64,000 nt of DNA, from positions 3,038,001 to 3,102,000 of the forward strand of contig NZ_CP015961.1 of assembly GCF_001659785.1 (NCBI RefSeq). Reading direction: 5' to 3'. This document shows, piece by piece, positions 1 to 64,000 of the stretch. Both the position numbers and the translations under genes were made by a program. Source of the DNA: Dietzia timorensis (GTDB lineage Bacteria > Actinomycetota > Actinomycetes > Mycobacteriales > Mycobacteriaceae). Position 1 is the stretch's first letter; each line of letters opens with the position of its first letter. The notes beneath the pieces were generated by a model that was given only the letters and a program-made list of their open reading frames with translations, searched no databases and had not been told where the DNA came from.

Positions 1-29
1 CCGGCGATACATGGAAGCGAGGAGGACGA

Positions 30-731
30 ATGGCGCGTGAGGCTGGAGCGCAGAACTCCGCTCGAGTAGTTCCAGGTGCCGGGCACGAGAAGCGGCGCAC
101 AAAGACGCGGTCAGCACTTATTTCCGCGGCGATGCGGTTGCTCGCCGAAGGACGACAAGGCGTTGGGATTCGGGAGATCACCGCCGAGGCCGGCGTCGGA
201 TTCGGCTCATTCTTCAATCATTTCCCCGGAGGGAAGGACGAGCTGTATTCGACGGCGGTTCGCGAGATTCTCGACGCGTTCGCGCTTACCATCGCCGAGG
301 CCACGTCCGATTGCTCCGACCCGGCCGAGGTATTTGCACGTTCATTTCGCCTGACCGGCAGGCTCGCTATCAATAACGCCGCGCTGATCACTCCCGTGCT
401 CGCGAGCGGCACCGAGCTTCTCGTAGAAGACTTCCCGCTGCGAACCGCTGCTCTGAACGACATCGCAGAAGGCATCGAATCCGGCCGCTTCGCGCCGATG
501 GACCCCGAGGTTCATCTCGCCTCCGTCGGCGGTGCACTGCTCGGGATGATTCGCCTCACCGCGCATCGTCTCGGCGCCGGTCGAACGCCGATCAGCGAGG
601 ACGAAATCGATCTACAGGCCGAATCCGTCCTTAGGATGCTCGGCCTGAACGCGCAGGACGCCGCCGACGTCGTTTCCCGAGACTTGCCGGGCGAGGACGA
701 GATCAATTGGGACGCACTGAGGCTTCCTTAG
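30..731 (+). CDS. TetR/AcrR family transcriptional regulator
   Basis: This 233-residue protein is a one-component DNA-binding repressor of the TetR family. A basic N-terminal tail of about 22 residues leads into the usual three-helix DNA-binding domain (about residues 24-70), seen as KTRSALISAAMRLLAEG, then GIREITAEAGVGFGSFFNHF, the typical recognition-helix region. The C-terminal half is a helical ligand-binding domain that I cannot assign to a ligand. The ATG at 30 follows a good ribosome binding site (GGAGGA at 21-26). The gene runs toward a small membrane protein 28 bases downstream, which could be its target or merely a neighbour. Nothing in the sequence identifies the effector. The family call is secure; the role is unknown. 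Confidence 0.9.
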   Translation: MAREAGAQNSARVVPGAGHEKRRTKTRSALISAAMRLLAEGRQGVGIREITAEAGVGFGSFFNHFPGGKDELYSTAVREILDAFALTIAEATSDCSDPAEVFARSFRLTGRLAINNAALITPVLASGTELLVEDFPLRTAALNDIAEGIESGRFAPMDPEVHLASVGGALLGMIRLTAHRLGAGRTPISEDEIDLQAESVLRMLGLNAQDAADVVSRDLPGEDEINWDALRLP

Positions 732-759
732 CCCAACTAAATCGGATAACAGTGGACAC

Positions 760-1017
760 ATGGAACCGCCGATTTTGGACATCTATTTCAGCATCGCCAC
801 GCCGATCGCCATCGCGATCGTGCTCATCGCAGCATTGGCGCAATACCTCAACCATCCGAGAACTCGGATGGCGGCACTCGCCATCGCCGCGCTCGGCTTT
901 GTGGCGGCATTCTTCGCACCCGCCGTGCTGATTCTGTTCGGCGCCGGCTACCTCGCCTGGGCGCTCTACGCGCAACGCGGCGGACGCCCGAAACTGTCGG
1001 GTTCCGGCGAGCAATAG
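760..1017 (+). CDS. small two-helix membrane protein
   Basis: An 85-residue protein with two hydrophobic stretches (about residues 7-29 and 37-69, the second possibly a helical hairpin) separated by a short basic, polar loop around NHPRTRM, and a basic C-terminus. It is therefore probably an integral membrane protein with no recognisable enzymatic domain. It begins 28 bases after the TetR gene and could be cotranscribed with it. No clear ribosome binding site precedes the ATG. It is convergent with thiG, whose stop lies 26 bases away. I do not recognise a family, so function is not assigned. Confidence 0.6.
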   Translation: MEPPILDIYFSIATPIAIAIVLIAALAQYLNHPRTRMAALAIAALGFVAAFFAPAVLILFGAGYLAWALYAQRGGRPKLSGSGEQ

Positions 1018-1042
1018 CGCCCTTCGCCCGCAAGCGCTCGCG

Positions 1043-2095
<1,053 letters not shown>

Positions 2096-2099
<4 letters not shown>

Positions 2100-3400
2100 T
2101 TGCCCTCACGTCCTTTCTCCCCGCGCATCATTCGCGCCGGATGAGCAGCCGCAACCGCCTCTGATACGACCGCATCGGCTCCCCCTTCAAGGTAGGCCAG
2201 GATGGCCTCGGCCGTCACGCTCGACAGCGCCACCCCGTTCCTGCCATGTCCCGTGGCCGCGATGACCAGCGGCGCCACCGATTCTCCGCTTCGGAGTAAC
2301 TCCTGCGGGATCGGCCCGATGTACGGCAGGTTATCGGCGGACATAGGCCGCAGGCCGGCGATGGTCTCGCGCAGCTCGTACTCGCCGATCGCGGGGAATA
2401 CGGTCTCGGCGTCGGCGAGTAGATCACGCACGCCGGCCACGGTGACCTGACGGTCCTCGCCATGCTCGTACTGCGTCGCGCCGACGACCAGGCCGCCATC
2501 CCGCGGAACGAGATACAGTGGCCGGCCACGCACCTGCGCGCGCACGACGTGCGTGGGCGCAGGCTCACAGCCGGGGCGCTCGAATATCCGCAACACTTCG
2601 CCCTTGACGTTGCGCACGGGCAGTTTGGTAAGTCGGGTCGATCCCTCACCGGCGGCGATGACGATCGCGTCAAAGCCTTCACCCGCCAGATCTCCCAGCG
2701 CATCGATGCGCCGGCGCACGAACATCCCACCTTCCGCCGCTGCTCCCCTACGGAGCGCGCCGAGCAGTCGCCGGTTGTCGATCGATCCCTCGCCCGGCAT
2801 GTAGTAGGCGCTGCGAATCTGGCCGGTCAGTCCTGGTTCGAGGGCGCGCATGTGCCGGCGCGTAATACGCACTACCGGCTGGTCTGCTGCCTCACCCAGC
2901 GTCGCCGGGTCGACGGTGTCCGCTCCGCTCTGCGGTTCGCGGCCCGTCGTCTCCAGCGCCCAGTCGAGGGCGAGGTTGAGGTCGCGGGTATCGGCATCGT
3001 CGCAGCCGAGCAGCAGACATCCGGTGGAGGTGAGGATACGCCCGCGAGTCCACGGATCCGCGTCGCCGGCCGCGCCCTCTCCGCCCGGCGTTCCCTTCTC
3101 GTACTCTGCCAGCTCCTCGAGCAGCGCGGGCCACGCGGCCAGCGCCTCGAGACCGAGGTGCAGCGCCTCCGGCTCGCCCGGCCACGCTTCCGAATACGGC
3201 GCGAGCATGCCGCCTGCGACCCACGCGGCCGACCGCGACGGCACTCCCGCGGGCCCGGAATCGTCGGGGTCGAACACCGTCACCTCGAACCCCGCACGCG
3301 CGGCGCGGAACGCGATGGTCAGACCGATCACCGAGCCGCCTACGACGGCGACCTTCCGTGCTTCGGCCAACGCGATTTCCTCCCCGTATGGTTGAGCCAT
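2096..3400 (-). CDS. thiO: glycine oxidase ThiO
   Basis: ThiO is an FAD flavoprotein that oxidises glycine to the imine used by ThiG. The N-terminal dinucleotide-binding motif [18 protein letters not shown] (residues about 17-34) and the DAO-type C-terminal segment ([19 protein letters not shown], then [12 protein letters not shown]) fit the glycine oxidase family; length is 434 residues, slightly long for it. I chose the ATG at 3400 because it lies just ahead of the FAD motif; an alternative GTG upstream (3433) would run into thiE. This start overlaps the start codon of divergent thiE, leaving no intergenic promoter. It is the first gene of the thiO-thiS-thiG run. Confidence 0.9.
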
Positions 3401-4199
3401 GCCAGCTGATCCGTCCCAAGCTGATTCCGCCACCCAGATTACGCCGCGCCCCACCGCCCCAGGCGCGCTGCGTACATGGCGGTGTGAACGCCTCGCCGCC
3501 TCGCGCCTCTACGTCTGTATCGACGCGCGCCGCGAGCGGGACGCCGATGCCCGCGAAGCTGGCTGGACCGGCGACTTCCCCGCGCTGCGCCGAGACGTCC
3601 GCGCCGCCTTCTCCGGCGGTGTCGACATCGTGCAGCTACGCGATAAGGGGTCGGCGGGAGAGCGCGAGTTCGGCGTCCTCGAAGCACTCCACGAGATGAC
3701 GGCGCTGCGCGTTCTCGCCGAGGAGGCCGCCTCCGCCGGCGCCTTGTTCGCAGTCAACGACCGCGCCGATGTGGCCTACGCGGTCTCGGCGGACGTGATG
3801 CATCTCGGCCAGGACGATCTCCCCGTGGCCGTGGCCAGGGACATCCTCGGGCCTTCGCCGATCATCGGCCGCTCCTGCCACGCGGCCGGCGAAGTCGACG
3901 CGGCCCTCGCCGATCCCGAGGTCGACTATTTCTGCACCGGTCCCACGTGGCCGACCCCGACCAAGCCCGGCCGCGAAGCCCCCGGCCTGCCGCTGGTCGA
4001 GCACGCAGCGACCGCCACCTCCGCCTCGTCCGCTGCCACGAAGCCGTGGTTCGCGATCGGAGGCATCGACGCATCGAACGTCGGCGAAGTCCTCGCGGCC
4101 GGCGCCTCGCGCGTTGTTGTCGTTCGCGCGGTGACGGCGGCGGACGACATCACCTCGGCCGCCCGGCACATGCGCGCCGCCGTGACCGCGGAGGATTAG
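3399..4199 (+). CDS. thiE: thiamine-phosphate synthase ThiE
   Basis: ThiE joins the thiazole and pyrimidine phosphates to make thiamine monophosphate. The 266-residue product shows the TIM-barrel signatures of mycobacterial Thi[50 protein letters not shown] and [10 protein letters not shown]. The first 30 or so residues are an extra polar, proline-rich tail absent from the usual 220-residue family members. No ATG or GTG is available in frame further in before the domain, so the ATG at 3399 is used despite lacking a visible ribosome binding site. It diverges from thiO with overlapping start codons and ends in a repeat-bearing convergent gap. Confidence 0.93.
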
Positions 4200-4342
4200 G
4201 GTCGGCAGCATCCCTTGCCGTCCAGCAACCTCCTTTCGCGTCGAACCCGCTCCTCTTGTCCATGCCGTCCTCGTCGGCCGCACGTTAAAACTCGCCCGGG
4301 GTGCCACCCACCAACGCGGGGCACGCACACCAGCGCATGGGC

Positions 4343-4393
4343 CTATAAACCAACCCAGGAACACGAATTTTTCTACCGTGGATTGGTGCGTAG
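4343..4393 (+). repeat. palindromic intergenic repeat, divergent copy
   Basis: A weak member of the palindromic family. It opens with CTATAAACCAACC, contains CCAGGAACACGAA shared with the copy at 4558-4628, and closes with TTGGTGCGTAG. The arms are degenerate, so this copy is listed with reservation. Confidence 0.4.
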
Positions 4394-4427
4394 CCCCTCA
4401 GGTTGGTGTGTATCACTCTCCCGCCGG

Positions 4428-4497
4428 CTACAAACCGTCGAAAATGCCAGAAACCGCTGCGAAAACACTAGAAATTGACAACTTCGGCGGTTTCTAG
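4428..4497 (+). repeat. palindromic intergenic repeat
   Basis: The element starts with CTACAAACCGTCG and ends with CGGCGGTTTCTAG, so its ends can pair over about a dozen bases. An inner CACTAGAAATTG may be a further half-copy. It belongs to the family also seen at 4558-4628 and 14132-14201. Confidence 0.55.
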
Positions 4498-4557
4498 CCC
4501 CGCTCCTCGGGAGAGTGCGTCCGCCGTGACTTCTGGGAGCGCTGTGGTCGTCCCGCC

Positions 4558-4628
4558 CTACAAACTGCCCTGAGTGCTACAAACGGCCCCCAGGAACACG
4601 AAAATTCGACACTCAGGACGGTTTGTAG
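4558..4628 (+). repeat. palindromic intergenic repeat, best hairpin
   Basis: Nineteen-base arms at 4558-4576 (CTACAAACTGCCCTGAGTG) and 4610-4628 (CACTCAGGACGGTTTGTAG) pair with two mismatches around a 33-base loop. The loop itself contains another CTACAAACGG half-site. It lies between convergent genes and could act as a two-way terminator or be a REP-like mobile element. Confidence 0.65.
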
Positions 4629-4657
4629 CACGCAGAAGGGTGTGTGCGCTCCAGGCG

Positions 4658-5623
4658 CTACTTCAACCCCAGCCGCGAGAGGAATCCGCCGGAGCCGAGC
4701 ACCGAAATCCCCGCGGGCAGCCGATCGCGCAGGCCACGGTCGGAGGTCACGACGAGGACGTTGCCGGGACCGGCCGACGCAAGCTCGGCCGAGGCCACGT
4801 CGACGATCGTGTCGTCCCCCTCGCCGGACGCGTCGACCCGCACGAGGGAGGCGGGCGACTCGGCCTTCTTGGCCGCGCCCTCGACGACCACGGTGGTCCG
4901 GGCGAGCCATGAACCTCCGGCGTCAGATGTGGAGTCCGGCGCGAGGGCGCACGGCACCGCCGCGGCGAGGTCGCCGAGCAGCGCGGACGTGTACCCCGCG
5001 CGATCACGCCACCAGCCGTTCGACCGCGAGCCCAACACGTTCGCGACATCGACGACGCACGACACCGGCCGCATGCGAAGCGACGGCCACACCGCGGCGA
5101 ACGCGGGCATCAGATCGAACCCCGCCACCTCTGATTCGCGCACCCAGCGCAGTTCCACCGACTCGTGGTTGGCGACCGTGTCGAGCGGCTCGGGAAGGTC
5201 GGCGAACACCGTCGTGTAGGTCCACTCGATGGAACGCGAGCGGCTCATCCCGTCTGGCAAAGAGCCGTCGTGGAGGAGCGAACCGATGCGCGTGCGCGGG
5301 CGGGGGACGCCGGACATCCGCGAGGTCACGCGCTCGCCGCGCACCCGCACCGCGCCCACGGGGATGCCGGCTTCCTCGAAGGTCTCGCGCGCGGCCGCCT
5401 CTGCGGGCGTCTCGCCGGAGTCGATGGCCCCGCCGGGCAGCGCCCAAGTATCGCCGGACGCGGTCCACTTCGCACGGTGCTGCAGCAGGACGAGCGGATC
5501 GGCGGGATCGTCGGGGCTCGGCGCGCGCAGGAGCAGCCCGGCCGCGCCGAACAACCCCCAGCGACGCTGGGAATCCGGGCCGATCACCCAGCCGCCACCG
5601 TCGCCTTCGTCCGCCAAATCCAT
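4658..5623 (-). CDS. NUDIX hydrolase with C-terminal NYN/PIN-like domain
   Basis: The N-terminal half (about residues 20-180) is a NUDIX hydrolase with a complete catalytic box at residues 65-87 (GAIDSGETPAEAAARETFEE, then AGI), expected to cleave a nucleoside diphosphate derivative. The C-terminal half starts with CVVDVANVLGSRSNGWWRDR near residue 194 and includes VLVVTSDRGLRDR and a final VLGSGGFLSRL, a pattern typical of NYN/PIN-like nuclease folds with acidic residues at strand ends. In M. tuberculosis the gene at this place, between thiE and glnX, is mutT3, about 100 residues shorter. The start at 5623 gives 321 residues. Substrate is unknown; the domain calls are confident for NUDIX and moderate for the second domain. 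Confidence 0.85.
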   Translation of the reverse strand: MDLADEGDGGGWVIGPDSQRRWGLFGAAGLLLRAPSPDDPADPLVLLQHRAKWTASGDTWALPGGAIDSGETPAEAAARETFEEAGIPVGAVRVRGERVTSRMSGVPRPRTRIGSLLHDGSLPDGMSRSRSIEWTYTTVFADLPEPLDTVANHESVELRWVRESEVAGFDLMPAFAAVWPSLRMRPVSCVVDVANVLGSRSNGWWRDRAGYTSALLGDLAAAVPCALAPDSTSDAGGSWLARTTVVVEGAAKKAESPASLVRVDASGEGDDTIVDVASAELASAGPGNVLVVTSDRGLRDRLPAGISVLGSGGFLSRLGLK

Positions 5624-5895
5624 GGGTCACATCCGTCGATCGTGTTGGTTCCGATTCGGCCCCGACCGCGCGCAACCTTCGGTCGCGGCGCGAGGCCCAC
5701 CTCCCCAGTGTGTCGGAAAGTCGCGGAAGCGGCCCGCGCGCGGGGTGCGAGGCGCAAAATGGGGTCAGATCGTGCGGGCGGGTGGGCTTCCGAGGTAAAT
5801 CACACTAACCTCATAGGTCTCACGCGTAACGCCGCGCGTGGGGTGCCGATTCACATTAGGCTAGAGCAGACGCAGTTGCCCTGAGGAGGTGGGAC

Positions 5896-7263
5896 GTGAC
5901 CGCAGTGGACACGGCCGATACGGCCCAAGCTGCGCCCGTGCTGCCGACCTCGCTATCGCAGCGCCCTGGCCTTCGCGCGCGACTCGGCCGCTTCTTCAAG
6001 GGCACTAGTTCGACCCCGGGAAAAATGACGGCGTTCACGCTGGTCATCCTTCTCATCACGCTCGTCACCGGCCTGTACACGGCGCAGACGGCCTCGGATC
6101 GCAAGACCCAGCGCGATCTGCTGCTCGCCGAGATCGAGCCCGTCGCCAACGCCTCCCAGACGCTGTATTCGTCACTGTCGATCGCGGATTCGGCAGCCAA
6201 CACCGCATTCCTCACCGGCGGCGTCGAGTCGACCGAACTGCGCGATCGCTACAACGAGGCGATCGGCACGTCGGCGGCGGCGATCATCGCGGCCACCCAG
6301 AGCCTCGAAACCTCCGAGTCCGGGCAGTCACAGATGCTCGCCGAGATCAATTCCAAGCTCACCACCTACACCGGCCTCGTCGAGACCGCGCGCACGAACA
6401 ACCGCGTAGGCAATCCCGTGGGCACCGCGTACCTCGCGGAGGCCTCGGCGATGATGCAGGACGATATCCTCCCCTCGGCCGCCGACTTGTTCGACGACCA
6501 ATCGTCCTCGGTGCAGGAGTTCTCCGGCGAGTGGTCCTCGCCGCCGTGGTTGTCGTTCATCTGGCTGTCCATCGCCATCGCCATGCTCGTGTTGCTGCAG
6601 TTCTGGCTGCGCCGGGCGACAGGCCGCCAGTTCAACATCGGCCTCGCCGCGGCGACGATCCTCGTCGTCATCGCCCTCGGGTGGACGATGCTCGGCGGCC
6701 TCGTCATGGCGACGGGCAATTCGCGCGGACTCTCGGAGGGCGCCGCGCCGATGAGCGAGCTCACCCGCGCCCGAATCTGGGTACAGCAGGCCCGCGCGAC
6801 AGAGACCCTCGACATCGTCCGCCGCACCGATCCCGAATCGGCTTCCGACGAGCGCACCCGGAAGATGGAGGAGATCCGCCGCACGCTGTCGGCGTACCTC
6901 GAGTCCGGGTCGAACGCGGACGCGGGCCTCGACGCCGATGGCGCGATCACCGACGCCGTCAACTCCCTCGACGACTGGCAGGCGACCCAGCGCCGCGCCG
7001 ATTCGCTGTACCAGCAGGGCGATTATCAGGGCGCGATCGCCGCGTCGACGGGCCGCGAGGAGGGTGAGTCGGGGGCCGCGTTCGACGAGCTCGACTCCGC
7101 ACTCGTCGAGGCGATCGAGAAGGCTCGCGATCGCCTGCGCACCGTCATCGACGAAGCCCGCGCCACCTCCGACACCACGCCGGATGCCGTCCGCACGCTC
7201 ACCTTCCTCGCGCTGCTCGCATGCGTGGCGGGTATCGCGCCGCGCATCCGCGAGTATTTGTAG
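5896..7263 (+). CDS. glnX: membrane protein GlnX of the PknG sensing system
   Basis: In mycobacteria GlnX acts with lipoprotein GlnH to pass information on external aspartate and glutamate to the kinase PknG. This 455-residue protein has a cytoplasmic basic N-terminus, a transmembrane helix near residues 43-64, a long helical extracytoplasmic region, two central helices near 217-237 and 246-271, a second helical extracytoplasmic region rich in Ala and Glu, and a final hydrophobic stretch (LTFLALLACVAGIAP) near the C-terminus. The architecture resembles a chemoreceptor-like sensor. The GTG start at 5896 has a strong ribosome binding site (GAGGAGG, 5884-5890). glnH and pknG follow on the same strand, an arrangement conserved in the order. 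Confidence 0.88.
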   Translation: MTAVDTADTAQAAPVLPTSLSQRPGLRARLGRFFKGTSSTPGKMTAFTLVILLITLVTGLYTAQTASDRKTQRDLLLAEIEPVANASQTLYSSLSIADSAANTAFLTGGVESTELRDRYNEAIGTSAAAIIAATQSLETSESGQSQMLAEINSKLTTYTGLVETARTNNRVGNPVGTAYLAEASAMMQDDILPSAADLFDDQSSSVQEFSGEWSSPPWLSFIWLSIAIAMLVLLQFWLRRATGRQFNIGLAAATILVVIALGWTMLGGLVMATGNSRGLSEGAAPMSELTRARIWVQQARATETLDIVRRTDPESASDERTRKMEEIRRTLSAYLESGSNADAGLDADGAITDAVNSLDDWQATQRRADSLYQQGDYQGAIAASTGREEGESGAAFDELDSALVEAIEKARDRLRTVIDEARATSDTTPDAVRTLTFLALLACVAGIAPRIREYL

Positions 7264-7273
7264 GGTGGGGATC

Positions 7274-11430
<4,157 letters not shown>

Positions 11431-11476
11431 GCGGAGTTCCGGGCGTGGCTCCGGGCGAGGCTCGTAGGCTGGGGGA

Positions 11477-12928
11477 ATGAGCACCCCGACGTCACCGAAA
11501 TACGAGCTCGGCACGCAGTTCGCCGAGGCGTTGCCCGAGATGGCCGTCCAGACGGCCGCCGAGGTGCCGGCGAAGGCCCAGCTGGTCGCACTCAGCGATT
11601 CGCTTGCCGCCGAGCTCGACCTTGACGCCGAATGGCTGCGCACCGACGACGGCGTCGCATTTCTCGCCGGTCAGGACACCGACGCCGGCACGTTCGTCGC
11701 GCAGGCCTACTCGGGCCACCAGTTCGGCACCTTCAACCCGAATCTCGGCGACGGGCGCGCGCTGCTGCTCGGCGAACTCCGCGACCGCGAGGGGCGCCTG
11801 CGCGACATCGCGCTCAAGGGCTCCGGCCGCACCCGGTTCTCGCGGATGGGCGATGGCCGCGCGGTCCTCGGGCCGATGCTGCGCGAGTACCTCATCAGCG
11901 AGGCGATGGCCGCGCTCGGCGTGCCGACCACCCGCTCGCTCGCCGTCATCGCCACCGGCCACGGCGTGCGCCGCGAAACCCTCCAGCCCGGCGCGATCCT
12001 TACGCGCGTCGCCGCGAGCCATCTGCGCGTCGGCTCGTTCCAGTACGCGCGCATCGCCGGCGAGGACGAGCTGCTGCGCCGCCTCGCCGACCACGCCATC
12101 GCGCGGCACCACCCCGCAGCAGCGCATGCGGAGAACCCGTACCTCGCGCTGCTCGACGCGGTGATCTCCGCGCAGGCTTCGCTCGTTGCGCAGTGGATGA
12201 ACGTCGGCTTCATCCACGGCGTGATGAACACCGACAATATGACCATTTCCGGCGAGACAATCGACTACGGCCCGTGCGCCTTCATGGACCGCTTCGACCC
12301 GGCGACCGTGTTCAGCTCGATCGACGCCCAGCGCCGCTACGCCTATGGCAACCAGCCGCAGATCGCCCACTGGAATCTCGTCCGCTTCGCCGAGACGCTG
12401 CTGCCGCTGCTCGCGGATTCCCCCGAGCGCGGCGTCGAGCTCGCGGAGGCCTCGCTGCGCCGCTTCCCCGATCTCTACACCGACGCGTGGCGCGCCGGGA
12501 TGGCCGCCAAGCTCGGCCTCGCCCCCGACGACGTCCCACCCGAGCTCCTCGGAGACCTCATGGATCTCATGACGTCGCACGCGCTCGATTTCACCAGCTT
12601 CTTCCGCGCCCTCGCGCGCGTATCCGGCGACGACCGGACGCCGGTGGTCTCCCTCGTGTCCGAACCCGAGGCCCTCGGCGCGTGGCTGGATCGCTGGCTG
12701 GCCCTCGGCCCGGACCGCGAACTCATGGACCGGACGAACCCGGTCTACATCCCGCGCAATCACCTCGTCGAGGAAGCGCTCGACGCCGCAACGGGCGGGG
12801 ACCTAGAGCCCTTCGGCACGCTCTTGGACGCCGTGACCTCGCCGTTCCAGCCCCGACCCGGCCTCGAGCGCTACGCGCAGCCCGCGCCCGAGGACTTCGG
12901 TCCATACACCACGTACTGCGGAACCTAG
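11477..12928 (+). CDS. selO: protein adenylyltransferase SelO (YdiU family)
   Basis: SelO is a pseudokinase that binds ATP in a flipped orientation and transfers AMP to Ser, Thr or Tyr of target proteins, with links to redox stress. The 483-residue protein has family motifs [57 protein letters not shown] and IDYGPCAF, and ends in YTTYCGT, carrying the conserved C-terminal cysteine that is selenocysteine in animals. It starts 46 bases after pknG. Its last 100 or so coding bases are duplicated about 1.15 kb downstream across a toxin-antitoxin insertion. In M. tuberculosis pknG lies directly beside ackA, so selO is extra here. Confidence 0.93.
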
Positions 12929-12945
12929 CGCGCTCGGCCGCTGGC
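12827..12945 (+). repeat. 119-bp direct repeat, left copy (selO 3' end)
   Basis: This segment covers the last 34 codons or so of selO plus 17 bases beyond the stop. It matches 13982-14100 over 119 bases with about eight differences, nearly all at third codon positions. The sequence diverges completely on either side of the matched stretch. Confidence 0.9.
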
Positions 12946-12967
12946 AAAGAGTAAGGCCTTTTCACCT

Positions 12968-12985
12968 TGTACTACGTGTAGTACA
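12968..12985 (+). promoter_or_regulatory. probable operator of the toxin-antitoxin operon
   Basis: A perfect inverted repeat with eight-base arms, TGTACTAC and GTAGTACA, separated by GT, ends ten bases before the antitoxin ATG. Antitoxins of this type usually repress their own operon by binding such palindromes. Confidence 0.6.
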
Positions 12986-12994
12986 TTTCATGAC

Positions 12995-13288
12995 ATGAGT
13001 ACCCGCCGCTTCACCCGATCTCGACATATTCGCCGATCTGTTGTCGGCATGCGCGAGATCAACCACAACGGCGGGGCGATCCTACGCAAGGTAGGGAAAG
13101 ATTTTGACGAGGTGGAGGTCACGGAACGGGGACGAGTTCGGTGGAAGATCGTTTCCGCTGAGCCTCGTACACCCGTGTCCGCAGCCGAGGCGATGTCTAT
13201 ATTCGACGTCCCTACCGACTCTCATTGGGAAGCTGAATTGAGTGCGGACCGCGAGGAGGTCGTGGCTCGCGACCCGTGGGGCGAATGA
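12995..13288 (+). CDS. antitoxin, Phd/YefM or VapB type
   Basis: A 97-residue protein with a basic N-terminus and the segment REINHNGGAILRKVGKDFDEVEVTERGR, cut here into REINHNGGAILRKV and VEVTERGRVRWKIV, resembling the N-terminal DNA-binding fold of Phd/YefM-type antitoxins. The C-terminal half (from PVSAAEAMSIFDVP) would be the flexible toxin-binding part. The ATG at 12995 is chosen because a palindrome lies just upstream; an ATG at 13049 would give 79 residues and is a real alternative. No clear ribosome binding site precedes either, so translation may be leaderless. The toxin gene overlaps its stop by ATGA, a typical coupling of antitoxin and toxin. Confidence 0.75.
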   Translation: MSTRRFTRSRHIRRSVVGMREINHNGGAILRKVGKDFDEVEVTERGRVRWKIVSAEPRTPVSAAEAMSIFDVPTDSHWEAELSADREEVVARDPWGE

Positions 13289-13716
13289 GTGAGTCCCCTC
13301 GAGCTCTGCTCGACACGAACATTCTCATCGCGCAATTCTCTCCGGAGTCACCTCGACCTGATCTCACGAAATTCGACGATCTGTACGTGAGTTCATTGAG
13401 CTATTCCGAACTTCGGTTCGGGCTTTCCGTGGCTCTCCAACGCTCGCCCAAGGAGTACATCCTTCGTAGGAACCGCTTGGAAAGCGTTGAACACGTCTTC
13501 GGTTCGGGCCTTCCATTCGACGACTCGGCAGCCGAGGCATACAGCGAAATCATGGACTTTCTCGCCACACGAACGCCGCACAAGCAGTCCCTTAAGGCCC
13601 ACGTGTTAGATCGGATGATCGCCGCTACCGCATTGGCCCATAACCTCGTGCTAGTCACTCGAAATGTGGGCGATTTCCGGGCGCTCGAAGGTCTCCTTGA
13701 CGTCATTGAATGCTGA
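13285..13716 (+). CDS. PIN-domain toxin, VapC-like ribonuclease
   Basis: The 143-residue product is a PIN-domain nuclease, presumably a metal-dependent RNase that blocks translation when free of antitoxin. The four acidic positions are visible: Asp10 in LLDTNILI, Glu42 in SYSELRFG, Asp109 in HVLDRMIAATAL, and Asp130 in RNVGDF. Length and spacing fit VapC. The ATG overlaps the antitoxin stop as ATGA, which decides the start over the GTG nine bases upstream. The pair lies inside the repeat-bounded island after selO. The RNA target cannot be predicted from sequence. Confidence 0.85.
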   Translation: MSESPRALLDTNILIAQFSPESPRPDLTKFDDLYVSSLSYSELRFGLSVALQRSPKEYILRRNRLESVEHVFGSGLPFDDSAAEAYSEIMDFLATRTPHKQSLKAHVLDRMIAATALAHNLVLVTRNVGDFRALEGLLDVIEC

Positions 13717-13830
13717 CGTACTGGAGACCAAAAGGAGGATCCGAGGGGATTCGCGCGGACTGCCAACTTTCGTCCGTCCCTCATTGTCACTCAGTAGCAA
13801 TTCGCACTGCGGCCGAACGAAGTAATTACC

Positions 13831-13981
13831 TCAGGCGCGAATGCAACGCGGAGACGCCATACCCACTGAGCTCGGCGAGAACACCCAGACGCCCGGCCAT
13901 AGCCGTGGCCACCGCCAATGTCGTTCCCCGCACCGCAGGCGCATCGGCGGGGCCTGCACGAAAATCACTGGCGAAGGCCTC
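13831..13981 (-). pseudogene. possible C-terminal gene remnant, unidentified
   Basis: Read on the minus strand, this stretch gives about 50 residues with a normal protein composition, including [20 protein letters not shown] and ending SALHSRLR before a TGA at 13833-13831. No start codon belongs to it; the open frame runs straight into the antisense of the right selO repeat, so a gene body would have been lost at the repeat boundary. I do not recognise the family. The evidence is only composition and the open frame, so this is a tentative call. Confidence 0.25.
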
Positions 13982-14100
13982 GACGCCGTGACCTCGCCGT
14001 TCCAGCCCCGACCCGGCCTCGAGCGCTACGCGCAGCCGGCACCAGCCGACTTCGGCCCGTACACGACGTACTGCGGAACCTAGCGCGCTCGGCCGCTGGC
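13982..14100 (+). repeat. 119-bp direct repeat, right copy (selO 3' end)
   Basis: This second copy of the selO end encodes [20 protein letters not shown] and then [13 protein letters not shown] with a stop, followed by the same 17 bases as after selO. Compared with the left copy, six codons differ silently and one changes Glu to Ala, so it looks like a selO end that evolved under protein-level selection before being separated from its gene. Confidence 0.9.
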
Positions 14101-14131
14101 GCTCCGCGGCGACACCGGGACGCCCCGCAAC

Positions 14132-14201
14132 CTAGAAACCGTCGAGAGTGTCGATTTCGCGTGTGCACAGGACGGTTTCTAGGCTTTTGGACGGTTTCTA
14201 G
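14132..14201 (+). repeat. palindromic intergenic repeat
   Basis: The element begins with CTAGAAACCGTCGAGAGTG and contains two closing arms, GGACGGTTTCTAG ending at 14182 and again at 14201. Twelve bases of the first arm pair perfectly with either. It is the same family as the copies at 4428-4628 and again sits before a convergent gene end. Confidence 0.6.
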
Positions 14202-14227
14202 CCGTCGACCGCCAAGCGTGGAGCCTG

Positions 14228-15409
14228 CTACCCCTCGCCGGCGACCTCGTCGGCGAACCGCGCGATTGCGAGCTCCTCGTTCGTGGGCACCACCAGCGCG
14301 GACACCGCCGACCCCTCGCCGGAAATCACTCGCGCGCCCTTGCCCGACTCGTTCGCAGCCGCATCCACCGCTACGCCCCAGCTCTCGAACCCCGCCAGCA
14401 CATCCGCGCGCAGGCGCGGCGCATTCTCCCCGATCCCCGCGGTAAACGTGATCGCGTCGACCCGCCCGAGCACGGCCCAGTACGCGCCCACGTACTTGCG
14501 CAAACGGTGCACCGTGACGTCGTACGCCAGCTGCGCGTCGGCGTCCCCGGCATCGGCCCGCTCGAGCACCTCGCGGAAGTCCGACACACCGGCGAGCCCC
14601 TTGAGCCCCGAGGCGCGGTTGAGCCCCTCGGACAGCTCCTTCGGCGAGACGCCGCGCTCGTCCATGAGGTGGATCAACGCGCCCGGGTCCACATCGCCCG
14701 GCCGCGTGCCCATCACGAGGCCCTCGAGCGGGGTGAGCCCCATCGAGGTCTCGACCGCGACGCCGCCGCGCACCGCGGAGGCCGAGGCCCCGTTGCCCAG
14801 GTGCAGCACGATCTGGTTGACGTCGGCGTACTCGCGCCCGAGAACCCCTGCAGCCTGTTCGGAGACGTAGGCGTGCGAGGTGCCGTGGAAGCCGTAGCGC
14901 CTGATCCCCCACTCCTTCGGCACCGCGTAGGTGTAGGCCGAGGCGGGAAGGGTGGAAAAGAACCCGGTGTCGAACACCGCAACGTGCGGCAGGTCCGGGA
15001 ACATCTCGCGCGCCACGCGTATGCCGCGCAGGTTCGCCGGATTGTGCAGCGGTGCCAGCTCGGCGAGACGCTCGATCTCCGATTCGACCGCGGAGTCGAC
15101 GAGCGTCGGTTGGGTGAACTTGGACCCGCCGTGCACGACTCGGTGTCCGACGATCGCCACGCCCACGTCCTTCGGGTGCACGCCCAGTTCCGCGACGAGC
15201 TCCAGCACGACCTCCAGTGCCTCGCCGTGATTGGCGAGGTCGACCTGGCGTTCGCGGCGTTCGCCGTCATCCCCCGCCTGGACGTGGACGACGGAACCGC
15301 TGTCGCCGATCCGTTCGGACAGCGAGGAAGCGATGGTGTCCCCGGCGGTGTCGACGATCTGCATTTTGAGGCTGGACGAGCCGGAGTTGATCACAAGGAC
15401 CCGGGTCAT
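14228..15409 (-). CDS. ackA: acetate kinase
   Basis: AckA interconverts acetate plus ATP with acetyl phosphate plus ADP. The 393-residue product has the two family signatures: N-terminal VLVINSGSSSLKMQIVD and IVGHRVVHGGSKF, followed by FDTGFFSTLP, YGFHGTSHAYV, VLHLGNGASASAV and GGIGENA-type FTAGIGENAPRLRAD near the end. The ATG at 15409 starts right at the conserved N-terminus; the longer upstream frame overlaps pta. The gene begins four bases past the pta stop, so the two form an operon that moves carbon between acetyl-CoA and acetate. Confidence 0.96.
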   Translation of the reverse strand: MTRVLVINSGSSSLKMQIVDTAGDTIASSLSERIGDSGSVVHVQAGDDGERRERQVDLANHGEALEVVLELVAELGVHPKDVGVAIVGHRVVHGGSKFTQPTLVDSAVESEIERLAELAPLHNPANLRGIRVAREMFPDLPHVAVFDTGFFSTLPASAYTYAVPKEWGIRRYGFHGTSHAYVSEQAAGVLGREYADVNQIVLHLGNGASASAVRGGVAVETSMGLTPLEGLVMGTRPGDVDPGALIHLMDERGVSPKELSEGLNRASGLKGLAGVSDFREVLERADAGDADAQLAYDVTVHRLRKYVGAYWAVLGRVDAITFTAGIGENAPRLRADVLAGFESWGVAVDAAANESGKGARVISGEGSAVSALVVPTNEELAIARFADEVAGEG

Positions 15410-15413
15410 GTGC

Positions 15414-17810
15414 CTATCCCTTCTGCGCCTGGATCGCGGTGATCGCGACAGTGTTGACGATGTCCTCGACGAGCGCGCCACGCGAGAGGTCGTTGATCGG
15501 CTTGTTCAAGCCCTGCAGGACCGGCCCGATCGCGACGGCGCCGGCGGTGCGCTGCACGGCCTTATAGGTGTTGTTGCCGGTGTTGAGGTCGGGGAAGATG
15601 AGCACCGTCGCCTGCCCCGCGACGTCCGATCCGGGCGCCTTCTTCTGCGCCACGACCGGGTCGACGGCGGCATCGAACTGGATCGGCCCCTCGACGGGAA
15701 TGCCGCTGAGCCGCTCCTCCGCGACGCTCGTGCCCTCACGCACCTTCTCCACGTCCTCGCCCGAACCGGAATCGCCGGTCGAGTACGACAGCATCGCCAC
15801 GCGCGGGGAGATGCCGAACTGCGAGGCCGTCTCCGCCGAGGACACGGCGATGTCGGCGAGCTGCGCCGCGCTCGGGTCCGGCACGACCGCGCAGTCGGCG
15901 AACGCGAGCACGTGGTCGGCGAGGCACATGAAGAACACCGAGGACACTGTGCTCACGCCCGGCTTGGTCTTGATCACCTCGAGCGAGGGCCGGATCGTGT
16001 GCGCCGTGGTGTGCGCGGCGCCGGAGACCATGCCGTCGGCCATCCCCTCGAGCACCATCATCGTGCCGAAGTACGAGATGTCCGTGACCTTCTCGCGCGC
16101 CTGCTCCAGCGTCACGCCCTTGTGTTTGCGCAGCTTGGCGTATTTTTTCGCGAACTTGTCGAGGTGTTTGCTCGTCGCCGGGTCGAGGATCGTCGCGTCG
16201 CCGAGATCGATGCCGAGTTCCTCCGCGCGCGCCGCCACCGCCTCGGAATCGCCGAGGATCGTCAGCTTCGCAACCTCGCGGCGCATCAACCTTCCCGCGG
16301 CATGCAGGATGCGGTCGTCGGTCCCCTCGGGAAGCACGATATGACGTCGGTCGCTCCGGGCCTGCTCGAGGAGGCGGTATTCGAACATCTGCGGGGTGAT
16401 GACGTCGGGGATCCGCACCTGCAGGCGCTGCAGCAGCTCCGAGGTGTCGACGTACTTTTCCATCAGCGACAACGCCGCCTCGACCTTGCGGCCGGACGTG
16501 GAGTTGATGCGCCCGCGGGTGCCCGCGGCGATGGACGCTGATTCGTAGGTGCCGTGCGCGGTCTTGATGATCGGCATCGACGGCTTGAGGCCCGTGATGA
16601 GCCGGTCGAGCTCCTCGGACGGTTCGACGCCACCGTTCCAGACCATGCCCGCGAGGGACGGAAAGCCCTCCGCGTTGTGCGCCGAGGCGACCGCGAGAAC
16701 GGCATCGGTACGATCCGCGGGAATAATAACGACCTGCCCATCCTTGAGCCGCGCGAGAATGCGGTCGGCGGTCATACCTCCGACCATCATGTGCATCGCC
16801 TCGCGGTCTAGCAGGGCCGGATCGCCGGCATGGAATTCGCCGTCGAGGGCCTCCATCAGCTCGCCCATCGTCGGCGCGACGAGGACCGGGTCCTCGGGCA
16901 CGGCCCACACGGGCATATCGAGCGAGCCGAGCGCGGACTCGATATCCTCGACCGCTCCGGGGTCGCAGCGATTGGCGACGAGCGCCACCGGGTGCGCGTG
17001 ATGGTTGCGCAGCTCCTGCAGAGAGATCTCCGCGTTGCCGGCGATCTCGGCCGGCGTGCGCCCGAACGACTTGACCACGAGCAGCACCGCGATGCCCAGG
17101 TTCGTCGCGATGCGCGCATTGACGTCGAACTCCGGCGGGTACGCCACACCGGTGTAGTCCGAACCGAGCACGACGACGGCGTCGCACTGGTCTGCGACCG
17201 CGTGGTAGCGCTGCACGATCTCGTCGATCCGTTGCTCCGGATTCGCGTGGAACAGATCCCCGGACACGCCGATGCAGTCTTCGTAGGGGATGTCGACGTT
17301 CGTGTGCTGCTGCAGCACCTCGAGAATTTCGTCGCGCTCGCCTTCGGCGCACGGCGCGATCGGCCGGAATACGCCTACCCGCTGGACCTTGCCGGCAAGG
17401 AAACGCAGCAGTCCGAGCGCCACCGTCGACTTGCCGGTCGCGCCCTCGGACGCCACCACGAACACGCTTGACGGCGCGGCGCCGCTGTCCTCGGCGCGGC
17501 GCTCGGGCACGGTCGCCGACACTGCGTCGTCGGCCGCGGCCTTCTTGCTCGGCGCTGCCTTCTTCGTCGAGGCGCCCTTCGCCGAGGCCTTCGCCTTGCT
17601 CGACTTCGTACTGTCGGCCTTCTTCGAGCTCACCTTCGCCGAGGAGTCCTTGGCCTTCGCCCTGCTCGTTTTCTTCGCAGCAGAGGTGTTCGAGGCCTTC
17701 TTCGAGGCGGCCTTCGTGCTGCCGCCCTTCTTCGCCTTGGCGCTCGAGGCCTTCTTCTTGCTTGCTGAGGCCTTCTTCTTGCTTGCTTCGGTATCCGACG
17801 CTTTGCTCAC
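15414..17810 (-). CDS. pta: phosphate acetyltransferase with lysine-rich N-terminal tail
   Basis: Pta interconverts acetyl-CoA and acetyl phosphate. After the tail, residues about 105-460 form the P-loop-like domain (VASEGATGKSTVALGLLRFL) and DRTGG-type middle region found in long Pta proteins, and the C-terminal 330 residues are the catalytic domain (LPEGTDDRILHAAGRLMRRE; SGAAHTTAHTIRPSLEVIKT; MLSYSTGDSGSGEDVEKV; LIFPDLNTGNNTYKAVQRTA). The first hundred residues are an unusual low-complexity stretch of Lys, Ala and Ser (SKKKASASKKKASSAKAKK and similar) like histone H1 tails. I use the GTG at 17810 (798 residues); an ATG at 17864 would add 18. Genes ackA downstream and the SUFU/fgd pair upstream are on the same strand. 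Confidence 0.93.
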   Translation of the reverse strand: MSKASDTEASKKKASASKKKASSAKAKKGGSTKAASKKASNTSAAKKTSRAKAKDSSAKVSSKKADSTKSSKAKASAKGASTKKAAPSKKAAADDAVSATVPERRAEDSGAAPSSVFVVASEGATGKSTVALGLLRFLAGKVQRVGVFRPIAPCAEGERDEILEVLQQHTNVDIPYEDCIGVSGDLFHANPEQRIDEIVQRYHAVADQCDAVVVLGSDYTGVAYPPEFDVNARIATNLGIAVLLVVKSFGRTPAEIAGNAEISLQELRNHHAHPVALVANRCDPGAVEDIESALGSLDMPVWAVPEDPVLVAPTMGELMEALDGEFHAGDPALLDREAMHMMVGGMTADRILARLKDGQVVIIPADRTDAVLAVASAHNAEGFPSLAGMVWNGGVEPSEELDRLITGLKPSMPIIKTAHGTYESASIAAGTRGRINSTSGRKVEAALSLMEKYVDTSELLQRLQVRIPDVITPQMFEYRLLEQARSDRRHIVLPEGTDDRILHAAGRLMRREVAKLTILGDSEAVAARAEELGIDLGDATILDPATSKHLDKFAKKYAKLRKHKGVTLEQAREKVTDISYFGTMMVLEGMADGMVSGAAHTTAHTIRPSLEVIKTKPGVSTVSSVFFMCLADHVLAFADCAVVPDPSAAQLADIAVSSAETASQFGISPRVAMLSYSTGDSGSGEDVEKVREGTSVAEERLSGIPVEGPIQFDAAVDPVVAQKKAPGSDVAGQATVLIFPDLNTGNNTYKAVQRTAGAVAIGPVLQGLNKPINDLSRGALVEDIVNTVAITAIQAQKG

Positions 17811-17872
17811 GCGTTCCAGTTTGCCAGCATCCGAGATTCCGGGTGCGACTGCGCGCCGCGGCAATGCCGCAG

Positions 17873-18553
17873 CTACACCACCGACGGTCGGTCGAAGTTC
17901 GACACGTCCGCGCCGCGGGACTCGAGCCGCTCCATCAGCGCATCCGCGCCCTTCTCTGCCGCAAACTGCAACTCCCCGCGCGTAATCGGCACGGCCTGCA
18001 GCCGCGTGAGCACGACGTCATCGGAAAGGTCGCGGACCACCTCGAGCTCCGGCCACAGGAATGGCGGCACGAGCAGAATGTGCTCACAGCGCAGGTTCGG
18101 CGCCACGAACTTCACCGCATCGGGGATGACGGCGCCGGGCGCGATATGAAAAGTGCCATTAGATGCGGCGAGCGCGCACGCGTCCGCAACGTCCGCGGCC
18201 TCCCGCGCGGTCGTGCGCGCGGCGAGGACGAACTCGGTGCACAGCTCCTTGCCGTCCTCGGACGTGAGGTTCGTGGGGAACTGCCGAACCCCGCTCGTCG
18301 CGTAGGTGGAAAAGCCCGGCGCGGGCACGCCGTCGGCGACGACGACATCGCAGTGCCATTCGGTCTGCTCGCCGTTCTCGTCCTTCTCGGTCGTGTGCGG
18401 GTAGCGCAGCACGCGCATCCCCTCGATGAGCAGAGGATCGAGGCCCTCGAGGTCCGCCGGTCCGTCGAGCCCGCTTGGCAGCCCGTCTGTGTCTGAGACT
18501 GCGTCTGAGTCTGCGCCTACGCCGTCCGCCGCTGCGCCCTGCTCTCCTACCAC
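17873..18553 (-). CDS. suppressor of fused (SUFU) domain protein
   Basis: The 226-residue product matches the SUFU-like domain: [60 protein letters not shown] and the tail [20 protein letters not shown]. Bacterial SUFU-domain proteins are often immunity proteins of toxin systems, but no toxin partner is present here. A GTG at 18553 overlaps the fgd stop (GTGGTAG) and has AAGGTG eight bases upstream, so translation is probably coupled to fgd. The first 25 residues are acidic and disordered. It sits between fgd and pta, which are neighbours in M. tuberculosis, so it looks like a later insertion into that operon. Function is unknown. Confidence 0.8.
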
Positions 18554-19584
18554 TGGGCCGGCACCTTGAGATCGGCGAACGCCGGCTTGAGGTCCTCTTC
18601 GAACTGCGTGAGGAAGCGCCGCTGGTCGTTGCCCGGCGCGTGGAAGACGAGGTGGTTGAGCCCGGCGTCGACGTAAGGCTGCAGCTGCCCGAGAACCTCC
18701 TCCGGAGTCGAGGCGACGATCCAGCGCTTGGCGACCTGCTCGATGGGCAGCTCGTCCGCGAGGCGCTCCATCTCCACCGGCGAATCCACGGAGTGCTTCT
18801 GCTCCGGGGTGAGCGACAGCGGAGCCCAAAAGCGGGTGTTCTCCAGGGCAGCTTCCGGGTCGCGGTCGTAGGAGATCTTGATCTCGATCATCCGGTCGAT
18901 CTTCTTCGGGTCGCGGTCGTTGATGCCCGCGCCCTCCTTGACCGCCGGCAGCAGCTTGTCGGTGTAGAGCTCCATGCCCTTGCCGGAGGTGCAGATGAAA
19001 CCGTCGCCGACGCGGCCGGCGTACTTGGCGACCACTGGCCCGCCCGCGGCGATGTAGACCGGAACGCCGCCTTCGGGGACGTCGTACAAGAACGCGTCCT
19101 TGGTCGTGTAGTAGTCGCCCTCGAAACTCGTCGTCTCGCCGGTCCACAGGGCGCGCATGAGCCGGACGGATTCGCGCAGCCGCGCGAAGCGCTCCTTGAA
19201 TTCCGGCCACTCGCCCGCGTAACCCGTGGCGATTTCGTTGAGCGCCTCGCCGGTGCCCACGCCGAGGAAGACGCGGCCGGGGTACAGGCAGCCCATCGTC
19301 GCGAACGCCTGCGCGATGACCGCCGGGTTGTAACGGAACGTCGGGGTGAGAACGGAGGTGCCGAGCTGGATCTGATCGGTGCGCTCGCCGACCGCCGTCA
19401 TCCACGACAGGGAGAACGGCGCGTGTCCGCCGTCATGCCGCCAGGGCTGGAAGTGGTCCGAGACTGTGGCGGAATCCATACCTGCGCGCTCTGCGAGCAC
19501 GGCGAGCTCGACGAGTTCGCGCGGGGCGAATTGCTCTGCGGACGCCTTGTATCCGAACTTCAACTCCGCCACGTCTTCTGACAT
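18547..19584 (-). CDS. fgd: F420-dependent glucose-6-phosphate dehydrogenase
   Basis: Fgd oxidises glucose 6-phosphate to 6-phosphogluconolactone while reducing coenzyme F420, the main source of F420H2 in mycobacteria and relatives. The 345-residue protein is a luciferase-like TIM barrel that follows M. tuberculosis Fgd1 closely along its length: [40 protein letters not shown] with the active-site Asp-His, [57 protein letters not shown] and [17 protein letters not shown]. The ATG at 19584 is used; an alternative start a few residues in is possible. It is the first gene of a minus-strand run fgd-SUFU-pta-ackA. Its presence implies F420 synthesis genes elsewhere in the genome. Confidence 0.95.
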
Positions 19585-19806
19585 TGGCCCGGCCTCCTGG
19601 GTGATTGTGGTTCGCTTTCATCAACCGTAGGCCCGTTCGAGGGGGCTTCGCCATCGAGGTTCCGGCTTTTGTTGATGTGTCTTTCGAACCCGAGAAAGAA
19701 ATGTAACAATTTGATACCGATATGGGATGAGCTAGTAGGCCGTCCCGTGGGCCAGATGGGACTAGAGGAAGCTGGCCGTAGCAAGGCTGGAGTAAGGAGC
19801 GCGCGT

Positions 19807-20502
19807 ATGCGATTCCGTGTCGCGGTGTCGACGTTCGCAGCGCTGACGTGCCTCACAACAGCCGGAGTGGCCGTGACCATCGTGTCCGCCGAAGACGCCA
19901 AGGACACCTCCGCCACCCATCTCGCCGGATTGACGTGGACTGTGGAGACCTCGTCCGACTACGGAGCGACCTGGACCTCCCCTCTTGACAAGAACGGGCA
20001 AGGCCTGTTTCCTGTCCGCGTCAATCTCGACGCGCTCGGCAGGCAGAATGTCTACCAGCCCGTAACCCTGCGCAATACCGTCGATTCGGTGTCCCCGAGC
20101 GAGGTCGAGTTCGAGACCGCCCAGCTGCTTCAGGGCGATCCGGAGGCCGCGAAGTACCTGCGAATCCGGATGGCATATTCGCCGGACGGGGTGTGTTCGG
20201 ATGCGCTCTTCGACGATCCGAACCTCGAGCCCGTCGTCGGCAACGGCGAACCGGGCCCGTTCGACGCCCCGGCCACCGAACTGCCCATCGAGCTCGGCGC
20301 GGGCACACCCTCGACCGCCGGCAAGGCCGAGACGGTGTGCATCGAATTCGGCACGAAGCGCGCCGAGGAACAGACCCCGGGAGGAGAGCTGACCCTCGCG
20401 TGGCCCATCTCCGCTCGCGCCGCGGCGCCCAGCGAGGACAACGGCGCGGAAGCCTCGACCATCGACCCGACCTCGCCGGTCCGGCAGAACGAGGAAAGCT
20501 AG
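19807..20502 (+). CDS. secreted protein of unknown function
   Basis: A 231-residue protein beginning MRFRVAVSTFAALTCLTTAG, a signal-peptide-like basic then hydrophobic segment that probably ends near VSAEDA. The mature part is acidic and beta-rich in appearance (LTWTVETSSDYGATWTSPLD, VEFETAQLLQGDPEAAKYLR) with two cysteines (SPDGVCSDALF, ETVCIEF) that could pair. I do not recognise a family. The ATG at 19807 is chosen because AAGGAG lies nine bases upstream; the open frame extends further but has no support. A probable terminator follows. It is divergent from fgd and cotranscription with the downstream whiB gene is unlikely. Confidence 0.7.
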   Translation: MRFRVAVSTFAALTCLTTAGVAVTIVSAEDAKDTSATHLAGLTWTVETSSDYGATWTSPLDKNGQGLFPVRVNLDALGRQNVYQPVTLRNTVDSVSPSEVEFETAQLLQGDPEAAKYLRIRMAYSPDGVCSDALFDDPNLEPVVGNGEPGPFDAPATELPIELGAGTPSTAGKAETVCIEFGTKRAEEQTPGGELTLAWPISARAAAPSEDNGAEASTIDPTSPVRQNEES

Positions 20503-20521
20503 CTCCCGCTCTCGGGCGACG

Positions 20522-20566
20522 CCAGGCCTTACCATCCGGTCAACGCCTGGGCACCGATTTTTTACT
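20522..20566 (+). terminator. probable terminator after secreted-protein gene
   Basis: Arms CCAGGC (20522-20527) and GCCTGG (20545-20550) are followed by a run of T in GATTTTTTAC. The stem is short and the loop is long, so the call is moderate. Confidence 0.45.
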
Positions 20567-20753
20567 ACGCGTGTGCCAATTGTTCACTTACGCGCACCCT
20601 GGAACTGAAACAATACGGGCTGGGGTTCGAGATCCTTTGCTGCGCGCTCGAAGTGAGTTCGCCGAACGGCACCGGACCCTGCTACCCGGCCGAGGCGCCG
20701 GGCGCCGGAAATGTAGTAAACACTGCTCCGTACGAGCCGATAGGTGGACGTTC

Positions 20754-21128
20754 GTGTCGATCCAGTCCGAGAGGTTAGTGCCGACCGTCGATTTTTGGGC
20801 GTGGCGCTCGATGGGCGCGTGCCAGGAGCACCCCATCGAATTGTTCTTCCATTCGGAGGACACTCCCCGCGGCCAGCGCCGCCGGAACGAGCGAGAGGCC
20901 GCGAGCATCTGCGGCGAATGCCCGGTACTGCAGACCTGCCGCGACCATGCACTCTCCACGGGCGAACGGTACGGCGTGTGGGGCGGGCTCACCGAGAACC
21001 AGCGCCTGCGCATTCTCTCGGGTAGCCGCAGTCCCGTTTCGGTGGATGACGCCGAACGCCGCGCAGGCGACCGCCACCCGGTATCGGCGGGTATCTTCGC
21101 CTCGGATCTCGCGGGCTCTTCGGACTAG
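20754..21128 (+). CDS. WhiB-family iron-sulfur transcriptional regulator
   Basis: WhiB proteins bind a [4Fe-4S] cluster and act with the main sigma factor at promoters. The 124-residue product has the four cluster cysteines at residues 23 (MGACQE), 53, 56 and 62 (CGECPVLQTC) and the diagnostic beta-turn GVWGGLTENQR. The GTG at 20754 is supported by AGGTGG (20742-20747) and gives a normal family length. A 250-base leader without other genes precedes it, enough for a regulated promoter. The long C-terminal tail (about 35 residues after the turn) is polar. I cannot say which of the numbered WhiB proteins it corresponds to. Confidence 0.9.
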   Translation: MSIQSERLVPTVDFWAWRSMGACQEHPIELFFHSEDTPRGQRRRNEREAASICGECPVLQTCRDHALSTGERYGVWGGLTENQRLRILSGSRSPVSVDDAERRAGDRHPVSAGIFASDLAGSSD

Positions 21129-21146
21129 TTGCGCCTTCACACGCGC

Positions 21147-21184
21147 GAAGGGCCGCCCACCGAGCGATCGGCGAGCGGCCCTTC
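21147..21184. terminator. bidirectional terminator between whiB-type gene and metZ
   Basis: Perfect ten-base arms GAAGGGCCGC (21147-21156) and GCGGCCCTTC (21175-21184) lie between the two convergent stop codons. T-rich tracts are short, so termination may be partly factor-independent only. Confidence 0.65.
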
Positions 21185-21213
21185 TTCGTGCGTACCGAGC
21201 CCGGCACGGCGCG

Positions 21214-22416
21214 TCAGGCCAGTCCGCGCTCGAGGTCGGCAATCAGGTCGCCGACGTGCTCGAGCCCGACGGACAGACGGAGCATGTCGTCGCCGAGTCC
21301 GATCGCGGCGCGGTCGGCCGGTTCCATCGACTTGTGCGTGCTCGTCGCCGGGTGCGTGATCAGCGACTTCGCATCGCCGAGGTTGTTGGAGATGTCGATG
21401 ACCTCGACGGCGTCGAGCATCTTGTTGCAGGCGTTCTTCGCGTCCTCGGGCGTATCGCCCTTGAGCGCGAACGTCACCACAGAGCCGCCGCCGCTCATCT
21501 GCGCGCGGGCGAGCTCGGCCTGCGGGTGGCTGTCGAGCATCGGGTAGGTCACCGACTCCACCGCCGGGTGGCCTTCGAGGAACTTCGCGACCTCGAACGC
21601 CGAGTCGTTCATCCGCTGCACGCGCAGCGGCATGGTTTCGAGCCCCTTGAGCAGGATCCACGCGTTGAACGGGCTCATTCCCGGACCAGCGTGGCGCATG
21701 AGATTTTTCACGGGTCCACCGATGAACTCCTCGGTGCCACAGATGGCACCGCCGAGCACGCGCCCCTGACCGTCCATATGCTTGGTCGCCGAATACGCCA
21801 CGACGTCCGCGCCGAGCTCGAGCGGGCGCTGCAGCAGCGGTGTCGCGAACACATTGTCGACAACCACGGTCGCGCCTGCCTCGTGCGCGAGATCGCACAC
21901 CGCGCGCACGTCGACGAGGTCTTGGGTCGGGTTCGACGGGGTCTCGAAAAACACCGCATCGGTCGGCTGCGACAGGGCCTCGCGCCACTGGTCGAGGTCC
22001 TTGCCGTCGACGAACACCGTCTCCACGCCCCAGCGCGGGAGGATCTCGTTGCAGATCACGAAACAGGAGCCGAAGAGCGAGCGGGACGCCACGAGCCGAG
22101 AGCCGTTGGCACACAGCGCCGACAGCGCGACGAACACCGCTGCCATGCCCGAGGCCGTGGCATAAGCCGCCTCGGAACCCTCGATCGCGGCGAGACGCTT
22201 TTCGAACATGTCGACCGTCGGGTTGGCATAGCGCGAGTACACGAAGCGGTCGATATCGCCGGCGAAGGCGGCCTCGGCGCTCGCCGCATCGGAGTACACG
22301 TACCCGGAGTTGAGGAACAGCGGCTCGCTGGTCTCCTCGAAACCGGTGCGAACCTGCCCGGCGCGCACGGCGAGAGTGTCCGGGTGCAGCCCGTCCGGCA
22401 ATCGATTGTTTTGCAT
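21214..22416 (-). CDS. metZ: O-succinylhomoserine sulfhydrylase MetZ
   Basis: MetZ makes homocysteine directly from an activated homoserine and sulfide, a PLP-dependent step of methionine synthesis. The 400-residue protein has the Cys/Met-metabolism PLP fold: YSRYANPTVDMFEKRLAAIE, FFETPSNPTQDLVDV, the PLP lysine at residue 212 in YSATKHMDGQG, RHAGPGMSPFNAWILLKGLE and RLSVGLEHVGDLIADLERGL. It follows a rhodanese gene by 59 bases on the same strand, an arrangement shared with M. tuberculosis. The window also carries metE, so both sulfur assimilation and methylation ends of methionine synthesis are represented. Confidence 0.94.
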   Translation of the reverse strand: MQNNRLPDGLHPDTLAVRAGQVRTGFEETSEPLFLNSGYVYSDAASAEAAFAGDIDRFVYSRYANPTVDMFEKRLAAIEGSEAAYATASGMAAVFVALSALCANGSRLVASRSLFGSCFVICNEILPRWGVETVFVDGKDLDQWREALSQPTDAVFFETPSNPTQDLVDVRAVCDLAHEAGATVVVDNVFATPLLQRPLELGADVVAYSATKHMDGQGRVLGGAICGTEEFIGGPVKNLMRHAGPGMSPFNAWILLKGLETMPLRVQRMNDSAFEVAKFLEGHPAVESVTYPMLDSHPQAELARAQMSGGGSVVTFALKGDTPEDAKNACNKMLDAVEVIDISNNLGDAKSLITHPATSTHKSMEPADRAAIGLGDDMLRLSVGLEHVGDLIADLERGLA

Positions 22417-22475
22417 CTCTACCTGATTTCTCTATTGACTTGATCGATTATCGACAAACCCCGCGAGGAGCTACC

Positions 22476-22898
22476 TCAGCTTTGGCGCCACGGCAGCCCC
22501 GAGGCCTTCCACCCCGTGCTCGTCCCCCGATGCCCATCGGCATCGAGCGGCCCCTCGAACCCGTCCAGGATATTGAATGCCTGGCCGACCTTCGACGCCG
22601 ACGCCTCCGCGGCCGCCTGCGAGCGGGCGCCCGAGCGGCACAAGAAGTACACGTTGGACTCCTCGCCCACGCCCGCGTCGGCGAGCTCGGAGCAGAAATC
22701 CTCGTTCCGCTCCCCGGTCGACCCGACCCATTCGATGAACACCATGCGAGAGGTGAGCGAGCTCGTGTCGGGCACGCCCACCCAGCTCCACTCGCTCGCG
22801 GTGCGCACGTCGACGAGCACGGCGTTCGGGTCGGAGGCGAGCTGCGCCCAGGCCCGCGCCGGGCTCACGGATTCCACGGATTCGCTCATGCCTTCCAT
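22476..22898 (-). CDS. rhodanese-like sulfurtransferase
   Basis: A single-domain rhodanese of 140 residues. It contains LVDVRTASEWSWVGVPDTSS at the N-terminal side and the catalytic loop FLCRSGARSQAAAEA with its active cysteine, expected to carry a persulfide. Such proteins pass sulfur to acceptors, and its position upstream of metZ suggests a link to sulfide supply for homocysteine formation. The same pairing occurs in M. tuberculosis. The ATG at 22898 has GGTGGGG upstream; a second ATG three codons in is possible. Confidence 0.9.
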   Translation of the reverse strand: MEGMSESVESVSPARAWAQLASDPNAVLVDVRTASEWSWVGVPDTSSLTSRMVFIEWVGSTGERNEDFCSELADAGVGEESNVYFLCRSGARSQAAAEASASKVGQAFNILDGFEGPLDADGHRGTSTGWKASGLPWRQS

Positions 22899-22925
22899 TA
22901 CAACACCCCACCGGCGTAAGTACCT

Positions 22926-24287
22926 CTACTCACCCAATGCCTCACCGATCTCGGCCAGCGGAACACTGCGGCGATCGAAATAGTCCGAGTGCCCGACGAA
23001 CCCATCCACACGCCTCGCATCCCCGCCGAAATCCGCGTCCGCGGGGTCGGGTCCGAAGGTCTTCGTCAGCGCCCACCACGGGATCGGATCCCACCGGCTC
23101 GCCACCGCGGACACCGACTCCGGGCCGCCCTCGCGCCGGGCGCCCTCACCATCGCGCAGCGTGAGATCGCTCGCATGCTCCGCCCCCACACCCGGCGCGG
23201 CGACGAACGCCAGGGCGTCTGCGGATAGGCCGTCCCCGCCCGCAGCCAGCCCCAGCGCGACGCCGCCGTAGCTGTACCCGATCGCACCGAGCCTCCCGTC
23301 GGTCATCTCGCGCAGCCCGTCCTGGAATTCGCGCAGCCTGGGCGCGGCGTCCTCGGCCCGCCCACGATCGAGCGCGGCCGCGGGAATCGTCTCGGGTGCC
23401 TCGTAGTCCATCCACGCGATCGACACACACCTCTTCTCCCCTTCGTCGTCGCCGCTTCCGCGCCCTCCGCGCTCCTCGCACACGGCCGCCGCACGCTCGA
23501 CGCTGCGATCGATCGTCTCCATCGACGCGCCGGTGCCCGGGACGAGCGTGACCACCTCGCTCGCATCTCCGGGATCCCCCGAGGCCAGCACCCCACGCCC
23601 GTCGGGACGCAGGCCCAGCAACCGCGCCTCCGGTGTGGCCGCGAGATGACGCGCCGCCGACGTCATCCTGCGGTGGGTCCGGTCGTCCTCGCCGGCGGGT
23701 GCGCCACCGAGCGCCCGAGCGAGCTCGATCCGGTTGAGCGCATCGCGGCTCGTCGCGGGCAGCCCGGCACCATCGGACAGGCCGGGCGCGCGCTCCGCCC
23801 ACGCCGCGCGCTGGAACGGCGAGAGCCCATGCCAGGTCGCCGCCCTCACCGCCGGATCGAGAGCCAGGTGTGACGGCGGAGGTGGCAGCGGCCCATGCCC
23901 GCGCAGAGCCGCCGGAGCGGTGGACGCGTCGACGGCGGGCCCCTGCAGCAGGGATCGCACGCGCTCGGCCTCCCAGTCGGTCCCGAGGAGAGCCACGAGC
24001 GCGGCGTCGGCGTCGGCAGCGGCCTCGCGATCGCCCCGGGCGATAGCCTCTTCGAGGCGGGCGCCCTCCGCAGCGAGGACTTCGGCGACGTGTGCGTGTT
24101 CGCCGATGGTCCGTTCGATGCGGCGGGCAAGTTCGTCGAGACGCGCGAACGTGGCCAGCGCGGCGAGCCCGGACCAGCCATCCCGCATTCCTGCGGAAAT
24201 AGAGGCGAGCTCGATCGCTATGACTCCCCACCGACGCGCCGAATCGCCGACCGTCTGGGCGGCCTCAGCCGCCACGGCCGCACTCAC
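22926..24287 (-). CDS. DUF1023 alpha/beta-hydrolase-like protein
   Basis: The 453-residue product has an N-terminal helical region (residues about 1-100, including GMRDGWSGLAALATFARLDE, a WxG-type turn as in WXG100-like modules) and a C-terminal alpha/beta hydrolase domain of the DUF1023 family: VVTLVPGTGASMETIDRSVE, CVSIAWMDYEAPETIPAAAL and the nucleophile elbow IGYSYGGVALGLAAG. An expected acidic residue and the histidine at VDGFVGHSDYF complete a plausible triad. The GTG start at 24287 overlaps the stop of the preceding gene as GTGA; the longer open frame upstream is that gene in another frame. No substrate is known. The pair splits the rhodanese and PurT-like genes, which are neighbours in M. 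tuberculosis. Confidence 0.85.
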   Translation of the reverse strand: MSAAVAAEAAQTVGDSARRWGVIAIELASISAGMRDGWSGLAALATFARLDELARRIERTIGEHAHVAEVLAAEGARLEEAIARGDREAAADADAALVALLGTDWEAERVRSLLQGPAVDASTAPAALRGHGPLPPPPSHLALDPAVRAATWHGLSPFQRAAWAERAPGLSDGAGLPATSRDALNRIELARALGGAPAGEDDRTHRRMTSAARHLAATPEARLLGLRPDGRGVLASGDPGDASEVVTLVPGTGASMETIDRSVERAAAVCEERGGRGSGDDEGEKRCVSIAWMDYEAPETIPAAALDRGRAEDAAPRLREFQDGLREMTDGRLGAIGYSYGGVALGLAAGGDGLSADALAFVAAPGVGAEHASDLTLRDGEGARREGGPESVSAVASRWDPIPWWALTKTFGPDPADADFGGDARRVDGFVGHSDYFDRRSVPLAEIGEALGE

Positions 24288-24760
24288 GCCGCCGGCCTCT
24301 CGCCCGCTCCCGAGCCACCGGCACCGGCACCGGCGGATCCCACCCCGGACGCGCCGTCCTCGTCCGCACCGACCAGCGAGCGCACGCTGCGCGCAGCAAG
24401 GCCGCCGATATCGGCGGCCTCCCGGCGCAGCCATGCGAGCTCGCGATCGAGGCTCATCCCGCGCTCGCGAAGCGCGGCCCCCGAAGCGAAGTCGGCGCAC
24501 ACCCTGGCGAGCCGTTCCATCGCGAGCGTCGCCGCGCTGCGGGAGCCGGGCGACTCGGCCGCGGCCAGGGCGGCAGGAGTCGGCGGCCCGATCAGCCGCG
24601 GGCCCGGCTGCTCGGCATCCGCCTCGAGAGCGAGATTCTGCAACCGTCCCGCGAGAACAACAAGGCGTTCAGGGTCGAGCGCGACGTCTTCGGGACGGCA
24701 CGGCTGCGCCGCAGAAGCCTCCGCTCCGGCGGCGTCATCAGTTAGTCGTGCGGGGTCCAT
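24284..24760 (-). CDS. helical protein paired with DUF1023 gene
   Basis: A 158-residue, alanine-rich acidic protein with long helices (VALDPERLVVLAGRLQNLAL; RSAATLAMERLARVCADFAS; LDRELAWLRREAADIGGLAA) and a Gly/Ala-rich flexible C-terminus. It has no transmembrane segment. The layout of two or three amphipathic helices and its coupling (GTGA overlap) to a DUF1023 protein with a WxG-type N-terminal region suggest it is an ESX-like or WXG100-like partner of that protein, but this is inference from context. The ATG at 24760 has AAGGACC upstream. I do not recognise a named family. Confidence 0.65.
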   Translation of the reverse strand: MDPARLTDDAAGAEASAAQPCRPEDVALDPERLVVLAGRLQNLALEADAEQPGPRLIGPPTPAALAAAESPGSRSAATLAMERLARVCADFASGAALRERGMSLDRELAWLRREAADIGGLAARSVRSLVGADEDGASGVGSAGAGAGGSGAGERPAA

Positions 24761-24904
24761 GGGCGGTCCTTCGGCGCGTGGTGACTGGTCGATCCACCAC
24801 TCACGCTAGGGCCGGAAACAGCCCTGGAAGCCGCGCGTCCACAACGTGTTCGCCGGCAGCCACGTTGTCCACACCCGGAAGGAAAACTCTTCCCGCGCAG
24901 GCCC

Positions 24905-26038
24905 TTACGGCAGCGCCCGAGACGCCACCTCGCGCGCACGCTCGCGCGCCTGTAACACCTCATCAGCCGTGGCCAGCGCGGCCCCGCACTGCCACGGCGA
25001 GAACTCGCTCGTCCGCTCGCAAATCCACAGCGCGGACTCGGACACGTCCAGCGCTCGCCCGACCAGGCCCACCGAAAGCGCGCGGTCGAGCGCGGCACCG
25101 GCGGCCGGAGAGGTCATCGTCACCTCGCTGGGCGCCCCGACGATCGCGCGCGCGTGCAGCGCCCACTGGTCGAACATCTGGCTGGACACCGTCAAAACCC
25201 CGGCCGCCGCCGGCCCGATCTCGAGCCCGGCAAAGTACACGTCGCCTCGCCGCACCAGTAGACGCACCGCGAAAACCCCGCGCCCGCCGAGAGCCCGCAC
25301 CACGCGCGCGGCCACCGAGCGTGCCGCATCGTATTCGCCCTCCGTGGTCTCTTGCGGCTGCCACATCTCGCGGATCGCGCCGTTGCCCTTGCGCGCGACG
25401 CCAATCGGCTCGCAAAAATGAATGACCGGCTCGCGCGAACCGCCGGAGAACTGCACCCCGGACACCGCGAGCATCACGATCTCCACGTCCGCCGTCACCT
25501 TGGTCTCGACGACGACGTCGCGGCTGCCCGCGCGTCCGTACGCGGCGGGGATGTCGCCGGCCGATTCGACGATCGAGCTCATGCCGGAATCGGCGCGCGC
25601 CGGGGTGACGACGCACGGGTAGCCGAGCACGCCGGTCGCCTGCTCGACCTCGACGGACGAGCGCGCCGTGGCGTAGCGCGCCACCGGAAGCCCGAGCGAG
25701 TCCGAGGCAAAGCGCAGCTGCTCGTCGCGGCGTCCCGCCATGGACACGGCCGCCTTCGAAGGGGCGACGCGTGCGCCTAGGTCCTCGAGGAGATCCAGCA
25801 CTCCGACGTCATAAATGGCCCCGACCGGAACCACGACATCCGGGGTGAACTGCTCGCAGATGCTCGCGAGCTGCTCGGGGTCGGGATCGGCGGCGACGGC
25901 GACGGCCATTCCGAGTCGGCGCAGCGCCGCGGCCATTTCCTCGGCCTCGTCGGCCAGGCCGAGCACGAGCACCCGGCGCGGGATGGACTCGTCGCTGACC
26001 GAATCGGCGGTGGGCTGCGGTGTCACCTGGGGTGTCAT
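24905..26038 (-). CDS. PurT-like ATP-grasp protein, catalytic residues lost
   Basis: The 377 residues align along their length with PurT (formate-dependent GAR transformylase): RRVLVLGLADEAEEMAAALR, GYPCVVTPARADSGMSS, IHFCEPIGVARKGNGAIREM, WQPQETTEGEYDAARSVAAR and VSSQMFDQWALHARAIVGAP. However, the ATP-binding lysine of the KPxxSSSGKGQ loop is Thr145, the glycine-lysine loop is degraded (ADSGMSS), the two magnesium glutamates align with Arg259 and Gly271, and SPRPHDTG has become EIGPAAAG. It is therefore unlikely to make formyl-GAR. Gene order (PurT, rhodanese, metZ) matches M. tuberculosis purT, so this is the ortholog by position, apparently turned into a non-enzymatic or repurposed protein. 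Start supported by GGGAGG. Confidence 0.85.
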   Translation of the reverse strand: MTPQVTPQPTADSVSDESIPRRVLVLGLADEAEEMAAALRRLGMAVAVAADPDPEQLASICEQFTPDVVVPVGAIYDVGVLDLLEDLGARVAPSKAAVSMAGRRDEQLRFASDSLGLPVARYATARSSVEVEQATGVLGYPCVVTPARADSGMSSIVESAGDIPAAYGRAGSRDVVVETKVTADVEIVMLAVSGVQFSGGSREPVIHFCEPIGVARKGNGAIREMWQPQETTEGEYDAARSVAARVVRALGGRGVFAVRLLVRRGDVYFAGLEIGPAAAGVLTVSSQMFDQWALHARAIVGAPSEVTMTSPAAGAALDRALSVGLVGRALDVSESALWICERTSEFSPWQCGAALATADEVLQARERAREVASRALP

Positions 26039-26203
26039 AACCTCCCACGGTATCCGGCCCGCCGCCGCGCGTCGACGCGAACGCCCGGGTTTTGCCGGAC
26101 TCAGCCCGCCCCGCGACTAGAACACGTTACAGTTGTGATCACTGCATGCCCTCACCAAGCGGGCCGCAGAACCCGTAGACCACGCCAGGACAAAGGACCA
26201 TCT

Positions 26204-27313
26204 ATGACGTCGGAGACCGCATCCCCACACGCCGGCGGAGCCCTTGCGGGCCTGCGCGTTATCGAGCTCGGCGGCATTGGCCCCGGCCCGCACACGGCGA
26301 TGATGCTCGCGGACATGGGTGCCGACGTCGTCACGGTGCTGCGGCCGGGCGAGACCGAGAAGTCCCGCGATGGCTGGGCGCACATCACCCGCCGCGGCCG
26401 CACGATCGTCGAGCTCGACCTCAAGTCCGAAGAGGGCCTCGGCGAGCTGCGCCGCCTCATCGGCGTGGGCGACGTGCTCATCGAGGGCTTCCGCCCCGGG
26501 GTCACCGAGCGCATGGGCATCGGACCGGAAGAGTCCCTCGAGCTCAACCCGCGGCTGGTCTACGCCCGCATGACCGGCTGGGGGCAGGACGGACCGTGGG
26601 CGAACCTCGCCGGGCACGACATCAATTACCTGTCGATCACCGGGCACCTCAACGCGATCGGCCGCCGCGGCGAGAAGCCCGTCCCGCCGCTCAACCTCGC
26701 GGCGGATTTCGGCGGCGGCTCGATGTTCGCGATGTCCGGCATCCTCGCCGCCCTCTACAGCCGTGGAAACACCGGCGCGGGGCAGGTCGTTGACGTGGCA
26801 ATGGTCGACGGCGCCGCGACGCTCGGCCAGTTCCAGTGGGCAATGCGCGCCCGCGGACAGTGGTCCGATATGCGCGGGGAGAACATGCTCGACACCGGCT
26901 ACCCGTTCTACGACACCTACGAGTGCTCGGACGGCAAGTACATGGCCGTCGGCTGCCTCGAACCGCACTTCTACGCCGAGTTCGCAAAGCTCCTCGGCGT
27001 CGACGGCGAGAACGATCCGGGCCAGTTCGACGTGGACCGATGGGGCGAGCTACGCGAGCTCATCGCCGCGCGCTTCGCCACGCGCACCCGGGACGAGTGG
27101 GCCGAGGTCTTCGCCGGGTCCGATGCGTGCACGACACCCGTTCTCTCCTACACCGAGGCCCTCGAGAACGAGCACAACACCGCCCGCGGCATCTACGTCG
27201 ACATTGCTGGCGACACCGGCCCGGCGCCGGCGCCGCGCTTCTCCGCGACCGCCTCGCCTACGCCCTCGCAGCCCCCGCGCGAGGCCACGCCCGCCGCGGG
27301 CGTGTGGGCATAG
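26204..27313 (+). CDS. family III CoA-transferase / alpha-methylacyl-CoA racemase
   Basis: The 369-residue protein belongs to the CaiB-BaiF family. Motifs include GLRVIELGGIGPGPHTAMML at the N-terminus, VDVLIEGFRPGVTERMGI-type segments (LIEGFRPGVTERMGIGPE), YARMTGWGQDGPWANLAGHD with the His-Asp typical of racemase members, INYLSITGHLNAIGR and GQVVDVAMVDGAA. Sequence flavour is closest to alpha-methylacyl-CoA racemase (Mcr) of mycobacteria, which epimerises 2-methyl-branched acyl-CoA so it can enter beta-oxidation, rather than formyl-CoA transferases. The ATG at 26204 has AAAGGA upstream. It is divergent from the PurT-like gene and ends at a strong hairpin. Confidence 0.87.
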   Translation: MTSETASPHAGGALAGLRVIELGGIGPGPHTAMMLADMGADVVTVLRPGETEKSRDGWAHITRRGRTIVELDLKSEEGLGELRRLIGVGDVLIEGFRPGVTERMGIGPEESLELNPRLVYARMTGWGQDGPWANLAGHDINYLSITGHLNAIGRRGEKPVPPLNLAADFGGGSMFAMSGILAALYSRGNTGAGQVVDVAMVDGAATLGQFQWAMRARGQWSDMRGENMLDTGYPFYDTYECSDGKYMAVGCLEPHFYAEFAKLLGVDGENDPGQFDVDRWGELRELIAARFATRTRDEWAEVFAGSDACTTPVLSYTEALENEHNTARGIYVDIAGDTGPAPAPRFSATASPTPSQPPREATPAAGVWA

Positions 27314-27357
27314 CGTAGTAAGCCACGGCTAGGCCGGCGTTTTCCGAAATTCACAAA

Positions 27358-27393
27358 GCGCGGCCCTTATCTCCTTCGAGATGAGGACCGCGC
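27358..27393. terminator. hairpin terminator between convergent genes
   Basis: Fifteen-base arms at 27358-27372 and 27379-27393 (AGATGAGGACCGCGC) pair with two G-T-type mismatches around a six-base loop. It lies between the CoA-transferase gene and the convergent small secreted protein gene and can serve both. Confidence 0.6.
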
Positions 27394-27416
27394 CTGTGTC
27401 GCAGCCAGTGCGAAGT

Positions 27417-27734
27417 CTAGAAGGGCAGCTGCACGTCGTTGAACGCGCCGCCCTGGATGCCGGCGCCGATGGCGAGCGCCGCAGCCACGCCCAGTCCGAG
27501 CACGAGAACGCCGCCGGCCTGCACTGCCGGGTTCTCGAAGAAATCGCCGACGCTGTCCGAGGTGAGGCTGCCGGTGCCCGCGTTCTCGCCGCTGCTGAGC
27601 CCGCTCACGCTGCCGGTGGTTTCGCCCGCCTCGGCGGCGTTGGCAACGCCGGTGAGCGAAGCGGCGCCGAGCGCGACGGCTGCAGCGGCGGCGACGATGG
27701 CGGTGCGGCGGGAGTTGATGGTCGACGAGCTCAT
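27417..27734 (-). CDS. small secreted or membrane-anchored protein
   Basis: A 105-residue protein with a clear signal peptide (basic SRRTAIVAAAAAVALGAAS, cleavage probably after VANA) and a polar Ser/Thr/Gly-rich stretch. A second hydrophobic segment (VQAGGVLVLGLGVAAALAIG, residues about 71-90) near the C-terminus could insert in a membrane. It ends in VQLPF. No cysteine. I know no family. The N-terminus (MSSSTINSRR) resembles that of the next gene upstream (MSSTIRTRR), so the two may be related. A good ribosome binding site (AGGAGG) precedes the ATG. Confidence 0.7.
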   Translation of the reverse strand: MSSSTINSRRTAIVAAAAAVALGAASLTGVANAAEAGETTGSVSGLSSGENAGTGSLTSDSVGDFFENPAVQAGGVLVLGLGVAAALAIGAGIQGGAFNDVQLPF

Positions 27735-27936
27735 GAATGGCCTCCTGGGCGGGAATACCGACGTGGCGCCGGCGCGAACGAAAGTGAAAGTCGTACTTGC
27801 TATGTCCGCCCACTCAGCGAGGTTGGACGTGCGTTGATGACCTTATGCTAATCCATCGCCTCCGTCGCCCCAGGCGTTAACTCTCGAAACTGAGAGCTAC
27901 GTCATACGCGGCAGCGGCGGAGGCGATCGGACCGTT

Positions 27937-28218
27937 TTAGGACTGCGACGTGGCGATCAGGTACGGGATCAATCCCATGCAGCCGGGGGTGATCGCCATG
28001 CACGTGATCTCGCCGGGGCCGGGACCGAAGAGGTACCGAAGGCTGAGCGAGCCCGGGTCACCGAAGTTGGACGAGGCGGCAGAGATCGCGTTGTCGACGG
28101 TGCCCATTCCAGGTGACTGGGCCGCGGCCGGGCCTGCGAACACGGCACCGCCGAGGGCGAGAGCAGAGGCGGTCGCGGCGATGCCGGCGTAGCGTCGGGT
28201 GCGGATGGTCGAGGACAT
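27937..28218 (-). CDS. small secreted protein with two cysteines
   Basis: A 93-residue protein starting MSSTIRTRRYAGIAATASAL, a signal peptide with probable cleavage after AAAQ. The mature part of about 60 residues is small, rich in Gly, Ser and Pro (SPGMGTVDNAISAASSNFGD), and has two cysteines close together (GEITCMAITPGCMGL). It has no recognisable domain. AAAGGAG precedes the ATG at 28218 and decides the start. It lies 95 bases downstream of purA on the same strand and may be read through from it, or have its own promoter. Confidence 0.7.
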   Translation of the reverse strand: MSSTIRTRRYAGIAATASALALGGAVFAGPAAAQSPGMGTVDNAISAASSNFGDPGSLSLRYLFGPGPGEITCMAITPGCMGLIPYLIATSQS

Positions 28219-28313
28219 GATTCGCTCCTTTGCGTTGCGGATCGGGTGTGCGAATCCCTTAGTGGGTCTATCGACCACGTCCATCAGCCGTTACGAACAG
28301 CTGGAGAAGTCCC

Positions 28314-29600
28314 CTAAGCGAGAATGTCGCGGCGCACGACGTTCTCGTCGCGACCCGGACCAACGCCGATGTAGGACATGTGGCATTTCGCCAGGTCCTC
28401 TAGCCGCAGCACGTAGTCCTGCGCGGCGGCGGGGAGGTCGGAGAACTGCCGCGCGCCCGTGATGTCCTCTTCCCAGCCGGGCATCGTCTCGTAGATCGGC
28501 TCGGCATGGTGGATCTGCGACTGCGACATCGGCATCTCGTCGAACCGCTCGCCGTCGACGTCATAGGCGACACAGATCGGGATCTCGCCGATCCCCGTGA
28601 GCACGTCGAGCTTCGTCAGGAAGTAGTCGGTAAAGCCGTTGACCCGGGCGGCGTACCGCGCGATCACCGCGTCGTACCAGCCACAACGGCGGGTGCGCCC
28701 GGTGTTCACGCCGACCTCGCCGCCGGTGACCTGTAGGTACTCGCCCCACTTATCGAACAGCTCCGTCGGGAACGGCCCGGCGCCCACGCGCGTCGTGTAC
28801 GCCTTGACGATTCCCAGGGTGTGCGTGATCCGCGTGGGGCCGATACCGGAGCCGACACAGGCTCCCCCGGCGGTGGGATTGGACGACGTCACAAATGGGT
28901 AGGTGCCGTGGTCGACGTCGAGCATGGTCGCCTGGCCGCCCTCCATGAGCACGCTCTTGCCGTCCTCCAGGGCCTCATTCAACATCAACGTCGTATCCGC
29001 GACCATCGGGCGCAGACGGTCGGCGAAGGACAGGAAGTACTCGACCATCTCCTCGACCTCGACCTCGCGGCGGTTGTAGATCTTGACCAGGACCTGGTTC
29101 TTCGTGTGCAGCGCGCCCTCGATCTTCTGCCGCAGGATCGACTCGTCGAACACGTCCTGCACGCGCAGCCCGACGCGCGAGACCTTGTCCGCGTAAGCCG
29201 GTCCGATGCCCCGTCCCGTGGTGCCGATCGCGCGCTTGCCGAGGAAGCGCTCGGTCACCTTGTCGAGCGCCTGGTGATACGGCGCGACAAGGTGGGCGTT
29301 GGCGGAAATCCGCAGGCGTGAGGTGTCCGCTCCGCGCGCCTCGAGCCCCTCGATCTCCTCGAACAGCGCCTCGAGGTTGACGACGACCCCGTTGCCGATC
29401 ACCGGCGTCGCGGTGGGCGAGAGAATGCCCGCGGGCAGCAGCTTGAGCTCGTACTTCTCGCCGCCGACGACCACGGTGTGGCCGGCATTATTGCCGCCGT
29501 TCGGCTTGACCACGTAGTCCACGCGGCCGCCGAGGATATCGGTGGCCTTGCCTTTGCCTTCATCGCCCCACTGGGCGCCGATCAACACGATCGCGGGCAT
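28314..29600 (-). CDS. purA: adenylosuccinate synthetase
   Basis: PurA joins IMP and aspartate using GTP, the first committed step to AMP. The 428-residue product has the complete family pattern: N-terminal [20 protein letters not shown] with the GTP-binding glycine loop, [77 protein letters not shown] and the ending [20 protein letters not shown]. The ATG at 29600 with GAGGTGA upstream is used in preference to a longer frame. It is divergent from an Rv0358-like gene, as in M. tuberculosis. Confidence 0.96.
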
Positions 29601-29779
29601 ATTATTCGTCACCTCGTCACGTTCGCCGCGGGCACCACACCGGGCCCGGGCGGCGGAAATTGGACTTCCCGGCACGTTCTGCACGCACCAACCCATAAGG
29701 TTACCGCCTACCTCCGACACTGCGGAAAGTTCGCGCCCGCCACTTCGCCCCTAGCCAGCACTCCCTGCATAGTGGACAC

Positions 29780-30433
29780 ATGCACATTCTCCGCTGCGGG
29801 GACGCCGCCACCTTCGCGCCACTGGACTCATTTCGTATGACGTCGGGCGAGGCGATTCCCACGAAGGCGCAGATCGACGAGGCCCTCGAGCTCGCATCCG
29901 AGCGGCTCGTCGTCGCCGGGTCGGACGCGGCCCTCGCCGCGGTGATGACCCGGCTCATGCGCACCGAGCGCCTCGGCACCGAGGTCGCGTTCGTCCGCGC
30001 CACCGCGAGCCCCGTGACCAACGCATACGACCTCCCCCACGGCGAGGCCGCAGCTGAGCTCGCCGCGACCGGAACCGCAAGGCAGGCCGTCCTTATCCGC
30101 GACGAATCCGGACAGGCGATCGTCGGCCAGGCGCTGTGGACCGGACCCGAGCAGGGACCGCTGGAGGGGCAGGTCTATGCCGATTCCGAGCACGTATTCA
30201 CCGGAAAGGTCCCGTTCGTCGAGCTCCTCCCCTCCCTCGAGGGGCCCGGCGTGCGCGTGGCCTCGGGCAAGAAGCACGGGCTTCGCCGCCGCCGCGAATG
30301 GTTCGACGGCCGCGCCGTGCAGCTCGGCACCGCCGGTGCCATCGTCGTGCGCGACGGCGTTCCCGCCAAGCGCCCGGTCAAGCGGTCTAGCGTGTACCGC
30401 CATACCGAGCCGATGCACCTCGTCCGCCCCTAG
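29780..30433 (+). CDS. conserved hypothetical protein, Rv0358-type
   Basis: A 217-residue protein without signal or transmembrane segments. By position (divergent from purA) and length it matches the conserved hypothetical Rv0358 of M. tuberculosis. A central part, ERLVVAGSDAALAAVMTRLM, resembles the glycine-rich turn of lipid-kinase or NAD-kinase folds, but without the classic GGDG this is only a suggestion. The C-terminus is basic (GKKHGLRRRREWFDGRAVQL, then VPAKRPVKRSSVYRH). Function is unknown. It is convergent with phoA. Confidence 0.75.
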   Translation: MHILRCGDAATFAPLDSFRMTSGEAIPTKAQIDEALELASERLVVAGSDAALAAVMTRLMRTERLGTEVAFVRATASPVTNAYDLPHGEAAAELAATGTARQAVLIRDESGQAIVGQALWTGPEQGPLEGQVYADSEHVFTGKVPFVELLPSLEGPGVRVASGKKHGLRRRREWFDGRAVQLGTAGAIVVRDGVPAKRPVKRSSVYRHTEPMHLVRP

Positions 30434-30476
30434 CGCCTAAGCGCGCCAGAACGCCAGAACGCCCAGACAGCGAAAA

Positions 30477-30516
30477 GCCCGCCCCGTGCCAACCTTCCGG
30501 TCGACACGGGGCGGGC
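30477..30516 (-). terminator. intrinsic terminator of phoA
   Basis: Twelve-base perfect arms GCCCGCCCCGTG (30477-30488) and CACGGGGCGGGC (30505-30516) are followed on the minus strand by TTTTCGC, the classic stem plus T-run after the phoA stop. Confidence 0.8.
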
Positions 30517-30533
30517 CGCTACCTGCGTCAGGA

Positions 30534-31997
30534 CTACTTGCCCTCGGCGGTCCACCAGTTCTCGAGCGTGAGCTTCGCGATCGTGGTGTTGTCGATGTAG
30601 GAGCCGCGGACCGGGTCCTGCTTGTCGGCGGCCGCGATAACCGCGTCCGCGCCAGCACCGCGCACAAACACCGGCACGAGCTGATTCGTGTGGTTACCCG
30701 AGTACCACTGGTGCGAGGGAAGCTGTCCGGTCGGGCCGTGCAGCGCCTTCCACCCGTCACCCTGGTCCTCGCCGGAGAGGTAACCCGTCTCGTGGTCAGC
30801 GGTAACGATGACGAGCGTCTCGTCCCAGTTCGAGTTCTTCTCGACCCAGACGTTCACTGCCTCGACCGCCGCGTTGAAGTCCTGGGTCTCCTCGACGTTG
30901 CGGGCCGACTCGTTCGCGTGGCCGGTCCAGTCGATGGCGCCGCCCTCGATCATCACCTGGAAGCCGTCCTCGTCCTGGCCCAGCACGTTGAGCGCCGCGG
31001 TGGACATCGTCGGCAGGTCGGTGACGTCATTGGCCGGAACATCGCCGGGCACGACCGATTCGCCGTCGCGGTTCTGCTGCAGCGTCGTGGCGACCGGCGC
31101 GAGCCCGAAGTAGCGATCCGAGGACACGTTGCCCGCGGCGAGGTCCGCGAAGGTCTCGCTGTCATCGAAGTACTCGAACCCGGAATCGCCGGACTCGAGC
31201 AGGTCCTGGCCCTCCTCGGAGAGGTACTCGTACTTCGCGTCGCGCCCGGCGGCGTTGTCGTCGAAGTCCGGGTGCCCGGCGCCGAAGATGACGTTGAGAT
31301 CGCTGTCGATCATCTCGTCGGCCATGTCGTGCAGCGCGTTGCGGTCGGAGTTGTGCGCGCCCCATGCGGCCGGGGTCGCGTGGTTGAACGGAACCGACGA
31401 CACGACACCGGCGGACTTACCGATCGAGAGAGCGCGCTCGTTGGTGTTCTCGAGCTCATTACCCTCGGCGTCGACGCCGATCATGCCGTTGAGGGTCTTC
31501 TGTCCCGTGGCCATCGCCGTTCCGGCCGCAGCCGAATCGGTCACGTTCTGGTTGATGTAGTCGTTGTCGTTCCACGCCTTGACCGGGTCGTATCCGCTGT
31601 CCACCGGGTAGGTCGACATCGAGGACTGCTGCCACTCGTCGCCCTCGTAGACCTGCACGGCCTCACCGCCGGCCTCCTCCAGCGCCTCGCCGTCGGCCTC
31701 GCCCTCGACCGCGTAGCGCGACTGGCCGGACTCGAACAAGTTGGTGTTGGCGACGTGGTTGAAGCCCATGCCATCGCCGACCATGTAGATGATGTTCTTC
31801 GGGGCCTTGCCACCGGGAAGGAGGTCCTCGAGCGAGCCGAGCGAGGAGCCGGCCTGCTGCAGCGAGCCGAAAGCGGCCGTCGACTGGGATTCGAGGGACT
31901 GGGACTGGGCAACGCCCGCGCCGGCAATACTCACGACCATGCAGGCCGAGAAGGTGACTGCCGAGACACTGCGGACGGAGCGGCGCAACATAGACAT
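30534..31997 (-). CDS. phoA: secreted alkaline phosphatase PhoA
   Basis: PhoA releases phosphate from organic monoesters outside the cell. The 487-residue protein has a signal peptide (MLRRSVRSVSAVTFSACMVV, cleaved around GVAQSQ), then the metal-binding start KNIIYMVGDGMGFNHV, the nucleophile Ser155 in NVTDSAAAGTAMATG, IEGGAIDWTGHANESARNVE, VIVTADHETGYLSGEDQ and the late histidine region SGNHTNQLVPVF. All zinc and magnesium ligands seem present. Length is normal. Its upstream region (about 32100-32260) is strikingly A+T-rich for this genome and probably holds a regulated promoter. A strong terminator follows. A second, unrelated phosphatase (PhoD) lies 3.3 kb away. Confidence 0.93.
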   Translation of the reverse strand: MSMLRRSVRSVSAVTFSACMVVSIAGAGVAQSQSLESQSTAAFGSLQQAGSSLGSLEDLLPGGKAPKNIIYMVGDGMGFNHVANTNLFESGQSRYAVEGEADGEALEEAGGEAVQVYEGDEWQQSSMSTYPVDSGYDPVKAWNDNDYINQNVTDSAAAGTAMATGQKTLNGMIGVDAEGNELENTNERALSIGKSAGVVSSVPFNHATPAAWGAHNSDRNALHDMADEMIDSDLNVIFGAGHPDFDDNAAGRDAKYEYLSEEGQDLLESGDSGFEYFDDSETFADLAAGNVSSDRYFGLAPVATTLQQNRDGESVVPGDVPANDVTDLPTMSTAALNVLGQDEDGFQVMIEGGAIDWTGHANESARNVEETQDFNAAVEAVNVWVEKNSNWDETLVIVTADHETGYLSGEDQGDGWKALHGPTGQLPSHQWYSGNHTNQLVPVFVRGAGADAVIAAADKQDPVRGSYIDNTTIAKLTLENWWTAEGK

Positions 31998-32256
31998 ACG
32001 TGGCTACTTTCTCCGTGGTGAACTTCGCAAGGGACTCGTGGCCCACCAGGCCGCGCTCACGCACACTGCGGGCGGCCCGACGAGCACGACCCACACAATC
32101 AGCTGAGAATTAATTAGTCGTGAATTCGTAGAAACCTGTGCTCGTCGCACCAATTAAATCAGGATTTATTCGCGAACATGCTGCACCAACGGCCACAATT
32201 GCCCTATAAAGCCCCACAAGTCACAAATAAATTAGCGTGAACAATTTTTCTTCTGA

Positions 32257-32865
32257 TTAACCTTCGGCGCGCAACCGATAGAGCGCGCCGATCGCATCGA
32301 CCGCCGAATCCAGCGGGGCGATCTCGCGGCGCGCGCGGCACACGGCCACGGCACCCTCGAGCAGGCATAGCGACTGCTCCGCGAGCATCGCGGCCGCGCC
32401 GTCATCCAACCCGGACTCGGCCAGGCGCGCGGCCAGCGCGTCCTGCCACCCCGCAAACGCCGCCGCGGCCTGATCGTGCAACTCCGGCAGCTCGGGATTC
32501 TCGTCCACCGTCACCGCCAGCACCGGGCAGCCAGCACGAAAACCGGTCGCCTCGAGCCGCGCCCGCCAGAAATCGGCGAACGACCGCAGCGCCACCGAAG
32601 GATCCGGCGATTCCCCGATCGTCCGCAACACCAACTCGCCGGCCTGCTCCACCGCCGCCGACAGCATCTCCGCGCGCCCACCGGGGAAGTGGTAGTACAC
32701 CGACCCGCGCGGCGCCCCGCTCACCGAAAGCACCCTGTCGATGCTCGTCCCCGCCACGCCATACTCACCGAGCAGCTCGCCCGCCGTGCGCACCATGCGG
32801 TCACGGGTGTTTCCACGGCGCTTCACCACACCCGCGTCTGACGTCGGAGTTGCTTCATTTGCCAT
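32257..32865 (-). CDS. TetR/AcrR family transcriptional regulator
   Basis: The 202-residue product has a TetR-type DNA-binding domain at about residues 18-65 (GNTRDRMVRTAGELLGEYGV, then GTSIDRVLSVSGAPRGSVYYHF) and a C-terminal domain of the TetR_C family seen in LmrA/YxaF-like regulators (GFRAGCPVLAVTVDENPELP). The ATG at 32865 with GGAGGGC upstream is preferred to a longer frame. It faces a hotdog-fold gene across a 72-base gap containing an inverted repeat, so it probably regulates itself and that gene. The effector is unknown. Confidence 0.9.
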   Translation of the reverse strand: MANEATPTSDAGVVKRRGNTRDRMVRTAGELLGEYGVAGTSIDRVLSVSGAPRGSVYYHFPGGRAEMLSAAVEQAGELVLRTIGESPDPSVALRSFADFWRARLEATGFRAGCPVLAVTVDENPELPELHDQAAAAFAGWQDALAARLAESGLDDGAAAMLAEQSLCLLEGAVAVCRARREIAPLDSAVDAIGALYRLRAEG

Positions 32866-32882
32866 GCCCTCCACCCTACGCT

Positions 32883-32900
32883 TTATGCTATAAACCATAA
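32883..32900. promoter_or_regulatory. possible operator between TetR and DUF4442 genes
   Basis: TTATG and CATAA form an inverted repeat around an eight-base spacer (CTATAAAC), and the sequence also offers TATAAA/TATGCT-like promoter hexamers. Its place in the short divergent gap suggests the binding site of the TetR regulator. Confidence 0.4.
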
Positions 32901-32937
32901 TCCGAATCGGCCGATCCGCGAATGGAGATCTTCGACA

Positions 32938-33420
32938 ATGACTCAATCGGTCACGCCACTGAAGAGGGCGCTGTCACACCCGCGCACCCTGTCGATCGCC
33001 ATGAGCCTGTGGCCGCCGTTCCTCGCCTCCGGCGTGCGCGTCGAGCCCTTCGCCAAGGACTTCACGTCGGTGAAGGTCCGGCTGAGCCGCCGCCCGTGGA
33101 ACACGAACTACGTGGGCACCGCATTCGGCGGATCGCTATTCTCCATGTCGGATCCGTGGTGGATGTTCCTTGTCATGCAGCAGCTCGGCAGCTCCTACAC
33201 CGTGTGGGATACCGCGGGCGAGATCGAGTTCGTCGCGCCCGGCCGCGGCACCGTCTACGGCACCTTCGAGGCCACGCCCGAGGAGATCGACCGGATCCGC
33301 GAACAGGCCGCCGGCGGAGACAAGGTGCTCACCTGGTTCTCCACCGACCTCACCGACGGCGACGGCAACACCATCGCCCGCGTCCGGAAGCAGGTCTACG
33401 TGCGCAGAAAGAAGCGCTAG
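32938..33420 (+). CDS. hotdog-fold protein, DUF4442
   Basis: A 160-residue protein of the DUF4442 hotdog family, related to acyl-CoA thioesterases. Diagnostic parts are VEPFAKDFTSVKVRLSRRPW, NTNYVGTAFGGSLFSMSDPW and MFLVMQQLGSSYTVWDTAGE, ending in a basic RVRKQVYVRRKKR. Such proteins may hydrolyse acyl-CoA or process fatty acids; the exact substrate is not known. It is divergent from a TetR regulator that likely controls it and its stop overlaps the convergent FUSC gene by four bases. Confidence 0.85.
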   Translation: MTQSVTPLKRALSHPRTLSIAMSLWPPFLASGVRVEPFAKDFTSVKVRLSRRPWNTNYVGTAFGGSLFSMSDPWWMFLVMQQLGSSYTVWDTAGEIEFVAPGRGTVYGTFEATPEEIDRIREQAAGGDKVLTWFSTDLTDGDGNTIARVRKQVYVRRKKR

Positions 33421-34715
33421 TCCTCGTCGAGGAACACCTCGGGCATGTTCTTGATGACCCGCGGCGGGAGCACCTCGCGCGCGGCATCCTTCGGCGCCAG
33501 CCCCTCGGTCGACTTGGCCTCGCCACTGGTGAGCGGCTCCGGGCGGACGGCCGGCTTCGGCACGGTCGCCGGGAGCGTGGCCAGCGCGGAGATCTTCGAC
33601 AGGCCGGCGACCTGGAGCATGTCGACGAGGATCGAGCGCATCTGCGCGAGCACCACGGTCTCGGTGATGCCGCCGCCGGAGACGAGCTCGCGCTGCAGGC
33701 CGGCTGCGACCATGCGGAGCTGGCGGGTCATCGTCACCTGGTCGGGCGCGTCCGGGATGCGCGCAACGTAACGCGAGAGGTCCTCCAAGCCGTCGGCGAG
33801 GTGGTCGATGAGGTTGATGAGCTTCGGGTGGATATCCACCGAGTCCTCGACCGACGTGGCGGCGCGGCGGGCGAGGACGCGGATGTTGCGCACCCCGTTG
33901 TCGAGCGGGTTGAGCACGTCGGCGATCCCGTCGAGCTCGCTGCGCTTGGTGAGGTGAAACGGCGAGATGGAGATGATCTCCTTGCCGCCGCCCACCTGCT
34001 CTCGCAGTGTGTCGAGGGCCGGCTGGGTATCGCGCGCCGACTGGAGAGCGTCGCCGATACGGTCGACGTCCCGGCTCTCCAGCCCCTCGGCCACCTCGCG
34101 GAGGATCGACGAGGACACCCCGAGCAGCGAGGCCGTCTCGCGCCGCGCGCGCTTGATGGGGTGGACGGGCAACAGCGACATCATCGCGAGGGCGATGAGC
34201 CCGCCGACGAGCGCGTCGATCATGCGCTCGTACCCGGTGTTACTGCCCGGCGGCAGTAGCGTCGCCACGAGCACCGCGGACGTGGCGACCTGGCCGGAGA
34301 AGATCGCGCCCTTGTCGAGGAATACCGCGATCGTCTGCCCGGCGATGACGGCGATGGCGATCTGCCACGGCCCCGAGCCGATTGCGGAGATGAGAAGATC
34401 GCCGAGGCCGATGCCGATGACCGCGCCCACGACGAGTTCGAAGGCGCGTCGGAGCCGCTTCCCCATCGACACCCCGAGCGCGATGGTCGCGGCTATCGGC
34501 GCGAAGAACGGACGCTCATGGCCGAGGAGTTCGCTGGCGATCCACCACGCGAGCGCGGCACCGATGCCGCACTGCACGATCGGGATCAGCGCATAGGCGA
34601 CCCGCCGGACGCGCTCACGCATCGACGGGGGAAGCCGGGCGTAGAAGCCATAGGCCCCCTGGTCTACTCGCTCACGCCAGGCCGAGAGCCGAGGCGGCGT
34701 GCGGATCACACTCAT
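33417..34715 (-). CDS. FUSC-family (aromatic acid exporter-like) membrane protein
   Basis: A 432-residue protein with five or six transmembrane helices in its first half (LIPIVQCGIGAALAWWIASE; PFFAPIAATIALGVSMGKRL; LVVGAVIGIGLGDLLISAIG; WQIAIAVIAGQTIAVFLDKG; MIDALVGGLIALAMMSLLPV) and a long cytoplasmic helical C-terminal half. This is the pattern of FUSC/ArAE-type proteins, some of which export aromatic acids. The ATG at 34715 lies inside the end of the DUF3151 gene (44-base overlap), pointing to translational coupling. Transported compound unknown. Confidence 0.82.
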   Translation of the reverse strand: MSVIRTPPRLSAWRERVDQGAYGFYARLPPSMRERVRRVAYALIPIVQCGIGAALAWWIASELLGHERPFFAPIAATIALGVSMGKRLRRAFELVVGAVIGIGLGDLLISAIGSGPWQIAIAVIAGQTIAVFLDKGAIFSGQVATSAVLVATLLPPGSNTGYERMIDALVGGLIALAMMSLLPVHPIKRARRETASLLGVSSSILREVAEGLESRDVDRIGDALQSARDTQPALDTLREQVGGGKEIISISPFHLTKRSELDGIADVLNPLDNGVRNIRVLARRAATSVEDSVDIHPKLINLIDHLADGLEDLSRYVARIPDAPDQVTMTRQLRMVAAGLQRELVSGGGITETVVLAQMRSILVDMLQVAGLSKISALATLPATVPKPAVRPEPLTSGEAKSTEGLAPKDAAREVLPPRVIKNMPEVFLDED

Positions 34716-35088
34716 GCAGCAACTCCAAGCAGCGTTCGTACTCGTCGACTTCGTCGATCTTCTGCGCGGCGCGGGCGAGCACGGCGACGCAGCGGAGGAA
34801 TCCCTGGTTCGGTTCGTGATCGAAGGGCACCGGGCCGAAGCCCTTCCACCCGTTGCGCCGCAGCTGATCGAGCCCGCGGTGGTAGCCGGTGCGCGCGAAC
34901 GCATACGCACCGATCGTGTCGCCTTCGTCGAAGGCGTCCTCGGCGAGCTTCGCCCAGGCGATCGAGGCGGTGGGGCTCTCTGCGGCGACCTTGCGGGCGT
35001 CGACGCCGGTGGCGATGCCCTCTTCGGCCTCCGGGTCTCCGGGAAGGCGGGTCGGGGGCGGTCCGAGCAAATCACCAAAAGAAGTCAT
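34672..35088 (-). CDS. DUF3151 protein
   Basis: A 138-residue soluble protein of the actinobacterial DUF3151 family, recognisable from MTSFGDLLGPPPTRLPGDPE, SIAWAKLAEDAFDEGDTIGA, YAFARTGYHRGLDQLRRNGW and FDHEPNQGFLRCVAVLARAA. Its helical pattern resembles TPR-like repeats. M. tuberculosis has the ortholog Rv0360c in the same neighbourhood. The ATG at 35088 begins exactly at the conserved N-terminus; the longer upstream frame runs into the phoD promoter region. Function unknown. Confidence 0.88.
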   Translation of the reverse strand: MTSFGDLLGPPPTRLPGDPEAEEGIATGVDARKVAAESPTASIAWAKLAEDAFDEGDTIGAYAFARTGYHRGLDQLRRNGWKGFGPVPFDHEPNQGFLRCVAVLARAAQKIDEVDEYERCLELLHECDPHAASALGLA

Positions 35089-35178
35089 GGTGACGATATT
35101 AGAGGTTCGGACGCGTCCGCCGCCGTCACACGTGGTCGGGCACACGAGGCGGGCGCCGGGTTGGACAAGCGACCAAAA

Positions 35179-35200
35179 GGTGAAGACTTGGTGAAGCTTT
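35179..35200 (+). promoter_or_regulatory. candidate PHO box upstream of phoD
   Basis: Two adjacent 11-base direct repeats, GGTGAAGACTT (35179-35189) and GGTGAAGCTTT (35190-35200), sit 49 bases before the phoD start, about one helical turn-and-a-half upstream of a GATAAA-like minus-10. Tandem 11-base units with a GGTGAA/TTCACC core are typical of PhoP binding sites in actinobacteria. Confidence 0.6.
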
Positions 35201-35248
35201 CGCCGAAAAGTGGACACGGAGATAAAGAATGGCTTTAAGTGAAGGATT

Positions 35249-36985
35249 GTGACTGCTTACGACCTGCCCCGTAATCCACAGTCCTCGACTTCCGTGCGCC
35301 CTGATTCGGATTCTGAGGACGCCCGCCCCGCGGGTACGAACCGCCGCACCGTACTCAAGGCCGGCGCCGTCGCCGCAGCCGCGACCGGCTCGGCCTTCGC
35401 GCTCGGCAAGGGCGGCATCGGGCCGTTCGCGCCCGCCGAGGCGCTGGCCCAGGATGCGGTGTTCCGGCACGGCGTGGCCTCCGGCGATCCCTTGAGCGAC
35501 CGCGTGATCCTGTGGACCCGCGTGACCCCTGGTCCCGAGGCCACTCCGGGTTCCGGGGCCGGCCCGGAGGCCACCGTCCAGTGGGAGATGGCGCGCGACG
35601 CGGGCTTCGGCGCCATCGAGCGCGCGGGCTCCGCCGTCACAAATGGCGGCAGAGACCACACCGTGAACGTCGACGCCGGCGGGCTCGCCCCGGACACGTG
35701 GTACTACTACCGCTTCCGGTGTAACGGGCAGACCTCGCCGGTCGGGCGCACGCGTACCGCGCCCGCGCCGGGGGCGAGGCCGGGCCGCGCGCGCTTCGGC
35801 GTCGTCTCGTGCTCGAACTGGGAGGCCGGGTTCTTCTCCGGTTACCGGCACCTTGCCGACCGCGGCGACATCGACGCGGTGCTCGAGCTCGGCGACTACA
35901 TCTACGAGTACGGCAACGGCGAATACGCGGGGCCGAACGGAGTCGTCCGCCCGCACGATCCGGCGTGGGACATCGTCTCGCTGTCCGATTACCGGCGCCG
36001 CCACGCGCAGTACCGCACCGACCCGGACCTGCAGCGGCTCCACGCGCACGTGCCGTGGATCTGCACGTGGGACGACCACGAGATCGCCAACGACGCCTGG
36101 GAGCACGGCGCCGAGAATCACGACGCCGGGCAGGGATCCTACTCCGGCCGCAAGCGAAACGGCGCGCAGGCCTACTTCGAATGGCTACCGATCCGCCCCC
36201 AATCGCTTCGTGACGGCGGGCAGCTCTATCGGCGCTTCGGCTGGGGCACCCTCGCCGAGCTGTCCATGCTCGACCTGCGGTCCTACCGTTCGGAGCAGCC
36301 CAAGTTCTACGAGGGCCGCGCGATCGACGACCCGGGCCGCACGATGACCGGCGCGGCGCAGTTCGACTGGCTCACCGGCGGGTTGACCTCCTCGACCGCG
36401 CGGTGGAACCTCGTGGGCAACTCGGTGATGATCACGCCCGTGCTGTTGCCGCCGCTCGACCCGCGAGTGACGAAGGCGCTCACCGATCTCACCGGCCTGC
36501 CCGAGGAGGGCGTGCCCTACAACGCTGACCAGTGGGACGGCTACGCGGCCGAGCGCCGCCGCCTGTTCGACACGATCGCCGACGCGGGGATCGACAACTG
36601 CGTGTTCCTCACCGGCGATATCCACACCTCGTGGGCATGCGACCTGCCGCGCCGCGCCGCCGCACCCGCCGAGGGACTGGTCGGCGCCGAATTCGTGGTC
36701 CCGTCAATCACTTCGAACAACATCGACGACATGATCGGGCTGCCGGAGGGCAATCCGCTGTCGGACGCCGCGGAGACCGCGCTGCCGGCCGTCAATCACC
36801 ACATCCGCTGGGTCGACCTCGACCGGCACGGCTACGGCGTGTTCGAGCTGACCGAGGGCTTCGCGCACATGGACTACTTCGCGGTGTTCTCGCGCGAGGA
36901 CGCCGGCACCGGAACCTACCGGATGGGCGGCTGGCGCAAGCCCCAAGGCAGCGGCCCGATCCAGCCCGCTGGACCTCTGCCGTAG
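35249..36985 (+). CDS. phoD: secreted alkaline phosphatase PhoD
   Basis: PhoD is a calcium- and iron-dependent phosphodiesterase/monoesterase exported by the Tat route. The N-terminus has a twin-arginine motif (TNRRTVLKAGAVAAAATG, about residues 30-48) and likely cleavage near EALAQDA. The mature enzyme has the PhoD_N fold (FRHGVASGDPLSDRVILWTR) and the metallophosphatase part: FGVVSCSNWEAGFFSGYRHL, AVLELGDYIYEYGNGEY, CTWDDHEIANDAWEHG and VFLTGDIHTSWACDLPRRA. The length of 578 residues is normal. The GTG at 35249 has GAAGGA upstream. A PHO-box-like direct repeat precedes it, so phosphate starvation control is likely. Both PhoA and PhoD in this segment suggest investment in scavenging organic phosphate. 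Confidence 0.94.
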   Translation: MTAYDLPRNPQSSTSVRPDSDSEDARPAGTNRRTVLKAGAVAAAATGSAFALGKGGIGPFAPAEALAQDAVFRHGVASGDPLSDRVILWTRVTPGPEATPGSGAGPEATVQWEMARDAGFGAIERAGSAVTNGGRDHTVNVDAGGLAPDTWYYYRFRCNGQTSPVGRTRTAPAPGARPGRARFGVVSCSNWEAGFFSGYRHLADRGDIDAVLELGDYIYEYGNGEYAGPNGVVRPHDPAWDIVSLSDYRRRHAQYRTDPDLQRLHAHVPWICTWDDHEIANDAWEHGAENHDAGQGSYSGRKRNGAQAYFEWLPIRPQSLRDGGQLYRRFGWGTLAELSMLDLRSYRSEQPKFYEGRAIDDPGRTMTGAAQFDWLTGGLTSSTARWNLVGNSVMITPVLLPPLDPRVTKALTDLTGLPEEGVPYNADQWDGYAAERRRLFDTIADAGIDNCVFLTGDIHTSWACDLPRRAAAPAEGLVGAEFVVPSITSNNIDDMIGLPEGNPLSDAAETALPAVNHHIRWVDLDRHGYGVFELTEGFAHMDYFAVFSREDAGTGTYRMGGWRKPQGSGPIQPAGPLP

Positions 36986-37082
36986 CGAGCACGTGTTCAG
37001 GCGGCGCAGCGTCGCCGTGTACGGTGACGCAGAGTCGCTTGAAGCGCGGTCCGGCAGGCGGACGGGCGCGAAAGGGAGAACG

Positions 37083-37811
37083 ATGCAGCCACCTCAGTCA
37101 CCGAACTCCGGCCCCGGCGCGCAGGGCCCCACACCGGATCCGGTCCCGGGCTTCGGCCCGCGCGGCGAGTCCGCGCCACGCGGATCCGCGCAGGGCGACG
37201 GGAATGCCGCAGGCCACGGCCGTGGGCCGAGCTCGGGTGCGCCCACAGGCGGCTACGCCTCCGCGCCTTCCGGGCAGGGCGGACCGGGCGGTTTTGGCGG
37301 AGCCAGCGGCTCCGGCGGCGCGAAGTCAGGCGGACTGAACACGAAGCTGATCATCGCCATTGCGGCCGTGCTCGCGGTCATCGTGATCGTCGCCGCGCTC
37401 ATCTTCTTCGTGTTCACCGACCGCTCCCCGGAGGCTCGCGCGCAGAAGGACATCGAGTCCACCCTGCAGAACCTCTCCGAGGTGACCAGCGTCGAGGAGT
37501 TCAGCTCGCAGATCTGCGAGGAGTTCCGCCCCGACACCGACGTGATGAACTCGCTCTCGGAGATCTCCGGCCAGTCCGGCGTCGATTTCGACGCCCAGTT
37601 CACCGAGCAGATCCGCGCGGCCTTCCCCGCCTCGCTCGACGTCGAATCGGTCGAGCTCGACGGGGATAACGCCACCGCCCACGTCACTTCTTCGGACGAC
37701 GAGGGCGCGAGCACCGACGAGGACGTGCAGATGCGCCAGGAGGACGGCTCCTGGCTCGTGTGCGACCCGGCCGTCGGCACTGGCGGACTGCCCGCCGGCC
37801 AGGGCCAGTAG
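37083..37811 (+). CDS. Rv0361-type membrane protein
   Basis: A 242-residue protein with a Pro/Gly/Ser-rich cytoplasmic region of about 80 residues, a single strong transmembrane helix (LIIAIAAVLAVIVIVAALIFFV, positions about 98-119), and an extracytoplasmic domain with two cysteines (SQICEEF, WLVCDPA) and an NTF2-like pattern ending in MRQEDGSWLVCDP. The layout and its place near the DUF3151 gene and upstream of fba match Rv0361 of M. tuberculosis. The ATG at 37083 has AAGGGAGA upstream; an open frame extends 30 codons further without support. Function unknown. Confidence 0.82.
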   Translation: MQPPQSPNSGPGAQGPTPDPVPGFGPRGESAPRGSAQGDGNAAGHGRGPSSGAPTGGYASAPSGQGGPGGFGGASGSGGAKSGGLNTKLIIAIAAVLAVIVIVAALIFFVFTDRSPEARAQKDIESTLQNLSEVTSVEEFSSQICEEFRPDTDVMNSLSEISGQSGVDFDAQFTEQIRAAFPASLDVESVELDGDNATAHVTSSDDEGASTDEDVQMRQEDGSWLVCDPAVGTGGLPAGQGQ

Positions 37812-37815
37812 CGCG

Positions 37816-38424
37816 CTACCGGCGGCCGAATACCCCGACGAAGAAATCGTCGTTCGGCGGATGCAGCTCCCAGGTCGAATAGCGCGACTGCAGCTCGAGC
37901 CCTGCGGCGTAGGACTCGTCGACGAAGTCGCCGAACTCCCAGCCCCAGTTGCTCCCGAAGCCGATCACGGCGCGGCCCTCCGGCGCCAGGTGCGCGAAGA
38001 TCCCGCGTAGGCTCGCGGCGCGCTCGGCGCCGGCGAGGAAGCCCATCACGTTGCCCGCGCTGATGATCAGGCCGAACTCGATGCGTGCGCCCGCGCCGTC
38101 GACGAGCGAGAGCTCGGCGAGGTTCTGGACCTGCCACGTCGGCCCCGGATGGTCCGCGCGCGCCACGCCGATGAGGGTCGGGTCGAGGTCGACTCCCCAC
38201 ACCTCGTGCCCGGCGCGGTGGAGGTAGCCGCCGATGCGGCCGGTCCCGCAGCCCGCGTCGAGAATGCGCGCGCCGCGAGGCGCCATCGCGTCCGCGAGCC
38301 GCGCCTCGCCGAAGATGTCGTTTCCCTCGGCCTCGATGCGGCGCCAACGCTCCGCGTATTCACTCGCCTTATCGGGATTCTCCCGCACACTTGCCAGCCA
38401 GCGATTTTCCTCGGGTCCGCTCAT
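37816..38424 (-). CDS. SAM-dependent methyltransferase
   Basis: A 202-residue class I methyltransferase. The AdoMet-binding motif ILDAGCGTGRIGGYLHRAG lies near residues 53-71, followed by the acidic end of strand two in VWGVDLDPTLIGVARADHPG, and LIISAGNVMGFLAGAERAAS as motif four. The C-terminal part includes VIGFGSNWGWEFGDFVDESY. The acceptor cannot be predicted. It is convergent with the Rv0361-type gene, only four bases apart, and lies downstream of the ROK regulator on the same strand with a 51-base gap. Confidence 0.88.
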   Translation of the reverse strand: MSGPEENRWLASVRENPDKASEYAERWRRIEAEGNDIFGEARLADAMAPRGARILDAGCGTGRIGGYLHRAGHEVWGVDLDPTLIGVARADHPGPTWQVQNLAELSLVDGAGARIEFGLIISAGNVMGFLAGAERAASLRGIFAHLAPEGRAVIGFGSNWGWEFGDFVDESYAAGLELQSRYSTWELHPPNDDFFVGVFGRR

Positions 38425-38475
38425 TACTCCATTGTTCGTGACGTCGGACGTCCCTGCAATCCCTGCACTCCGGCG

Positions 38476-39717
38476 TCAGGCTGCGAATCCGCTTTTCGGG
38501 CTCGACTTTTGTCGAGACTCCTCACCGCCCGGGCGGGCGCCGACCGAGAGCACTGCCTCCGGATCCGCGCACAGCCTGTCGAGCGCGACGGCCATCGCGG
38601 CCTGTTCCTGAATCCGGCGTCCCGCCGTGGACACGCGCAGTGCGGGGGCCCGGCCCGCGACGGCGACCTCGCGAGACCCGGCGAGCACATCGGGCAGATA
38701 TTTCGGATGGTCGGTGAAGGCCTGGCCGGCGAGGACGACGGTGTCCGGGCGCAGGACCGCCGAGACAGTGCCCACGACGCGGCCGAGCGCGAGCGCGCGG
38801 TCCCGCAGGATCGCACGCGCCTCGCCGGACTCTCCACCCTCGCCGGCGGCGAGCTCGCCGAGGGCGCTCACACTTTCCGCCGTCAGACCATGCTTTCGTG
38901 CAGCGCGGACGAGACCGTGATCGGAGACCGTGTCAATGAGCCCCTCGCCGCGGTCGTCGAGGTGAGGAACCTTGCCGAACGGAAGGTAGCGCAGGTCGGC
39001 GGGTCCGGCCGACGGCTGGTGCACGACGCCGTCGATCGCGAGCGCCGAGCCGATGTACTCACGTCCGTAGACGAGCAGCGTCGTCCCGGAGTGCCTCTCG
39101 TGGCCGACGAGCAGTTCCGCCGCGGCCATCGCCTCCACGTGGGGGGCCACCGAGAAGGGCACGCCGATCGTCTCGGTGAACAGCTCACCCAGCGGCGTGC
39201 CGGCCCAGCCGAGGAGGTCGTGGTCCACGCAGCCGCCGCCGGTCACGCGGGCCGCCGTCGCGACGCCGCCCGCGGCGAGCCGGCGCCCGCGGAATCCGTC
39301 GAGCAGCCGGAAGGCCTCGGCGGAGAGCGTGTCGACGGCGTCGCCCGGCGAGGATTCGGTGGGGATCTCGCGCGCGGCGAGCACGCGGCAGCTCAGGTCG
39401 CACACAGCGACGACCGAGTTCTTCAAACCGATGTGCACCGCGATGGCGACGGGCCCGGCGGGGTCGAGCTCGAGCATCGCGCCGGGCCGACCCGTCGCCC
39501 CCTGGCTCATCCGGCCGGGCTGCGGGCGCACCGCGCCGAGGTCCTGGAGGGTCGTGACGGCGCGCGCCACCGTCGCCTTGGACAGTCCGGTCACGTCGGC
39601 GACCTCTGACCGCGACACCGGGCCGCGGAAGCGGATGGCGCGCAGCACCTGCGCAGCGCTGACGTCGGATACCCGAAACGTCGGGGCACTCGTGGGGAGG
39701 GGAGTTTGATCGGTCAC
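38476..39717 (-). CDS. ROK-family transcriptional regulator
   Basis: ROK regulators combine a winged helix with a sugar-kinase-like sensor domain. The 413-residue product has an N-terminal winged helix (VLRAIRFRGPVSRSEVADVT, GLSKATVARAVTTLQDLGAV, about residues 23-65) and an ROK domain with AIAVHIGLKNSVVAVCDLSC, VTGGGCVDHDLLGWAGTPLG and VLRPDTVVLAGQAFTDHPKY. The canonical cysteine-rich zinc motif of ROK kinases is not apparent, so it is a regulator and not an enzyme. It is divergent from an ssuCBA-type importer, with a perfect 16-base palindrome in between, and probably represses one or both. Confidence 0.9.
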   Translation of the reverse strand: MTDQTPLPTSAPTFRVSDVSAAQVLRAIRFRGPVSRSEVADVTGLSKATVARAVTTLQDLGAVRPQPGRMSQGATGRPGAMLELDPAGPVAIAVHIGLKNSVVAVCDLSCRVLAAREIPTESSPGDAVDTLSAEAFRLLDGFRGRRLAAGGVATAARVTGGGCVDHDLLGWAGTPLGELFTETIGVPFSVAPHVEAMAAAELLVGHERHSGTTLLVYGREYIGSALAIDGVVHQPSAGPADLRYLPFGKVPHLDDRGEGLIDTVSDHGLVRAARKHGLTAESVSALGELAAGEGGESGEARAILRDRALALGRVVGTVSAVLRPDTVVLAGQAFTDHPKYLPDVLAGSREVAVAGRAPALRVSTAGRRIQEQAAMAVALDRLCADPEAVLSVGARPGGEESRQKSSPKSGFAA

Positions 39718-39739
39718 GAGCCAAACCTTAGCACCGAAA

Positions 39740-39755
39740 TAGACAGATCTGTCTA
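39740..39755. promoter_or_regulatory. operator palindrome upstream of ROK regulator
   Basis: TAGACAGATCTGTCTA is a perfect 16-base palindrome located 22 bases before the ROK gene start and about 65 bases before the ABC permease gene. Its place makes it the best candidate site for the ROK protein. Confidence 0.7.
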
Positions 39756-39820
39756 CTTCCGCGGCAACTTTCGCTCACGCTGATTCGAAGGGTGGATCGG
39801 TCCCGCGCGCGGCCACAAAC

Positions 39821-40717
39821 ATGTTCGTTCATCGACCACCCCCGACGAAAGCACTCCACGACGCCATGACCTCCTTACTCGCCGCGCCACCCGCGGCACC
39901 GGCCACCGACACCTCTCCGGCCCCCGTATCGAGCTCGGCCTCCCCACCTGACAGGGGCCGACGACGACTACCCACCGGCCCCGGACTACTGCGCTGGCTG
40001 TCGCCGGTCGCGATCATCATCGTGTGGCAGCTCGCCTCGTTCTTCGGCCTGCTCCCCGAGCGCGTCCTCCCGGCGCCGCAGCTCATCGCCGAAGCCGGCT
40101 GGGAGCTGACCCAGGGCGGCCAGCTCGGCGAGGCTCTGCTCATTTCCACCGGCCGCGTCCTCCAGGGGCTCGCGCTCGGCATCGCCGCAGGCCTCGTCGC
40201 CGGCGTTGTCGTCGGCAGCTCCCGAATCGCCGATTATCTCCTCGATCCGCCTCTACAAATGATCAGGGCGCTGCCGCACCTCGGCCTCATCCCCCTGTTC
40301 ATCCTGTGGTTCGGCATCGGCGAGGTGCCGAAGGTGTTGCTCATCGCCCTCGGCGTGTTCTTCCCCATCTACCTCACGATCGCGGCGGGCATCCGCCAGA
40401 TCGACCCGAAGTTGCTCGAGGTCGCGCGGGTATTCCGGTTCTCCCGGCGCCAGCGCCTCACCGACGTCATCCTCCCCTCCGTCGCACCCCAGGCGCTGGT
40501 CGGGCTGCGGCAGTCCCTCGCTATCGCCTGGCTCACCCTCATCGTCGCCGAGCAGCTCAACGCGACGAGCGGGCTCGGCTACCTCATCATGAACGCCCGA
40601 GATTTCCTGCAGGTCGACGTCATTCTCGTGGGTCTCGTCGTGTACGCGATCCTCGGCGTCGCCACCGACGCGCTCGTCCGCGCCCTCGAACGCCGCGCGC
40701 TGCGCCACTACCACTAG
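39821..40717 (+). CDS. ssuC: sulfonate/nitrate-type ABC transporter permease
   Basis: The inner-membrane subunit of a taurine/sulfonate/nitrate-class importer. Six hydrophobic helices run from LSPVAIIIVWQLASFFGLLP to VILVGLVVYAILGVATDALV, with the cytoplasmic coupling segment IRQIDPKLLEVARVFRFSRR and the EAA-like loop DVILPSVAPQALVGLRQSLA. The start is uncertain: 39821 gives 298 residues, while ATG 39866 removes 15 mostly polar residues; neither has a clear ribosome binding site. The ATPase and binding protein genes follow closely (29-base gap, then an ATGA overlap). Sulfonate specificity is inferred from the binding protein family. Confidence 0.85.
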   Translation: MFVHRPPPTKALHDAMTSLLAAPPAAPATDTSPAPVSSSASPPDRGRRRLPTGPGLLRWLSPVAIIIVWQLASFFGLLPERVLPAPQLIAEAGWELTQGGQLGEALLISTGRVLQGLALGIAAGLVAGVVVGSSRIADYLLDPPLQMIRALPHLGLIPLFILWFGIGEVPKVLLIALGVFFPIYLTIAAGIRQIDPKLLEVARVFRFSRRQRLTDVILPSVAPQALVGLRQSLAIAWLTLIVAEQLNATSGLGYLIMNARDFLQVDVILVGLVVYAILGVATDALVRALERRALRHYH

Positions 40718-40746
40718 CCCGTTTCGACTCAGCGAGGTTTTTCGCC

Positions 40747-41493
40747 ATGACCCTCACCGCACATTCCCACCAGGCCACCGTCGACGCCACCGACTCGGGC
40801 GCCGCCGCACTCCTAGAGGACGTCACCCGCAGCTTCGGCGCGACACCCGTGCTCCGCGGCCTCGACCTGCGCATCGGCGCGGGCGAGATCGTCTCGCTCA
40901 TCGGCCGCAGCGGTAGCGGCAAGTCCACCGCCCTCCGCCTGCTTGCAGGTTTGGACGATGACGCCGGAGGGCGCATCCTCCTTTCCGGCAACCCCTCCGT
41001 GGTCTTCCAGTCCCCCAGCCTCCTGCCGTGGCGCACCGTGGCCGGCAATGTCGCGCACGGCCTCAACCAAATCGATATCTCGCCGGCCGAGAAGGCCGAG
41101 CGCGTCGCGGGCACGCTTGCCGAGGTCGGTCTCGGCGAGCATTCGGGTGCGTACCCCGGCGAGCTCTCCGGCGGCCAGGCACAGCGCGCCTCGTTGGCCC
41201 GCGCCCTCGTCGGCGCGCCTGAGCTGCTGCTGCTCGACGAACCGTTCAGCGCACTCGATGCGATCACGCGGCACACGATGCACGGGCTACTACTTTCGTT
41301 GTGGCGGCACCACGGCTTCGGGATCCTGCTCGTCACCCACGACGTCGACGAGGCGGTCGCGCTCTCGGATCGCGTGGACGTGCTCGTCGACGGGCGCGTC
41401 GCGCATTCCGAGCGGATCGACTCCCCGCGCGCCGAGGAGCCGGACCCTCGCCACAAGGCACACCTGCTCGAGCACCTGGGCGTGCACGCATGA
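40747..41493 (+). CDS. ssuB: sulfonate/nitrate-type ABC transporter ATPase
   Basis: The ATP-hydrolysing subunit, 248 residues. Walker A is GRSGSGKSTALRLLAG, the Q-loop region SVVFQSPSLLPWRTVAGNVA, the signature LSGGQAQRASLARALVG, Walker B LLLLDEPFSALDAITR and the H-loop LLVTHDVDEAVALSDRV. The order of motifs is complete, so it should be active. It belongs to the SsuB/TauB class. The ATG at 40747 has GCGAGG upstream. It overlaps the next gene by ATGA. Confidence 0.92.
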   Translation: MTLTAHSHQATVDATDSGAAALLEDVTRSFGATPVLRGLDLRIGAGEIVSLIGRSGSGKSTALRLLAGLDDDAGGRILLSGNPSVVFQSPSLLPWRTVAGNVAHGLNQIDISPAEKAERVAGTLAEVGLGEHSGAYPGELSGGQAQRASLARALVGAPELLLLDEPFSALDAITRHTMHGLLLSLWRHHGFGILLVTHDVDEAVALSDRVDVLVDGRVAHSERIDSPRAEEPDPRHKAHLLEHLGVHA

Positions 41494-42548
41494 GCCATTC
41501 CCGCACCCATCCCCGAACGCGCCACAACTCTCGCACCCTTGCACTTATCGCGGCGCTGCTCGCCGGCGTTCTCGTGTTCACCTCGGCGTGCGTCACGAGC
41601 GAGGCCGACCAGGCGAAGGAGGCCGCCGAGCCCGAGCGCGTCCCGCTCGATTCGCTCGGAGATCTCACGCTCCAGGTCGGCGACCAGAAGGGCGGCACGC
41701 AGTCGCTCCTGCAGGCCGCCGGCGAGCTCGACGAGCTCCCCTACCAGATCGAATGGTCGACCTTTACTTCCGGACCGCCGCAGGTAGAGGCTCTCACGGC
41801 GGGGCAGATCGACTTCGCCGTCACCGGCAATACCCCGCCGATCTTCGGCGCCTCCTCGGGCGCGCGGATAAAGATCGTCTCAGCGACGAACATGGCCGGG
41901 GAGGGCGACCAGATCCTCTCGAAGGCCGACTCACAGATCGCCTCGGTCGCCGATCTCAAGGGTAAGAAGGTCGCCGTCGGCAAGGGCACCTCGGCGCACG
42001 GCAACCTGCTACTCCAGTTGCAGAAGGCCGGGCTCGGGATCGACGATATCGAGCCCGTGTATCTGCAGCCGGCCGAGGCGTCCGCCGCGTTCAGCCGCGG
42101 CGATGTCGATGCCTGGGCAATCTGGGATCCGTACACGGCGCTCACCGAGACCACCGAGCACGTTCGCGTGCTCGCCACGGCCGAGTCGGTGTCCAATGGC
42201 GCGGAGTTCGGCCTCGCCTCCCTCGACGCGCTCGGCGATTCGAAGCGCAGCACCGCGCTCGCCGATCTCGTACAGCGGATCGCGAGGGCCTCGGATTGGG
42301 CAGCCGCGAACCCGGACGAATGGGCCGAAAAATATTCGCAGGCAGTCGACGTACCGCTCGAACCTGCGAAGATCGCGCAGCGGCGCCGTCAGGACAGGCA
42401 AGCTGTTCCGGCCGATGCTCTCAACGACTCCGAGCAGTCCATCGCCGATGCCTTCGCAGACGCCGAGCTCATCGAGCCGTTCTCCTTCGCCGATTTCGTC
42501 GACACCCGATACGCGCCCGACCTGGAGCCCTACTTCGACGAACCGTAG
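41490..42548 (+). CDS. ssuA: sulfonate/nitrate-type ABC substrate-binding lipoprotein
   Basis: The 352-residue product starts with a lipoprotein signal (ALIAALLAGVLVFTSAC, lipidated Cys34) and continues as an SsuA/TauA-type binding protein: LTLQVGDQKGGTQSLLQAAG, IEWSTFTSGPPQVEALTAGQ, IDFAVTGNTPPIFGASSGAR, VADLKGKKVAVGKGTSAHGN and DVDAWAIWDPYTALTETTEH. This family takes up aliphatic sulfonates or taurine as sulfur sources. Together with ssuC and ssuB it forms a complete importer, but no monooxygenase (ssuD or tauD) is present beside it. The start is fixed by the ATGA overlap with ssuB. Confidence 0.9.
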   Translation: MSHSRTHPRTRHNSRTLALIAALLAGVLVFTSACVTSEADQAKEAAEPERVPLDSLGDLTLQVGDQKGGTQSLLQAAGELDELPYQIEWSTFTSGPPQVEALTAGQIDFAVTGNTPPIFGASSGARIKIVSATNMAGEGDQILSKADSQIASVADLKGKKVAVGKGTSAHGNLLLQLQKAGLGIDDIEPVYLQPAEASAAFSRGDVDAWAIWDPYTALTETTEHVRVLATAESVSNGAEFGLASLDALGDSKRSTALADLVQRIARASDWAAANPDEWAEKYSQAVDVPLEPAKIAQRRRQDRQAVPADALNDSEQSIADAFADAELIEPFSFADFVDTRYAPDLEPYFDEP

Positions 42549-42555
42549 GGCCCCG

Positions 42556-42574
42556 GCCGCGCGGGTGGCGCGGC
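42556..42574. terminator. possible hairpin between convergent genes
   Basis: Perfect arms GCCGCGC and GCGCGGC around a five-base loop sit between the binding-protein stop and the convergent oxidoreductase gene. No T-run follows on either strand. Confidence 0.35.
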
Positions 42575-42584
42575 ACGCTCGACG

Positions 42585-43235
42585 TCAGTAAGCGACGGTG
42601 AAGCGGGCCTTGCGGTGCGCCGGCGACTCGATTTCGTCGATGATCGCCACCGCGAGGTCCGCGCCGGAGATGTCTGAGGTGCCGTTCGCATCCGCGAGCA
42701 GCACGTCCCCGCCAAGGCGGTAATCGCCGCGGGCCTCGCCCGGGTTGAATGACCCGAAGTTCGCGGCAGGGCTCACGAAGAACCAGTCGAGCGAATCCTC
42801 ACGCGCGCGGAGATCGTCGAGCACCTCGCCCATCTCCGCGGCCTCGGCCTTGAAGGCGTCCGGGAAGTCCGGCGTCTCGATGAGCTTCGGCCCGCCCTCG
42901 GACACGAGCAGCGAGCCCGCACCGCCGACTGCGCCGTACCGCACGCCACGGTCGCGCGCCAGATCACCCAACTTTGCGAGCGCCCCCCGCGTGTTCCCCG
43001 CGAGCGGACCCCGCGGCGCAACAGCAGAGAGTATGACGTCGGTCGCCGGGATCGCCCCGGCCACCGCGTCCGCGTCGAGAAGGTCCGCGGCGATGTAGTC
43101 CGCGCCGGAGACCTTGTTCGCACCCTCGGGGATCGAGCGACTCACCGACACCACCTCGTGTCCGCGCTTCGCGGCCTCGGCGATGATGTGTCCGCCCGCG
43201 TAGCCGGTTCCTCCTACAACAACGATTTTTGTCAT
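42585..43235 (-). CDS. NAD(P)H-binding SDR-like oxidoreductase
   Basis: A 216-residue atypical short-chain dehydrogenase with TKIVVVGGTGYAGGHIIAEA, the glycine-rich NAD(P)-binding motif at the very N-terminus, then VVSVSRSIPEGANKVSGADY and LDWFFVSPAANFGSFNPGEA. It resembles the NmrA/YwnB group, which may sense redox state or reduce quinones. Its ATG at 43235 has AAAAGGAG upstream. It diverges from an HxlR regulator across 149 bases, a common arrangement in which the regulator controls the oxidoreductase. Confidence 0.87.
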   Translation of the reverse strand: MTKIVVVGGTGYAGGHIIAEAAKRGHEVVSVSRSIPEGANKVSGADYIAADLLDADAVAGAIPATDVILSAVAPRGPLAGNTRGALAKLGDLARDRGVRYGAVGGAGSLLVSEGGPKLIETPDFPDAFKAEAAEMGEVLDDLRAREDSLDWFFVSPAANFGSFNPGEARGDYRLGGDVLLADANGTSDISGADLAVAIIDEIESPAHRKARFTVAY

Positions 43236-43272
43236 GTTCTTCTCCTTTTCGTTCTCGGCCACTTGGCCTATA

Positions 43273-43287
43273 GTCACCATAAGTGAC
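43273..43287. promoter_or_regulatory. possible HxlR operator
   Basis: GTCAC and GTGAC form an inverted repeat around CATAA in the divergent gap between the oxidoreductase and the HxlR gene. Its position fits an operator controlling both, though the arms are short. Confidence 0.45.
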
Positions 43288-43384
43288 CAGCTCTCTCGTG
43301 GGTAGAGAGCACTTTTCGGAAACCGAGTTACCTGTCGGTGACAATCAAGGTCACGGCACCGCCGCGGGCGAAAGGACAACGAAA

Positions 43385-43816
43385 ATGGCAGGCGCGAGCA
43401 CCCCCAATGACCACATCGACACCGACATCGACACAGAATGGGACCCATTCAACCGTTCATGTCCGTCGCGCCTTCTCCTCGACCGGATCGGCGACAAGTG
43501 GAGCGTCCTCGTCATCGCGATCCTCGGCGAGGGGTCGCACCGCTTCTCCGAGCTGCGCGCTCGGATCGACGGGATCTCGCAGAAGATGCTCACCCAGACC
43601 CTGCGTGCGCTCGAGCGTGACGGCATAGTGAGCCGCACTGTCTACCCCGAGATCCCGCCGCGCGTCGAGTACGCGCTCACCTCCAGCGGGCACAGCCTCA
43701 CCGTCCCCCTGCGGGCGCTCACCGAATGGGCCGTCGAGCACATGCCCGACGTGGTCCGCGCGCAGCGCCGGTACGACGAGAACGTATGTGCCACCCCCAC
43801 GTCGTCCTCAAGTTAA
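43385..43816 (+). CDS. HxlR-family transcriptional regulator
   Basis: A 143-residue winged-helix regulator of the HxlR (MarR-like) family. Motifs are NRSCPSRLLLDRIGDKWSVL, with the conserved cysteine often used for sensing quinones or aldehydes, then HRFSELRARIDGISQKMLTQ, TLRALERDGIVSRTVYPEIP and RVEYALTSSGHSL. The ATG at 43385 has AAAGGA upstream and keeps the divergent promoter region outside the gene; the longer frame from 43283 would place the operator-like repeat inside the coding sequence. Its 3' end overlaps a SoxR-box-like sequence. Confidence 0.9.
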   Translation: MAGASTPNDHIDTDIDTEWDPFNRSCPSRLLLDRIGDKWSVLVIAILGEGSHRFSELRARIDGISQKMLTQTLRALERDGIVSRTVYPEIPPRVEYALTSSGHSLTVPLRALTEWAVEHMPDVVRAQRRYDENVCATPTSSSS

Positions 43817-43823
43817 CTTCAAC
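43806..43823 (+). promoter_or_regulatory. SoxR box upstream of soxR
   Basis: CCTCAAGTTAACTTCAAC matches the E. coli soxS operator (CCTCAAGTTAACTTGAGG) over its first 14 bases. It overlaps the stop of the HxlR gene and lies 28 bases ahead of soxR, so autoregulation or a redox promoter is likely. Confidence 0.7.
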
Positions 43824-43850
43824 TTCAGCTCCAGGCGTACCGTGGGCCGC

Positions 43851-44297
43851 ATGGAGGACAAGCACTACGAGATCACCATCGGCGAGCTCGCTGCCCGTGC
43901 GGGCGTGCGCACCTCCGCGCTGCGGTTCTACGAGGACAAGGGCCTCATCATCAGCCGCCGCACGAGCGGCAACCAGCGCCGCTACCACCGCGCCATGCTG
44001 CGCCGTGTCGCGTTCATCCTCGCCGCAGGCGAGGTCGGAATCCCCTTGAGCACGGTGGCCTCGATGCTCGCCGGGCTCGGCGACACCGAGGCTCCCAGCC
44101 CGAGGATGTGGCACGCGGCGGCGCAGGATTGGAACCACGAGATCGACGAGCGCATCGCGATGCTCCGCCGAATGAAGGACCGCCTCAACGGCTGCATCGG
44201 CTGCGGCTGCCTGTCCTTCGAGGTGTGCTCGATGGTCAACCCGGGCGACAAGCTCGGCGAAGAAGGCGCCGGCCCGCGCCGCCTCCTCCACGACTAA
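43851..44297 (+). CDS. soxR: redox-sensitive MerR-family activator SoxR
   Basis: SoxR carries a [2Fe-2S] cluster whose oxidation by redox-cycling compounds switches on target promoters. The 148-residue protein has the MerR helix-turn-helix (ITIGELAARAGVRTSALRFY, about residues 9-28), a dimerisation helix and the defining cluster motif with cysteines 115, 118, 120 and 126 (CIGCGCLSFEVC). In actinobacteria SoxR usually controls oxidoreductases and exporters; none is directly downstream, and the next gene is convergent. An operator-like SoxR box lies just upstream. The start at 43851 is approximate, since no ribosome binding site is visible and a GTG nine bases upstream is possible. Confidence 0.92.
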   Translation: MEDKHYEITIGELAARAGVRTSALRFYEDKGLIISRRTSGNQRRYHRAMLRRVAFILAAGEVGIPLSTVASMLAGLGDTEAPSPRMWHAAAQDWNHEIDERIAMLRRMKDRLNGCIGCGCLSFEVCSMVNPGDKLGEEGAGPRRLLHD

Positions 44298-44317
44298 CCC
44301 GAGAACACGAGCGCGCC

Positions 44318-46492
44318 CTACGTGCTCGAAGCCATCAGCCTCACCATCTGCGACGGCGTCGCATTCGGCAGGTAGCAGCGGCCGATCGCGAGGGCGATCC
44401 TCGCGAGGTCGCTCTCGTCCCGGTAGGCGATAAACACCGGCTCGTACCTCGGATTGAACTTCTTCTTGAACGTGTGCAGCGAACGGAATCCGTAGTACGG
44501 TTCGATCGTTTTGCCCAGGTAGTCGAGCACCTTGTCGATCTGCTCGAGGTCCGCCTCGTGATCCGAACGCGTGAGCGGGGAACCGGAAAGCGAGGCGACC
44601 TCGGCTCCCTCCTCCTTGAACACGAGCGCGGACGAGCCGATGAGGAATTCGATCACCGGACCGAATCCGTCGTTGCGTCGCCGCATCACGTCGAGAGTCC
44701 ATCCGCGGATCTCGCCGCCACCTCCGTACACCGGGAGCCACGACAGCACGCCGTGGACGTTGCCCTCCGGGTCGAGGGCCAGCGCGACGCGCACCTCGGG
44801 GTCCATCGCCTCCTCCGTGGTGCCCAGCATGAAGCCCATCTCGGGCAGCCCCTTGTCCCCGACCCACTCCTCGGAGATCGAGCGCACCTGGGAGACGATG
44901 GCGAAGTTCTCGTCCGAGAGCCGAGTCATCCGGCACGTGATCTCCTCGCGCTTCGCCTTGTTCATCGCCGTGCGCAGGTGCTGCCACGGCTTACCCTTGA
45001 ACTCCAGGCCCGGCAGGTCGATGATCGTGTCCTCGGCGATCTGCGTCGCCCGCCAGCCGAGTCCGCGCACGATGTCGGCGGTCTCGCTCCCGATGGAGAA
45101 CCAGCACGGCACCTTGCCCGAGTTCTCGGCGAAGTCGATAAACGACGACACTACTTCGTGCCGCCTCGCGCGGTCGCAGATCGGGTCGGCCAGCGCGACC
45201 ATCGTCCCCACGTGCTGGTGGTAGGCGACGACCGCGTCGGATCCCGCGGCCTCGCCGCCCTGAAACGCGTAGCGATTGCCGCGCCACGTCGTCATCCACG
45301 ACATCGTGTCGCCACCGTAGGTGCGGCACAGGTCCTTGACGCGCTCCACCGTCTCCGGATCGTCGCCGGAATTCTTCTCCGGCTTCCGCGGCACCGCGAA
45401 CGCGAAGCGACCCGAAACGAGGATGATCGCCTCCGCGACCCACAGGATTGATGTGCCAAGCGTGACCCCGCCGACCGATTCGAAGTCTGTCGTAGCGGTG
45501 AGGACGATGACGAGAACGAGGACCAGCGCGTTCGCCACCGCGATCACCAGGCACACGATCCACGCCCACTTCTTACCCATCCGCAGCGAGTGCCCGACCA
45601 CCGCGATGAGCACCACCGACACGAGGATGTTCCACACCGATTCGCCGTCGGCATCGGTGGGACCGAACGGCCCGGATCCGGGGAACAGCGCCACGAGGAT
45701 GTGCGTCGCCGCGATCGCGAGCAGCCCGACGAACGCGAGGAATCTCATTTCTCGGCGCGTGCGCGGAGCGAAGCCCCGTTCCCCTTCGCGGAACATCCGC
45801 TCCCCCGCGTAGAGCGCCGCGGCAAAAGCGAAAATATGCATGACGTCGGAGAGCTTTCCCTCGAAGAGGAGCATGAGCACGACGTACGCGACGAGAATCA
45901 GCCGGGAGCGAAGCCGCCAGGGAGAACGCAACGTCGCGGTGGCGGCCGTCGCGACGCCGAGCATGCCCGTCGTCATCCCGACGTCCCGGGCGTCCGCGAG
46001 GTGCTGCGGCCACTGCCAGTTCGAGGCGAGCGCGTCGCCGAAGAGCCACGCGAAACCACTCGCAGCCACGATGCCGACGAGCTGAGATCCGACGAGCACG
46101 GCCGCGGCTCGCGCCGACCCGATCCGCCATTCGGACACGGCAAGCACGGCCGCGGCGAGGACGATCATCACGATGACGTGCCACGGGGTGAGTCCGAAGA
46201 TCATGCCCGTGATCGGCGTCCACCACTGTCCTTCGGCGAAGGCAGGCACGCCGTATCCGACCTCGCCGAACAATTCCCTATCGCGCAGCGGCGACCACAA
46301 CGCGCTCGTCGCCACGCCCGCGACGATAAGCGCGAGCACTACCGCGGCGGACAGCGGCGCATGCGCCACGACCTGCCGCGCGACGGCCCCCGCGTGGCGC
46401 ATCCGGCGGGCCATCTCCGAGGGCGTCTTCTCCGTGTCCTGCGGTCCGTGTTCGATGTTGGGCGAGCTCAGTTTCTCGTCGTGTTCTGCCAC
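44318..46492 (-). CDS. rhomboid-like membrane protein fused to DUF2156 (MprF-type) domain
   Basis: This 724-residue protein has about 10 transmembrane helices in its first 370 residues and a soluble C-terminal DUF2156 domain, the GNAT-like domain of lysylphosphatidylglycerol synthases, seen as YGGDTMSWMTTWRGNRYAFQ, CWFSIGSETADIVRGLGWRA, KPWQHLRTAMNKAKREEITC and FRSLHTFKKKFNPRYEPVFI. The membrane part has rhomboid-like landmarks: GQWWTPITGMIFGLTPWH (88-105), GMTTGMLG (172-179) where the catalytic serine of GxSG is replaced by Thr, and SDVMHIFAFAAALYAG (215-230) with the histidine. It probably modifies membrane lipids with an amino acid, adding positive charge. Protease activity is unlikely. 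Confidence 0.82.
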   Translation of the reverse strand: MAEHDEKLSSPNIEHGPQDTEKTPSEMARRMRHAGAVARQVVAHAPLSAAVVLALIVAGVATSALWSPLRDRELFGEVGYGVPAFAEGQWWTPITGMIFGLTPWHVIVMIVLAAAVLAVSEWRIGSARAAAVLVGSQLVGIVAASGFAWLFGDALASNWQWPQHLADARDVGMTTGMLGVATAATATLRSPWRLRSRLILVAYVVLMLLFEGKLSDVMHIFAFAAALYAGERMFREGERGFAPRTRREMRFLAFVGLLAIAATHILVALFPGSGPFGPTDADGESVWNILVSVVLIAVVGHSLRMGKKWAWIVCLVIAVANALVLVLVIVLTATTDFESVGGVTLGTSILWVAEAIILVSGRFAFAVPRKPEKNSGDDPETVERVKDLCRTYGGDTMSWMTTWRGNRYAFQGGEAAGSDAVVAYHQHVGTMVALADPICDRARRHEVVSSFIDFAENSGKVPCWFSIGSETADIVRGLGWRATQIAEDTIIDLPGLEFKGKPWQHLRTAMNKAKREEITCRMTRLSDENFAIVSQVRSISEEWVGDKGLPEMGFMLGTTEEAMDPEVRVALALDPEGNVHGVLSWLPVYGGGGEIRGWTLDVMRRRNDGFGPVIEFLIGSSALVFKEEGAEVASLSGSPLTRSDHEADLEQIDKVLDYLGKTIEPYYGFRSLHTFKKKFNPRYEPVFIAYRDESDLARIALAIGRCYLPNATPSQMVRLMASST

Positions 46493-46706
46493 GCTGGTCC
46501 TCGTATCCCGTGTCGACTACTCCACCGAGCGCTTCTCTCGGCCACAGTCTAGGGAAGACCACCCGCCCGCGCGGGCCGAATGACCGTGCCGGAAATCCCT
46601 TCGCTCTACTTTTATCTATTACGCCTTCTCTTCCCTCCATACTTCGTATCGTTGAGCAGCAGACTCAATTCGTGGCCTCACGCGCATCGAGGAAGGCGGG
46701 ACGTGC

Positions 46707-48080
46707 ATGAGCGAGACATCCCCGCCGGAATACCGGCGAGACGCGGTGAAGATCGCCGCGCGCCCGCGCCCCGGCGCCGTCGCGTTGGAGAACATCTTCT
46801 TCGCGTTCTCCACAGTGCTCATCTTCGCCTTCGGCATCATCGTCGCCGAACAGATCGACTGGTCCTGGACACTCGTCGTCTATGCGGTGGCGTTCTGGCT
46901 GATCATCGCCTATCTCGCGCTTCCGCGGCTACACAAGATCCTTACCGCGATCTACGTGCCGGGCTACTTCATCGGTCGAACGCGCACTTCCGACGGGCTC
47001 CTGGGCGATCCGGTCAACCTCGCGTTCAACGGCTCCGGAGCCCAAATCCACGCGGCCATGCAGGATGCCGGGTGGACCCTCGCCGATCCCGTCAACGTCA
47101 GGTCCAGTATCGCGATCATCGGAAGCTCCCTCCTCGGGCGCAGCTACGACCGCGCGCCCGTGAGCCCGCTCGTGCTCTTCGGGGCGAGCCAGGCCTTCGC
47201 CTATCAGAAGGAGGTCGCCGGCAGCCCCTCGAAGCGACACCACATCCGCTTCTGGCGGTGCCCCGTGGGCTGGCTCCTCCCCGGCGGCCACCGGGTCGAC
47301 TGGCTGGCAGCCGCCACGTACGACAAATCCGTGGGCCTGTCGCTGTTCACGCTCCAGGTCACGCACAAAATCGACGCGAACATCGATGTCGAACGCGACT
47401 TCGTCTCCGAAAGCCTCCTACACTCGGACTCCCGGATCGGCCTGCGCCGCCTGGAGAATTTCTCGACGGGCTACCACTCGCGCAACGGTGGTGGGGACGT
47501 CGTGACGACGGACGGCGCACTTCCCATCATCGACGTGGGCGCCCTCCCTGCATCCGGCGTAGCGCCGGCACCGAGCGAGAAACGCCGGACGCGAGGAACC
47601 TCGAACACCGCGGAGGTGACCGCCGAGGTCACCGAGGCCGTCTCGCGGGCCGGCGAGCGCCCCTTCTCGATCCTCGCAGCCCTCGTCCTCTCCATCGCCT
47701 CCGTGGCGTTCTCGATCCAGGGGCAGATCCAGCAGCTCCAGTCGCAGCACGGGGAGATGGCCCAGGAGTACGGTTCGCAGGCCGAGGCGGACGCGACGCT
47801 CTGGATCGCCATCGCGTTCGTCGCGCTCGCCCACCTGCTGACCATCTACCTCGCGTGGAGAACATTCAAGGGACGGCGTCTCGCCCGCTGGCTCGCGATC
47901 GCCTTCGTCATGCTGTCCCAGGTCAGCCAAATGGCGCAGTACCTCGGCTCGGTGCGCCCGAGCGTGGGCGCGCTGGCGTCCATGGGGATCGGGCTGCTCA
48001 TCATTTATGCGCTCACGAGCCAGACGGCACGCGAGTGGACGACCCCCACGCACGGGCGAGCGCAGGAACCCACCGAGTAG
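46707..48080 (+). CDS. membrane protein with LssY C-terminal domain
   Basis: A 457-residue membrane protein. Two helices near residues 28-70 are followed by an LssY_C domain: YVPGYFIGRTRTSDGLLGDP, VNLAFNGSGAQIHAAMQDAG, WTLADPVNVRSSIAIIGSSL, and HHIRFWRCPVGWLLPGGHRV, VDWLAAATYDKSVGLS. Four more transmembrane helices form the C-terminus. LssY_C domains often occur with PAP2 or DedA-like lipid-processing proteins, so a role at the membrane is likely, but no reaction is known. The ATG at 46707 follows GGCGGGACG. It is convergent with fba. Confidence 0.82.
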   Translation: MSETSPPEYRRDAVKIAARPRPGAVALENIFFAFSTVLIFAFGIIVAEQIDWSWTLVVYAVAFWLIIAYLALPRLHKILTAIYVPGYFIGRTRTSDGLLGDPVNLAFNGSGAQIHAAMQDAGWTLADPVNVRSSIAIIGSSLLGRSYDRAPVSPLVLFGASQAFAYQKEVAGSPSKRHHIRFWRCPVGWLLPGGHRVDWLAAATYDKSVGLSLFTLQVTHKIDANIDVERDFVSESLLHSDSRIGLRRLENFSTGYHSRNGGGDVVTTDGALPIIDVGALPASGVAPAPSEKRRTRGTSNTAEVTAEVTEAVSRAGERPFSILAALVLSIASVAFSIQGQIQQLQSQHGEMAQEYGSQAEADATLWIAIAFVALAHLLTIYLAWRTFKGRRLARWLAIAFVMLSQVSQMAQYLGSVRPSVGALASMGIGLLIIYALTSQTAREWTTPTHGRAQEPTE

Positions 48081-48114
48081 CCGCCGCCCGGCGGACCCGG
48101 CCGAAATGCGCGAA

Positions 48115-48141
48115 GTCCCCGTCCGCAAAGCGAACGGGGAC
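48115..48141. terminator. bidirectional terminator between LssY_C gene and fba
   Basis: Arms GTCCCCGT and ACGGGGAC flank an inner CGC/GCG pairing with a three-base loop. It lies between the convergent stop codons, 34 bases after one and 42 before the other. Confidence 0.65.
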
Positions 48142-48182
48142 CTCCGACGTCATACTCGGGTTGTGGTCGTGCCTGTGCTGGC

Positions 48183-49223
48183 CTACTTCGCGGAGATCGA
48201 GCGGCCCGAGCTCTTCAGGTCATTGCACGCCTCGACGACGCGCTCGGCCATCGCGGTCTCTGCCTTCTTGAGGTAGGAGCGCGGGTCGTAGACCTTCTTG
48301 TTGCCGACTTCGCCGTCGATCTTGAGGACGCCGTCGTAGTTGCCGAGCATGTGGCCGGCGACGGGACGGGTGAAGGCGTACTGGGTGTCGGTGTCGACGT
48401 TCATTTTGATCACGCCGTAGCTCAGCGACTCCTCGATCTCGCTCTTGAGCGAGCCCGAACCGCCGTGGAAGACGAAGTCGAACGGGTAGTCCGAGTCGGC
48501 GGCGCCGAGCTTCTTACGCGCGACTTCCTGGCCCTGCTTGAGCACCTCGGGGCGGAGCTTGACGTTGCCCGGCTTGTACACGCCGTGGACGTTGCCGAAC
48601 GTCGCGGCGAGCATGTAGCGGTCGCCGTCGTTGGACGCACCGAGCGCGTCGAGCGTCTTCTCGAAGTCTTCCTCGGAGGTGAAGAGCTTCTCGTTGATCT
48701 CGTTCTCGACGCCGTCCTCCTCGCCGCCGACGACACCGATCTCGACCTCGAGGATGATGTTGGCCTCGGCCGACTTCGCGAGCAGCTCCTTGGCGATCTC
48801 AAGGTTCTCGTCGATCGGCACCGCGGAGCCGTCCCACATGTGCGACTGGAACAGCGGGTTCTGTCCGTTGCGGACACGCTCGGCGGAGATCTCGAGCAGC
48901 GGGCGAACGAAGCCGTCGAGCTTGTCCTTCGGGCAGTGGTCGGTGTGCAGCGCGACCGTGATGTCGTACTTCTCGGCGACCACGTGCGCGAACTCTGCGA
49001 GCGCGACGGCACCTGTGACCATATCCTTTACCGACTGGCCCGAGCCGAACTCGGAACCGCCGGTGGAGAACTGGATGATGCCGTCCGAGCCGGCCTCGGC
49101 GAAGCCACGCAGCGCAGCGTTGATCGTCTCCGACGAGGTGCAGTTGATCGCCGGGAACGCGAAGCCTTCGTTTTTCGCGCGGTCCAGCATCTCGCGGTAC
49201 TGCTCGGGAGTTGCGATGGGCAT
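48183..49223 (-). CDS. fba: class II fructose-bisphosphate aldolase
   Basis: Fba splits or forms fructose 1,6-bisphosphate in glycolysis and gluconeogenesis using zinc. The 346-residue class IIA protein has YREMLDRAKNEGFAFPAINC, the signature VALHTDHCPKDKLDG carrying zinc histidines and the catalytic aspartate, TFGNVHGVYKPGNVKLRPEV, VFHGGSGSLKSEIEESLSYG and KMNVDTDTQYAFTRPVAGHM. All ligands are present. GGAGG precedes the ATG. Gene fba has the same orientation relative to purA and dedA as in M. tuberculosis. Confidence 0.96.
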   Translation of the reverse strand: MPIATPEQYREMLDRAKNEGFAFPAINCTSSETINAALRGFAEAGSDGIIQFSTGGSEFGSGQSVKDMVTGAVALAEFAHVVAEKYDITVALHTDHCPKDKLDGFVRPLLEISAERVRNGQNPLFQSHMWDGSAVPIDENLEIAKELLAKSAEANIILEVEIGVVGGEEDGVENEINEKLFTSEEDFEKTLDALGASNDGDRYMLAATFGNVHGVYKPGNVKLRPEVLKQGQEVARKKLGAADSDYPFDFVFHGGSGSLKSEIEESLSYGVIKMNVDTDTQYAFTRPVAGHMLGNYDGVLKIDGEVGNKKVYDPRSYLKKAETAMAERVVEACNDLKSSGRSISAK

Positions 49224-49355
49224 TGGGTACTAACCTCCAACATGTCCGGGTTCGTCGCGCGGCGCGCCGCGCTCTTCCTCCAGACTAGGCGGTATTTTCC
49301 CGCGGCGGGTTCGGCGCCCCGCCGATGGAAGCTCGTTTGTGCCTAACCTATTGCC

Positions 49356-50816
49356 ATGCGCGACGTATCTCCCCACCCGGACCGCTGGCGAATCCTCGCG
49401 ATCACGCTGTGCGTCACGTTCATGGGGCTGCTCGACGTCACGATCGTCAATATCGCACTCCCCGCGATCGATGCGGACTTCGGAGGCTCGACCTCATCGC
49501 TGCAGTGGGTCGTCTCCGGCCACGCGCTTGCGTTCGGCCTCATCCTCGTCACCGGTGGCCGCCTCGGCGACGCGCTCGGCCGCCGCCGCATGATGCTCAT
49601 CGGCCTCGTCTGCTTCGTCGCCACCTCCGCCGCGTGCGGCCTCGCCCCGTCGATCGGCTGGCTTATCGCCGCCCGTTTCGCCCAGGGCATCTCCGCAGGT
49701 CTGCTCGTCCCGCAGAACTCGGGCATCATCCAAAACGTCTTCTCCGGCCCAGAGCGCGGCCGCGCGTTCGGCTACATGGGTATGGCCGTCGGCATCTCCG
49801 GCTCGATCGGACCGGTCCTCGGCGGCGTCATCATCGGTCTCGCCGGCGGCGACGGCGGCTGGCGCTGGATTTTCCTCGTCAACATACCCATCGGCCTCGC
49901 CCTCATTGCCGCGGTGTGGCGCATCATTCCCGGCCGCGAACCGGGCTCCGGCAAGCCCGATCTCGACCTCGTCGGCGCCGCACTCCTCGGTCTTACCGTC
50001 CTCGCGCTGCTGTTCCCCATCTCCAGCGTCGAGCACGGATTCGGCCCCGAATTCGCGATCATCGCGCTCGCCCCCATCCTCGGCGCGTTCACCGTGTGGT
50101 GGGAGCGCCGCATCATCCGCCTCGGCCGCGCGCCGCTGCTCAACATCCCCCTTCTGCGCGCCACCCCGGGCTACGCGACGGGCATGGCCGTCGGCCTCCT
50201 CTACTTCTGTGGATTCACGGGCGTGCTTCTCATCTACTCGATCTACCTGCAGTCGGGCCTCGGCTTCACGCCGCTCCACGCAGGCCTGCTCATCACGCCG
50301 TTCGCCATCTCCTCTGCGGTCGCGGCGCCCATCGCGGGCCGTCTCGTCGCACGCGGCGGCCGCATGACCACCGTCGCTGCCCTCGTCCTCCTCATCGTCG
50401 GCCTCGCTCTCGCGGCGACCCTCATCCCCCTCACCGAGGACACCGCGCTCGCGATCCCCACGCAGATCGCGACCATGATGATCGCCGGCTTCGGCGCCGG
50501 CGGCGTCGTCGGCCCGAACATGACCATGACCCTCGCGAACGTGCCGCCACGCATGGGCGGAGCCGCCGGCGCCGCCGTCCAAACCGCCCAGCGCATCGGC
50601 AACGCCATCGGCGCGGCCGTCCTTCTGCTCATCCATTCCCAGGCACTAACCCTCACCCATGACGCCGGAACCGGACTTCGCGCAGTGTGGGTCGCCGCCA
50701 TCGTCTTCTTCATCGCAGCGATCGCCGTCGCCCTCTCGGAAGGGCGCCCCCCTTCCCGCAGAGAACACGCGAACGCGCCGTCCGAGGAGGAACGGCGCGT
50801 CCGGCGTCATACGTGA
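49356..50816 (+). CDS. MFS drug exporter, DHA2 (EmrB/QacA) family
   Basis: A 486-residue proton-driven exporter with about 14 hydrophobic helices. It shows the DHA2 hallmarks: FMGLLDVTIVNIALPAIDAD (motif D1), the antiporter GRLGDALGRRRMMLIGLVCF (motif A) and GMAVGISGSIGPVLGGVIIG (motif C). Family members extrude dyes, detergents or antibiotics; no substrate can be assigned. There is no ribosome binding site, and TAACCT ends about eight bases before the ATG, so the message may be leaderless. The C-terminal end contains a hairpin that may help stop transcription. Confidence 0.92.
   Translation: MRDVSPHPDRWRILAITLCVTFMGLLDVTIVNIALPAIDADFGGSTSSLQWVVSGHALAFGLILVTGGRLGDALGRRRMMLIGLVCFVATSAACGLAPSIGWLIAARFAQGISAGLLVPQNSGIIQNVFSGPERGRAFGYMGMAVGISGSIGPVLGGVIIGLAGGDGGWRWIFLVNIPIGLALIAAVWRIIPGREPGSGKPDLDLVGAALLGLTVLALLFPISSVEHGFGPEFAIIALAPILGAFTVWWERRIIRLGRAPLLNIPLLRATPGYATGMAVGLLYFCGFTGVLLIYSIYLQSGLGFTPLHAGLLITPFAISSAVAAPIAGRLVARGGRMTTVAALVLLIVGLALAATLIPLTEDTALAIPTQIATMMIAGFGAGGVVGPNMTMTLANVPPRMGGAAGAAVQTAQRIGNAIGAAVLLLIHSQALTLTHDAGTGLRAVWVAAIVFFIAAIAVALSEGRPPSRREHANAPSEEERRVRRHT
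50772..50799. terminator. hairpin at the MFS/metE convergent junction
   Basis: Perfect nine-base arms ACGCGCCGT and ACGGCGCGT lie inside the last codons of the MFS gene. A run of six T follows 22 bases after the stem on the plus strand. Termination role is likely but not certain. Confidence 0.5.
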
Positions 50817-50836
50817 GGTGTTTTTTGGGGCGGGAA

Positions 50837-53137
50837 CTACCCGAGGCGCTCGCGCACCTGCTTCGCGGCGGCGACCATGTTGGCCAGCGCGGCCTCGACC
50901 TCGTCGGTCTTGCGGGTCTTGAGGCCGCAGTCGGGGTTGACCCAGAGGCGATCGGCGGTGACGGCGTCGAGCGCCTCACCCAGGGAGGTGACGATCTGCC
51001 CGGTCTCCGGGATGCGCGGCGAGTGGATGTCGTAGACACCCGGGCCCACCTGGTTCGAGAAGCCCGAACGCTCGAGGTCCGCGACGACTTCCATGTGCGA
51101 GCGCGCCGCCTCGATGGAGGTGACGTCGGCGTCGAGGCCCGCGATCGAGTCGATGACCTCGCCGAACTCCGAGTAGCACAGGTGCGTGTGGATCTGCGTG
51201 GAGTCCGCGACGCCCGAGGTGGCGATGCGGAACGAGCGCACCGACCAGTCGAGGTAGGCCTGCTGATCGGCCTTGCGCAGCGGCAGTAGCTCGCGCAGCG
51301 CCGGCTCGTCGACCTGCACGATGCGGATGCCCGCGCCCTGCAGGTCGACGGTCTCCTGCCGGATCGCGAGCGCGACCTGGTCCGCCGAGTCCGCGAGCGG
51401 GATGTCGTCGCGGACGAAGGACCACGCGAGGATCGTCACCGGTCCGGTGAGCATGCCCTTGACCGGGGAATCCGTGAGCGACTGGGCGTAGGTGGCCCAG
51501 TCGACGGTCATCGGCCGCGGGCGAGTGACGTCGCCGAAGAGGATTGGCGGGCGCACACAGCGCGTGCCGTAGGACTGCACCCAGCCGAGCTCGGTGGTGA
51601 CGAAGCCGTCCATGAGCTCGGCGAAGTACTGCACCATGTCGTTGCGCTCGGGCTCTCCGTGGACGAGCACGTCGATGCCGAGGGACTCCTGCAGCTCGAT
51701 GGTGCGCTTGATCTCCGCGCGCATCGCCGAGATGTACTCCGACTCGTCGATCCTGCCGCCCCGGTACGCCGCGCGGGTCTTGCGGATCTCCGGGGTCTGC
51801 GGGTACGAGCCGATCGTGGTCGTCGGCAGCGGCGGGAGCCCGAGTCGCTCGGCCTGCTCGGCCGCGCGCGCCGCCGCATCGCCGCGGGTGGCGCCGGTGG
51901 CACGGGTCGAATCGACACGGGCGCAGACTCTGCTGTCGTTGGTGCGCGGATCCTTCGCGCGCCGGTCGAGGGCGGCGCGGCTCTCATCGAACTTGTCGGC
52001 AACGGACTCACGCCCATCGCGCAGCGCCGCGGCGAGCGTGACGACCTCGGCGTACTTCTGCGAACCGAAAGCGAGCCATTCGGCAGCCGACGGATCGAGG
52101 TTCTGCTCGGCCTCGAGGTTGTAGGGAACGTGGAGCGTGGAGCACGACGTGGACACCGCGATCTGCCCTGCGCATCCGAGCACCGAGACCAGCGAGCCCA
52201 TCGCCGAATCGAGATCGGTGCGCCACACGTTGCGGCCGTCGACGACACCGGCGACGACGAGGCGATCGTGGAACGCGGTCGAGGAGTTGACCGCGTCGAT
52301 GGTGCCGTAGACGAGGTCGACGGCGAGGCCCTCGATGTTTGTGTCGCCGAGGGCGCGGACCGCGCGGTCGGCGCTGCCGAAGTAGGTGGCGACCAGGATC
52401 GCCGGGCGATCGGTCTCGGCCGACAGCGCGCCGTAGACCTCCTTGGTCTTGTCGAGCTCGGCATCGGTGAGGTCGGTGACGAGGCTCGGCTCGTCGAGCT
52501 GCACCCACTGCGCCCCGCCCGCGCGGAGGCGGGCGAGCAGATCGATGTAGAGCGGGACGAGCTCATCCAGTCGATCGATCGGATCGCCCGAACCCTCGGT
52601 GGCCTTGGCGAGCTTGAGGTAGGACACCGGGCCGAGCACGACCGGGCGCGCGGGAATGTCGTCGGCGAGCGCCTCGGCGAGATCGCCCTCCACCTTCTCG
52701 GGGTGCAGGGAGAACGAGGTCGTGTCGTCGATCTCGGGGACGAGGTAGTGGTAATTGGTGTCGAACCACTTCGTCATCTCCAGAGGCGCGACCTCCGCCG
52801 AGCCGCGCGCGGCGGCAAAATAGCGGTCGAGCTCATCCGACACGACGTCGTAGCGCTCGGGAAGGGCGCCGAGCAGGACGGTCGTGTCGAGCACCTGGTC
52901 GTAGAAGCTGTGGGTGTTCGTCGGCACCGAGTCGAGGCCCGCATCGCGCATCTCGTTGCGCATCGAACGGCGCAGTTCTGCGGCGGTCTCGAGCAGCGAG
53001 GCCTTGTCGATCTTTCCCGCCCAGTAGGCTTCGATCGCCTTCTTCAATTCGCGCTTCGGGCCGATGCGCGGAGCGCCGAGGCTCGTCGCGGTGAATGCCG
53101 GCGCTGCGCCGGACTGATTATTGCTCGTGGTAGTCAC
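50837..53137 (-). CDS. metE: cobalamin-independent methionine synthase
   Basis: MetE methylates homocysteine with methyltetrahydropteroyl-triglutamate, without B12. The 766-residue protein has both barrels: N-terminal [20 protein letters not shown] and [20 protein letters not shown], and the catalytic C-terminal part with [40 protein letters not shown], the zinc site [17 protein letters not shown] and [20 protein letters not shown]. The GTG at 53137 has GAGGACG upstream and is the start; frames reaching further run through the riboswitch. Expression is controlled by the cobalamin riboswitch at about 53285-53465, so the organism should also have MetH and a B12 supply. Confidence 0.95.
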
Positions 53138-53594
53138 GCTGGACGTCCTCCATGTTGCGAGTTGTGGACGCCGCCCGCTTACGGGTTGGCGACGACTCGC
53201 TGGCGCACGAAGGCGTGCGGAGCGCGCACGGGTGCCGAGTCGGCGCTCGCACAATCCTCGAGGCGGCAAACCGCTGGATGCGGCGCACCCAGCACAATCG
53301 GCAGGTAATCGGACTCGAGGCGGCGATCTTCGTTCGCATATTCGCCCCATACCGTTGCGGGACAGTCCTGGATTCGCACCAGGTTCCCTCTTGCGCTCTC
53401 ATGGCGCTCGGTGCCGCGGGCCGCGTCCACATCGTGGTCGCTCGCGGCACACCGGTTGCACCCAATTTCTAGCACAGCCGCCTGGCTGGGCCCGGCTGAG
53501 GGCTCGCCAAGGGTTTCGTTTCGACTTGCTGTGAGCACGCCCGCGGCGCGGCGCGGAGCTTGGGCCGATGCCCTCCAGGGGCTAAAGTTGCAGC
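53138..53594 (+). other. intergenic leader region of metE
   Basis: The 457-base gap between metE and dedA has no gene. Most of it is the minus-strand metE leader with its cobalamin riboswitch; about 50 bases next to dedA may hold that gene's promoter. Confidence 0.7.
53285..53465 (-). promoter_or_regulatory. cobalamin (B12) riboswitch of metE
   Basis: On the minus strand the leader has the conserved cobalamin aptamer pieces in order: GCCGCGAGCG near the 5' side, GAGGGAACCTGGTGCGAATC, then CCAGGACTGTCCCGCAACGG, and the downstream box GAGTCCGATTACCTGCC (complement at about 53299-53315). Binding of adenosylcobalamin would be expected to turn metE off. The 148 bases between aptamer and start leave room for the expression platform. 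End coordinates are approximate. Confidence 0.88.
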
Positions 53595-54347
53595 GTGCTA
53601 CTTGAATCTATGCAGGACTCAGTGCTCGCGCTCGGCGGCTCTGACGTGCGAAACCTTGCTGTCCCCGGCGGCCAGATCCTCGACCCCGACTTCTGGCTCT
53701 CCGGCGACGGGCCGTTCGGCAACTTCATCCTGCCGGTGCTGCTCGCGGTCGTGTTCATCGAGTCCGGGCTGCTGTTCCCGTTCCTCCCCGGCGACTCGCT
53801 GCTGTTCACGGCCGGGCTCCTCACCAGGCTCGACGATCCGTTCGCGCCGCTGTGGGTCATTCTCGTGACGGCGCCGATCGCCGCTTTCCTGGGAGACCAG
53901 GTCGGCTACTGGATCGGCCACAAATTCGAGAAGCCGCTGCTCGCCCGGCCCGATGGGCGCATCTTCAAGCAGGCATACATTCGCGAATCGCACGAGTTCT
54001 TCGAGAAGCACGGGCCGATCACGATCGTCATCTGCCGGTTCGTGCCCATCGTGCGCACCTATGCGCCCCTCGTGGCGGGCATGTCCGGCATGCGCTACAA
54101 GGTATTCATCACCTATAACGTGATCGGCGCCGTGGCATGGGCCGCAGGTGTAACGTTCCTCGGATGGTTGCTCGGCGAGATCCAGTTCATCCGCGACCAC
54201 ATCGACCTGATCCTCATCCTCATCGTGCTCGTGTCGGTGCTGCCGATGATCATTGCCGGCGCACGCAAGATCTATGCCCGCCGCAAGCTCGCGAACAGCG
54301 AGAGCGTGCCCGAGCGCGCAGTCGACAGCCCCGCAGCCGAGAGCTAG
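53595..54347 (+). CDS. DedA-family membrane protein
   Basis: DedA proteins are undecaprenyl-phosphate or phospholipid flippase-type membrane proteins needed for envelope upkeep. The 250-residue product has FILPVLLAVVFIESGLLFPF, LPGDSLLFTAGLLTRLDD, the signature GDQVGYWIGHKFEKPLL, FFEKHGPITIVICRFVPIVR with the conserved arginine, TYAPLVAGMSGMRYKVFITY and four or more hydrophobic helices. The start is a GTG at 53595; an ATG at 53610 is possible. M. tuberculosis has a DedA gene beside fba, whereas here it is 4.4 kb away with MFS and metE between. It is followed by a very strong terminator. Confidence 0.9.
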   Translation: MLLESMQDSVLALGGSDVRNLAVPGGQILDPDFWLSGDGPFGNFILPVLLAVVFIESGLLFPFLPGDSLLFTAGLLTRLDDPFAPLWVILVTAPIAAFLGDQVGYWIGHKFEKPLLARPDGRIFKQAYIRESHEFFEKHGPITIVICRFVPIVRTYAPLVAGMSGMRYKVFITYNVIGAVAWAAGVTFLGWLLGEIQFIRDHIDLILILIVLVSVLPMIIAGARKIYARRKLANSESVPERAVDSPAAES

Positions 54348-54361
54348 AAGAGGCAGACGCG

Positions 54362-54425
54362 AAACACCACGCCCGGCCGGAAATACATACTCCTGCGAGT
54401 GTTTTTCCGGCCGGGCGTGGTGTTT
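54362..54425. terminator. strong bidirectional terminator, dedA / RNA helicase
   Basis: Perfect 22-base arms at 54362-54383 and 54404-54425 flank a 20-base loop, with T-runs on the plus strand and on the minus strand. It sits between the two convergent genes. This is the longest perfect inverted repeat noticed in the window. Confidence 0.85.
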
Positions 54426-54440
54426 TTCGTGTAAATGCGC

Positions 54441-56003
54441 CTATGCGTGGGTGGACTGTCTGCGGTTCGGCTGACGGCCGCCGTTTCCTCGGCTTCCACC
54501 GCCGTTACTCGGCCCCTGCGGGCGGGTCGCCCGGCGGCGATTGCCACTGCCATTGCCATTGCCACCCGCGGAACCCGCTGCGCGGCCCGCGCCATTGCGA
54601 GCCCCGGGACCGCGCTGTCCGCTCGGGCGCTTGCCGCCGCGCTCCTCCGCGGGACGGCGACGCTCGCTGCGCTGCGCCTCGCTGGTGCTTGAGTTCTTGC
54701 GGTTGCCACCGCTGCTGCGTCCACCGCCGCTGCGGTCGCCGCCACCATTGCGTCCACCGCCATTGCGGTTTCCCTTTGCAGGACGCGAGGACTGCTGCTG
54801 TCCGGCGGGGGCCGGCTGCGCGGCGTCATCCACCAGGGTCGAAGCCGGGATGACGGTGTCGCCGAGGGAGACATCGGCGCCCGAGCGCACGTTCTGCTCG
54901 GCCGCGGAGACACCGGCCTTCTTGAGCAGCGAGCGAACCTCACTGACCTGCTGCGCCGTGGCGATGGTGACGACCGTGCCCACGGCACCGGCACGCGCGG
55001 TGCGGCCCGAGCGGTGGACGTAGGCCTTGTGCTCGGCGGGCGGGTCCGAGTGGATGACCAGCCCGACGTCATCGACGTGGATGCCGCGCGCGGCGATGTC
55101 GGTGGCGACGAGGACGGTCGCCTCACCCGAGGAGAACGCCTCGAGATTCCGCACGCGCGCGTTCTGCGAGAGGTTGCCGTGCAGGTCGACGCTCGCGCGG
55201 CCCTGCGCGCTGAGCTTGCGCGCGAGGTGGCGGGCGCCGCGCTTGGTTCGTGTGAACACGACGGTGCGCGGGCTCACCGAGGCGAGGTCCGCGATGACGC
55301 GGACGCGATCGGTGTGCTCGACCTTGAGCATGTGGTGGTCAGTGGCGCCGGGCGTGGCCGAGCCGTCGTCGACCGAGTGGGTGACCGGATCGGTGAGGAA
55401 CCGCTTGACCAATGCGTCGACGCCGCGGTCGAGGGTCGCCGAGAACAGCAGGCGCTGTGCGTTCGACGGGGTCGCCGCGAGGATTCGCTTGACTCCCGGC
55501 AGGAACCCGAGGTCAGCCATGTGGTCAGCCTCGTCGAGCACCGAGATCTCGATGTCGTCGAGGCGGCAGTGCTTTTGCTGCATGAGGTCCTCGAGGCGCC
55601 CCGGGCAGGCGACGACGATATCGACGCCGCTGTTCAGCGCAGTCACCTGGCGGCCTTGCGGCACGCCACCGAAGATGACGGTGGTGCGCAGCCCCATCGC
55701 CTCGGCGAGCGGGGCGAGAGTTTCGTCGATCTGGCGGGCCAGCTCGCGAGTGGGCGCGAGGACGAGGGCGCGCGGGGCGCCGCGGCGGGCGCCGGTACCG
55801 GTCGCCGCTAGGCGCGCGACCAGCGGAATGCTGAACGCGTAGGTCTTACCCGAGCCGGTGCGTCCGCGGCCGAGCACGTCGCGGCCCGACAGTGCGTCCG
55901 GCAGCGTCGCCGACTGGATGGGGGTGGGTGAGGTGATGCCGTCTGCGGAAAGCACGTTGAGCAGGGCAGAGGGCACGCCGAGATCGGCGAAAGAGGATGA
56001 CAA
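54441..56003 (-). CDS. DEAD-box RNA helicase, RhlE-like
   Basis: A 520-residue ATP-dependent RNA helicase. Motifs in order: Q motif GITSPTPIQSATLP, Walker A GRGRTGSGKTYAF, PTRELARQI, the DEAD box VLDEADHMADLGF, SAT in LLFSATLDRG, and motifs IV-VI with TVVFTRTKRGARHL, LVATDIAARGIHVDDV and HRSGRTARAG. The last 120 residues are a basic, Gly/Arg/Asn-rich tail (RNGGGRNGGGDRSGGGRSSG and similar) for RNA binding. Such proteins aid ribosome assembly and mRNA turnover, often in the cold. The start is a TTG at 56003 with CGGAG upstream, and a leader of about 250 bases without genes precedes it. Confidence 0.93.
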   Translation of the reverse strand: MSSSFADLGVPSALLNVLSADGITSPTPIQSATLPDALSGRDVLGRGRTGSGKTYAFSIPLVARLAATGTGARRGAPRALVLAPTRELARQIDETLAPLAEAMGLRTTVIFGGVPQGRQVTALNSGVDIVVACPGRLEDLMQQKHCRLDDIEISVLDEADHMADLGFLPGVKRILAATPSNAQRLLFSATLDRGVDALVKRFLTDPVTHSVDDGSATPGATDHHMLKVEHTDRVRVIADLASVSPRTVVFTRTKRGARHLARKLSAQGRASVDLHGNLSQNARVRNLEAFSSGEATVLVATDIAARGIHVDDVGLVIHSDPPAEHKAYVHRSGRTARAGAVGTVVTIATAQQVSEVRSLLKKAGVSAAEQNVRSGADVSLGDTVIPASTLVDDAAQPAPAGQQQSSRPAKGNRNGGGRNGGGDRSGGGRSSGGNRKNSSTSEAQRSERRRPAEERGGKRPSGQRGPGARNGAGRAAGSAGGNGNGSGNRRRATRPQGPSNGGGSRGNGGRQPNRRQSTHA

Positions 56004-56223
56004 GAAAACTCCGTACGAGTTGATAGTGGGCGTCTTGAGCGGCGCGCTCGCGAAGGGTTTCTACGCTTCTGGCGCGCGGCTACACCCGGGATTGATGACA
56101 ATTCCGAAGAAGAGGTAACCGCTGGCCTGCCTCAAGAAGTGCGGCCTGATGGTGACAACCCTACGCGCCATGGGCCCCGATCCCCTAACGCGCCGTGACG
56201 AATGCCATACTCGCGCCAACAAA

Positions 56224-56261
56224 TTGACGTGTCTACCACTTTTCGGCGATAGAATACGACG
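56224..56261 (+). promoter_or_regulatory. likely promoter for a leaderless TetR gene
   Basis: TTGACG (56224-56229) and TAGAAT (56250-56255), 20 bases apart, resemble sigma-70-type hexamers. The minus-10 ends six bases before the ATG at 56262 and no ribosome binding site is visible, so the message is probably leaderless. Confidence 0.5.
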
Positions 56262-56948
56262 ATGTCCACAGAACCGGGAGCTGTCGCCAAGAAGAACGCA
56301 GGTCGGAAGACGGGTCCGAAGCCCCGCTTCGATTTCGATGACGTCGTCGATGCGGCGATTTCCCTGGGGATCGACTCGTTCACGATCTCCGCCGTAGCCG
56401 GGGAACTCGGGGTCGCGGCGCCCGCCGTGTACCGAATCTTCGACGGCCGCGAGGCACTCAGCCATGCGTGTCTGGAACGTGCGACGTCATCCATAACCTG
56501 GCCGTCCGACGCGCCCGATTGGCGCACACTCCTGCGCCGGTGGTGCGACGAGGCGTGGGAGTTGTGCGAGCGATTCCCCGGTATCGACAAGCTTTTGATG
56601 ACGACGACGAGTCTGTTCTCCCACTTCGAGAAGGGGTACGCGACCGTCGTGATCCGGTTGTGCGAATTCGGCTACACGCCTGGCCAGGCGGCGTTCGCCC
56701 TCGACCTGCTCACGGACATGGTGCTCGCCTCGCACATGAACATCGCCGGCCTCCGTACGGTCGACGAAAACGGCCGGAGCGAATTCTCCAAGTCGCTGGA
56801 GTCCTTCACGTCCGGGCTCTTCGTGCCCGACGAATCCTGGACCGAGCGCGGATTCCTGGACAAGAAGATCAGCTTTATCATCGATGGGTTGGCGGACAAG
56901 TGTCCCGAGGTCGATAGCGAACTACCGATCAACGAGACGCACGCATAG
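56262..56948 (+). CDS. TetR-family transcriptional regulator
   Basis: A 228-residue protein with a basic lead (KKNAGRKTGPKPRF) and a TetR-type helix-turn-helix (FDDVVDAAISLGIDSFTISA, then VAGELGVAAPAVYRIFDGRE, about residues 24-68). The C-terminal domain resembles TetR_C of the TetR/TetR-like class (FALDLLTDMVLASHMNIAGL). It has its own probable promoter. Its stop overlaps by 20 bases the convergent DUF6157 gene. Targets are unknown. Confidence 0.9.
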   Translation: MSTEPGAVAKKNAGRKTGPKPRFDFDDVVDAAISLGIDSFTISAVAGELGVAAPAVYRIFDGREALSHACLERATSSITWPSDAPDWRTLLRRWCDEAWELCERFPGIDKLLMTTTSLFSHFEKGYATVVIRLCEFGYTPGQAAFALDLLTDMVLASHMNIAGLRTVDENGRSEFSKSLESFTSGLFVPDESWTERGFLDKKISFIIDGLADKCPEVDSELPINETHA

Positions 56949-57330
56949 CGCTGCGAACCGTAATCGCTTCCAGCGCCGTCATCCTTTCGAGCTGTTCCGA
57001 ACCCATCGGCACGAGCGCGATCTTGCCCGAATGGTCGAAGTGGAAGGCCCAGCCATACGTCTTCGCGAGCGGCGAGGTGCGCAGGCACGGTTGCCCCTTG
57101 GCGAAGAATTCTTCCCGCGCGGCGGCACGACCCGGTTCTTCGATGCCCTTCCGCTCGCAGTGCACGTCGAAAAGCAGTTCGTCGCTCGTCCACTCGTAGT
57201 CGTGCCCGAAAAGGCGCTCGAACTGAAGCTCGGCGACCGTTCGCTTACCGGTCGGAGGAGTGATTGCCGCATTCGCGCGCGTATCCGCGGGCGGGGTGAT
57301 GATTGTGTCAACGTAGTTGGTGGTGTGCAT
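56929..57330 (-). CDS. DUF6157 protein
   Basis: A 133-residue soluble protein with the DUF6157 pattern: MHTTNYVDTIITPPADTRAN, KRTVAELQFERLFGHDYEWT, SDELLFDVHCERKGIEEPGR and AAREEFFAKGQPCLRTSPLA, then KTYGWAFHFDHSGKIALVPM. No function is known for the family. It is convergent with the TetR gene, overlapping it by 20 bases, which suggests the two are old neighbours. It is divergent from the lipase gene. Confidence 0.85.
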   Translation of the reverse strand: MHTTNYVDTIITPPADTRANAAITPPTGKRTVAELQFERLFGHDYEWTSDELLFDVHCERKGIEEPGRAAAREEFFAKGQPCLRTSPLAKTYGWAFHFDHSGKIALVPMGSEQLERMTALEAITVRSAMRASR

Positions 57331-57481
57331 TGCGTGCCTCCCTGGGCAGCGGTGGCTGACGTGCCGACAGCGGTCAATCTATTCCCCCGCTCCGACAATT
57401 GTGCGCACGAAGTGGAACCGTTTAGGCCTATTTTCCGTAAGCCCAGCTAAGGACTGTGCGGCGCGCTTATGCTCCCGAAGC

Positions 57482-58489
57482 ATGACGCATAGAACCCTGT
57501 CGAAAATCGTCGCTTCAACGATGGCTGCGGCGGCTCTTTCACTCACGGCCGTCGCCGCCGCGCAGCCGGCTACTGCCGATCGGCCCGAACTGCCCGTCCC
57601 CTACACCTTCATGTCCGGGGCGGTGAAGGAGATCACCCAGCCCGGGGCGCCGCTCGCGGGGGCGAACGACTGGTCATGCCGAACGACCGACGCACACCCG
57701 CGGCCCGTGGTCCTCGTACACGGAACCTTCGGTGGCGGAGCCGACAATTGGGCGACGCTGGGTCCGCTGCTGCACAACGAGGGCTACTGCGTATTCACGC
57801 TGACGTACGGAAACCACCAGGACGCCGACTGGCCGCTCTCGGCGGTCGGCGGAGTGCGATCACTTCCCGAGGTTTCCGTTCCTGCGGTGGCCGAATTCGT
57901 CGACGCTGTTCTCGCGGCAACCGGGGCAGAACAAGTCGATCTGGTTGGGCATTCCCAGGGGACGCTGGTAAGCGGAGACGTGGCGAAACGCCAGCGCCCA
58001 GGGCGCGTGGGCTCCGTCGTTTCACTCGCAGGACCGTGGGCGGGAACCGGGCAGCGATTCGCCGAGCGCCTCCTCGACGACCGGACACGCGGCGCGCTGG
58101 AACAGTCGCCTCTCGAGTCGATCCCACACATGCTCTCCGGGTCCGACTATTTGAGGGCGCTGTACGGAGACGAAGGCACACCGTACGCTCCCGGGGTCTC
58201 GTACACGAACATCTCGACCAGATACGACGAGGCGGTCATCCCGTATACCTCGGGTCAGCTCCCAGGCCCTGATGCCCCCGGTTACGCCGTGACGAACGTC
58301 GTCGTCCAGGACGGCTGCGAGGCCGACTGGTCCGACCACGCTTCGCTGCCTTCGTCGCCGCGCGCCTCCGATTATGTGTTGAATGCGCTCGATCCCTCTC
58401 ACCCGCGCACACCGCGCTGCGCATCCACGGCGCCACTGCACGGGGCGATAGGAGCGGTCCCGCCGAACCCGGCGCCTCCGACGTCATAG
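57482..58489 (+). CDS. secreted lipase/esterase
   Basis: A 335-residue exported alpha/beta hydrolase of the Lipase_2 type found in corynebacteria and mycobacteria. The signal peptide is HRTLSKIVASTMAAAALSLT with cleavage near ATADRP. The mature enzyme has the oxyanion region VVLVHGTFGGGADNWATLGP, the nucleophile Ser158 in VDLVGHSQGTLVSGDVAKRQ, and a late histidine (CEADWSDHASLPSSP) for the triad. Four or more cysteines may form disulfide bonds. The ATG at 57482 is chosen because it precedes the signal peptide; the longer frame lacks sense. Substrate is likely a lipid or ester outside the cell. Confidence 0.9.
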   Translation: MTHRTLSKIVASTMAAAALSLTAVAAAQPATADRPELPVPYTFMSGAVKEITQPGAPLAGANDWSCRTTDAHPRPVVLVHGTFGGGADNWATLGPLLHNEGYCVFTLTYGNHQDADWPLSAVGGVRSLPEVSVPAVAEFVDAVLAATGAEQVDLVGHSQGTLVSGDVAKRQRPGRVGSVVSLAGPWAGTGQRFAERLLDDRTRGALEQSPLESIPHMLSGSDYLRALYGDEGTPYAPGVSYTNISTRYDEAVIPYTSGQLPGPDAPGYAVTNVVVQDGCEADWSDHASLPSSPRASDYVLNALDPSHPRTPRCASTAPLHGAIGAVPPNPAPPTS

Positions 58490-58531
58490 ACGAGGGATGC
58501 CGCGGGGAAGGGACATCGTGTGGGCTTTCGG

Positions 58532-58870
58532 TCAGTTTTCGCGTTCGCGAGTTCCGTCGGGGACGAGCTTGAGCCCGACGACCGCGAGCACGATGCCCGC
58601 GATGAACAATGCCTTGAGCCAGGCGAACTGCTCGGCTCCCGTAGCCATCGCGTACACGACGGTGAGGGTCGTCCCGATTCCCACCCAGACCGCGTAGGCG
58701 GTGCCGATCGGGATGTGCTTGGCCGCCCAGCCAAGCCCCGCCATGGAGATAGCAAGCGCCACGAGAAACACGATTGTCGGACCGAGCTGGGAGAAACCGT
58801 GGGATTCGCCGAGCGCAGTGGCCCATACGGCTTCGAACACCCCGGACACTACGAGAATTAGCCAAGCCAT
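58532..58870 (-). CDS. small multidrug resistance protein, likely guanidinium exporter subunit
   Basis: A 112-residue SMR protein with four transmembrane helices. It has the conserved glutamate in VVSGVFEAVWATALGES (residue 14), TAYAVWVGIGTTLTV in helix three and the terminal helix LKALFIAGIVLAVVGLKLVP. It begins two bases after the stop of a second SMR gene, so the two are an operon and may form an antiparallel heterodimer. The guanidine-III riboswitch ahead of the operon points to the Gdx (SugE-like) branch that exports guanidinium, not a broad drug exporter. Confidence 0.88.
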   Translation of the reverse strand: MAWLILVVSGVFEAVWATALGESHGFSQLGPTIVFLVALAISMAGLGWAAKHIPIGTAYAVWVGIGTTLTVVYAMATGAEQFAWLKALFIAGIVLAVVGLKLVPDGTREREN

Positions 58871-58872
58871 CG

Positions 58873-59187
58873 TCAGCTCACCACCTTGAGGCCGATAATC
58901 GAACCGACCAGGAGCACAAGTAAACCGAGGCGAGCGGTTGTCGCCTTTTCCTGCCTGGTCGAGAACCCCCAGAGCACGGTGAGCACCGCGCCGATGCCAG
59001 TCCACACCGCGTAGGCGGTACCCGTCGGCAGCTCTCTCATTGCCCAGGCAAGTCCACCCATGCTGAGGATGAGGGCTGCGAAGAATAGTAGTGAGGGGCG
59101 TAGCCGTCTAAAGCCATTCGACTTCGAAAGAGCGGCGGCCCATACGGCCTCGAGCATGCCCGAGGCCACCAAAATGACCCATGCCAT
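58873..59187 (-). CDS. small multidrug resistance protein, likely guanidinium exporter subunit
   Basis: The first SMR gene of the pair, 104 residues with four helices. It has the glutamate in VASGMLEAVWAAALSKS (residue 13), LAWAMRELPTGTAYAVWTGI and ending LVGSIIGLKVVS. It shares about half its residues with its partner, the usual divergence in paired SMRs. AAGGAG lies eight bases before the ATG. A guanidine-III riboswitch at 59202-59244 lies in the leader, so expression should rise with guanidinium. Confidence 0.9.
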   Translation of the reverse strand: MAWVILVASGMLEAVWAAALSKSNGFRRLRPSLLFFAALILSMGGLAWAMRELPTGTAYAVWTGIGAVLTVLWGFSTRQEKATTARLGLLVLLVGSIIGLKVVS

Positions 59188-59201
59188 CGGAAGGACTCCT
59201 T

Positions 59202-59244
59202 GGTGGCAGTCTTTTCGCTTTGCGGGTACTGCTCCCTCGTCCGC
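59202..59244 (-). promoter_or_regulatory. guanidine-III (ykkC-III) riboswitch
   Basis: On the minus strand the leader reads GCGGACGAGGGAGCAGTACC, then CGCAAAGCGAAAAGACTGCC. This matches the published class pattern CCGGACGAGG..GUACCCGG...AAGAC.G.C closely, including the GGACGAGG and AAGAC cores, and the class is known to control SMR guanidinium exporters. The aptamer ends just ahead of the ribosome binding site, so control of translation start is likely. Confidence 0.85.
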
Positions 59245-59313
59245 GAGCCCAATGACCGAGCTCCACGATCCAAGGTAACGAGAGCCGGGGATCGTGGCAA
59301 CTTGGTTTTGTTA

Positions 59314-59970
59314 CTACTCGATGTGGGCGTGTTCGCGGATCCAGGAATGCATGACGATGCCTGCCGCGACGCCCGCGTTGATAGAGCGCGTGGAGCCGAA
59401 CTGCGTGATGGAGACCGTGACGTCCGCCGTCATTCGTGCGTCCGGGCTTACACCGGGCCCTTCTTGGCCGAAGAGCAAAACACATTCGCGCGGAAGCTCG
59501 ACTTTTTCCAGGGGAACGGAACCGGGAACGTTGTCGACCGCGACGACCGCCAAGCCCTCGGCGCGAGCCCATTCGACGAGGGTCGCAACGTCTGAGTGGT
59601 GGCGAACGTGCTGGTATCGGTCGGTCACCATGGCGCCCCGGCGGTTCCAGCGGCGTTTGCCGACGATGTGGACTTCAGCCGCCAGGAACGCATTGGCGGT
59701 TCGCACGACGGTGCCGATATTTGCGTCATGCTCGAAATTCTCGATGGCGACGTGGAATGGATGTCGTCTCTGGTCGAGGTCGGCGACGATTGCTTCGCGA
59801 GTCCAATATCTGTAGTGGTCGACGACGTTTCGACGGTCCCCCGCGGTAAGCAGCTCTTGGTCGTAACGCTCATCCGTCGGCACGTTCAGTTCAGGGTATT
59901 CCTCGGCCCACGGGCCGAGCCCGACCTTGCCGTCGCCCCACTCAGTTGGGCCCGGATCTCCTTCGCTCAT
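59314..59970 (-). CDS. TrmH/SpoU-family RNA methyltransferase
   Basis: A 218-residue SPOUT-class enzyme expected to 2'-O-methylate a tRNA or rRNA nucleotide. The N-terminal part is variable; the knot-forming core has FHVAIENFEHDANIGTVVRT (motif 1 with conserved Asn), CVLLFGQEGPGVSPDARMTA (motif 2) and VSITQFGSTRSINAGVAAGI (motif 3). M. tuberculosis has a gene of this family (Rv0380c) in the pyrE neighbourhood, as here. The RNA target is not predictable. It follows the SDR gene by 21 bases on the same strand. Confidence 0.9.
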   Translation of the reverse strand: MSEGDPGPTEWGDGKVGLGPWAEEYPELNVPTDERYDQELLTAGDRRNVVDHYRYWTREAIVADLDQRRHPFHVAIENFEHDANIGTVVRTANAFLAAEVHIVGKRRWNRRGAMVTDRYQHVRHHSDVATLVEWARAEGLAVVAVDNVPGSVPLEKVELPRECVLLFGQEGPGVSPDARMTADVTVSITQFGSTRSINAGVAAGIVMHSWIREHAHIE

Positions 59971-59991
59971 CTCTTCGGATTCTCTCTCGAC

Positions 59992-60843
59992 CTAGTCGCC
60001 GACGAGCAGCGAGTTCAGAGCGCGCGAGACACGAGAAGGCGCGAAGTGTGAGCCGTGGTAGAGCAGCGTCGTCTTGAGTCCGACCGGGTAATGAACTGGT
60101 GCAAACGGGTTGGTCGCGGTTGCTGCGGTCAACACCTTTCTGGCGACATCCTCAGCTGTGAGGTTGACGCCCTGGCGCGAGGTCCCCGATGTCGAAACGC
60201 CGTCGAGCATTGCGGTCTTGACGTAGAGCGGCCAGACCGAACGGACGACGATATCGTCGGCCGCCCATTCCTGGTCGAGCGCTTCCGTGATGCCCCTTAC
60301 TGCGAACTTTGTCGACGAGTAGGTGGCCATCTCCGGCGTACCGTAGATCGCTGATGCCGAAGCGACATTGACCAATGCGGCGCCTGGGGTTTTCCGAAGT
60401 AGGCCGAACGCTGCGCGCGCTCCGAAATACACACCCTTGATGTTGACGTCGGCGAGAGCTGAATCCCGAGCGAAACTGGCTTCCATGAAGGGCATGCCAT
60501 ACAAGATGCCGGCATTATTCACCAGCACATCGAGTCGATCTCCGGTAGCTTCGGCGAACTGCGCGAGCGCCTGCTCCCAGGACCCTGGCGAGGTCACGTC
60601 GATTACGCCGGCAACGTACTCCGGACCCGAAGCCCAGGACACAGCGTCGGCGTCGATATCGAAGACTCCCACTTTCCAGCCGTGTGCCGCGAAGTATTCG
60701 GCGGTCGCCCGACCAATCCCGCGCCCGGAGCCGGTAATTAGCACTGTCCGCTGGCCGCCACGTGGCTCTTGCCGGGACCTGCGTCCCAATTTGCGCGCGA
60801 GCACATCGATCTTGGACTTCTTGTGTCCGCTTCCCGGAGTCAT
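59992..60843 (-). CDS. short-chain dehydrogenase/reductase
   Basis: A 283-residue classical SDR. The NAD(P)-binding motif TVLITGSGRGIGRATAEYFA follows a basic, lysine-rich N-terminal tail of about 27 residues. LDVLVNNAGILYG, the catalytic Ser in ALVNVASASAIYGTPEM and YSSTKFAVRGITEAL with the Tyr-x-x-x-Lys are complete. The Asp after strand two (VGVFDIDADAV) suggests NAD preference. The extra C-terminal part of 50 residues (FAPVHYPVGLKTTLLYHG) resembles long-chain SDR members. The ATG at 60843 is chosen over a longer unsupported frame. Substrate unknown. Confidence 0.9.
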   Translation of the reverse strand: MTPGSGHKKSKIDVLARKLGRRSRQEPRGGQRTVLITGSGRGIGRATAEYFAAHGWKVGVFDIDADAVSWASGPEYVAGVIDVTSPGSWEQALAQFAEATGDRLDVLVNNAGILYGMPFMEASFARDSALADVNIKGVYFGARAAFGLLRKTPGAALVNVASASAIYGTPEMATYSSTKFAVRGITEALDQEWAADDIVVRSVWPLYVKTAMLDGVSTSGTSRQGVNLTAEDVARKVLTAATATNPFAPVHYPVGLKTTLLYHGSHFAPSRVSRALNSLLVGD

Positions 60844-60895
60844 GCAATTCACGTTACCTTGCACCAACTTCAACCTTTCGCAGGTCACCAGCCCA

Positions 60896-62767
60896 TCAGT
60901 AGGGCGGCTCCTCGAGGTGACCGGCGAGGCGCCTCGGATCCAGAGCATTCCCGCCGAGCACACGTCCGTGGTCCCGGCTTGCCGCGTCGGCCCGGAAAGA
61001 CCTCGTCGCACGTTCTCTCCTCTGGGCCCTCGTCTCCCTTGACTTGAAGACGCACGAGCGCGCATCTCCAGCGCCGGAGGCACCCTCCCTGGGCGTGAAC
61101 CCCGCTTCGCGTCTAGGCGATGCCGGCATTCCAAGGTCTTGAAGAAGTTCGAGAAGTGCTGATGCTGCACTGACGATTGCGCGAAGCTGGCTCGCCCGGC
61201 TTTCCCCTTGCGTCGGGTACTCGAAACCCCTTTCTTGACGCCCGAGTCCGCGCAGGCCATTCGGCTCACTTGTACCGCACGTCCCCTGCCCCAGATTCAC
61301 CGAAACCGAACCGTCCGCTTCCAGCTTGTAGGTGCTGGTGCCGTGCGTCTTGTCTCGGTGATGCCGGCGGCACAGGGCAATGAGATTGTCTTCCCGTGTG
61401 AGCCCACCGAGCATCGGATGATCGTGGTTGAACGGCTTCACGTGGTCGAGGTCGCACTTGTGCGCGGACACATTGCACCCAGGGAATCGGCACGTGCCGT
61501 CGCGCGCAACCACCATTCTGCGCAGCGCGGTCGACGGCGTGTAGGTCGTTTCCGCTGCGATCTGCCCGACCAACCGAGCGATCCCGTCGCACAGCTGCTG
61601 CAGATCCTGACCGTCTTCCTCGGCTTCGAACGGGACCACCGTGAGAGTCGCCTTCTGCGCTGCGTCCAACAGGTCGTCCAGCCGTTCGCGCACCGTGGCG
61701 CCGTTGGAGGTGAATGCCCGGTCGCGCGCTCGTTCAGCGCCCAAATCGGCGAGCAGAGTGACCTGCGGCGTGCAGCAGTGAGCGCCGATAGGGGTCGAAT
61801 CGCCGGCTGGCCGCTTATCGATCCCGGTGACCATCTGAACCAGCGCGTCTGCTCGACGCTGACTGACGGTTCGCTCCTCTCCTTCGACCTGCGACCACTG
61901 CGCGGCGAGGCCGTCGACGGCGCTCCAGACCGCCTCCGCTTCCACCGTGGGCAGGTTCGCCTCGACCACGGTCTCTGCGGAATTCGGGGACCAGGTGCTG
62001 ACGCGACGACCTCGCTGTGCTTCCTTATCGTCAGAGCGAAGCGCATCGGGGTCGACGTTGTGGATGATGTGGTGCAACCGCTTGGTCATTCCCGCGGACC
62101 AGCGCGCACAACGCCCTTGCTTCACGGCGATATCCAAGATCCTGGCCTCGATCTCCGCACGAAGCATGGGATCGGTGACGTGCTGGAGCTCCTTACCGAT
62201 TCGCGTGGCGATTTCGGCAGTGATCTCGCCCCGCATCATCGCGTTCCACACATGGGTGCAGCGGTGCACGAGAATCGCGTTGAGAAGCAGCTTGTTCGCC
62301 CGATACTTCGTGACATTGTGCTCGACGGCGATCTGGTCGGACGCCACGGTTTCGGGGTCGATTTTCGAGTACTCCTCGTTGCTCTGTGGCGGATCATCCC
62401 GCATCGCGTCCTCGAACCGTGCCTCCGCCTCTCGAAGGATATTCATCGCCTGTTGCATTGACGCTCCTACGGCGGAGCTCGCTACGACATTGAATACGTT
62501 GGCCCTTTCTTTGCCGTCCTCGAGATGCGCTGAAAGCGTGAGAACGCACCTCACCGTGTGTTGAATCGCCTCGGCAACCTCGGAGTTTTTCAATCCCTCA
62601 TTTTCGATTTTAAATCGAACAGAATCTATTGCATCAACAATATGTTCGATTGCTTCTCGTCCATCGGAAGCGTCGTCTCGATGACTACGGCGTTCGACCG
62701 GTCCAACATTTTTGAACTGGTCAGATTGTTTATTTGCGGGAGAAGCTGGCTTTGCATGCACACCCAT
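60896..62767 (-). CDS. DUF222 / HNH endonuclease domain protein (13E12 type)
   Basis: A 623-residue protein of the DUF222-HNH group, common and multi-copy in mycolic-acid actinobacteria (13E12 repeat family). The DUF222 part spans about residues 90-400. The HNH nuclease at about 418-476 has RRMVVARDGTCRFPGCNVSA, HKCDLDHVKPFNHDHPMLGG and LTREDNLIALCRRHHRDKTH, with the metal histidines and zinc cysteines. A basic tail of 140 residues follows. These genes are linked to mobile elements, but the biological role is unclear. The ATG at 62767 has AAGGA upstream and is preferred over a TTG at 62788. Its sequence looks less GC-rich than the neighbours, hinting at transfer. Confidence 0.88.
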   Translation of the reverse strand: MGVHAKPASPANKQSDQFKNVGPVERRSHRDDASDGREAIEHIVDAIDSVRFKIENEGLKNSEVAEAIQHTVRCVLTLSAHLEDGKERANVFNVVASSAVGASMQQAMNILREAEARFEDAMRDDPPQSNEEYSKIDPETVASDQIAVEHNVTKYRANKLLLNAILVHRCTHVWNAMMRGEITAEIATRIGKELQHVTDPMLRAEIEARILDIAVKQGRCARWSAGMTKRLHHIIHNVDPDALRSDDKEAQRGRRVSTWSPNSAETVVEANLPTVEAEAVWSAVDGLAAQWSQVEGEERTVSQRRADALVQMVTGIDKRPAGDSTPIGAHCCTPQVTLLADLGAERARDRAFTSNGATVRERLDDLLDAAQKATLTVVPFEAEEDGQDLQQLCDGIARLVGQIAAETTYTPSTALRRMVVARDGTCRFPGCNVSAHKCDLDHVKPFNHDHPMLGGLTREDNLIALCRRHHRDKTHGTSTYKLEADGSVSVNLGQGTCGTSEPNGLRGLGRQERGFEYPTQGESRASQLRAIVSAASALLELLQDLGMPASPRREAGFTPREGASGAGDARSCVFKSRETRAQRRERATRSFRADAASRDHGRVLGGNALDPRRLAGHLEEPPY

Positions 62768-62936
62768 GTCGATTCCTTGTTTAACCAAACCGGCTAACCT
62801 TCTGGTATAACACTAGCGCGACTGTTCGATCAGTGGGGTACGCTACTTGATAAAGTTTTGGGCACAATGAGCAGCAGAAAGAGCACAAAGGTGCTGCATA
62901 GAAATGCGTATTGAGTCAGGAAGTGCGCGAGGCGAT

Positions 62937-63701
62937 CTAGTGTCGCGCGTTCAGCGCGCGGACGAGCCCCGACTGGGTAAGCAGTTGGCCGCTGCCGTAG
63001 AAATCCATCACCGCCACGCTGAGGACGCGGCGTATAACCGAGCCGTCGCGGGTGGCGAGCCGCACCGCGATCAGTGCATCGGAAACCGCCCACACCACAG
63101 AACCAACGGCAATCGTGCGCGCAGAATCCGTGTCCCAGTCATCGCGCCCAACCGTGGAAATCCCGCGGCTCACGTACTCGAGCAAAAGTGCGGCATAAGC
63201 GCCCTGCACGAACTGGTGAATCGTGGCTTTCTTAGCCATTGCGCTCAGCCCGAGACCAACGCCCGCCCCGAGAGCCACGTTGATGGCGGTAGCGCGCGGA
63301 TTCCAGCGCACGCCTCGGCTCCCGTAGAGGGCGATTCCGGCGGCATGTCCGGCGGCGAAGGCGATGGCGCCGGGAGTCAACGACTCGAACCGACCCTTGT
63401 CTGTTTCTCGCAGCAAGACGATGTCGCCGGCAGCATGGAAGGCGCCCATCGCAGCGAAAAGCCCGGTTTCGAGGGGCGCCCAGTCGCGCGAGCGGAAGAG
63501 GCTGTGCGCCGTCAGACTTGGGAGTATGAGCGGTTTTGCCACGAGATTGAGGCCGCGAATCCCGGTCGCGGCCGACAACTCGCTTGCCGCGACGCTGCCG
63601 AGGAATACGTTTGAAGCCCAGGCACGGCCCGAATCTATCGCCTCGAAAGCCACACGGGAGATACTTTCCGCGTAGCCGAGGAGAGCGTCGAACCTGGTCA
63701 T
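62937..63701 (-). CDS. YhhN-family membrane protein (lysoplasmalogenase-like)
   Basis: A 254-residue integral membrane protein with about eight helices. The family landmarks are LVAKPLILPSLTAHSLFRSR, FAAMGAFHAAGDIVLLRE, AIAFAAGHAAGIALYGSRG and SVVWAVSDALIAVRLATRD, ending YGSGQLLTQSG. Members such as human TMEM86B cleave plasmalogen lysolipids; bacterial activity is only partly known. Its ATG overlaps the pyrE stop (ATGA), so it is probably cotranscribed with it. An intergenic stretch of 169 bases without recognisable content lies between it and the HNH gene. Confidence 0.82.
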   Translation of the reverse strand: MTRFDALLGYAESISRVAFEAIDSGRAWASNVFLGSVAASELSAATGIRGLNLVAKPLILPSLTAHSLFRSRDWAPLETGLFAAMGAFHAAGDIVLLRETDKGRFESLTPGAIAFAAGHAAGIALYGSRGVRWNPRATAINVALGAGVGLGLSAMAKKATIHQFVQGAYAALLLEYVSRGISTVGRDDWDTDSARTIAVGSVVWAVSDALIAVRLATRDGSVIRRVLSVAVMDFYGSGQLLTQSGLVRALNARH

Positions 63702-64000
63702 TCGAGGCCCAGGTCCGCGAGGCCGAGGACCGAACGATACTCCAGGCCGGCCTTGGCTATCACCTGATCGGCGCCGGTCGCCCTGTCGACAACCGTGGCA
63801 ACGCCGACGACTTCCGCGCCGGCATCGCGCAACGCCTCGACCGCCGTCAGAGGTGAATTGCCCGTGGTGGTCGTGTCCTCGACGACGAGCACCCGCTTAC
63901 CGACGATGTCCGGGCCTTCGACGCGGCGCTGCATCCCGTGTTTTTTCGCCTCCTTGCGGACGACGAAGGAATCGATCGGTCGGCCTGCGGCGTGCATGAC
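63698..64000 (-). CDS. pyrE: orotate phosphoribosyltransferase, 3' part
   Basis: The C-terminal 100 residues of PyrE, which forms orotidine monophosphate from orotate and PRPP. The PRPP-binding loop VLVVEDTTTTGNSPLTAVEA and the upstream FVVRKEAKKHGMQRRVEG (with the lysine loop) are clear, and the end ALGLADLGLE-type YRSVLGLADLGLE is typical. The gene runs off the right edge on the minus strand, so the start is not in the window. It overlaps the YhhN gene by ATGA. In M. tuberculosis pyrE also neighbours the RNA methyltransferase gene. Confidence 0.93.
   Translation of the reverse strand, partial: VMHAAGRPIDSFVVRKEAKKHGMQRRVEGPDIVGKRVLVVEDTTTTGNSPLTAVEALRDAGAEVVGVATVVDRATGADQVIAKAGLEYRSVLGLADLGLE

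Follow-up and report, generated by a model that had tools for sequence, protein, structure and literature searches.

A complete gene upstream of foreign DNA and a displaced 3′ fragment of the same gene downstream of it make up the picture drawn for e14 in icd of Escherichia coli K-12, and the Islander rule describes it for tRNA-gene islands in the part of PMC4383910 on which we draw. For e14, an excerpt of the report (PMC6379469) gives 163 bp for the displaced icd end and names one conservative Asp/Glu replacement. A different route to mixed junctions is homology-facilitated illegitimate recombination (HFIR), characterized in the cited portion of PMC6382021 by one homologous and one non-homologous joint. 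As far as titles and the opening lines of abstracts disclose, a literature search for VapBC insertions accompanied by gene-fragment repeats brought up no such case.

A selO 3′ End Repeated beyond a Toxin–Antitoxin Pair

The window, by which we mean the whole 64,000-nucleotide stretch of Dietzia timorensis DNA that was analysed, encodes on its plus strand a complete protein adenylyltransferase SelO of 483 aa (11477–12928 in the ORF list; Pfam SelO, E 1.3e-110). Repeat comparison revealed that the terminal 34 codons of this gene, stop included, and the next 17 bp (proximal copy, 12827–12945, plus strand) recur as 34 codons, again with the stop, and 17 bp of selO end without selO upstream of them (distal copy, 13982–14100, plus strand). 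The copies form a direct repeat of 119 bp at a spacing of 1155, with 111/119 positions identical (93%), and because a protein search of the genome itself yielded selO matches at these two places only, with one complete selO, chance does not account for the repeat. The locus shows one trait of the e14/icd type, a restored target gene (selO is complete) and a displaced end at the far border (13982–14100). The first-pass annotation had described this repeat, an intact selO, and an antitoxin/PIN-toxin pair in the 1,036 bp separating the copies; this anatomy holds.

The 1,036-bp insert has a GC content of 57.5%, against 67.4% for the window, and GC3 in the toxin and antitoxin genes is ∼64%, against 89–91% for pknG, selO, and ackA. 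Both frames are open and free of internal stops. The first (12995–13288, plus strand) encodes a Phd/YefM-like antitoxin of 97 aa, an assignment that draws on its position before the PIN toxin and on two matches below their cut-offs, to Pfam PhdYeFM_antitox (PF02604; E 0.0017, 18.6 bits against 29.8) and to NCBIfam TIGR01552 (E 0.002, 17.5 bits against 20.8). The second (13285–13716, plus strand) encodes a VapC-type toxin of 143 aa, which scores as a PIN-domain protein in Pfam (PF01850; E 4.5e-12, 47.1 bits against a cut-off of 23.6) and matches the NCBIfam VapC model at E 7.3e-12, under its cut-off. Several of the 15 plasmid homologues listed for the toxin are annotated VapC, and 2 of these 15, on M. 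lentiflavum and M. avium plasmids, are paired with a prevent-host-death antitoxin; in the order search, the relative with the highest score shares 42% identity with it. From composition and domain content, the pair appears to be a type II module of the Phd/VapC type in low-GC, foreign-looking DNA. Just 5′ of the antitoxin gene lies an imperfect 18-bp palindrome (12968–12985, assigned to neither strand; TGTACTAC-GT-GTAGTACA, inspected through its reverse complement), the probable autoregulation operator of the pair. The module may still be expressed and could make the locus more stable through addiction.

Folding of RNA from the flanks 3′ of selO and from the region that follows the toxin gene showed no unusual structure. 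Separately, the intergenic sequence at 14130–14205, at a distance of 30 bp from the distal selO copy, folds into a hairpin that has a perfect stem of 13 bp and, in addition, a third arm (z −3.5 in RNA folding). In the window, the 10-base arm of the hairpin is present 3 times (0.16 expected), similar copies of 66–80 bp lie at three other places in the genome, and the hairpin looks like a dispersed intergenic repeat. Elsewhere in the window, the filtered ORF list holds no ORF of at least 90 aa with high GC3 between 57000 and 63700, where GC dips to 55% at 62–63 kb; this is possibly another foreign stretch.

A Second Gene Truncated at the Right-Hand Joint

The final 153 bp of the insert (13829–13981) encode, on the minus strand, the last 51 residues of a protein of the mycothiol-dependent maleylpyruvate isomerase (MDMPI) family, a feature that the first-pass annotation had overlooked. 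With its stop codon, this 3′ fragment of 51 codons spans 13826–13981 and is truncated at the second selO end; its assignment comes from Pfam MDMPI_C, at an E of 9.3e-4 that is below the curated cut-off, and from matches within the genus. Its GC content of 67% matches that of the host. A genus search at a threshold of E 1 gave some match in 19/23 genomes. In 6 of the 22 other genus genomes (G021, G009, G019, G013, G003, and G005) the matches reach E 2.3e-6 to 1.6e-4 at 43–56% identity; they begin at query residue 3–7 and stop 0 to 6 residues before the matching frames end. These frames are longer, and the similarity covers their C-terminal ends; the three that were scanned match MDMPI_N above its cut-off and MDMPI_C below. 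Since the resemblance extends to within a few codons of 13981/13982, one joint truncates two genes. Elsewhere in the genome the MDMPI end finds no good match, the next standing at E 0.74 in a search whose 51-aa query would miss distant family members, and a plasmid search with the same piece gave two weak matches (E 0.6 and 0.7).

Double truncation at a single joint points to a non-homologous joint or the end of a deletion rather than to an attachment site. It bears directly on the possibility that the locus is a decayed site-specific island at the selO 3′ end, of the kind seen with e14 in icd and in tRNA genes. The element would have supplied a replacement selO end, the displaced original end would mark its far border, and the integrase would have been deleted or have acted in trans. 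Such an island would explain the complete gene upstream and the displaced 3′ fragment downstream that typify e14/icd and the Islander rule; its cargo is low in GC, and an identical stretch of 56 or 35 bp in the repeat could be the crossover core. However, such an element would have to terminate with an MDMPI gene cut short, and the recognised content of the 1,036 bp consists of the pair and the MDMPI end only. No recombinase was found in the insert or in a scan of 10 neighbouring ORFs, of which two lack a family match. The earlier statement that no integrase is present is thereby extended to these neighbours, and the idea of a tidy element with attachment-like ends is not supported, given the joint that also cuts the MDMPI gene.

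No stand-alone selO end was returned by an exact pattern scan of viral contigs or by a phage search, one of each kind. Two viral pattern matches (L213 and L214) were dismissed as chance, with no selO among their listed ORFs, and a record labelled as phage (MT835602, a label that is unverified) matches selO residues 10–483 at 52% identity, which is almost the entire protein, and is probably bacterial DNA. A plasmid search with the locus returned two records, both matching through selO. An integrase-type island is less well supported than the recombination scar proposed below, and we consider it unlikely.

Differences between the Two selO Ends

The eight differences between the copies fall at repeat positions 57, 60, 63, 65, 66, 75, 78, and 84, seven of them at third codon positions. 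Seven codons are affected, six silently and one by a Glu-to-Ala replacement (GAG/GCC). Because the differences are structured by codon in this way, the two ends are probably two selO alleles rather than one decayed copy, and the first-pass view that nearly silent differences mark both copies as having evolved as coding ends stands with that degree of confidence. Under a rough model in which the distal copy decayed freely and selO changed silently only, at least six silent differences among eight have P ∼0.05. All eight lie within 28 bp (P ∼1e-4 under uniform placement, 200,000 draws), flanked by perfect identity over 56 and 35 bp, and the 17 noncoding bp 3′ of the stop are the same in both copies. 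Such clustering also allows for a later gene-conversion patch, and the mosaic of differences packed into a short patch amid identity fits recombination.

Identical copies carrying one imported patch could also be the product of an in-genome event. A tandem duplication of the selO end and the pair would have been followed by a deletion and then by a short gene-conversion patch from another selO. The confinement of the differences to 28 bp amid perfect identity, noncoding 17 bp included, is what this sequence of events would leave, and the genome has one complete selO. By itself, though, duplication brings neither the MDMPI fragment nor the low-GC pair to a place beside selO, and three events are needed, so that we regard this route as rather unlikely.

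Second selO Ends and Variable Neighbourhoods in Related Genomes

Relatives without the toxin genes but with two selO ends had been named beforehand, in the first-pass annotation, as evidence that would speak against its reading. None came to light at 80 named loci or 20 genus loci, each of which has one end within the DNA examined (up to ∼1.5 kb past the match for genus loci; up to 5 kb, in some cases less, for named loci). A protein search of the order with the last 46 selO residues (E 0.001) matched 164/397 genomes, four of which have two matches: the window genome, G170, G311, and G210. The corresponding search of the family, in a sample that overlaps the first, matched 208/401 genomes, three of them twice (the window genome, G311, and G170). 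As a control, selO residues 78–123 also matched 164/397 genomes, the only ones matched twice being G311 and G210, where the second places were taken as paralogues. Lone C-terminal fragments are therefore seen in two genomes and lone inner-segment fragments in none, these numbers being small. The rarity of second ends (4/164 selO-bearing genomes of the order and 3/208 in the overlapping family search) counts against a site-specific island, as do the paralogous nature of the copies in G311 and G210 and the position of the G170 end upstream of its selO.

G311, with two ends 13.9 kb apart, was rejected as a lone-end case because the second end belongs to a second, decayed selO (568/741 aligned columns identical), and G210 because its two matches belong to long frames (593 and 472 aa) that lie on separate contigs. 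On contig 171 of G311 (L221) the two selO genes share a strand, the second being decayed with small indels and showing 77% identity in the compared stretch.

The other lone end is in G170. It comprises 98 bp, 85/98 columns of which are identical to the end of the complete selO in that genome. A PIN toxin gene precedes it by ∼70 bp, and the complete selO starts 3.7 kb and ends 5.1 kb further on. G480 and G248 lack the toxin and end (∼940 bp in all), their flanks meeting at the equivalent site, at which G476 has other sequence. In G491 and G431, and partially in G248, homologues of the G170 toxin precede a complete selO by ∼20 bp; the match in G491 is in two pieces, and that gene may be broken. 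The neighbourhood of toxin and selO can be followed in L253, L257, and L254 (G491, G431, and G248) alongside L222:1427-2120 (G170). Toxin followed by selO is therefore a natural neighbourhood in that clade, and the lone end of G170 appears to be what is left of a truncated selO. The toxin of the window differs from that of G170, whose genome has three matches to it, the two listed lying on other contigs.

Each of the two lone ends measures ∼100 bp and has a PIN toxin gene before it on the same strand, which raises the idea that the selO end serves a function within the module, pairs with homology to the selO 3′ end being inserted beside selO by host recombination and free of any integrase. The ∼940-bp piece of G170 behaves as an insertion where its flanks meet in G480 and G248, and the inner-segment control, with second matches only in the two paralogue genomes among 164, gave no sign of lone inner fragments. 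Against it, there are two cases only, with different toxins; in the window the MDMPI fragment separates toxin from selO end, and in G170 the piece lies 3.7 kb before the start of selO and not at selO. Truncation explains the G170 case, since two relatives have a homologue of its toxin directly 5′ of a complete selO and a third has a partial one, and the window type of PIN gene occurs in just 1/80 named selO neighbourhoods. We judge such a mechanism very improbable. The wider claim, that the conserved selO 3′ end serves PIN pairs as a homology arm by which they insert beside selO, and rarely at other places, with the window and G170 as two independent cases, strikes us as at least as improbable. 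The PIN toxin gene before both lone selO ends is a coincidence of n = 2.

In a selO tree the window protein falls outside the 20 genus rows and has a long branch (0.76); placement is unsure for so long a row, and the tree was set aside as proof of transfer. pknG and ackA share a contig in 16/22 other genus genomes, and they lie within 160 bp of each other in 10 of these 16, ∼1.7 kb apart in 5, and 4.4 kb apart in 1 (G015). Examination of the six longer intervals for frames of at least 150 aa against the window (E 1e-8, >35% identity) gave no such frame among the matches listed, and hence no selO, so that in none of the 16 genomes with a visible interval does selO lie between pknG and ackA, a position known only from the window genome. 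The intervals of G020 and G016 hold a minus-strand ORF of 513–517 aa. The pknG–ackA interval (11430–14228) is a variable site in the genus, occupied here by selO and the putative toxin–antitoxin scar.

A Recombination Scar as the Proposed Origin

The reading to which we lean, by a modest degree, is that the locus is a recombination scar that fixed a small toxin–antitoxin module. The HFIR anchor model forms the background to this proposal. We infer a donor from a related lineage, whose incoming DNA would have had the order selO, Phd/VapC-type pair, and convergent MDMPI-family gene. On the left, joining would have proceeded through homology in selO, leaving the gene whole and giving it the incoming end; on the right, non-homologous joining would have cut both the MDMPI gene and the resident selO, so that their remnants of 51 and 34 codons, respectively, came to lie back to back. 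This may have happened in one step, by HFIR, or through a duplicated selO region that was later shortened by deletion, and the data fit either route alike. The left joint, putatively homologous, lies in sequence identical between the copies, and the right joint truncates MDMPI and selO. HFIR, with one homologous anchor and one non-homologous joint, is consistent with both ends, as is an insertion that was later shortened by deletion. G170 lends some support in that truncated selO ends can evidently arise by rearrangement of a toxin–selO neighbourhood.

Several points count against a scar. The proposed donor order of selO, toxin–antitoxin pair, and MDMPI gene was found in no genome among the 95 selO-region loci searched; in one of the 95, that of M. 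intermedium (L082), an MDMPI-family gene follows selO, in tandem rather than convergently. The MDMPI_C score is below the curated cut-off, the same 17 bp follow both stop codons, which divergent alleles need not show, and a patch of 28 bp is very short for ordinary allelic exchange.

The locus carries a practical lesson. A displaced gene end with silent differences is the usual mark of a site-specific island, and it can also sit where a second gene is truncated; before an island is inferred from marks of this kind, one should look for another truncated gene. The locus also presents a toxin–antitoxin pair fixed beside a conserved gene with no mobility genes in view.

Comparison with Known Systems

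With e14 in icd and the tRNA-gene islands recognised by Islander, the locus shares a complete target gene and a displaced 3′ end beyond foreign DNA (PMC6379469 and PMC4383910, in the portions cited). It differs in that neither integrase nor phage genes were found, that a second gene is cut at the far border, that its size is 1 kb as opposed to 15.2 kb, and that recurrent selO islands were not found. Type II VapBC and Phd/VapC modules resemble the pair in their small antitoxin gene before the PIN toxin gene, their overlapping ORFs, and the palindrome upstream, whereas the antitoxin here matches below curated cut-offs and the best-scoring toxin relative of the order search is 42% identical. For HFIR, the portion of PMC6382021 cited names S. 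pneumoniae, A. baylyi, and P. stutzeri, all transformable; in D. timorensis it is putative, and a homologous anchor coupled to a non-homologous joint would explain both the complete selO on the left and the double truncation on the right.
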